A program made the translations under genes and the position numbers. From the IMG/VR virus record IMGVR_UViG_3300021963_000526, positions 1-27,929 of that record: a stretch of DNA of 27,929 nucleotides. The stretch is one strand, 5' to 3'. How positions within the stretch are numbered: position 1 is the first letter of the stretch; each line of letters opens with the position of its first letter. This DNA comes from a virus. Of this stretch, positions 1 to 27,929 are shown piece after piece. The notes beneath the pieces are model-generated. The model had not been told where the DNA came from. It did not search any database and was given only the letters and a program-made list of their open reading frames with translations.

Positions 1-2
1 CG

Positions 3-227
3 GACTTGGACAACATCCCTGCGTGTGACCAATGGGCAAAAATGTTACGAAAGAACATTTATGCACTTGACCAAGCCATCTCGGAGGCAGAGAAGCAAAA
101 CAAATGGGGTGGGCTGACAGATGAGGAGATTGTTTTGATTGTGGCTGAGTGTGCGGCTTCTCATCAGCACACGGACATTCATTTTGCCAGAGCCATTGAA
201 GCCAAACTTAAAGCCAAAAATACTTAA
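3..227 (+). CDS. Small phage protein, 5' end outside the window
   Basis: The reading frame is open from the left edge, so the gene probably begins upstream. A TTG at position 6 is the first possible start inside the window, but no ribosome binding site can be seen before it. The C-terminal part reads LTDEEIVLIVAEC, then HTDIHFARAIEAKLKAKN. From memory, the IHFARAIEAKLK ending is common in small phage early proteins of unknown function. The segment is hydrophilic and helical-looking, with no membrane segment. It lies upstream of the primase-helicase gene on the same strand, so it probably belongs to the early or replication block. No function is assigned. Confidence 0.6.
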   Translation, partial: DLDNIPACDQWAKMLRKNIYALDQAISEAEKQNKWGGLTDEEIVLIVAECAASHQHTDIHFARAIEAKLKAKNT

Positions 228-260
228 AGAATAGAATCCAAACCTCATGCCAAAAGAAAA

Positions 261-290
261 GACCTGGCAGCGCGTAAACACTACCAGGTC
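261..290. repeat. Perfect 7-bp inverted repeat upstream of primase
   Basis: GACCTGG at 261-267 pairs with CCAGGTC at 284-290 around a 16-nt loop. No T-run follows, so it is not a convincing intrinsic terminator. It sits in the 88-nt gap before the primase gene and could be an operator or an mRNA structure. A 22-codon ORF (247-315) overlaps it. Confidence 0.35.
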
Positions 291-315
291 AAAGATCAAC
301 TCTCATGGCAACTAA

Positions 316-2502
316 ATGAAACCCCAAACCAAAGGAATTTCAGTGTCAATCATAACTGAAACACCCCAAAACAATGTATTCCAGCAGTCCCAAAGTGTGG
401 CCTGCAAGATAGGCTCTGTCGCCCCTGATGCCGTCTTTTGTACCTTTGCCCTGCAAGGCAGCAAAAAGATTCCATTCAAGCGAAGCGGCCAAGGCGTGGC
501 ACGGGACACCGACCCATCTGACCTCTACAGTGCCGAGGACATCTGGTCCATGGAAGATGCCCCACACGGCCAATACCTTGGCCTTGTCCAGCAGCGCCCC
601 ATCATCAGCCCATCAGGCAATTACCTGGTCTGCCTCGATGTGGACATGAAGCACGCAAGTGGACCCACCAATGTGGCCATCCAGCGCATGGCCAAGTATG
701 TCAAAGCCAACAACATGCTGACCGAGGTCTCAGTCTCAGGCCGTGGCAGGCATGTTTTCTTATGGGTGCAGCCACCCAAAGAATCCGACCAGGTGCTGCC
801 CAAATACAAGCTCGGAGGTGGCCAGGAACTTGAAGTATTCGGCCTACCCAACAGTGCCGGCAAGTCGGTGCTACTTAGCGGCAAGTCAATGGCGGGGGAA
901 TTCCAAGAGGCCGTGGACTTGCATGAGCTGCTAACCGAGTGGGGGATCATCGAGCAGCACCAGCTGCAAGAGCCAAAGCCTGCACCACCATCACAGTCAT
1001 TTGACTTCAGCCAATTAGGCTCAAGGGTTGAAGACAGCGACATTGATCGCGCTGTCAAGGCGCTGCACTTTATTTCCCCAGACTGCGACTATGACCAGTG
1101 GATCGAGATTGGCCAAGCGCTGCACACCGAATTTGGCGAAGCCGGCCTTGGCCCATGGATGACATGGTCCATGGCTGGCGCCAAGTTTGCCGGCACAAAG
1201 GACATAGAAGTCCACTGGAAGAGCTTTCACCAGGGCAAGGGTGTTGGCATCGGCACACTGTTCAAACACGCCAAAGACGCTGGCTGGGAGCCGCCAACAA
1301 AGCAGTCCGAGCGCAAGTCAGCGGTGGAAGACTTTGCAGCTGTGATCAGCCAAGCACAAGCGCCAGCTGCTCTAGTGGCCACGGCAGAAGCGCCATCACC
1401 CCAAGGCTGGCCAGAGCGCCAGCTATCAATTGGCGCCATCAAGCCCATTCGCTACATGGTCAAAGGCTTTTGGGCGCACAGCTTCATGGTGCTGGCCGGT
1501 CAGCCTGGCATTGGCAAGACCACAGCTGTCATTTCCCTGTGCATGGTCATGGCAGGCATTAAGGCCAAGGACTGCGAACTCACAGCCACAAAGAAAAGAA
1601 AAACAATCATAGTGACTGAAGACTCGGACCAAGTTGAAAGGACATTAACTGGCTACGCACGGCATTATGGGATTAACTCTCAAACATTATCCCAATGGTT
1701 TGTCATTATCGATGCCAAGCGATCTAATGTGAAGGATTTACTGATGCTTGCACATAATGTAATAAACCACACGATTGATAATATCAGGCCATTATTAGTT
1801 CTTGACACGGCCAATGCCACGATGGATATTGATAATGAGAATGACAACTCAGAAGTAGGTAGCTATATTGCAGCCTTAAAACAAACAATCTATATCCAAC
1901 TAGACACGCCAGTTTGCATCATCACACACACCAACAAGACCATCAGCAAGGCCGACTCAGATGCCACAGCCCGTGGAGCCTCTGCATTCACAGGTGATGC
2001 AACATTGACCGGTGTCCTCTTTGAAGACGAAACAAAAACAAGATACATGCGCCTGGTCAAGACCAGATACCAGCCCAATTTCAGGGAGATCAAATTCAAC
2101 TCAGATGTCTTTGCCGACACTGTGCTGGATGAAGACGGGGATATCCAAGAGCAGATGGTCTTATTGGTTGTCCCAGAAAAGTCATCAGAGGATGACCGAA
2201 GGCAGGCAGCCAATGACCGGCAGAACGATAAACGGCAGCAGCAAGTCCAAGACGCCGCAGATGCCGCCTGCAACTTTGTCCAGTCCATCATCAACGCCAA
2301 GGGCGCTGTCATCATGCGCAGAGGCTCTGGCCGCCCAGCTGTGCCAAAAGAACTCCAGCACATGCACCAGCTGGAGTGGCAAGACATCTACCAGGCAGTG
2401 CCACAGGCCGACCAGAGCTACGCAAGACGGGCGGTCAGCAGCGCCATATTCCAGCGCTTCTGCATGGACCAAGCAAGCAGCGGATGGGTGCAAATAAAGT
2501 AA
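316..2502 (+). CDS. PrimPol-type primase fused to RepA-like helicase
   Basis: Replication protein of 728 residues that should both prime and unwind phage DNA. The N-terminal third looks like an archaeo-eukaryotic primase/polymerase domain: VCLDVDMK carries the paired acidic residues D108 and D110, and SGRGRHVFLW (141-150) supplies the conserved His. Residues about 243-315 (DYDQWIEIGQALH, WKSFHQGKGVGIGTLF) resemble the PriCT-2 primase linker domain. The C-terminal half is a hexameric RepA/RecA-fold ATPase: Walker A GQPGIGKTT at 395-403, Walker B LLVLD at 493-497, then IITHTNKT near 540. The ATG at 316 has no Shine-Dalgarno. A GTG at 343 is preceded by AAAGGA with a 6-nt gap and may be the true start, removing 9 residues. 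The iteron array begins at its last codons. Exact polymerase activity is inferred. Confidence 0.9.
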   Translation: MKPQTKGISVSIITETPQNNVFQQSQSVACKIGSVAPDAVFCTFALQGSKKIPFKRSGQGVARDTDPSDLYSAEDIWSMEDAPHGQYLGLVQQRPIISPSGNYLVCLDVDMKHASGPTNVAIQRMAKYVKANNMLTEVSVSGRGRHVFLWVQPPKESDQVLPKYKLGGGQELEVFGLPNSAGKSVLLSGKSMAGEFQEAVDLHELLTEWGIIEQHQLQEPKPAPPSQSFDFSQLGSRVEDSDIDRAVKALHFISPDCDYDQWIEIGQALHTEFGEAGLGPWMTWSMAGAKFAGTKDIEVHWKSFHQGKGVGIGTLFKHAKDAGWEPPTKQSERKSAVEDFAAVISQAQAPAALVATAEAPSPQGWPERQLSIGAIKPIRYMVKGFWAHSFMVLAGQPGIGKTTAVISLCMVMAGIKAKDCELTATKKRKTIIVTEDSDQVERTLTGYARHYGINSQTLSQWFVIIDAKRSNVKDLLMLAHNVINHTIDNIRPLLVLDTANATMDIDNENDNSEVGSYIAALKQTIYIQLDTPVCIITHTNKTISKADSDATARGASAFTGDATLTGVLFEDETKTRYMRLVKTRYQPNFREIKFNSDVFADTVLDEDGDIQEQMVLLVVPEKSSEDDRRQAANDRQNDKRQQQVQDAADAACNFVQSIINAKGAVIMRRGSGRPAVPKELQHMHQLEWQDIYQAVPQADQSYARRAVSSAIFQRFCMDQASSGWVQIK

Positions 2503-2679
2503 ACCGGTAAACCGGTAGTAAACCGGTAGTAAACCGGTATACCGGTTTAGATAAAGGCAGGTCTGTTGGTATAAGTGGGGTCCTTAGACCCACTTATCCA
2601 CAGGCCAATCTGGTCAGTTTTGGGATGGTGAAAAGTAAACAGGTAAACCGGTAGATTTCCTTAACCCATACCGGTTTAC
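2499..2679. repeat. Iteron-like array, GTAAACCGGTA units
   Basis: Units of the form GTAAACCGGTA start at 2499, 2507, 2518 and 2529 (direct, 8-11 nt apart). An inverted copy, TACCGGTTTA, is at 2540-2549. After an interruption come another direct copy at 2643-2653 and an inverted one at 2669-2679. GTAAACAGGT at 2635-2644 is a one-mismatch copy. All share the ACCGGT palindrome. Clustered repeats right after a RepA-like helicase gene, beside DnaA boxes, fit iterons of a replication origin. An operator array for a regulator of the downstream gene is the main alternative. Confidence 0.7.
2573..2595. other. Hairpin inside the putative origin
   Basis: AAGTGGGGTC (2573-2582) pairs with GACCCACTT (2587-2595) around loop CTTA, with one bulged G. 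The right arm runs into the DnaA box at 2594-2602. There is no T-run after it, so it is probably not a terminator. It could be an initiation structure or a protein site. Confidence 0.4.
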
Positions 2680-2745
2680 TTTTTACTGTTTTTGAGGAGA
2701 AATGATGGTCCAACAAGTTGAACAGTTATCCACAAGTTATCCACA
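2594..2745. promoter_or_regulatory. Three perfect DnaA boxes (putative origin)
   Basis: The consensus DnaA box TTATCCACA occurs exactly at 2594-2602, 2726-2734 and 2737-2745, all on the + strand. The last two are 11 nt apart and lie inside the first codons of the 2705 gene, where they encode part of its N-terminus. Three exact 9-mers within 152 nt, mixed with the ACCGGT iterons, are unlikely by chance. Host DnaA probably takes part in initiation here; this is inferred. Confidence 0.65.
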
Positions 2746-3037
2746 GGAGTGGGATGACAGGGTTTTTTGCCATGAATGCAAGCATTGCAGTGCTGTACCG
2801 CAGCGCAAGTCCATGCCAGCAGAGCTGATGGAGAAGATCAGGAAAGTCAACGCAAAGCCACTCCAGTGGATGCTGAAAGAAGCAAAGATCAAGAACGGGT
2901 GGGCAACAGTCACATGGACCGAACACCAGTGCAGCCAAACTGGCTTTGCTGTATTCCCGACCGATGTCAAGCACCGATGCCACATGTACCAAGCCAAACC
3001 CTCGGCAGTAGAATCCGAGGAATGGTGGTTGACTTAA
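2705..3037 (+). CDS. Small Cys-containing protein of unknown function
   Basis: 110-residue protein (111 if the ATG at 2702 is used). I prefer 2705 because GAGGAG at 2694-2699 then has a 5-nt spacing, against 2 nt for 2702. The motif CHECKHC near the N-terminus, plus single Cys residues later (HQCSQTGF, HRCHMY), could bind zinc. The same spacing of Cys and His is seen in small phage proteins of unknown function. The first codons contain two DnaA boxes, so the N-terminal sequence is partly constrained by DNA signals. It overlaps the following nuclease gene by 16 nt, indicating co-translation. Confidence 0.75.
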   Translation: MVQQVEQLSTSYPQEWDDRVFCHECKHCSAVPQRKSMPAELMEKIRKVNAKPLQWMLKEAKIKNGWATVTWTEHQCSQTGFAVFPTDVKHRCHMYQAKPSAVESEEWWLT

Positions 3038-3417
3038 AACGCAAAAGAAAAAGCATTGAACACATTGACCAGGTCAAGGTGGTGCAGCACTTTCGTGCGT
3101 TTTATCCGGACATCATCATTGCAGCAATACCCAATGGAGGCGATAGAACGGCCTCAGAGCGCGTTAGGCTGCATTCTGAGGGGGTTTTAGCTGGGATGCC
3201 TGATTTGTGTGTCCTAGAGCCTAAAAACGGGTTTCATGCGCTGTTTGTGGAGATGAAGACCAAGGCCGGAGTGGTATCGGGCAAACAAAGTGCAGTAAAT
3301 TTGCAGTTAAATGCAAAAGGTTATCGGGCAGTGGTCGCAAGGTCCGCTGCCGATGCAATCAAAACAATTGAGGAGTATCTGAATGGCAACAAAGAAAAGC
3401 GCGAAGACTTTGAGTGA
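3022..3417 (+). CDS. VRR-NUC domain nuclease
   Basis: 131-residue single-domain endonuclease of the PD-(D/E)XK superfamily, VRR-NUC type. Visible motifs in order are IPNGG (36-40), AGMPD with D61, FVEMKT with E77 and K79, and GKQ with Q89, followed by the C-terminal helix AADAIKTIEEYL. This is the normal length and order for phage VRR-NUC proteins, which are thought to cut branched or flap DNA during replication or recombination. A longer open frame extends upstream to 2776, but it overlaps the previous gene and is not conserved-looking. The ATG at 3022 has CGAGGA just upstream. It overlaps the next gene by 35 nt. Confidence 0.85.
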   Translation: MVVDLKRKRKSIEHIDQVKVVQHFRAFYPDIIIAAIPNGGDRTASERVRLHSEGVLAGMPDLCVLEPKNGFHALFVEMKTKAGVVSGKQSAVNLQLNAKGYRAVVARSAADAIKTIEEYLNGNKEKREDFE

Positions 3418-3895
3418 ACTGGCAGACAACATCGCAGAGCGCCAGCTCAACCAGCGAGACATGGCAGCTGTCGAGCGCAAAGAGATGTCTTCAATCAATA
3501 AGAAAATCCACGCCTTTGGCGGTGAGGCCATGGTCTTTGACCATATCTCACAGGGTAAGACAATCGATTCGGTGATTAGGTCTTTGGACATCAGCATCGG
3601 TGGTTTCTACAAATGGGTAGAAAAAGATGCGAAGAGGGGAGAGCTTCTCGCACGCGCACGCACGCGAGGCGGGAGAAGTTTAGCAGAGCAGACCCTCGAA
3701 ATCGCAGACGCTGCCACGCCTCAAGAGGCGCAAGTGGCCAAGCTGCGGGTCGATACAAGGCGCTGGCTGGCCTCTAAGCAGGCGCCAGACGAGTATGGCG
3801 ACAAGCAGCAGCCATTGGTCAACATCGACCTGGGGAGCATGGCGCTCGATGCACTGCGCAAGCGCAGCATCGTATCAATGGACAATTCACAGTAA
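3383..3895 (+). CDS. Terminase small subunit candidate
   Basis: 170-residue protein. The middle reads like a helix-turn-helix with the order SQGKTIDSVIRSLDIS then FYKWVEKD, followed by LLARARTRGGRSLAEQ and AKLRVDTRRWLASK. This combination is typical, from memory, of phage small terminase subunits, which recognise the packaging site and load the large subunit. The C-terminus reads YGDKQQPLVNIDLGSMALDAL, also family-like. It overlaps the VRR-NUC gene and is followed by the gene-free region 3896-4265, a natural place for a pac or cos site. The large subunit gene is about 1.3 kb downstream with five tiny genes between. Confidence 0.8.
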   Translation: MATKKSAKTLSELADNIAERQLNQRDMAAVERKEMSSINKKIHAFGGEAMVFDHISQGKTIDSVIRSLDISIGGFYKWVEKDAKRGELLARARTRGGRSLAEQTLEIADAATPQEAQVAKLRVDTRRWLASKQAPDEYGDKQQPLVNIDLGSMALDALRKRSIVSMDNSQ

Positions 3896-3917
3896 ATGAA
3901 TACCGAAGCATTCAGCT

Positions 3918-3945
3918 ACTTAACACAATGACCATTATGTTAAGT
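3918..3945. repeat. Inverted repeat after the small terminase gene
   Basis: ACTTAACA at 3918-3925 is matched by TGTTAAGT at 3938-3945. After a C/A mismatch the stem extends by AAT/ATT around a GACC loop. It lacks a T-run, so it could be a weak terminator, a protein site or part of a packaging signal. Confidence 0.35.
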
Positions 3946-3955
3946 TGATTTGGAG

Positions 3956-4199
3956 ATATCCACAGAAAAAGTAATGCTCTGGTGTTACTGATGAGGTTAT
4001 GCACAGGAATCTGTGGATAGAAGTGGACAAATGGCTGTTGATAACCCAGCTGGGCTTTTCCCGTTTGAAACCGGAGAAGTCCAGCGGCGGCGGCTGGTGG
4101 CCGGCGGTCGGTGGCCGCGACCCCCCCTGCCGCGGGTTTGGCGGGGGTGACTGTGGCGGCACTAAACACCTACAAAAAAAAATTTTTAAAAAAATTTTG
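3956..4199. other. Gene-free region: DnaA-like boxes, GC patch, A/T tract
   Basis: No gene is supported between 3896 and 4265. DnaA-like 9-mers are ATATCCACA (3956-3964, one mismatch), TTATGCACA (3997-4005, fits TTATNCACA), TGTGGATAG (4012-4020, reverse strand, one mismatch) and TGTTGATAA (4036-4044, reverse strand, one mismatch). A strongly G+C-rich patch (about 4081-4160) holds short inverted repeats, for example CCAGC/GCTGG (4081-4097) and CCGCG/CGCGG (4115-4135). Then comes an A-run, T-run, A-run, T-run segment (4173-4199) that should be curved and easily melted. This is the layout of a second origin, but its place between the terminase genes equally suits a packaging site or genome terminus. 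Confidence 0.5.
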
Positions 4200-4205
4200 C
4201 ACCAG

Positions 4206-4235
4206 TTGACATAAAACGCAAAAACGCTTCACAAT
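4206..4235 (+). promoter_or_regulatory. Putative sigma-70 promoter for the packaging/head operon
   Basis: A perfect -35 hexamer TTGACA at 4206-4211 is followed, after 18 nt, by CACAAT at 4230-4235 (4 of 6 matches to TATAAT). The A-run/T-run tract immediately upstream could act as an UP element. It lies about 30 nt before the first gene of the small-ORF and terminase operon. The weak -10 keeps confidence moderate. Confidence 0.45.
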
Positions 4236-4265
4236 ATCAATTCCATCAACTACACGCATAAACCT

Positions 4266-4430
4266 ATGAAAACGCAGCAGGCAACGGTGGTCCTTGATGA
4301 CCAGGAGTGGATTGTGTTAGACACTGATGAGGTCAAGGACAAGAAAGTGTTTTGCACATTGATGAGTCCAGACGGCCACATTACCTGGCACACGTGGGTG
4401 GACATAAACCAAATTATGGGGGTGATATGA
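4266..4430 (+). CDS. Small hypothetical protein, 54 aa
   Basis: A 54-codon ORF starting MKTQQATVVLDDQEW and ending NQIMGVI. It is the first gene after the gene-free region and the putative promoter. Its stop overlaps the next ATG as ATGA (4427-4430), which supports it as a real translated gene. The composition is soluble and beta-like (VVLDDQEWIVLDTDEV, then HITWHTWVDI). I do not recognise a family. Confidence 0.6.
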   Translation: MKTQQATVVLDDQEWIVLDTDEVKDKKVFCTLMSPDGHITWHTWVDINQIMGVI

Positions 4431-4588
4431 AGACGCAAATGTTAATTAAGGTGCGCCAGTTATTCAATGTCGATTATGTGCCTAAAAGCACCAATAGGCA
4501 TAATCAAAAGCAATATATCAAGGCGATTAGATTATTAGGTGATAAGTGGTTAATCCATAAAGATAATAAAGTGCAGAGGTTGCAATGA
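4427..4588 (+). CDS. Small basic hypothetical protein, 53 aa
   Basis: I start this gene at the ATG that overlaps the previous stop (ATGA), although the frame is open further upstream. The 53-residue product begins MKTQMLIKVRQLF and is rich in Lys, Arg, Asn and Gln (NRHNQKQYIKAIRLL), so it may bind nucleic acid. The next gene again begins with an ATGA overlap at 4585. The local sequence is more A+T-rich than its surroundings. No family recognised. Confidence 0.55.
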   Translation: MKTQMLIKVRQLFNVDYVPKSTNRHNQKQYIKAIRLLGDKWLIHKDNKVQRLQ

Positions 4589-4773
4589 ATATATTCAGCC
4601 TCTTTAATATATTTAAAAAGAAAGATAATCCACCATCATTGCCACCTGAAACTGGGCCGAGCTGTGGTTTGGTTTCTCGGTTGTGGATCAATGAATATGA
4701 TTTTATTGACAGGAAGTGTCCACCCTGTCATCAGGATTGCAAACAAGGGCGGGAATGTCCCGCGAGAAAATGA
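4585..4773 (+). CDS. Small Cys-containing hypothetical protein, 62 aa
   Basis: Begins MNIFSLFNIFKKK, a short hydrophobic-then-basic N-terminus. It ends with CPPCHQDCKQGRECPARK, a four-Cys cluster that could bind a metal ion or form disulfides. Both ends overlap neighbours by ATGA, so it is part of a translationally coupled chain. Function unknown. Confidence 0.55.
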   Translation: MNIFSLFNIFKKKDNPPSLPPETGPSCGLVSRLWINEYDFIDRKCPPCHQDCKQGRECPARK

Positions 4774-4973
4774 AGAGTAATTTTGTGAACAACCATTTGA
4801 GGTTGAATGGGAATGTGCATGGGCATAAGTTGAGGCTGTGCAATAAGTGTGAAGAGATGAGGCCGCCGGAGGGTGGGGTGCAGATGAGTGCTGCCAGGTG
4901 GATTTGTGCAAGTTGTTGGACCAATCGGGAGACTGGTCGGAATCTGAAGAGGGCGAGGGAGAGTAATGACTGA
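4770..4973 (+). CDS. Small zinc-ribbon-like protein, 67 aa
   Basis: The start at 4770 gives the same ATGA overlap seen throughout this cluster; an in-frame ATG at 4755 would add five residues. The core LCNKCEEMRPPEGG followed by WICASCW has two CxxC knuckles about 25 residues apart, the pattern of a minimal zinc ribbon. Such mini zinc-finger proteins are common among phage accessory genes and often bind DNA or host proteins; here that is inference. The C-terminus is basic (NLKRARESND). Confidence 0.65.
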   Translation: MKSNFVNNHLRLNGNVHGHKLRLCNKCEEMRPPEGGVQMSAARWICASCWTNRETGRNLKRARESND

Positions 4974-5169
4974 TTTGTTGACTGCGCTGCATCTGAGTGT
5001 GTTGCTGTTGGACCTAAAGATTCGGATGATGGAGGCGATTGATGAGGGGATGTTTGATTTGGCGATGACATATCACTTGTTGATACTGGTTCGGACTGAT
5101 GAGTTGGCTGCGCATAAGTGGGCGATGAGTCCATCGGCGTGGAAGATTTATGAGACGATCCATCCATGA
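4966..5169 (+). CDS. Small helical hypothetical protein, 67 aa
   Basis: The start MTDLLTALHLSVLLLDLKIRM overlaps the preceding gene by 8 nt, and the stop overlaps the large terminase start (ATGA, 5166-5169). The product is Leu- and Met-rich and helical. The N-terminal hydrophobic stretch is too interrupted by charges to be a confident membrane segment. Its translational coupling to the large terminase could mean a packaging accessory, but no homology is recognised. Confidence 0.55.
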   Translation: MTDLLTALHLSVLLLDLKIRMMEAIDEGMFDLAMTYHLLILVRTDELAAHKWAMSPSAWKIYETIHP

Positions 5170-6575
5170 GTAAAGAAAATGTGTTTGCTGTGTGGGTGGA
5201 AAGGTATCAGCCTGACCCTGTGCTGTTTGTGCAAGAGGTGCTGGGGGTTGACCCTGACCCGTGGCAAGTGGAGTTTCTTGGGGCGATTGCTCGGGGGGAC
5301 CGGAAGATATCGGTCAGGTCTGGCCACGGGGTGGGCAAGAGTACAGCAAGCAGCTGGGCCATGCTCTGGTACTTTATGACCAGAAGTCCCGTCAAGGTGG
5401 TGGTCACGGCGCCGACTAGCTCGCAGCTTTATGACGCGATGTTTGCGGAGCTAAAGAGGTGGATCAACGCGATGCCACTGCCCTTGCAGGGGCTGCTGAC
5501 TGTCAAGCAAGAGAGGATTGAATTCAACGCCGCGCCGACTGAGATGTTTATCTCAGCGAGGACATCAAGGGCAGAGCAGCCAGAGGCTTTGCAGGGGATT
5601 CACAGTGAGAATGTGATGCTGGTGGCCGATGAGGCGTCTGGTGTGCCAGAGCAAGTGTTCGAGGCGGCAGCTGGCTCGATGTCGGGGCATAACGCTGTGA
5701 CGCTGCTACTTGGGAATCCGGTGAGGTCTAGTGGGTTTTTCTATGACACGCACACACGGCTAAGTGATGAGTGGACAACATTCCAGGTGGCGTGTACAGA
5801 TTCGCCGCGGGTGTCGGATGAGTATGTCAAAGAGATGGCCATGCGCTATGGCGAGGACAGCAATGTCTACCGCATCAGGGTCATTGGGGAGTTTCCGAAG
5901 GGGGACGATGACACGGTGATTGCCATGGACTTGCTGGAGAGCGCGGTCAACAGGGATGTGGCGCCAAGTGAGTATGCGCCCATGATCTGGGGCTTGGATG
6001 TGGCAAGGTTTGGTAGTGACCGGTCAGCGCTGTGCAAAAGGCAGGGCAATGCGGTGACCGAAAGCATCAAGACTTGGAAGAACTTGGACCTGATGCAGCT
6101 GACTGGCGCGGTGGTGGCCGAGTACCAGGCACTGGCGCCAAGCCAGCAGCCCAAAGAGATATTGGTTGACTCGATTGGCCTCGGAGCTGGGGTGGTGGAC
6201 AGATTGAGGGAGCTGGGCCTGCCGGCCAGAGGGATCAATGTCAGTGAAAGCCCAGCGATGGGTGGGACTTATAGGAACTTGAAAGCAGAGCTTTGGTACA
6301 GGGCAAGGGCGTGGCTTGAGGCGCGCGACTGCAAGATGCCAAAGGATGATGTCTTGATCAGCGAGCTGGCCACAGTGCGGTACAGTTTCACCAGCAACGG
6401 GAAAATCGCCATTGAGGGGAAAGATGAGATCAGGCGGCGGGGGCTGCCAAGCCCTGACAAGGCCGATGCCTTTGTCCTGACATTTGCAAGTGACGCAATT
6501 GCGGGAATGTACGGCAGCAGTGGCTCAAGCAAATGGAGCCAGCCCCTGCGCAGAAACCTTGTGCGGGTTGCATAA
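5166..6575 (+). CDS. terL: Terminase large subunit
   Basis: 469-residue DNA packaging motor that pumps DNA into the prohead at the portal and cuts it. The N-terminal ATPase shows Walker A SGHGVGKST at 52-60 and Walker B VMLVADE at 150-156, with the coupling-type segment LLGNP at 181-185. The C-terminal RNase H-like nuclease has acidic residues in GLDVARFGSD (D278, D285), ILVDSIGLG (D335) and SPDKADAF near 440. The length is normal for the family, and both domains are complete. ATGA overlap with the upstream gene. The small basic protein gene follows after 31 nt. Confidence 0.95.
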   Translation: MSKENVFAVWVERYQPDPVLFVQEVLGVDPDPWQVEFLGAIARGDRKISVRSGHGVGKSTASSWAMLWYFMTRSPVKVVVTAPTSSQLYDAMFAELKRWINAMPLPLQGLLTVKQERIEFNAAPTEMFISARTSRAEQPEALQGIHSENVMLVADEASGVPEQVFEAAAGSMSGHNAVTLLLGNPVRSSGFFYDTHTRLSDEWTTFQVACTDSPRVSDEYVKEMAMRYGEDSNVYRIRVIGEFPKGDDDTVIAMDLLESAVNRDVAPSEYAPMIWGLDVARFGSDRSALCKRQGNAVTESIKTWKNLDLMQLTGAVVAEYQALAPSQQPKEILVDSIGLGAGVVDRLRELGLPARGINVSESPAMGGTYRNLKAELWYRARAWLEARDCKMPKDDVLISELATVRYSFTSNGKIAIEGKDEIRRRGLPSPDKADAFVLTFASDAIAGMYGSSGSSKWSQPLRRNLVRVA

Positions 6576-6606
6576 TTCGGGTATTGACAAACCAAAGGGG
6601 AAACCT

Positions 6607-6795
6607 ATGAAGGCAATGAGTAAGGCGCAAAAGAAGGTCGGCTCTGTGATGAAAGAGTTTGGCTCTGGCAAGCTGCATAGCGGCAAGGGTGGTCCAGTGG
6701 TTAAGAATCCCAAGCAGGCCATCGCCATTGCAATGTCTGAAGCCAAGATGCCCATGCGCGGCCAGCGCACAGCAAAGAACAAGGCGAAAAAATAA
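6607..6795 (+). CDS. Small basic protein, DUF6496-like
   Basis: 62 residues starting MKAMSKAQKKVGSVMKEF, chosen because AAGGGG lies 6 nt before the ATG. The core KLHSGKGGPVVKNPKQAIAIA matches, from memory, a widespread short phage and bacterial family (DUF6496-like) of unknown function. The rest is Lys- and Arg-rich. The frame stays open upstream into the terminase gene, but that extension is not plausible. The gene is followed by a TAATG overlap with the Cys-rich protein gene. Confidence 0.8.
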   Translation: MKAMSKAQKKVGSVMKEFGSGKLHSGKGGPVVKNPKQAIAIAMSEAKMPMRGQRTAKNKAKK

Positions 6796-7283
6796 TGGCC
6801 ACCATGCAGCGCACCATGAGCCAGGTCATGGACAGGGAAGAGGGCGAGGGCATGGAAGAGGGCGAGAACTGCCCCATGCCCACGCAAGACATTACGCTAA
6901 ACCTAAAGAATCGAGCCAAGGCAATCACCAGCGCGGCCTATGGCCCTGAGAATCCCAAGCTGCCCAATGAGGCTTTTTGGCGCAAGAAGGCTGACCAGTG
7001 GGATGTCAGCATGGATGACGCCAAGCAAAGCCTGTGCGGTAACTGCGCGGCTTTCAATGTGTCTGACAACATGAAGCAGTGCATTGCCCAAGGCATTGGC
7101 ATGGAAGCTGACCCATGGGGAACGATCAAGCTGGCCGATCTTGGCTACTGTGAGATTTTTGACTTCAAGTGCGCGGCCTCAAGAACTTGCGATGCGTGGG
7201 TGGTGGGTGGACCCAACACTGGCGAGCAAGAGGGTGAGGACATGGAAGAGGGCGAAGACTACGAAGAGGGAGAAGAGAAATGA
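6795..7283 (+). CDS. Conserved Cys-rich phage protein between terminase and portal
   Basis: 162 residues. Acidic Glu/Gly-rich arms at both ends (REEGEGMEEGEN and EGEDMEEGEDYEEGEEK) flank a central domain with six or more Cys: CGNCAAF, MKQC, GYCEIFDFKCAASRTCDAW. From memory, this domain recurs in environmental phages at the same place, next to portal or terminase genes. The Cys spacing suggests an iron-sulfur or zinc site, but no enzyme family can be named. It overlaps both neighbours by one to four bases (TAATG, ATGA). Confidence 0.8.
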   Translation: MATMQRTMSQVMDREEGEGMEEGENCPMPTQDITLNLKNRAKAITSAAYGPENPKLPNEAFWRKKADQWDVSMDDAKQSLCGNCAAFNVSDNMKQCIAQGIGMEADPWGTIKLADLGYCEIFDFKCAASRTCDAWVVGGPNTGEQEGEDMEEGEDYEEGEEK

Positions 7284-7432
7284 AAGCTGGACTCTATGCC
7301 AATATCGCAGCCAAGCGCGAGCGCATAGCCGCTGGCAGCAAAGAGAAGATGAGAAAGCCTGGAGCTAAAGGCGCGCCAACAGCTGCTGACTTTAAGGCTG
7401 CGGCCAAGACTGCAAAGAAGCCAAAGAAATGA
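7280..7432 (+). CDS. Small basic protein, 50 aa
   Basis: Fifty codons starting MKAGLYANIAAKRERIAAG and ending KTAKKPKK, with ATGA overlaps at both ends. The sequence is very Lys/Arg/Ala-rich. From memory, the pattern KAGLYANI-KR-RIAAGSKEKMRKPG-KGAPTA is a recurrent small protein in environmental phages. It could be a nucleic-acid-binding or DNA-condensing virion protein; that is inferred from composition only. Confidence 0.7.
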   Translation: MKAGLYANIAAKRERIAAGSKEKMRKPGAKGAPTAADFKAAAKTAKKPKK

Positions 7433-7719
7433 AGACCCCAGCTTGGCAGCGCAAGGAGGGCAAAAGCCCATCAGGCGGCTTAAATGCCAAGGGCCGCGCC
7501 AGCGCGAAGGCCGAGGGCATGAACTTAAAAGCGCCGGTCAAGTCTGGCGATAATCCAAGGCGGGCCAGCTTCTTGGCGCGCATGGGCAACATGCCTGGTC
7601 CAGAATACAAGGCAGGCGAGCCGACACGGCTGCTGCTGTCACTCAAGGCATGGGGCGCAAGCTCCAAGGCTGACGCCAAGGCAAAAGCCAAGGCAATATC
7701 TGCAAGGAACAAAAAATGA
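7429..7719 (+). CDS. Small basic protein upstream of portal, 96 aa
   Basis: Starts MKTPAWQRKEGKSPSGGLN and contains KSGDNPRRASFLARMGNMP and PTRLLLSLKAWGASSK. From memory, this is a conserved family in uncultured phages, found beside portal and terminase genes. It is Lys/Arg-rich with few acidic residues, consistent with binding DNA. ATGA overlap upstream and ATGA overlap with the portal gene downstream. No biochemical function is known to me. Confidence 0.75.
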   Translation: MKTPAWQRKEGKSPSGGLNAKGRASAKAEGMNLKAPVKSGDNPRRASFLARMGNMPGPEYKAGEPTRLLLSLKAWGASSKADAKAKAKAISARNKK

Positions 7720-9929
7720 ACGAATTAGAAATCAGCACCGACATTGCTGCCACACAGCCAATGGATGATGCAGAGCTGCAAGCCATCATCACGCAAGACC
7801 TGACCGATGCGGTGAGCTATGTGGACAGTGATCTATCCCCCACACGCGCCAAGGGGACTGAGTACTATCGCGGTGATTTATTCGGCAATGAGGTCGAAGG
7901 CAACAGCAAGGTGGTGGCCATGGAGGTGCGGGACACTGTCTCGGCCATGCTGCCAAGCCTGATGCGTGTGTTTTTCAATTCTGAGAATGTGGTCGAGTTT
8001 AGTCCCAGGGGACCTGAGGACATCAAGATGGCCCAACAGGCCACCGATTACGCTAATTACATTTTCCAAAACGACAATTCTGGATTTTTAACGACCTACG
8101 CAATCTTCAAGGATGCGCTGGTGCGCAAATGCGGCATTGCCAAATTTTGGTGGGAAGATGAGGAGAAGGTGCGGATTGAGGAGTACACCGGCCTTGATGA
8201 GCAGACGCTACAGATGCTGATGCAAGAGCCTGGTGGTGAGGTCAAGGTCATCACATCCTACCCAGACCCAGATGTCAATGAGGCGCAGCTGACAACAGTG
8301 GACCCCACAACTGGCGCGCCGATGGTTATGCCTGCACCAATGATCCATGATGTGCAAATCAAGCGTATCACAAAAGATGGCCGCATCAAGATCATGGCCG
8401 TGCCGCCAGAGGAGCTACTGCTAGACAGACGCGCTAGATCGTTTGACGATTCGACCATCATTGCCCACAGGCAGATGGCCACCATGGCTGACTTGCTGGC
8501 CATGGGCTATGACCAAGATGAGATTGAAGAGAATCTGTCAACGACAGACTTGGACAGCAACGATGAGTATTTGGCCCGTCAGCCGCTGAGTACAACATTT
8601 GGCACAAATGACGCCGCCAACCCGATGATGCGCAGGGTCTTGTACATCGAGGCTTACTCGCGTGTTGACTATGATGGCGATGGTATTGCAGAGCTTAGAA
8701 AAGTCTGCTGCATGGGTGGCGGCTATAAGGTGGTGCGCAATCTTCCAGCGAGCTATATCCCCTTTGCTGACTTCCCCTGCGACCCAGAGCCACACACAAG
8801 CCCACTTGAGGCGATGTCAATTTTTGACATTACCCGTGACTTGCAAGAGATCAAGTCTGAGATTCTCAGGAATACATTGGACAGCCTGGCCCAGAGCATT
8901 CACCCACGCACAGCGGTGGTCGAGGGTCAAGTCAATATTGATGATGTCTTGAACAATGAGACGGGCGCCATCATTCGGATGCGCGCGCCTGGCATGGTGC
9001 AGCCCCTGACAACCCCGTTTGTGGGGCAGGCCGCATTCCCGATGATGGAATACATGGACCAGATCAAGGAAGACCGCACCGGCATGAGCAAGGCGGCCAT
9101 GGGTCTGAATGCTGACGCATTGCAGTCAAGCACCAAGGCAGCTGTGGCAGCGACCATTTCAGCCAGCCAAGGCCGCATTGAGCTGACAGCGCGCATTTTG
9201 GCCGAGGGTATGAAAAAGCTATTTAAGGGCATTTTGTTCCTGGTCACAACGCACCAGGACAAGGCTCGCATGGTGCGGATGCGCAACGAGTGGGTGCAGA
9301 TCGATCCACGATTCTGGGATGCTGGCATGGATGCCACGATCAACATTGCTCTTGGCAATGGCGACACCAACGAGAAGCTGCAAGCGCTGATGATGATCAT
9401 GTCCAAGCAAGAGCAAATCTTGCAGCAGCTTGGCCCAACAAACCCATTGGTCACGCCAATGCAATTTAGCAACACTTTGCGAAAAGTGGTTGAGCTGTCT
9501 GGGTTCAAGGATTCAACGAGCTTTTTCCAAGACATCCCTGCCGACTACAAACCACCAGAGCCACCAGCGCCAAAGCCATCCCCAGAGGAGATTTTGGCCA
9601 AGGTGCAGGCAGAGTCTATCCAGGCAGATATCCAGAAAAAGGCAGCCGAGCTGGAGCTAAAGCGCCAGCAAATGCTTTTGGATGATGATTTGGCCCGTGA
9701 CAAGATGGCCCAAGATTTGTATCTCAAAAAGTATGAAATTGAGTTAAAGTACAAATCACAGATCAGTACAGCGGAAATTGATGCCGCGCAAAATATTGAT
9801 CGTGAAGCGATTCGTCAGCAGGCACTGCTGGCCCAGCAGCAAGCGGCGCAGCTTATGCAGCAGCCACAGCAGCAGCCACCAGCGCCTGAGATGATGCCCC
9901 CATCAACCTTTCAAGGAATGGCACAGTAA
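7716..9929 (+). CDS. Portal protein
   Basis: 737 residues, expected to form the ring at the single capsid vertex through which DNA enters and leaves. The N-terminal region (RAKGTEYYRGD, VAMEVRDTVSAMLPSLMRVFF) and later segments (DPEPHTSPLEAMSIFDITR, EDRTGMSKAAMGL) are typical of large podovirus-type portals. The C-terminal 150 residues are a charged coiled-coil (ELELKRQQMLLDDDLARDKM) ending in a Gln/Pro-rich tail (QQPQQQPPAPEMMPP), which may form the barrel reaching into the capsid. The position between packaging and scaffold genes fits. It ends directly before the next GTG start. Confidence 0.9.
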   Translation: MNELEISTDIAATQPMDDAELQAIITQDLTDAVSYVDSDLSPTRAKGTEYYRGDLFGNEVEGNSKVVAMEVRDTVSAMLPSLMRVFFNSENVVEFSPRGPEDIKMAQQATDYANYIFQNDNSGFLTTYAIFKDALVRKCGIAKFWWEDEEKVRIEEYTGLDEQTLQMLMQEPGGEVKVITSYPDPDVNEAQLTTVDPTTGAPMVMPAPMIHDVQIKRITKDGRIKIMAVPPEELLLDRRARSFDDSTIIAHRQMATMADLLAMGYDQDEIEENLSTTDLDSNDEYLARQPLSTTFGTNDAANPMMRRVLYIEAYSRVDYDGDGIAELRKVCCMGGGYKVVRNLPASYIPFADFPCDPEPHTSPLEAMSIFDITRDLQEIKSEILRNTLDSLAQSIHPRTAVVEGQVNIDDVLNNETGAIIRMRAPGMVQPLTTPFVGQAAFPMMEYMDQIKEDRTGMSKAAMGLNADALQSSTKAAVAATISASQGRIELTARILAEGMKKLFKGILFLVTTHQDKARMVRMRNEWVQIDPRFWDAGMDATINIALGNGDTNEKLQALMMIMSKQEQILQQLGPTNPLVTPMQFSNTLRKVVELSGFKDSTSFFQDIPADYKPPEPPAPKPSPEEILAKVQAESIQADIQKKAAELELKRQQMLLDDDLARDKMAQDLYLKKYEIELKYKSQISTAEIDAAQNIDREAIRQQALLAQQQAAQLMQQPQQQPPAPEMMPPSTFQGMAQ

Positions 9930-10187
9930 GTGACAAATGAAGACCAAGTAAATAAAGGCCGAAAGGCCAAGCAGCTGCTTGAGGATGAAACCCTCAATGC
10001 AGCGATTGCGAAATTAGAAGGTGACCAACTTTGGGTATTTCGTTCATCGAAACCCGAAGAGTCTGCGAGGCGCGAGACAGCATGGTGCATGTTGCAGGCC
10101 ATTGACGGGCTGCGGCAAGAGTTGATCAAGATTATGGACAACGGGAAAATTGCACAGAATGCGATAAGCAAATCACAGAAAAACTAA
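9930..10187 (+). CDS. Small conserved protein between portal and scaffold
   Basis: 85 residues with a GTG start immediately after the portal stop. An AAGGA lies inside the portal end, about 13 nt upstream. The product is a helical, charged protein (NKGRKAKQLLEDE, LWVFRSSKPEESARRE, LRQELIKIMDNGKIAQNAI). From memory, proteins of this size and pattern follow portal genes in many phages, ending with a helix and a DNGKLA-like motif. Function unknown; a head-assembly accessory is possible. Confidence 0.7.
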   Translation: MTNEDQVNKGRKAKQLLEDETLNAAIAKLEGDQLWVFRSSKPEESARRETAWCMLQAIDGLRQELIKIMDNGKIAQNAISKSQKN

Positions 10188-10201
10188 TTTAAGAAAATAC
10201 T

Positions 10202-11182
10202 ATGGCAGAAACACAAGCAATGAATATGGCCGATGCGGCCAGTGCTATCTCGGCAATGTTGGCCCCTGAAAAAGGACAAGCGCAAGTTGACGAGACGCAG
10301 CCAGTCGAGGAGTCCCAAGAGGACACCGAGACAGCGGCTTCTGAGGAGGATGAGTCTGGTGTGGAAGACGCGCCAGATGAAGAGTCCTCAGAGGAACAGT
10401 CCGAAGAAGAGGAAGAGCAAGAGGAGCAAGAACAGCCACAGACTTTCACCGTCAAAGTAGACGGCAAGGAAGTCACAGTGACGCTAGACGAGCTTCAAAA
10501 AGGCTATTCCAGGACACAGGACTACACTCGGAAAACGCAGCAGATTGCCGAAGTGCGAAAGCAAGTCGAGCAAGAAACGCAGGCAGTCCGAGCCGAGCGT
10601 GAGCAGTACGCTCAATTGTTGGGAGCATTGCAAGCCCAACTTCAGTCTTCGGAGCCTCAAGTTGATTTGGAGCGCCTCTATCACGAGGACCCAATTGAAT
10701 GGGTAAGGCAAAAGGAAATCATGCGCGAGAGGCAAGAAAAACTCGGTGCTATTCAGTCTGAACAGCAGCGGCTTTTTCAAGTGTCTCAGTATGAGCAGCA
10801 GCGCGCTATGGAGGCCCAACTTGCCAGCCAGCAAGAAGCCTTATTAGCCGCTTTGCCAGATTGGAAGGACCCCAAGAAGGCAAAGGCCGAAAAGGCACTG
10901 GTGATTGAGTCTGCAAAGGCAGCAGGCTTTACCGATGAAGATTTGAAGAATGTTTACGACCACCGGCTGGTCTTGTTGTTGCGTAAAGCAGCAATGTTTG
11001 ACCAAATGGTAAGTAAGCGTCAAGGCATTAAGCCTGTGGTGAACAATGGCCCACGAACAGCCAAGCCTGGTGCAGCTGGTCGGGTTTCGACAACAACTGA
11101 AAGTACGCGAGCAAAGCAGCGTCTTGCAAAAACCGGTCGCATCGATGATGCGGCTTCTGCAATTGAACTTTTATTGAAATGA
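10202..11182 (+). CDS. Capsid scaffolding protein
   Basis: 326 residues. The N-terminal quarter is extremely acidic (repeated EDE and EEEEEQEE tracts). A short globular segment FTVKVDGKEVTVTLDEL and GYSRTQDYTRKTQQI follows, and then a long Gln/Glu-rich coiled coil (residues about 105-230). The C-terminus is basic (TRAKQRLAKTGRIDDAASA). The VDGKEVTVTLDELQKGYSRTQ stretch is characteristic, from memory, of podovirus-type scaffold proteins, which guide capsid assembly and then leave. The location between portal and major capsid genes supports this. No protease domain is seen. Confidence 0.85.
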   Translation: MAETQAMNMADAASAISAMLAPEKGQAQVDETQPVEESQEDTETAASEEDESGVEDAPDEESSEEQSEEEEEQEEQEQPQTFTVKVDGKEVTVTLDELQKGYSRTQDYTRKTQQIAEVRKQVEQETQAVRAEREQYAQLLGALQAQLQSSEPQVDLERLYHEDPIEWVRQKEIMRERQEKLGAIQSEQQRLFQVSQYEQQRAMEAQLASQQEALLAALPDWKDPKKAKAEKALVIESAKAAGFTDEDLKNVYDHRLVLLLRKAAMFDQMVSKRQGIKPVVNNGPRTAKPGAAGRVSTTTESTRAKQRLAKTGRIDDAASAIELLLK

Positions 11183-11189
11183 GGAAATT

Positions 11190-12419
11190 ATGGCTATCGT
11201 TAGCAATACATTTTTAACCTACTCTGCAAAGGGTATCCGCGAAGACTTGAGCAATGTGATTACAAACATTTCTCCAGAAGAAACCCCTTACATGAGCAAC
11301 ATTGGCCGCGAGAATGTGTCCAACAGCTTGTACGAGTGGCAGACAGACCAACTTTCTAGTGCCGCCGCAAATGCGCAGCTGGAAGGTGACGATGTCGCGT
11401 CTTTTGATGCGGTGACAGCTACTGTGCGTTTGCAAAACTACGCACAGATTTCACGCAAGACAATCATCTTGTCAGCCACTGAAGAAGTGGTGAACAAGGC
11501 TGGTCGTCGCAGTGAGCTGGCCTACCAAATCGCGAAGCGCGGCGCGGAAATTAAACGTGACCAAGAATTCTCCATGCTCAATGGCGCCATCGCTGTTGCT
11601 GGTGATTCGACAACTGCTCGCACCACTGCCTCTTTGGGCGCGTTTGTGAAAACGAACACCGACAAAGGCTCTAGCGGTGCTGACCCATCTTACACAACGC
11701 TGCCAAACAGCGCCCGTACAGATGGCACAGTGCGCACATTTACTGAAACCATTCTCAAGAATGTGATTCAGAAGGTGTGGACACAAGGTGGTACACCTAA
11801 GATTCTGATGTGCGGTCCTGTCAACAAGCAGCGCGTGTCTGGTTTCTCTGGTATTGCTTCCAGCCGTTTCAACATTGATGGAGGCGCAAAGCCAGCAACC
11901 CTCGTGGGCGCTGTCGATATCTACGTTAACTAATGGCGTCGATAAGCAGTAATGCTTATTTGTAACTGGGTGAATTCGGTGAACCTCCTAACTGTCAAGC
12001 CGGACAAAGGACAATACCGAGCCAAGCCGAGAAATCGGAAGGTGTAACGACTAGAGGCGGGAGCCTCGTAGGACCAAGCGGTCCGAAGTGCCCAGCCCCT
12101 CATAGTGAGGGTGAAGAGATAGTCTGATCTACCAGGTAACTGGTAGCCTCGAAAGAGGGATGAGAGGGTAGCGAATCTCATTTAACATTGATGCAGTGAT
12201 TTCGGCAATGTGCAAGTGATTGCAAATCGTTTCCAACGTGAGCGCGATGCATGGGTGATCGATCCTGACTACGCAAAGATGACTGTGCTGCGCCCTTACA
12301 GCCAAGTCGAATTGGCGAAGACTGGTGACGCTGAAAAGCGCATGTTGATCGTTGAGTGGGGTCACAAAGTGTTGGCTGAAAACGCCCACGGCTTGGCCGC
12401 TGACTTGGTTACTTCTTAA
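11190..12419 (+). CDS. Major capsid protein, gene split by a group I intron
   Basis: The coding sequence is join(11190-11926, 12194-12419), giving 320 residues. Exon 1 encodes residues 1-245 plus two bases of codon 246. Exon 2 completes it as GTC and continues VSDFGNVQVIANRF to the stop at 12417-12419. The protein resembles HK97-fold capsid proteins of the DUF5309 (SU10-like) family: start MAIVSNTFLTYSAKGIRED, ISPEETPYMSNIG, then TKTAT-like strands; the C-terminal RFQRERDAWVIDPDY is family-typical. Without splicing, translation enters the intron and stops at 11931-11933 (247 residues). AGGAAA precedes the ATG. The piece beginning with GTG at 12210 is exon 2, not a separate gene. Confidence 0.88.
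11927..12193 (+). ncRNA. Group I self-splicing intron in the capsid gene
   Basis: A 267-nt ribozyme with all core helices drawn by hand. P1 pairs exon 11918-11926 with guide 11936-11944; splice-site U11926 faces G11936. P2 is ATAAGCA/TGCTTAT with a GTAA loop (11942-11959). P3 is CTGGG 11966-11970 with CCCAG 12091-12095. P4 is TCGGT 11976-11980 with ACCGA 12016-12020. P6 is CCGA-GAAA-TCGG (12027-12038). P7 is GACTA 12049-12053 with TAGTC 12120-12124. P7.1 (12054-12067) and P7.2 (12071-12084) suggest subgroup IA. P8 is 12097-12111 and P9 is 12129-12146, with GAAA and other hairpins to 12181. The last base is G12193. No endonuclease ORF is inside. Confidence 0.93.
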
Positions 12420-12433
12420 TAGTAAGCAAATGG

Positions 12434-12463
12434 AAAGGGCCAGGGAAACTTGGCCCTTTTTTT
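12434..12463 (+). terminator. Rho-independent terminator after the capsid gene
   Basis: AAAGGGCCA (12434-12442) pairs with TGGCCCTTT (12451-12459) around an 8-nt loop, and the T-run continues to 12463. It is 15 nt downstream of the capsid stop. It probably ends or attenuates the capsid transcript, raising capsid over tail genes. Confidence 0.9.
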
Positions 12464-12465
12464 AA

Positions 12466-12783
12466 ATGATTCACAAAAGACTATTTAGCGAAAACAAAGA
12501 TCAAGGCATCAAGCGCTACTGGCATGAAAACCCAGAAACAGGCGATGTGACGATCCAGACAGAGCAAGATGTGACTGCTGTCATTGAGGCCAACAAGGCC
12601 ATCTATAACGCCCAAGACGAAAAAGCCAACTGGAAGGGTGAATGGCACTTGGTCGCATCCATCCCCGAATCCCTTTATTACAAGATGAAGGCCGAGGGCA
12701 AGATCGATGATCAGGAATACATGAAGCGCTGGCTAAACGACAGCGACAACCAATTTTTTAGAACTAGACCTGGGAAAATATGA
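12466..12783 (+). CDS. Conserved virion-block protein of unknown function
   Basis: 105 residues, MIHKRLFSENKDQGIKRYW at the start and LNDSDNQFFRTRPGKI at the end. The ending, with VASIPESLYYKM before it, matches a small family found, from memory, immediately after capsid genes in many environmental podoviruses. Its role is not known to me. The ATG lies only two bases after the terminator T-run, and no Shine-Dalgarno is present, so translation initiation looks unusual. It ends with an ATGA overlap with the glycosyltransferase gene. Confidence 0.75.
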   Translation: MIHKRLFSENKDQGIKRYWHENPETGDVTIQTEQDVTAVIEANKAIYNAQDEKANWKGEWHLVASIPESLYYKMKAEGKIDDQEYMKRWLNDSDNQFFRTRPGKI

Positions 12784-13442
12784 GCAATTATGTTGCAGTC
12801 TGCACACCGGCCCGTGATCAAGTCCACACGAACTATTGCTATTGCATGGTCAACATGGTGGCGTATCACACACTCAACACCGAAGACGCGATTAGTCTGA
12901 AATTGATGCAAGGCACTATTATCCAAAACCAAAGGGCTGACCTTTGTTTGGATGCGATGGCCGAGGGCTGCACACACATTCTCTTCATTGACTCGGACAT
13001 GACATTCCCCCAAGACATGGTGGGAAGGCTCTTGGCCCACGACAAAGATATTGTGGCGGCCAACTGCGCCAGGCGCAGAATGCCCACTGGCCCGACAGCT
13101 CAAGACTATGATGAGAACGACAAACGCATTCCCGTCTACACCATGCCAGAATCAACTGGATTGCAAGAGGTGGGAAGCATTGGCACTGGCATAATGCTGA
13201 TCAAGCGCAGGGTGTTTGAGGGCATGAGCGAGCCATGGTTTGATATGCCGTGGCAGACCACACGGGGCTACATGGGTGAGGATGTGTTCTTTTGTAGAAA
13301 AGCCAGAGAGCTTGGCTTTAAGGTCTACATCGACCATGATGTCTCGCACGAAATTGGTCACATTGGGACCTTTGAGTTTGGCCACCCTCACACTTGGATT
13401 GTGAAAGAAGAGATGGAAAAAGAGGCGAAAAATGGCACTTAG
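12780..13442 (+). CDS. GT-A fold glycosyltransferase
   Basis: 220 residues. Features of a GT2-like GT-A enzyme are the N-terminal strand YVAVCTPARDQVH, the nucleotide-sugar metal-binding motif LFIDSDM (D71-S72-D73) and the sequence VGSIGTGIMLIKRRVFEGM, then GYMGEDVFFCRKARELGFKVYIDH with the ED and final His. It would transfer a sugar from a nucleotide donor. The acceptor is not shown. Lying inside the head and tail block, it may modify a virion protein, or act on host surface or DNA. ATGA overlap with the gene before; 11-nt overlap with the following fragment. Confidence 0.8.
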   Translation: MSNYVAVCTPARDQVHTNYCYCMVNMVAYHTLNTEDAISLKLMQGTIIQNQRADLCLDAMAEGCTHILFIDSDMTFPQDMVGRLLAHDKDIVAANCARRRMPTGPTAQDYDENDKRIPVYTMPESTGLQEVGSIGTGIMLIKRRVFEGMSEPWFDMPWQTTRGYMGEDVFFCRKARELGFKVYIDHDVSHEIGHIGTFEFGHPHTWIVKEEMEKEAKNGT

Positions 13443-13542
13443 CACCTATGCAGAACTGAAGACATCCATTGGTGATTGGCTTAATCGGTCAGACCTGACA
13501 AATGCCATTCCACTTTATCTCTCTGGCCGAGGCGCAAGTTGA
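13432..13542 (+). CDS. N-terminal fragment of frameshifted adaptor gene
   Basis: 36 codons reading MALSTYAELKTSIGDWLNR, then SDLTNAIP, and stopping at 13540-13542. The start and the DLTNAIP segment match, from memory, the N-terminus of the phage head-tail adaptor (gp4-like) family, whose members continue with a FISLAEAQ-type segment. That continuation is present in the +1 frame from about 13514. The break lies at CCACTTT (13510-13516); two bases appear to be missing compared with the usual one extra residue here. It overlaps the glycosyltransferase end by 11 nt. Confidence 0.6.
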   Translation: MALSTYAELKTSIGDWLNRSDLTNAIPLYLSGRGAS

Positions 13543-14053
13543 AAGAACACTGCGCACCAGGCAGATGATTGTCAGGGCCAATGCGTCTTTTGACGCGCAG
13601 TATGGCGCTGTGCCTGCTGATTTTTTAGAGACAAAATCTCTGAAGCTGACAAGCACAAACCCACAGACCCCATTGGAATTTTTGAGCATTGATGCCTTGG
13701 ACAATAAGGCATCTGAATACACTGGCAGCGGCAAGCCAAGATTCTTTGGTGTGGTCGGTGGCCAGTTTAGATTGGTCCCAGTGCCAGACGCTACATATAC
13801 AACCGAGCTGACCTACTACGCGAAGTTGACAAAGTTATCAAACACTGTGGCCACCAACTGGCTTTTGACATCAAGCCCCGACATTTATCTGTATGGCGCG
13901 CTGCTGCAAGCTGCTCCATACTTGCAAGATGATGCGAGAATCACAGTGTGGTCATCGCTATATGATCGTGCAATGAGTGAATTGCAAACTGCCGATGATC
14001 GCGGTGCGTCTTCTGGTGGTGCATTGCTTACCCGTGCAAAGACTTTTGGATAA
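13502..14053 (+). CDS. Head-tail adaptor (gp4-like), main part after frameshift
   Basis: 183 residues if started at the ATG at 13502; the native sequence probably resumes at FISLAEAQ. The core ERTLRTRQMIVRANASFD, PADFLETKSLKL, then GKPRFFGVVGGQFRLVPVP and YYAKLTKLS is typical, from memory, of podovirus-type adaptor or head-completion proteins that dock under the portal. The C-terminal LYGALLQAAPYLQDD also fits. With the fragment at 13432 the intact protein would be about 206 residues. The ATG at 13502 has no Shine-Dalgarno. Either a real mutation, a recoding event or a sequence error separates the parts. Confidence 0.7.
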   Translation: MPFHFISLAEAQVERTLRTRQMIVRANASFDAQYGAVPADFLETKSLKLTSTNPQTPLEFLSIDALDNKASEYTGSGKPRFFGVVGGQFRLVPVPDATYTTELTYYAKLTKLSNTVATNWLLTSSPDIYLYGALLQAAPYLQDDARITVWSSLYDRAMSELQTADDRGASSGGALLTRAKTFG

Positions 14054-14062
14054 GGACTGGAC

Positions 14063-14461
14063 ATGTCATCTTTTACCGACTACACCGAAAACCTAGTTTT
14101 AACCTGGCTGTTGACAACCAGCAGCGCCACACGCCCAACGGCTTGGTACATTGGCCTCTTCACGGCTGCGCCAAGTGACACTGGCGGCGGCACTGAGGTG
14201 TCTGGCAACGCCTATGCGCGAGTGGCCACCGGCACAATCACGATCTCTGGCACAAGCCCCACAAACGCAACAAACGCAGCGGCCATCGAGTTTGCAGCTG
14301 CCAGCGGCGGCAATTGGGGATCAATTGGCTGGGCTGGCATTTTTGATGCAAGCACTGGCGGCAATCTATTAGCCTGGGCAGCGCTGACCACAGCTCGCAC
14401 CATCAACGATGGCGATGTGCTGCGAATCCCAGCTGGTGATCTTGATGTCACATTGACATGA
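14063..14461 (+). CDS. Small structural protein, tail-fibre-adaptor-like
   Basis: 132 residues: FTDYTENLVLTWLL, WYIGLFTAAPSDTGGGTEV, GNAYARVATGTI, GIFDASTGGNLLAWAALTT and DVLRIPAGDLDVTLT. The GLFTAAPSDTGGGTEVSG and GIFDAxTGGNLLAW signatures are common, from memory, in a phage structural family (Gp80-like, often called tail fibre or minor structural). The predominantly beta composition suits a baseplate or fibre attachment protein. Preceded by AAGGAC. The fibre-like gene starts two bases after the stop. Confidence 0.65.
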   Translation: MSSFTDYTENLVLTWLLTTSSATRPTAWYIGLFTAAPSDTGGGTEVSGNAYARVATGTITISGTSPTNATNAAAIEFAAASGGNWGSIGWAGIFDASTGGNLLAWAALTTARTINDGDVLRIPAGDLDVTLT

Positions 14462-14462
14462 C

Positions 14463-15224
14463 ATGGCAGCCTATGGTCTTGGCCCGTATGGTGGAGGCAA
14501 TTACTCCTACGGCGTAAGCCTTGGAGCTGCCACATTCGCAGCCACCAGCACGGCTGCAATCAATGCAAGGCGCGTCTGTATAGGCGCGTTTTCTGTTTCT
14601 GCTTCTAGCACAGAGACTGTCTCGGCCAATGTGGTCAAGACAGCATCATTCTCGGTTTCAGCATCTAGCAGCGCAACAGCTGCTGCGCAAATAGTTGCCG
14701 ATGCCTCGGCCACGATATCTAGCACCAGCAGCATGTCTGCAAGCGCTTTGCGCTATGCCATAGGCAAATCAACATTTGCGGCCACATCTAGCGCGAGCCT
14801 GGCGGCCACCAGAGTGGCCATCGGTGCATTTGCCTCGGTCGATACCAGCGCGATGTCTGTCAATGGTGTCAGGGTCCCACTCATTCAAATCCTGATTGAA
14901 GACTTTGCCACAATGACTGTGGCCACCAGCGTGATCGTGAATCAGTCTGTGCTGATTGCAGCTGAGTCTGGCATGAGTGTCAACGGCCAGAGAAGACAAA
15001 GCACTCCAATCAATTTCACTTGCCAGTCATCTATGACGATTGCTGGCAATCTAAAATGGGTGGCAGAGAGTGATACGGCAGAAACTTGGAATGCAATCTC
15101 TGATAACTCAGAGACCTGGACACCGATCACAGACACATCAGAAACATGGGCCGCAATTAGTGACAACAGTGAAAGTTGGACAGCAATTGCGGATAATAGC
15201 GAAACATGGCAAATAGCCGCATAG
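14463..15224 (+). CDS. Ser/Ala-rich repetitive structural protein
   Basis: 253 residues, MAAYGLGPYGGGNYSYGVSL at the start. The body repeats a low-complexity motif rich in Ser, Ala, Thr and Val (FAATSTAAINARRV, FSVSASSTETVSANVV, FSVSASSSATAAAQIV), likely a beta-helix or fibrous shaft. The C-terminus has five 10-residue repeats of the SETW type. Position between the adaptor and the long fibre suggests a tail fibre or appendage component. No family recognised with certainty. Confidence 0.65.
   Translation: MAAYGLGPYGGGNYSYGVSLGAATFAATSTAAINARRVCIGAFSVSASSTETVSANVVKTASFSVSASSSATAAAQIVADASATISSTSSMSASALRYAIGKSTFAATSSASLAATRVAIGAFASVDTSAMSVNGVRVPLIQILIEDFATMTVATSVIVNQSVLIAAESGMSVNGQRRQSTPINFTCQSSMTIAGNLKWVAESDTAETWNAISDNSETWTPITDTSETWAAISDNSESWTAIADNSETWQIAA
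15072..15221 (+). repeat. Five 30-bp coding repeats (SETW motif)
   Basis: Five 10-residue units end the protein: DTAETWNAIS, DNSETWTPIT, DTSETWAAIS, DNSESWTAIA, DNSETWQIAA. They sit exactly in frame, 30 nt each, and stop at the stop codon. Each carries one Trp at a fixed position. Confidence 0.9.
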
Positions 15225-15233
15225 GGGTAAAAA

Positions 15234-17708
15234 ATGGCAGATTCTACGACAACCAACCTATTACTGACTAAACCAGAAGTTGGTGCATCCACCGACACAT
15301 GGGGTGCAAAGATCAATACCGACTTGGACAGTGTTGATGCTGTCTTTGCTGCCGCAGGCACTGGCACAAGTGTTGGCCTCAATGTTGGCTCTGGTAAGAC
15401 ATTATCAGTAGCAGGAACATTGGTGGTTACTGGTGCATCTAGCACTATTGATGCGACTGCAATTGGTTCAAGCACTCCAGACTCTGGTGCTTTCACCACT
15501 CTAAGCGCATCTAGCACTTTGAGCGTTACTGGTGCAGGTTCTATTCAAGGTCTAACAGTAGGCCGTGGTGCAGGTGCTGTTGCTACCAATACTGCGGTGG
15601 GTGCTAGTGCTTTGGCGGCTAATACGACAGGGTCTGTAAATGCCGCTTTTGGTGCGTATGTACTTAGTGCAACGACATCTGGTGCGGCCAACCTTGGAGC
15701 TGGAGTTAGCGCTCTTGAGGCGAACACAACAGGTTCGTATAACACTGCCTTAGGACGTTCGGCTCTTCAATCCAACACCACAGCCTCATACAACACTGCT
15801 GTCGGTTATCAGGCGGGATATAGCAATACGACTGGCGAGAGACTGGCCGCCTTTGGTATGCGGGCTTTGCTGGGGAACACCACGGGCTTGCGTAACTCCG
15901 CTTTTGGCATGGATGCGTTAACGACCAACAGCACAGGCTCTTACAACACCGCTGTTGGAAATGACGCACTCGCCTCCAACACCACAGCATCTAGCAACAC
16001 TGCCGTAGGTTATCAAGCGGGGTACAGCAACACAGGTGCAAGCAACTCGTTTTTTGGATTTCAATCAGGCTTTTCCAACACAGGCACATTGAATACATTT
16101 ACTGGCCCGTATGCTGGTTACAGTAATACGTCTGGTAATTTCAACACCTTTGATGGCGCTTTTGCGGGATACGGAACAACCACGGGCGTTAATAACGTAG
16201 CAGTTGGTCAGGCCGCACTTCAGTCCAACACCACAGCATCAAACAACACTGCTGTAGGTTATCAGGCGGCTTATACAAACACAACGGGAGCAAACAACCT
16301 TGCCTTGGGGTACAGGGCATCATATCTAGGCACTACTGCAAGTTCAGTGGTTGCTGTTGGCGCATTCTCCCTTTACACCAACACTGCCGGTGACAATACT
16401 GCTGTTGGTGTTGAAACGTTGTACAGCAACACCACTGGTATAAATAATGTGGCTACGGGTAACGCCACCCTTTACGCCAACACCACTGGCAGTTACAACA
16501 CTGCTTTGGGTATGTTGGCTTTGCGTTTCAACACCACAGCATCTAACAACACTGCTGTAGGTTATCAGGCTGGGTATAGTGCAACTACTAGTACAGGACT
16601 TACCTTTTTTGGATACCAAGCAGGTTATGGCTCCACCACAGGCTCTCAATACAACTTGGGTATTGGTCATCAATCGTTGTATGGCGCAGTTACAGGCATT
16701 TACAACACTGCTATTGGCTCTTATCGTGCTTTATATTCCAACACATCTGGTGCTGAAAACACGGCTGTTGGTATGGAGGCACTATTAAGTAACACAACTG
16801 GCAGTAACAACACCGCAATTGGTAAAAACGCATTAAATTCCAACACCACAGCATCTAACAACACTGCTGTAGGTTATCAGGCGGGGTACAGCAATACAAC
16901 TGGTCAATTTAATACTTTTGTTGGGGTTGCGGCTGGATACACAAACACCACTTCTAATTCCAATACATACCTTGGCAGATACGCAGGAAATGTTGCAACA
17001 GGAGCGGGTAATACATTTATTGGAATGAGTTCTGGCGATGCTGTAACTACTGGTGGAAACAATACTATTCTTGGTCGCTACACAGGAAACAACGGTGGCC
17101 TAGACATTCGCACAGCAAGCAACTACATCGTGCTGTCTGATGGGGATGGGAATCCACGGGGTATCTTTGATAGCGGTGGTGACTTTATTGTTGGCGCTGT
17201 TACAGATATTAATGAAACTGTTACTGGGGGTGAAATTAAAGCAAATGGTCAACTTTCATCTAGAGTTACATCGGGTTCAAATTTAGATTTATATAAATCA
17301 ACTACAGGAACATCTGTTAATTTTGTTTACAGCACCGCAGGAACAGTAGTTGGAACAATAGCAATTAACACAACAACTGTTTCTTATAACACTTCATCTG
17401 ACTACCGCTTAAAAAACACCATTATCCCAATGACAGGTGCATTGGCTAAAGTGGCACAGCTTAAGCCAGTAACTTACAAATGGAACGCAGATGGTTCAGA
17501 TGGTCAAGGTTTTATTGCTCACGAGTTGGCTGAAGTTTGCCCTCATGCTGTAACAGGCGAAAAAGATGCAGTTAAAGAAGATGGTGTTACGCCAAAATAC
17601 CAAGGTATTGACACATCATTCTTGGTGGCTACATTAACAGCGGCTATTCAAGAACAACAAGCAATCATTGAATCACTCAAGGCACGTTTGGATGCCGCTA
17701 ACCTTTAA
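15234..17708 (+). CDS. Tail fibre with self-cleaving S74 chaperone
   Basis: 824 residues. The N-terminus ([28 protein letters not shown]) is typical of phage fibre attachment regions. Residues about 110-640 are a long run of short NT-rich repeats ([28 protein letters not shown]) resembling trimeric adhesin head or stalk repeats, suggesting a trimeric beta-structured shaft. The C-terminus holds the intramolecular chaperone: [10 protein letters not shown] has the Ser and Lys of the peptidase S74 dyad, followed by [26 protein letters not shown] and a final coiled coil. The chaperone assembles the trimer and cleaves itself off before the SDYRLK motif. Likely receptor-binding protein. Starts after AGGGG. 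Confidence 0.85.
15771..16900 (+). repeat. Near-identical DNA repeats in the fibre gene
   Basis: A stretch encoding [17 protein letters not shown] occurs five times, at about 15771, 15975, 16222, 16527 and 16839. The DNA is almost identical (for example AACACTGCTGTAGGTTATCA), not only the protein, at spacings of roughly 200 to 310 nt. This suggests recent duplication or gene conversion, and could allow copy-number change. Confidence 0.8.
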
Positions 17709-17717
17709 AGGAAAATC

Positions 17718-17933
17718 ATGACTATTGAAACACAAACCCCCGAACAAATTGCTCGTCACTTTAGTGCGTGTATGGATAGCGTCAACCTTTTGAACGCAGG
17801 ACAGCCAGAAGGCATGACTGCTGAAGATTGGGCAGACACTGTTGCTCGTAACAAAGAGCACCTCAAGATCATGCTGGCTAAAGACTTCTGGACAACAGAA
17901 GACTTGTCAGCAATTAGGGCGGCTTCTGTATGA
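17718..17933 (+). CDS. Small hypothetical protein, 71 aa
   Basis: MTIETQTPEQIARHFSACMD at the start, 71 residues, soluble, with a C-terminal LAKDFWTTEDLSAIRAASV. AAAGGA lies 5 nt before the ATG. It follows the fibre gene by nine bases and overlaps the next gene by ATGA. It may be a fibre-assembly or accessory protein by position; I recognise no family. Confidence 0.65.
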   Translation: MTIETQTPEQIARHFSACMDSVNLLNAGQPEGMTAEDWADTVARNKEHLKIMLAKDFWTTEDLSAIRAASV

Positions 17934-18076
17934 AACTCGAATTAGAAGTAAACGAAATCAACTTTGTCCTACAGACATTGGGAAACCTACCATCGTCTAG
18001 TGGTGTATGGCCTCTGATTGTCAAGATCAAAGAACAGGCTGACGCACAACTGCCTAAAGACGCGCCAGCGGAATAA
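17930..18076 (+). CDS. Small hypothetical protein, 48 aa
   Basis: 48 codons, MKLELEVNEINFVLQTLGN, then LPSSSGVWPLIVKIKEQAD. The ATG overlaps the preceding stop (ATGA). From memory, the VNxxLxxLGxxPxxxxxxLIxKI pattern is common to small phage proteins beside tail fibre genes, of unknown function. No membrane segment. Confidence 0.65.
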   Translation: MKLELEVNEINFVLQTLGNLPSSSGVWPLIVKIKEQADAQLPKDAPAE

Positions 18077-18078
18077 TC

Positions 18079-18276
18079 ATGGAAGCAGAAGTTGACAAAA
18101 GGTTGGCGGTGCATGAGGCCATCTGTGCCGAGCGCTACAGTGCTATTGCTTCATCGATGAAGGATGGCGACAGGCGCATGACCAAGATTGAATATCTGCT
18201 TTATGCGGTGATCTTGGCCGTTTTGCTTGGACCAGGGGTGGCTGCCGAATTCGTCAAGAAAATTTTCGGGCTATGA
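18079..18276 (+). CDS. Small membrane protein, XhlA- or holin-like
   Basis: 65 residues: a hydrophilic helical N-terminus (MEAEVDKRLAVHEAICAERY) followed by one membrane segment at about 38-56 (YLLYAVILAVLLGPGVAAEF) and a basic end. This arrangement, coil then C-terminal membrane helix, resembles haemolysin XhlA-like proteins found near lysis genes. It could be an accessory to the holin. Starts two bases after the previous stop. Overlaps a 24-codon ORF by ATGA. Confidence 0.6.
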   Translation: MEAEVDKRLAVHEAICAERYSAIASSMKDGDRRMTKIEYLLYAVILAVLLGPGVAAEFVKKIFGL

Positions 18277-18347
18277 GAGACTGGGCCGTGGCATTCATTG
18301 CTGCGGCCATTTTGGTGGCCACCACATTTGGTCAACTTATGTCATAG
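18273..18347 (+). CDS. Tiny membrane peptide, 24 aa
   Basis: 24 codons, MRDWAVAFIAAAILVATTFG with four further residues to a TAG. It begins by ATGA overlap with the upstream membrane protein. Almost all of it is one hydrophobic helix. It is short, but the overlap and the hydrophobic composition within a lysis region support translation. It may be a lysis accessory or a leader. Confidence is low because of its size. Confidence 0.4.
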   Translation: MRDWAVAFIAAAILVATTFGQLMS

Positions 18348-18360
18348 TTTTGTATTGGCC

Positions 18361-18486
18361 ATGATCTATGCTCTGGTCCTACTAACAGCCACCACAGCTG
18401 CCGACTATCGATGCACTAGGTGGACATGGCATGGTGATGTCTACAATCGAAGGGTCATCTGTCTGAAGTGGGAGAAGAGAAAATGA
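18361..18486 (+). CDS. Small secreted-looking protein, 41 aa
   Basis: From the ATG at 18361: MIYALVLLTATTAADYRC, a short hydrophobic segment ending in an Ala-rich cleavage-like site, then a basic Trp-rich part (RWTWHGDVYNRRVICLKW) with two Cys. The frame is open upstream to 18298, but that region overlaps the tiny peptide gene. Ends in an ATGA overlap. It could be a periplasmic peptide; family unknown. Confidence 0.5.
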   Translation: MIYALVLLTATTAADYRCTRWTWHGDVYNRRVICLKWEKRK

Positions 18487-18980
18487 TCGTGGATCCAATG
18501 ACGGCCCTAGCAGGCCTGCAAAGCGCCATCAGCGTGGTCAAAAAGGCCAGCAAGGTGGCCAGTGATCTGGGGTCATTGGCCCCCATGCTGGGCAAGATGT
18601 TTGACGCCAAGTCAACCGCGACCAAGGCCATGCTCCAAGCCAAGAGGGAGAAAAAAGGCTCCAACATGGGAGCAGCCCTGCAAATCGAGATGGCGCTTGA
18701 GCAAGCCAGAGCCTTTGAGGAAGAGCTGAAAATGCTCTTCATGCAGACCGGCAAGATCGATGTCTGGAACAAGATCAAGGCCCGTCAAGCTGAGATGGAC
18801 AGGGATGATGCCAAAGAGATGGCAGCGTTGAGAGCAGAGGAAAAGAAGGCCAAAGCTAAAGAAGAGGAAATGCAAGAGATAGCCATGATCATTGGCGGTG
18901 TGGCTTTTGTTTTGCTTCTTGTCTTTATTGGTATAAATGAGTTGATGAGCTTGTGTCCAAAGGGCGGGTGTGGCCGATGA
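18483..18980 (+). CDS. Conserved phage protein with C-terminal membrane helix
   Basis: 165 residues from the ATG at 18483 (SD GGAGAAGAG upstream; a GTG at 18468 would add five). The N-terminal two-thirds are helical: DPMTALAGLQSAISVVKKASKV, LAPMLGKMFDAK, GSNMGAALQIEMALEQARAF, then ELKMLFMQTGKIDVWNKIKA. A charged Lys/Glu/Ala coil follows (102-132), then a membrane segment at about 134-156. From memory, the family recurs in environmental phage lysis and tail blocks without known function. A virion or membrane adaptor is possible. Confidence 0.75.
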   Translation: MIVDPMTALAGLQSAISVVKKASKVASDLGSLAPMLGKMFDAKSTATKAMLQAKREKKGSNMGAALQIEMALEQARAFEEELKMLFMQTGKIDVWNKIKARQAEMDRDDAKEMAALRAEEKKAKAKEEEMQEIAMIIGGVAFVLLLVFIGINELMSLCPKGGCGR

Positions 18981-19132
18981 ACGAATACCAAAAGCAATTC
19001 GACATGTTTTTGAAGGTGTTCGTTTACCTACTGGTCATTTGGTGGCTGCTTGGGCTGCTGCGCTTTTTGCCCGATGATTTATCGGACCGGATCGTTAATC
19101 TACTGCTTGGAAAGGTGGGTCTTGGAAAATGA
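18977..19132 (+). CDS. Small membrane protein, 51 aa
   Basis: 51 codons, MNEYQKQFDMFLKVFVYLL, then VIWWLLGLLRFLPDDLSDR. One membrane helix at about 13-30. It overlaps both neighbours by ATGA. It sits upstream of the lysis genes and could contribute to lysis, but nothing specific is seen. Confidence 0.55.
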   Translation: MNEYQKQFDMFLKVFVYLLVIWWLLGLLRFLPDDLSDRIVNLLLGKVGLGK

Positions 19133-19293
19133 AAATCACGCCATATCAGGCCAATGCCAACATGCTCAAAGAGGCCCAGAGGGTCATTCACCAAAAGAAC
19201 TTGCAAGAGATGCAAAGGCTCAATCACCAAAAAGAGCAGCAGATTCAGCAGCAAAAATGGGCAAGACCTAATTCTGTGGATGTCTACGCATGA
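19129..19293 (+). CDS. Small Gln-rich coiled-coil protein, 54 aa
   Basis: 54 codons, MKITPYQANANMLKEAQRVI, then HQKNLQEMQRLNHQKEQQ, a strongly helical Gln/Lys-rich sequence. ATGA overlaps at both ends show it is translated with the cassette. No family recognised. Confidence 0.55.
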   Translation: MKITPYQANANMLKEAQRVIHQKNLQEMQRLNHQKEQQIQQQKWARPNSVDVYA

Positions 19294-19499
19294 AATACCT
19301 ACTCGCAATTACTTTGATAATGCTTGCTGGCTGCGAAGACAGATATCGCTACAAGTGCCAAAATCCTGATAATTTCCACGCACTAGAGTGCCAAAAGCCA
19401 AAGTGTCTATTCACTCAGCAGTGTCCAGAATACCTGGTCGCACCCATCTTGGAGAAACAAATTGCACCACCACCATCTGAAGCTAAACCTAACCCCTGA
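19290..19499 (+). CDS. Small Cys-rich lipoprotein
   Basis: 69 residues with a classical lipoprotein signal: MKYLLAITLIMLAGC, lipobox LAGC with Cys15 as the lipid attachment site. The mature part has five further Cys (KCQNP, ECQKPKC, QQCPEY) and a Pro-rich end. From memory, similar short Cys-rich lipoproteins (RYRYxCQDPxxW type) are encoded beside lysis genes in several phages. A role in host envelope or superinfection exclusion is possible. It is separate from the o-spanin at 20200. Starts with an ATGA overlap. Confidence 0.7.
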   Translation: MKYLLAITLIMLAGCEDRYRYKCQNPDNFHALECQKPKCLFTQQCPEYLVAPILEKQIAPPPSEAKPNP

Positions 19500-19992
19500 T
19501 GAGATCGAAGTCAGGGTCTGGGGTTTCGTGGTCATTTCGGTGACTTTGATTCTCTGTTTTATTGTTGTCGCATTTTTGTACAGCATCATCTTTGTGACCC
19601 AGCCAATTAAGACTATGGCGCCCATAGATCAGGCCCTGTTAAAAATGTTAAACGATGTGGTGCTTTTGATTGTTGGTGGCATTGGTGGGGTGATGAGCAA
19701 ACGGGCTGTGAGTGCCACGGCAAAGGCTCTGGGAACGCCAGCGCCTACTGCACCAGCTGCACCAGCACCAGCTACCCCCATGGCCCAGCCAATGCAATAC
19801 TACCCACAGGCAGCGCCTGGCTACAGCAACAACCATGGCTTTATAGCGCCGTCAGGCGCATTGCCAGAGTGGGTTAACCCGCCGCTTGATGAGTCTTGGA
19901 CGCCTGGTCCACCACCAACAACGCCACCAGAACATCTTGAGGATGACCATGAGCGCGAGCAGCTGGCAGCGGCCAGACGGGAGTCTCAATAA
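19462..19992 (+). CDS. Putative holin with two membrane segments
   Basis: 176 residues from a TTG at 19462, chosen because GGAGA at 19451-19455 lies 6 nt upstream and the next ATG (19616) would remove the first membrane helix. Segments at about 21-45 (GFVVISVTLILCFIVVAFLY and on) and 62-78 (LLIVGGIGG) could form a holin. The remainder is a Pro/Ala-rich cytoplasmic-looking tail (APTAPAAPAPATPMAQP) ending acidic and charged. The position directly before the spanins and endolysin supports a holin, but the long tail is atypical. Overlaps the lipoprotein gene by 38 nt. Confidence 0.6.
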   Translation: MHHHHLKLNLTPDEIEVRVWGFVVISVTLILCFIVVAFLYSIIFVTQPIKTMAPIDQALLKMLNDVVLLIVGGIGGVMSKRAVSATAKALGTPAPTAPAAPAPATPMAQPMQYYPQAAPGYSNNHGFIAPSGALPEWVNPPLDESWTPGPPPTTPPEHLEDDHEREQLAAARRESQ

Positions 19993-20492
19993 TGTTTGGC
20001 ATCCCACTGCCATGGCTACTGGTTGGTCTTTGCATAACCTTGTTTGGTACATACCGAGGTGGCTATCACTTTGGCTGGAAAGACAGGGACCAAGAGATGC
20101 AAATACAGATTGCCAAAAAGAATGAGGAATCTAGGGCCACAGAGCAAAGGCTCAGTGAGCAATTGAACGCAAATGCAACCAAGTTACAGGAGACCACCAA
20201 TGTCATCAATGAAAAGCAGTCTGCTCTTGATCGTGCCATTCGCGCTGGCAGGGTGCGCATCAGCGCCCCAAGTTGTGTACCAGCCCCCACAGCTGCCACC
20301 ACTGCCGCCCCAGATAGCAAAGAAACAGGAAGTCAACCTAACAGAGCGCCTGACCCAGCTCCTGATGCCGAGCGAGCAACCCTCCAAGCCATTGCCGAAA
20401 TAGTGGCCCAGGGGGATCGGAACACAGCGCAGCTCAATGCCTGCATTGACGCATATAACGAAGCGAGGGATTTGATCAATGGTAAACGCTGA
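19992..20492 (+). CDS. Inner-membrane spanin (Rz-like)
   Basis: 166 residues with an N-terminal signal-anchor (FGIPLPWLLVGLCITLFGTY) then a long charged coiled-coil periplasmic part (KDRDQEMQIQIAKKNEESRA, LSEQLNANATKLQETTNVIN), ending in a Pro/Ala linker and a helical domain. This is the layout of Rz-type i-spanins, which link inner and outer membranes and drive outer-membrane disruption at lysis. The o-spanin is nested inside it in the +1 frame (20200-20403), as in many Gram-negative phages. One-base overlap with the holin gene (TAATG). Its end overlaps the endolysin start by 14 nt. Confidence 0.75.
   Translation: MFGIPLPWLLVGLCITLFGTYRGGYHFGWKDRDQEMQIQIAKKNEESRATEQRLSEQLNANATKLQETTNVINEKQSALDRAIRAGRVRISAPSCVPAPTAATTAAPDSKETGSQPNRAPDPAPDAERATLQAIAEIVAQGDRNTAQLNACIDAYNEARDLINGKR
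20200..20403 (+). CDS. Outer-membrane spanin lipoprotein (Rz1-like), embedded
   Basis: 67 residues read in the +1 frame of the i-spanin gene, wholly contained in it. The start at 20200 has AGGAGA at 20188-20193, 6 nt upstream. The sequence MSSMKSSLLLIVPFALAGC is a signal peptide with lipobox LAGC (Cys19), and the mature part is Pro-rich (APQVVYQPPQLPPLPPQIAK), the hallmark of Rz1 o-spanins. It would be lipidated in the outer membrane and pair with the i-spanin C-terminus. An in-frame ATG at 20173 has no better signal. Confidence 0.85.
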   Translation: MSSMKSSLLLIVPFALAGCASAPQVVYQPPQLPPLPPQIAKKQEVNLTERLTQLLMPSEQPSKPLPK

Positions 20493-21072
20493 CCAACTAG
20501 CAAGATTGCACATTGGCCCAGAATGGGTCGATGCGCTCAACGAGACATTCCAGCGCTTTGACATTTCAACGCCACTGCGCCAGGCTGCCTTTATTGGCCA
20601 GTGTGGCCATGAGTGTGGCAATTTCAAGGTGCTGCAAGAGAATCTCAATTACAGGGCAGAGGCCTTGCAAAAGCTCTGGCCCAAGCGCTTTGACGCTGCC
20701 AAGGCCCAAGCCTGCGCCAGAAACCCGAAGGCTATTGCCACGGTCGTTTACAGCAACCGGATGGGCAACCGAGATGAGGCCTCTGGGGATGCCTGGCGTT
20801 TTATTGGCAGAGGCTGCATCCAGCTGACTGGCTCCAGCAATTATTTCCACGCAGGCAAGGCGCTGGGCGTGGACCTGATCATGCAGCCGGAGCTGGTGGC
20901 CACGCCAAAGTTTGCAGCCCTGACTGCCGGCTGGTTTTGGGACACCCACAAGCTCAACCAGTATGCTGACAACCAGGACTACCGGACCATGACCAAAAAG
21001 ATCAATGGCGGCTTTATTGGACTTGACGATAGGATTAAACACATCAACCATGCGCTGTCTGTCCTGACATAA
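20479..21072 (+). CDS. Endolysin, GH19 chitinase-like lysozyme
   Basis: 197 residues, a soluble muramidase-like enzyme expected to cut peptidoglycan. Family GH19 signs: GQCGHECGNFKVLQENLNY, with catalytic acids E45 and E54, then RFIGRGCIQLTGSSNYFHAG (108-127) and LTAGWFWDTHKLN. The rest matches phage GH19 lysozymes in size. No signal peptide or membrane segment is present, so it should need the holin to reach the cell wall. It starts inside the i-spanin end (14-nt overlap). Confidence 0.9.
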   Translation: MVNADQLARLHIGPEWVDALNETFQRFDISTPLRQAAFIGQCGHECGNFKVLQENLNYRAEALQKLWPKRFDAAKAQACARNPKAIATVVYSNRMGNRDEASGDAWRFIGRGCIQLTGSSNYFHAGKALGVDLIMQPELVATPKFAALTAGWFWDTHKLNQYADNQDYRTMTKKINGGFIGLDDRIKHINHALSVLT

Positions 21073-21078
21073 TTAGCC

Positions 21079-21735
21079 ATGGCCAATGTCAAGCAACAAT
21101 TAGAAGTCCCATCAATACCGAGTCTGGGTTACCCGCCAGAGGTGTATGAGCGCCGAAATCTAAATGAGAACAACAGCGCCTTAAACAATTTTTTCAGAAA
21201 ACTGATCTCAGTCCTTGGCGCCTTGTTTGGCCCAAGGGGTGGCAAGTTTATGAATAACCCGCATGGCGCGTTTCAAGATTCAACAGACCAAACAGCAGCC
21301 AACACCACCACGGCCTATGCTGTCACATTCAACACGACAGACTTTTCCAATGGCGTGACAATTGCCAGCAATAGCAGAATCACTGTACTTGATGCTGGAA
21401 TCTGGAACTGTCAGTTTTCCATTCAGTTTAAAAATACGACAAATGACAGCCAAGATGTGGACATCTGGTTTCGTAAGAATGGCACAAACATTGCCAATTC
21501 AAACAGCAGATTTAATTTGTCACCAAGAAAATCTTCTGGTGATCCAAGCCACTTGATTGCGGCCATGAACTTCTTTCCCAGCTTGAGTGCTAATGACTAT
21601 CTTGAGATAATGTGGCGCGTGAGCGATATTGGTGTCTCTATTGAACATTATGGAACAAGCACCAGCCCTACACGGCCAGCAGTGCCATCAGCCATTGTCA
21701 CAATGAGCTTTGTGTCCAACTTACCAACAACATAG
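21079..21735 (+). CDS. Virion surface protein, jelly-roll-like
   Basis: 218 residues, MANVKQQLEVPSIPSLGYPP then YERRNLNENNSALNNFFRKL. The C-terminal 150 residues look like a beta-sandwich (GAFQDSTDQTAANTTTAYAV, SRITVLDAGIWNCQFSIQFK, VDIWFRKNGTNIANSNSR). The DTTDQ-TAYxxTFNTTDxSNG and VDIWxxKNGTNIxxS signatures are frequent, from memory, in phage structural proteins with a C1q/TNF-like or head-fibre fold. The short N-terminal part may anchor it. A host-binding or decoration protein is likely; exact role unknown. Confidence 0.7.
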   Translation: MANVKQQLEVPSIPSLGYPPEVYERRNLNENNSALNNFFRKLISVLGALFGPRGGKFMNNPHGAFQDSTDQTAANTTTAYAVTFNTTDFSNGVTIASNSRITVLDAGIWNCQFSIQFKNTTNDSQDVDIWFRKNGTNIANSNSRFNLSPRKSSGDPSHLIAAMNFFPSLSANDYLEIMWRVSDIGVSIEHYGTSTSPTRPAVPSAIVTMSFVSNLPTT

Positions 21736-21737
21736 CC

Positions 21738-23216
21738 ATGTACATACCACTCAAATTACCCCCAGGCATTTACAGAAACGGCACTGAGTATCAGGCAGCA
21801 GGCAGATGGTTTGACGCAAACCTTGTGCGCTGGTATGAGAATACTTTGCGGCCCATGGGTGGCTGGAGAAAGAAGTCTGCCAGCCAGCTGACAGGATCAT
21901 GCCGTGGGCTGCTGACTTGGCGCGACAACACTGCCGACCGATGGATCGCAGCTGGTACGCATTCCAAGCTCTATGCCCTCAATGAGGCTGGAACACTCAA
22001 AGACATTACCCCCACAGGGTTTACTGTGGGTGAGGCCAATGCGGTGGTCAAGACCGGCTATGGTTACTCAACTTATGGCAACTTTGCCTATGGTGTGGCA
22101 CGACCAGACAGCTCCACCATCACGCCGGCCACCACATGGTCCATGGACACATGGGGTGAGTATTTGGTGGCCTGCTCCAATGCCGATGGCAAGCTCTATG
22201 AGTGGCAACTGGGCTTTTCCACACCGACCATCGCAGCTGCAATCACCAATGCGCCAACGAGCAACAAGGCGGTGCTTGTCACTGCCGAGCGCATCATGTT
22301 TGCCCTTGGCGCTGGTGGCAATCCAAGAAAAGTCCAGTGGTCAGACCAAGAGGACAATACTGTCTGGACCCCGACAAACGACAACCAGGCAGGCGACTAT
22401 GAGCTGGCCACGCCTGGCACGCTGATCGCCGGCAAACGGGTCAAGGGTTTGAATCTACTGTTTACCGATGTGGATGTCCACACGGCTCAGTATGTTGGCG
22501 CACCATTTGTTTATGGCTTTGAGAAGGCTGGAAGTGGCTGCGGCTTGATCTCGGCCCAGGCTGTGGCGGCCATTGACACTGCGGCCATTTGGATGAGCAA
22601 GTCTGGCTTTTGGATGTATGACGGCTATGTCAAGCCACTGCCAAGTGATGTGTCGGACTATGTGTTCAACAACATGAACTTCAACCAGTCCTCAAAAATT
22701 TATGCTGTCCACAATAGCAAATTTGGTGAGATTTGGTGGTACTACCCTAGCAGCTCCAGCAATGAAAATGACAGCTATGTCACCTATAACTACAGGGAGA
22801 ATCACTGGAACATAGGAACATTGGGCAGAACAGCTGGCACTGATGCTGGCGTGTTTACCAATCCCCTGATGGTCTCAGCTGATGGCTATTTGTACGACCA
22901 TGAGGTGGGGTTTGCTTATGACAGCGCCAGCGTCTATGCCGAGTCTGGCCCATTGCAGATTGGCAATGGCGAGAACATCATGTCTGTGCGCGAGGTGATC
23001 CCAGATGAGCAGACCTTGGGTGAGGCTGTGGTTTCATTCAAAACCCGATACTACCCAACAGGGGAGCAATCCACATTTGGACCTTACACGGCAGCCAATC
23101 CGACTTCTGTCAGGTTTTCTGGGCGCCAAGTCAATGTCAAGGTGACTGGTGCGGTATTGGCCGATTGGCGGGTTGGGGTGATCAGGCTCGATGCGGTGGC
23201 CAGTGGAAAGCGATGA
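21738..23216 (+). CDS. Packaged-DNA stabilization protein (P22 gp10-like)
   Basis: 492 residues, predominantly beta, with no membrane segment. LPPGIYRNGTEYQAAGRWFD at the start, WYENTLRPMGGWRK, DRWIAAGTHSKLYAL, then VKGLNLLFTDVDVHTAQYVG and ISAQAVAAIDTAAIWMSKSG. From memory these are features of the phage stabilization protein family (P22 gp10-type), a beta-propeller that forms part of the tail hub beneath the adaptor, closing the channel after packaging. This gene supports a podovirus-type tail. Starts two bases after the previous stop. Ends with an ATGA overlap. Confidence 0.75.
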   Translation: MYIPLKLPPGIYRNGTEYQAAGRWFDANLVRWYENTLRPMGGWRKKSASQLTGSCRGLLTWRDNTADRWIAAGTHSKLYALNEAGTLKDITPTGFTVGEANAVVKTGYGYSTYGNFAYGVARPDSSTITPATTWSMDTWGEYLVACSNADGKLYEWQLGFSTPTIAAAITNAPTSNKAVLVTAERIMFALGAGGNPRKVQWSDQEDNTVWTPTNDNQAGDYELATPGTLIAGKRVKGLNLLFTDVDVHTAQYVGAPFVYGFEKAGSGCGLISAQAVAAIDTAAIWMSKSGFWMYDGYVKPLPSDVSDYVFNNMNFNQSSKIYAVHNSKFGEIWWYYPSSSSNENDSYVTYNYRENHWNIGTLGRTAGTDAGVFTNPLMVSADGYLYDHEVGFAYDSASVYAESGPLQIGNGENIMSVREVIPDEQTLGEAVVSFKTRYYPTGEQSTFGPYTAANPTSVRFSGRQVNVKVTGAVLADWRVGVIRLDAVASGKR

Positions 23217-23587
23217 CAGACAGAATTTCAGAGATCAACCGGTGTCGCCAATGGATTGAGGCGGCTTTAGAATACAGCGGTGGGACACATACACTAGACG
23301 ACATTGCTGCGGGGATTCTGTCAAATCGGTATCAATTGTGGCCAGGTCAGATTTCAGCAGTAGTGACAGAGGTGATTGTTTATCCGCAGCTAAAGGATTT
23401 GCACTTTTTTCTTGCTGGTGGTGATCTCGATGAATTGAAGAAGATGCGGCCTCATATTGAGAATTGGGGCAAGTCTGTCGGATGTACAAGGGTAACGCTG
23501 GCTGGCCGCAAGGGCTGGGAGCGTACATTTTTGAAAGACGAGGGATATGAGCCTCAGTGGTTTATCCTTTCAAAGGAGTTGATATGA
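23213..23587 (+). CDS. GNAT-like phage protein, 124 aa
   Basis: Start at 23213 (ATGA overlap); the open frame upstream lies inside the gp10-like gene. The sequence contains THTLDDIAAGILSNRYQLWP, HFFLAGGDLDELKKMRPHIE and RVTLAGRKGWERTFLKDEGY. From memory, the order FLAGG-xL then GxxR-xGRxGW is a phage family with an acetyltransferase-like fold (GNAT), found next to ejection proteins in podoviruses, in a place comparable to T7 gp13. Catalytic activity is unknown. Its end overlaps the next gene by four bases. Confidence 0.7.
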   Translation: MTDRISEINRCRQWIEAALEYSGGTHTLDDIAAGILSNRYQLWPGQISAVVTEVIVYPQLKDLHFFLAGGDLDELKKMRPHIENWGKSVGCTRVTLAGRKGWERTFLKDEGYEPQWFILSKELI

Positions 23588-24606
23588 GCTTAGGTGGCGC
23601 TTCAGGATATACAAATTTTGCTGACCCAGCCCAAGGTGGTGGCGGTGGTAAAGGTGGCGCCAACTTGCCATCATTGATTGAGCAGCCATTGCCACAATTC
23701 ACTGGCGATGACCCCTATTCTCAGATCATGGCAATGACGCCAGCTTTTAGAAACCCATACGCAAATATTGGTGCAGGCAATGCGCTTGGCGGCTTTGACC
23801 CTAGTATTTATGCCAGGGGGATGCAAGGCGATGCTGTCACCGGTGGCGGTGGTGGCGGCGGTGGTGCTAGTCCCATCATGGGCGGTGTGGGTGTGGGTAA
23901 TGCCCCTTTAGTTGGGATCGATCCATACGACCAAGCTGGTCAAGATGCTATAGATAAAATTGGGCGGGATATAGTAGCCACAGATGATGAGTTGGGGTAT
24001 TTAACTGGCAACACGCCTGAGCCTATGCCTGTGCCTGTAGATGATGATGAGTTGGGGTATATAACTGGAGCAGACGATGAGTTGGGGTATTTAACTGGCA
24101 ACAATCCAGAACCTTTCCCTGTATCTGTCCCAGCCAATCCTAGCGACTTTGGTGCTGTAGATGATAGTGGTGGCGATTCATATTTTGTCCCAGCTAACCC
24201 TAGTGACTTTGGTGCTGTAGATGACTCCCAGATTGCCGCCGTGCAGCCTGTGCCAATGCCAATGGCCTATGAGCCTCCATCCTATAACTATGTCTCCGAT
24301 GCACCAGCCACAGATGTGCCAGTTTATGGCGGTGATTTTCGCGGTGAGATGGGCGGTGATCTTGGTGGCGATGATGGCCAAGACATGGGCGAGGACAGTT
24401 TTGACACGGCTGGCTATGCAAAGGGCGGCATGATTCGCGGCCTGCTTGGACCAAACCCCAAAGGCCCAGATGATGGCTTTGCCATGGTCCAGCGCGGCGA
24501 ATATGTCATCAAAAAATCTGCTGTCAATAAATATGGCCGTGGACTTTTGGACATGATCAATGAAGGCAAAGTGCCTGCCAAAAAAATTAAATCTCTCTTA
24601 GATTAA
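23584..24606 (+). CDS. Gly/Pro/Asp-rich structural protein, probably virion
   Basis: 340 residues from the ATG at 23584 (AAAGGAG at 23572-23578; an in-frame start at 23557 lacks this). Low-complexity Gly-rich and Asp/Pro-rich stretches dominate, with the repeats DDELGYLTGN and VPANPSDFGAVDD. The C-terminal 60 residues form a conserved-looking domain (YAKGGMIRGLLGPNPKGPDD, GFAMVQRGEYVIKKSAVNKY, GRGLLDMINEGKVP), known from memory at the ends of many environmental phage virion proteins. No catalytic motif. Placed before ejection-type genes, it may be an internal or tail protein. Confidence 0.6.
   Translation: MSLGGASGYTNFADPAQGGGGGKGGANLPSLIEQPLPQFTGDDPYSQIMAMTPAFRNPYANIGAGNALGGFDPSIYARGMQGDAVTGGGGGGGGASPIMGGVGVGNAPLVGIDPYDQAGQDAIDKIGRDIVATDDELGYLTGNTPEPMPVPVDDDELGYITGADDELGYLTGNNPEPFPVSVPANPSDFGAVDDSGGDSYFVPANPSDFGAVDDSQIAAVQPVPMPMAYEPPSYNYVSDAPATDVPVYGGDFRGEMGGDLGGDDGQDMGEDSFDTAGYAKGGMIRGLLGPNPKGPDDGFAMVQRGEYVIKKSAVNKYGRGLLDMINEGKVPAKKIKSLLD
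23983..24224 (+). repeat. Coding repeats DDELGYLTGN and PANPSDFGAVDD
   Basis: GATGAGTTGGGGTATTTAAC-type units occur at 23983, 24043 and 24073. VPANPSDFGAVDD-type units occur at 24127-24164 and 24187-24224, with near-identical DNA. They lie in the low-complexity middle of the gene. Confidence 0.8.
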
Positions 24607-24617
24607 AGGAACGCAAA

Positions 24618-26150
24618 ATGTCAAAAGGTGGAAGTCAAACATCATCAACTTCGATTGATCCAGATATTAAAAAAGCGTTTCTTGCGAACTTTGAGCAGGC
24701 CAAGAATGTTGCAGGGGCATTGCCCGTGCAAGAGTTTGCTGGATTTAATCCGATGTATCAGGCTGGCGAGCGCCAGCTAGTCAACACCAGCTTGGCCGGA
24801 CCAGGTCTTGCAAACATTGACCGAGCCGCTGAGATGACTGCGGCAGGCGCGCAGTATCAGCCTGGCATGGTTGGCGGCTTTGACGCTGGCCCAGCCTCTC
24901 TTGCTGGCTCGCAAGGCTACGGCGCGGCCCAGTTTGGCGGCGCACAGGCTGGCCCAGCTTCCCTTGCCAGCTCGCAGGGATATGGCGCAAGCCAATTCGC
25001 TGGCGCACAGGCTGGCCCAGCATCCCTTGCTGGTGCGCAGGGCTATGGCGCAACCGATGTCAATGCCGCGCAGGCCAATATGGGAGACATTAGTCGCTAC
25101 ATGAACCCATACACCAGCGGGGTGATTGATGCCTCTTTGGCTGATATTGAAAAAGCAAGGTCTGCCGCATCTTCCAGAATTGGCCAGCAGGCAGCAGCTG
25201 CCAAGGCTTTTGGTGGATCACGCCAAGCCTTGGCCCAAGGCGCATCGAGTGGCCAGTTTGCAGAGCAGGCCGCAAAGACTGCTGCCCAGCTCAGAGCGCA
25301 AGGCTTTGATGTTGCATCTAACCAGATGCAGCAAGACCTTGCACGGCAGCAGCAAGCTGCAATCCAAAACGCTGCACAGCGTACAGCTGCATCTCAGTTT
25401 GGTGCTGGTGCGATGAACCAGGCTGCACTTGCAAACGCTGCTGCCCGAAATCAGATGGCGCAATTTAACGCTGGTAATTTACAGCAGGCGGGTTTGAGCA
25501 ATGTGGCTGCCCAAAATGTGGCTTCACAGTTTGGAGCTGGTGCGGCAAATCAGGCTGCACTTGCAAACGCCGCTGCCCGAAATCAGCTTGCACAATTCAA
25601 TGCCGGCAATTTACAGCAGGCGGGTTTGAGCAATGTGGCGGCCCAGAATGTTGCCTCTCAGTTTGGTGCTGGCGCTGCAAACCAAGCGGCGCTTGCAAAC
25701 GCTGCGGCCAGAAATCAGGCGGCACAATTTAACGCAAACATTGGCCAGCAGGCGGCACTTGCGAACCAGCAAGCAGGCTTGCAGGGTGCGCAATTGCGAC
25801 TTGGCGGTGCGAATCAGCTTGGCAACTTGGCGGCGCAGCAGCAGAACTTGCGTCTTGCTGGCGCTCAAGCGGTCATGGGAGCTGGTGGTGCGCGCCAGGC
25901 ACAGGACCAGCAGCGAATGGATGCCATCCGCAACATTGGCTTGCAGCGTCTTGGCATTGTCCAGTCAAGTCTTGGCGCAAACCCTGCCAATTTGGGGATG
26001 ATCAGCCAGACCCCATACAATCAAAATGTTGGTGCTGGATTATTGGGTGGCGCATTGGGTGGTGCAACTTTGGCGGGCATGTTGCCAGCAGGGACCCTTG
26101 GTGCTGGCGCCGGCGCTGGTCTTGGCGCATTGCTTTCTCTTGGCATCTAA
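24618..26150 (+). CDS. Repeat-rich Ala/Gln protein, putative ejection protein
   Basis: 510 residues. The N-terminus (MSKGGSQTSSTSIDPDIKKA) is short and polar. Residues about 90-152 hold three 21-residue GPASLAGSQGYG repeats, and residues 259-390 hold three 44-residue repeats (FGAGAANQAALANAAARNQ, FNAGNLQQAGLSN). The composition is Ala/Gln/Asn-rich and mostly helical. The C-terminus is Gly/Ala-rich with a hydrophobic end (GGALGGATLAGMLPAGTLGA) that could insert in a membrane. Such Ala/Gln-rich helical proteins among the last genes of podovirus virion blocks are candidate DNA-ejection proteins. AAAGGA lies 7 nt before the ATG. Confidence 0.65.
   Translation: MSKGGSQTSSTSIDPDIKKAFLANFEQAKNVAGALPVQEFAGFNPMYQAGERQLVNTSLAGPGLANIDRAAEMTAAGAQYQPGMVGGFDAGPASLAGSQGYGAAQFGGAQAGPASLASSQGYGASQFAGAQAGPASLAGAQGYGATDVNAAQANMGDISRYMNPYTSGVIDASLADIEKARSAASSRIGQQAAAAKAFGGSRQALAQGASSGQFAEQAAKTAAQLRAQGFDVASNQMQQDLARQQQAAIQNAAQRTAASQFGAGAMNQAALANAAARNQMAQFNAGNLQQAGLSNVAAQNVASQFGAGAANQAALANAAARNQLAQFNAGNLQQAGLSNVAAQNVASQFGAGAANQAALANAAARNQAAQFNANIGQQAALANQQAGLQGAQLRLGGANQLGNLAAQQQNLRLAGAQAVMGAGGARQAQDQQRMDAIRNIGLQRLGIVQSSLGANPANLGMISQTPYNQNVGAGLLGGALGGATLAGMLPAGTLGAGAGAGLGALLSLGI
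24885..25073 (+). repeat. Three 63-bp coding repeats
   Basis: Units begin at 24885, 24948 and 25011, each exactly 63 nt (21 codons, AGPASLAGSQGYGAAQFGGAQ type). In frame and adjacent. Confidence 0.9.
25392..25787 (+). repeat. Three 132-bp coding repeats
   Basis: Units begin at 25392, 25524 and 25656, each exactly 132 nt (44 codons). The first two are very similar; the third diverges after about half its length. Confidence 0.9.
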
Positions 26151-26151
26151 C

Positions 26152-26601
26152 ATGCCAAACACACCAACGCCAGAGCCACAACGCTACGCTGATGCGCAGC
26201 TGATGGCGCTGCTTGACCCATCAAGCAAGCGCGACACCATCCTGATCACGCCTGGATCACCTATGCCCTCTCGCATCCCTGATGGGCTGACAGTGGCAAG
26301 GACCAGCAGGGGTATTGTGATCACCAGCGAACCATCCAAGGTCAAGATCATTGACCAAGGCTCTGAGCGTGATGTGGGCATGGCTCTGTTTGGCTATGCG
26401 CATGATCAGGCCAAGGGCTTTGACAATGTGGCGGTGGCCATGGATAGAAGTGGGACACCGGTGGCAGAATTGGCCATCAAGCCTGGTCAGGAAAGACGCG
26501 CCATGATGGCTGCATCTTTGCTTGCGCCAAGCACAGGATCAACTAATATGATGAGCAGAGGCGATGTGGTTAAAAGCCGCCTCAAGGGTTTATTGGAATA
26601 A
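26152..26601 (+). CDS. Hypothetical virion-region protein, 149 aa
   Basis: From the ATG at 26152 (the open frame upstream lies in the ejection-protein gene): MPNTPTPEPQRYADAQLMAL, then LITPGSPMPSRIPDGLTVAR and RGIVITSEPSKVKIIDQG. Mixed alpha/beta, no membrane segment. A Met-rich stretch near the end (RRAMMAASLLA, TNMMSRGDVVKSRLKGLL) is helical. It starts one base after the previous gene and is followed after nine bases by the next. No family recognised. Confidence 0.6.
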   Translation: MPNTPTPEPQRYADAQLMALLDPSSKRDTILITPGSPMPSRIPDGLTVARTSRGIVITSEPSKVKIIDQGSERDVGMALFGYAHDQAKGFDNVAVAMDRSGTPVAELAIKPGQERRAMMAASLLAPSTGSTNMMSRGDVVKSRLKGLLE

Positions 26602-26610
26602 GGTGGAAAT

Positions 26611-27929
26611 ATGGCAAATGGATTTGACTTCAGCAACATAGGCGCCATGTTTGGCGGCGGTATGGGCGGCACACCATCGGGTCTTGATGCGCTGCTGACA
26701 GAAGACCAGCGCAAGCTATTGGGCCGCAATGCTGCGATGTCAGCAGCTGCTGCACTGCTCCAAGCTGGTGGCCGAAGCACAACCCCTATCAATTTGGGCC
26801 AAGCACTTGGATCAGCGTTAATGGCTGGCCAGCAAGGTTACCAGCAGGCAAGGGCTGGATCACTGCAAGATGTGCTTTTAGAGCAGAAGTTAAAAGAAGC
26901 CAAAACAGCCCAAGATTTGCAAAAGCAAGTGGCTGGTGTCTTGACCAAAGCCCCAACTGTATTGACGCCAGAGCAGCAGGCTTTGATGGCCCCTGGTATG
27001 CAAGTTGGCCCAACTGTGGCCCGTGCTGAACTGGCATCAAATATTCCACAGCCAAGTGCCAATGAAATAAAGGCTGGCCAGTATCAGCAGATTGCTGACA
27101 TCTATGCCGCCAGTGGAAAGTCTGAAGACGCCAAGCGCTATCAAGAGATGGCCGAGAAGCTCAACCCAAGGGCCGAAGTTGTTGGCCAACCATTTGAGGT
27201 GACTGATGCCAATGGCGCCCCCATCTTGGTCCAGCAGTACAAAGACGGCAGCGTCAAGACCATGCAAGGTTATGGTCCAAAGCGCGATGTCGTTTTGCAA
27301 AACCTTGGCGGCCAGACTGTGGCCATCAACAAATCTGGATTGAAGGGCGGCGAGACATTTGTCCAAACAATGACTCCAGCAGAGATTGCCAACTTGCAAG
27401 TGTCAAGAGGCAATTTGGCCGTGGCCCAAGGCGGATTGGCATTGCGTCAAAAAGAATTTGATCGCAATAAATTTGATATCAAAGAAGGCCCTGACGGTTT
27501 TTATTATGTCCCCAAGACTCCAGATGGTGGCGCGTCTATTCCAGTCATGGCCGCTGCCGGCCAATTAACGCCAGGCAAAGAGGCGCCACAGGCATTCTCC
27601 GAAGCCACCAGAAAGCTCAACAACTTGAAGGGCAATATCTCTGCATACAGAACAGAGATCGAGGCCGACAAGACTGTTTTCCCATCAGAAGTGCCGCTGC
27701 CATTTGGTGCAAAGATTCCACTGCCAACAGGCACAGACACTGCAAGACTGCGCGGCAAATACCAGTCTCTGCTGATGGGCGTCAAAGACTTGTACGAGCT
27801 TGGCGCATTGACTGGTCCAGATATGGGCATCATCAGTGAGCAGCTGACAAACCCTGCGTCATTCTCCGGTATGTTTACTTCACGCAATGCGATGAAAGAG
27901 CAGATCAAGGTGCTTGAGGATATGGCTGC
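26611..27929 (+). CDS. Large virion or ejection protein, 3' end outside window
   Basis: The frame is open from the ATG at 26611 (AAGGTGG upstream) to the window edge, at least 439 residues. Gly-rich N-terminus (FGGGMGGTPSG), a helical Ala/Gln section (GRNAAMSAAAALLQAGGR, LGQALGSALMAGQQGYQQAR, LEQKLKEAKTAQDLQKQ), a beta-like segment (VGQPFEVTDANGAPILVQQY), then a helical region (LNNLKGNISAYRTEIEADK, LRGKYQSLLMGVKDLYELGA). From memory, these sequence types occur in long phage ejection or internal virion proteins. No lytic transglycosylase motif is visible in the part shown. Confidence 0.7.
   Translation, partial: MANGFDFSNIGAMFGGGMGGTPSGLDALLTEDQRKLLGRNAAMSAAAALLQAGGRSTTPINLGQALGSALMAGQQGYQQARAGSLQDVLLEQKLKEAKTAQDLQKQVAGVLTKAPTVLTPEQQALMAPGMQVGPTVARAELASNIPQPSANEIKAGQYQQIADIYAASGKSEDAKRYQEMAEKLNPRAEVVGQPFEVTDANGAPILVQQYKDGSVKTMQGYGPKRDVVLQNLGGQTVAINKSGLKGGETFVQTMTPAEIANLQVSRGNLAVAQGGLALRQKEFDRNKFDIKEGPDGFYYVPKTPDGGASIPVMAAAGQLTPGKEAPQAFSEATRKLNNLKGNISAYRTEIEADKTVFPSEVPLPFGAKIPLPTGTDTARLRGKYQSLLMGVKDLYELGALTGPDMGIISEQLTNPASFSGMFTSRNAMKEQIKVLEDMA

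What the first reader, a model, noticed from the sequence alone, without database searches (positions are those of the whole stretch)
11190..12419. Major capsid gene split by a compact group I intron
Exon 1 stops early and exon 2 carries the missing capsid C-terminus. Between them lies a 267-nt segment with P1, P2, P3, P4, P6, P7, P7.1, P7.2, P8 and P9. Only one junction satisfies all rules at once: 5' cut after U11926, which faces G11936 in P1, and 3' cut after G12193. It restores one frame reading YVSDFGNVQ, with a split codon GT|C. The insertion point lies in a family-conserved stretch, typical of group I intron targets. Introns in phage are mostly known in DNA metabolism or lysis genes; an intron in the capsid gene, the most heavily expressed one, is notable.
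Basis: partly seen in the sequence, partly recalled or inferred. Interest (0 to 1): 0.92.

Follow-up and report, generated by a model that had tools for sequence, protein, structure and literature searches.

The report
Group I intron splitting phage capsid gene
A short self-splicing RNA element interrupts the main shell-protein gene of an uncultured phage, and the DNA around it shows that it came into this lineage by gene conversion from a related phage.

Summary
Rfam RF00028 scores 80.7 bits at 11917-12146. Removing 11927-12193 restores a 320-aa SU10-type major capsid protein (PF17236, 3-291/292), 319/320 identical to uninterrupted homologs L002 and L003. The 80 best viral-contig relatives kept are uninterrupted and read YVSDFGN across the site. 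A 19-row alignment supports the fold (96.9% of cells paired; 38 of 73 pairs changed on both sides), and exon and guide co-vary.

Related introns occupy two more sites in the same gene, and two contigs carry all three. Against its intron-less sister the window has 27 silent differences in 117 coding nt around the junction and 13 in the other 843; the tract is 3/117 from distant carriers. That is a co-conversion tract, so the intron was acquired horizontally. The intron encodes no endonuclease, and none of five endonuclease families searched tracks with it.

Capsid-gene group I introns are already published (LittleE, Tuc2009, crAss-like phages), so this is a new member of a known kind. Splicing itself is inferred, not shown.

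The parts
11190..11926 (+). exon 1 of the major capsid gene (SU10_MCP)
   Evidence: the unspliced ORF matches PF17236 positions 3-220, the spliced product 3-291 of 292
11927..12193 (+). group I intron, 267 nt, no sense ORF of 60 aa or more; IA2-like by its P7.1 and P7.2 (subgroup name recalled)
   Evidence: RF00028 80.7 bits; borders from the splice and from 41 loci including the window's own
12194..12419 (+). exon 2 of the major capsid gene with stop
11923..11939 (+). P1: exon ACGU 11923-11926 with guide GCGU 11936-11939; U11926.G11936 at the 5' splice site
   Evidence: guide and exon change together in L111 and in site A introns (read)
11943..11958 (+). P2
   Evidence: 5 of 6 pairs with two-sided change
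11966..12095 (+). P3 (11966-11970 with 12091-12095)
   Evidence: 100% of cells paired, 2 of 5 pairs with two-sided change
11976..12020 (+). P4 (11976-11981 with 12015-12020), enclosing P5 (11986-11989 with 12008-12011) and a further hairpin at 11993-12006
   Evidence: P4 4 of 6 and P5 3 of 4 pairs with two-sided change; the inner hairpin is the weakest helix, 80.3% of cells paired
12021..12043 (+). P6 and P6a (12027-12038)
   Evidence: P6 never varies; P6a 3 of 4 pairs with two-sided change
12049..12124 (+). P7 (12049-12053 with 12120-12124), enclosing P7.1 (12054-12067), P7.2 (12071-12084) and P8 (12097-12111)
   Evidence: P7 invariant and fully paired; P7.1 2 of 5, P7.2 3 of 5, P8 1 of 6 pairs with two-sided change
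12129..12181 (+). P9 (12129-12146), P9.1 (12147-12158), P9.2 (12160-12181)
   Evidence: P9 5 of 7, P9.1 2 of 4, P9.2 4 of 6 pairs with two-sided change
12193..12193 (+). terminal G of the intron
   Evidence: invariant in 19 of 19 rows
11856..11926 (+). 5' part of the co-conversion tract (codons 223-246)
   Evidence: 27 of 117 coding nt in codons 223-261 differ from the intron-less sister L238, 13 of 843 elsewhere; 3 of 117 from L093, L083, L097
12194..12239 (+). 3' part of the co-conversion tract (codons 246-261)
10202..11182 (+). head scaffolding protein gene just upstream
   Evidence: phrog_3927 E 1.2e-60
7716..9929 (+). portal protein gene (SU10_portal)
   Evidence: PF23899 680.9 bits

Best explanation
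It is a real, small group I intron without an endonuclease gene, with P7.1 and P7.2, inserted at codon 246 of the major capsid gene of an uncultured SU10-like tailed phage. It is expected to excise itself after transcription: guanosine attacks after U11926, then exon 1 attacks after G12193, joining GT|C and yielding the 320-aa capsid protein. The reading frame ends within the first seven intron bases, so unspliced message makes a truncated 247-aa capsid. The intron came into this lineage by DNA-level gene conversion from another intron-carrying phage, bringing about 117 nt of silent flanking exon variants. Shown here by sequence: ribozyme fold, restored protein, empty sites, covariation, horizontal acquisition with a co-conversion tract. 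Inferred: splicing in vivo, and what makes the DNA break. An endonuclease acting in trans, or ordinary phage recombination during co-infection, are both possible.
For: RF00028 80.7 bits. Spliced product matches PF17236 at 3-291 of 292. The 80 best homologs kept are continuous, 80 of 80, and read YVSDFGN, 80 of 80; L002 and L003 are identical in 319 of 320 residues, the difference being S162G, far from the junction. Covariation: 96.9% of 1361 cells paired against 84.9% in shuffles and 33-42% when slid; 38 of 73 pairs with two-sided change, 0 of 500 shuffles as high. Guide and exon co-vary: ACGU/GCGU, ACCU/GGGU in L111, GCCU/GGGC at site A. 40 other contigs carry it at the same site with both borders. 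On a capsid tree without the junctions, presence needs at least 20 changes, 16 forced by starred branches (31 carriers of 157 rows). Co-conversion. Intron 0.959 identical to L113 whose distal exons are 0.72 identical, but 0.88 to L139 whose exons are 0.795 identical.
Against: No RNA or biochemical data, so splicing is not shown. Intron-less pairs also differ somewhat more near the site (179/3200 against 879/27511 elsewhere; 9 of 32 pairs at p<0.01), so the locus recombines or varies there even without the intron. L238's tract is close to L232, L005 and L003 (3-6 of 117) but not to L004 (12), L007 (21) and L221 (23), so the tract also varies among intron-less neighbours. No endonuclease was found to drive homing. 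P1 and P10 pairing restrict a few flanking bases, though not the whole tract. The tree is a quick one, and some rows have long branches.
Confidence: 0.94

Rival explanations
1. The capsid gene is simply truncated or broken: the 247-aa product is the real capsid, or the insert is an assembly or decay artefact.
For: Exon 1 alone is an open 247-aa ORF covering PF17236 3-220.
Against: 80 of the 80 best homologs kept run full length; the insert is a conserved, covarying ribozyme; 40 other contigs carry a related insert at the same base; exon 2 is intact.
Confidence: 0.02
2. Endonuclease-driven homing in trans: a free-standing homing endonuclease, in this genome's unsequenced part or in co-infecting phages, cuts the empty site and the intron is copied in during repair (collaborative homing).
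For: Short silent co-conversion tract around the site; collaborative homing is described in PMC10448857 (passages); HNH_3 and LAGLIDADG_2 genes lie beside introns in the phrog_1357 capsid relative L123.
Against: HNH_3 in 4 of 29 intron-carrying and 3 of 20 intron-less records; GIY-YIG 0 of 49, LAGLIDADG_3 0 of 49, T5orf172 0 of 29, HNH (PF01844) 0 of 49 over cut-off, 1 below it. Among 10 intron-carrying and 10 intron-less genomes the only frames in all 10 and none are readings of the intron; the next are in 8 against 1 (an out-of-frame reading inside a 492-aa ORF), 6 against 1 (spanin-like) and several in 5 against 0.
Confidence: 0.45
3. Passive spread: no targeted break; the intron is an old allele that moves by ordinary homologous recombination between co-infecting phages and is kept because splicing makes it nearly neutral.
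For: No associated endonuclease gene found; low frequency in an exon-based sample (1 of 116 at this site); some excess divergence at the site also in intron-less pairs.
Against: Differences concentrate at the insertion in 7 of 8 carrier and sister pairs at p<0.001 and in the eighth at p=0.024; 145/800 near against 277/6793 elsewhere. Introns at three sites of one gene need an origin for the insertions.
Confidence: 0.4
4. RNA-level spread by reverse splicing and reverse transcription.
For: Explains how related introns could seed new sites A, B and C without an endonuclease.
Against: At this site flanking exon DNA moved with the intron, which reverse splicing of the intron RNA would not carry.
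Confidence: 0.05

Closest known systems
Mycobacteriophage LittleE major capsid intron (Pope et al. 2013, PMC3706429; passages read)
   Same: Intron in a phage major capsid gene, U at the end of exon 1 and G at the end of the intron, intron-less relatives exist; splicing shown there by RT-PCR and protein sequencing
   Different: 819-bp insertion with an endonuclease ORF on the opposite strand, HK97-like capsid of a large-genome temperate siphovirus; type given there as most likely group I. Here 267 nt, no endonuclease, SU10-type capsid
crAss-like phage MCP introns (PMC7886860; passages read)
   Same: Several group I introns in one MCP gene (an MCP ORF in five fragments)
   Different: Found there mainly by their endonuclease domains, in gut phages; the introns here carry none and lie in other capsid families
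BAKA and Optimus minor tail gene intron (PMC3706429, passages)
   Same: 265-bp structural-gene intron without an endonuclease gene; splicing shown by RT-PCR for BAKA
   Different: Tail gene, shares a 156-bp segment with the LittleE intron; no co-conversion analysis in the passages I read
Collaborative homing, e.g. ICP1 terminase, and cyanophage psbA as cited there (PMC10448857, passages)
   Same: Intron without its own endonuclease that can still home
   Different: There a free-standing endonuclease gene adjoins the target; none is seen here
Jug phage small group I introns (PMC12363816 preprint, passages)
   Same: Short group I introns, about 206 nt on average
   Different: Huge gut phages with about 18.5 introns per genome in many genes; here RF00028 hits fall only in the capsid gene in nine carrier records over 30 kb

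Membership tests
Group I intron (RF00028) | covariance-model score over the gathering cut-off | tested here: met
   80.7 bits against 50
Group I intron (RF00028) | conserved core P3-P8 and P4-P6 supported by covariation | tested here: met
   P3, P4, P5, P6a, P8 with two-sided changes, P6 and P7 invariant and always paired; 96.9% of cells paired over all helices
Group I intron (RF00028) | U.G pair at the 5' splice site formed with an internal guide | tested here: met
   U11926.G11936; guide co-varies with exon
Group I intron (RF00028) | intron ends in G | tested here: met
   G12193 invariant in 19 of 19
Group I intron (RF00028) | excision joins a functional reading frame | tested here: met
   full PF17236 match; 319 of 320 residues identical to intron-less alleles L002 and L003
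Group I intron (RF00028) | guanosine-dependent self-splicing | not testable with these tools
   needs in vitro transcription
Subgroup IA2 (definition recalled) | P7.1 and P7.2 between P7 and P3 | tested here: met
   P7.1 12054-12067 and P7.2 12071-12084, 100% of cells paired in both
Mobile (homing) group I intron | encodes a homing endonuclease | tested here: not met
   no sense ORF of 60 aa or more inside; the 83-aa antisense frame has no Pfam or PHROG match
Mobile (homing) group I intron | horizontal spread with co-conversion of flanking exon | tested here: met
SU10-type major capsid protein (PF17236) | full-length profile match | tested here: met
   312 bits, 3-291 of 292

The most novel reading that the evidence does not exclude
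A lineage of endonuclease-free group I introns is specialised on phage capsid genes, with up to three per gene in SU10-type capsids and relatives in three other capsid families, and it spreads between phages by targeted gene conversion driven by a nuclease in trans that no family searched here recognises.
Probability: 0.22. Interest if true: 0.75.

Novelty: new member of a known kind. Interest (0 to 1): 0.5.

Why it matters
It gives a clear natural record of intron transfer in a phage capsid gene: a close intron-less sister, a silent tract of about 117 nt, and carriers that resemble the donor. It also shows one capsid gene holding introns at up to three sites with no endonuclease gene of the searched families tracking with them, which makes the question of how endonuclease-free introns spread in wild phages testable. 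Practically, the capsid gene of such a phage appears as two ORFs, which can mislead capsid-based phage surveys.

Tried and rejected
Broken-gene or assembly artefact: rejected by full-length homologs, covariation and 40 other carriers. Endonuclease inside the intron: none. Endonuclease associated with carriers: HNH_3, HNH, GIY-YIG and LAGLIDADG_3 searched in 49 records, T5orf172 in 29, and gene content compared between 10 carrying genomes (the window included) and 10 intron-less ones, without an association. That comparison used open frames of 60 codons or more with tblastn at 1e-5 and would miss small or fast-evolving nucleases, and several records, the window among them, are fragments. LAGLIDADG_1 and LAGLIDADG_2, PD-(D/E)XK and EDxHD nucleases were not searched across the records.

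First automatic border search gave wrong borders for loci with indels near the site; replaced by the border pattern, whose site B part failed, so site B borders rest. For 4 loci (L113, L115, L130, L132) the pattern gave a second, longer candidate starting 25 nt upstream, and at site A shorter candidates as well; I dropped these. Eight contigs (L089, L107, L118, L126, L128, L138, L140, L141) show exon 2 only and were left out of 5'-side counts. In one search some junction codons were read from the intron; one search repeats it with exact borders. One search missed the site A intron of L206 because a tblastn piece read into the intron; one search shows it. I first took L002 and L003 as 100% identical from the rounded column; one search gives 319 of 320. 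The eight carrier and sister pairs were picked by me from the tree; the other carriers were not tried.

An 83-aa antisense frame over the intron (11930-12181) appears as "conserved" only because the intron is; no family match.

The bacterial and archaeal scan (61 records, pattern slightly wider than) shows that the core motif also occurs outside phages: 20 of 61 loci hold 16S or 23S motifs (motifs recalled). So the core motif as such is not capsid-specific.

Full report
What is there. The window is a 27,929-base virus record with terminase, SU10-type portal, scaffold and capsid genes in order. The capsid ORF at 11190 stops at 11933 after 247 aa. RF00028 matches 11917-12146 with 80.7 bits; it is the only group I hit in the record. 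Removing 11927-12193 gives a 320-aa protein that matches PF17236 over 3-291 of 292; the unspliced ORF reaches only 220.

Empty sites. L002 and L003 agree with the spliced product in 319 of 320 residues, with DNA 95.8 and 95.5% identical. In the phage collection 323 records match and 320 cover at least 80% of the query in one place; the best is a Manatee Spring phage at 69.1%.

Splice sites. G12193 is invariant in 19 of 19 introns and the base after it varies as a third codon position (C, T or G in different relatives). The exon end and the guide change together: ACGU with GCGU in the window, ACCU with GGGU in L111, GCCU with GGGC in the site A introns (read). The first base of exon 2 is C opposite G11935 here and U opposite A in L121, a plausible two-base P10; that first pair does not form in L111. 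G12190 and G12196 would also keep the frame, but are excluded by the homologs.

Fold. On alignment A1 (15 site C and 4 site A introns) 96.9% of 1361 cells pair, against 84.9% in shuffles and 33-42% when slid; 38 of 73 pairs have two-sided changes, 0 of 500 shuffles as high. The measure "further pair types" did not exceed shuffles (297 of 500 as high). P1 breaks at two pairs in four rows, the site A rows, where the alignment is shifted by one column. The structure was drawn on the window sequence, so the percentage paired leans towards it.

Distribution. A scan for the 5' border gave 21 contigs, and a scan for a core motif that contains no exon sequence gave 61, including all 21. By tblastn 50 of the 61 hold the SU10-type capsid gene beside the motif. 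Forty contigs besides the window's have the site C intron with both borders. Two further sites in the same gene carry related introns: site A near residue 29 (full introns in L086, L088, L096, L101, L102, L132, L136, L172, L206) and site B near residue 112 (L088, L096, L100, L110, L127, L130, L133, L135, L155, L201, L225, L232). L088 and L096 carry all three. In nine carrier records over 30 kb, RF00028 hits fall only in the capsid gene; 0 of 28 intron-less records tested have a hit.

Other host genes of the core motif. Of the remaining 11 of 61 contigs, eight lie in other major capsid genes: three in phrog_247 (L117 was scanned; L108 and L114 have closely similar flanking translations), one in phrog_9953 (L112), and four in phrog_1357 (L122 and L123 were scanned; L106 and L134 share their flanking translations). 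The rest are one terminase gene with two introns (L104), one virion protein (L120, 35 bits, below the cut-off), and one contig whose host gene I did not identify, with an HNH ORF (L137). Most of the 61 are one capsid family, so they are not independent. In cellular genomes a near-identical motif occurs elsewhere; 20 of 61 loci hold rRNA motifs.

Horizontal acquisition. On a quick tree of capsid codons without the three junctions (157 rows, 31 carriers) presence at site C needs at least 20 changes, 16 forced by starred branches; the label is still more clustered than in shuffles (mean 28.8, 0 of 500 as low). The window's nearest row is the intron-less L238, the same sequence as L002, at 98%. 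The two differ at 27 of 117 nt in codons 223-261, all silent, but at 13 of 843 elsewhere. The window's tract is 3 of 117 from the carriers L083, L093 and L097, while L093 is 132 of 843 away elsewhere; the closest intron-less tracts are 16 away (L006, L221). L238's tract is 3 to 6 of 117 from its intron-less relatives L232, L005 and L003, but 12 from L004, 21 from L007 and 23 from L221. The simplest reading is that the window's lineage received the intron with its flanks. Eight carrier and sister pairs show 145/800 differences within 50 nt against 277/6793 elsewhere (7 of 8 at p<0.001); 32 intron-less control pairs show 179/3200 against 879/27511, and 9 of 32 reach p<0.01, so the control is not flat. 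Across 25 carriers and 88 intron-less alleles over 85% identical to the window, near-copies removed, net divergence peaks at codons 233-252. Intron and exon similarities are also incongruent for some rows, although over all 820 pairs they correlate (r 0.82).

What moves it. The intron has no endonuclease. HNH_3 occurs in 4 of 29 carrier and 3 of 20 intron-less records; GIY-YIG and LAGLIDADG_3 in 0 of 49; HNH over cut-off in 0 of 49 (one intron-less record below it); T5orf172 in 0 of 29. Among 10 carrier and 10 intron-less genomes the only frames found in all 10 against none are readings of the intron; the next best include further readings of the introns, an out-of-frame reading (8 against 1), a spanin-like frame (6 against 1) and several unidentified frames (5 against 0). 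Trans homing and passive recombination therefore remain open. Reverse splicing does not explain the co-converted flanks.

What is known. Capsid-gene introns are in print for LittleE, and cited there for Tuc2009 (PMC3706429, passages), and for crAss-like phages, with one MCP ORF in five fragments (PMC7886860, passages). A structural gene with three introns is known in ICP1 (tape measure; PMC10448857, passages). I found no paper on an intron in a DUF5309 capsid: the listing puts papers with more terms first and its best hold only two of DUF5309, intron and phage (related searches). The verdict is a new member of a known kind with an unusually clear record of transfer.

Noticed in passing
L088, L096: One capsid gene with three group I introns (residues about 29, 112 and 246), each about 260-320 nt
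   Followed up: partly
L123:3647-7300 (also L106, L134, L122): Capsid gene of another family (phrog_1357) with two or more group I introns; in L123 the second one seems to hold ORF pieces without a family match, and LAGLIDADG_2 and HNH_3 genes lie next to it on the opposite strand
   Followed up: partly
L104:511-1127: Two group I introns in a terminase large subunit gene, their model matches separated by 117 nt
   Followed up: no
L108, L114, L117, L112: Introns with the same core motif in major head genes phrog_247 and phrog_9953
   Followed up: no
L332: Sporosarcina quadrami contig with three group I introns within 2.7 kb, two with equal scores
   Followed up: no
window 12780-13442: ORF with a glycosyltransferase-like match (Anp1, phrog_12406) between head genes
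   Followed up: no
site C in intron-less alleles: Intron-less pairs also show some excess divergence near the site, perhaps from recombination or past intron loss
   Followed up: no
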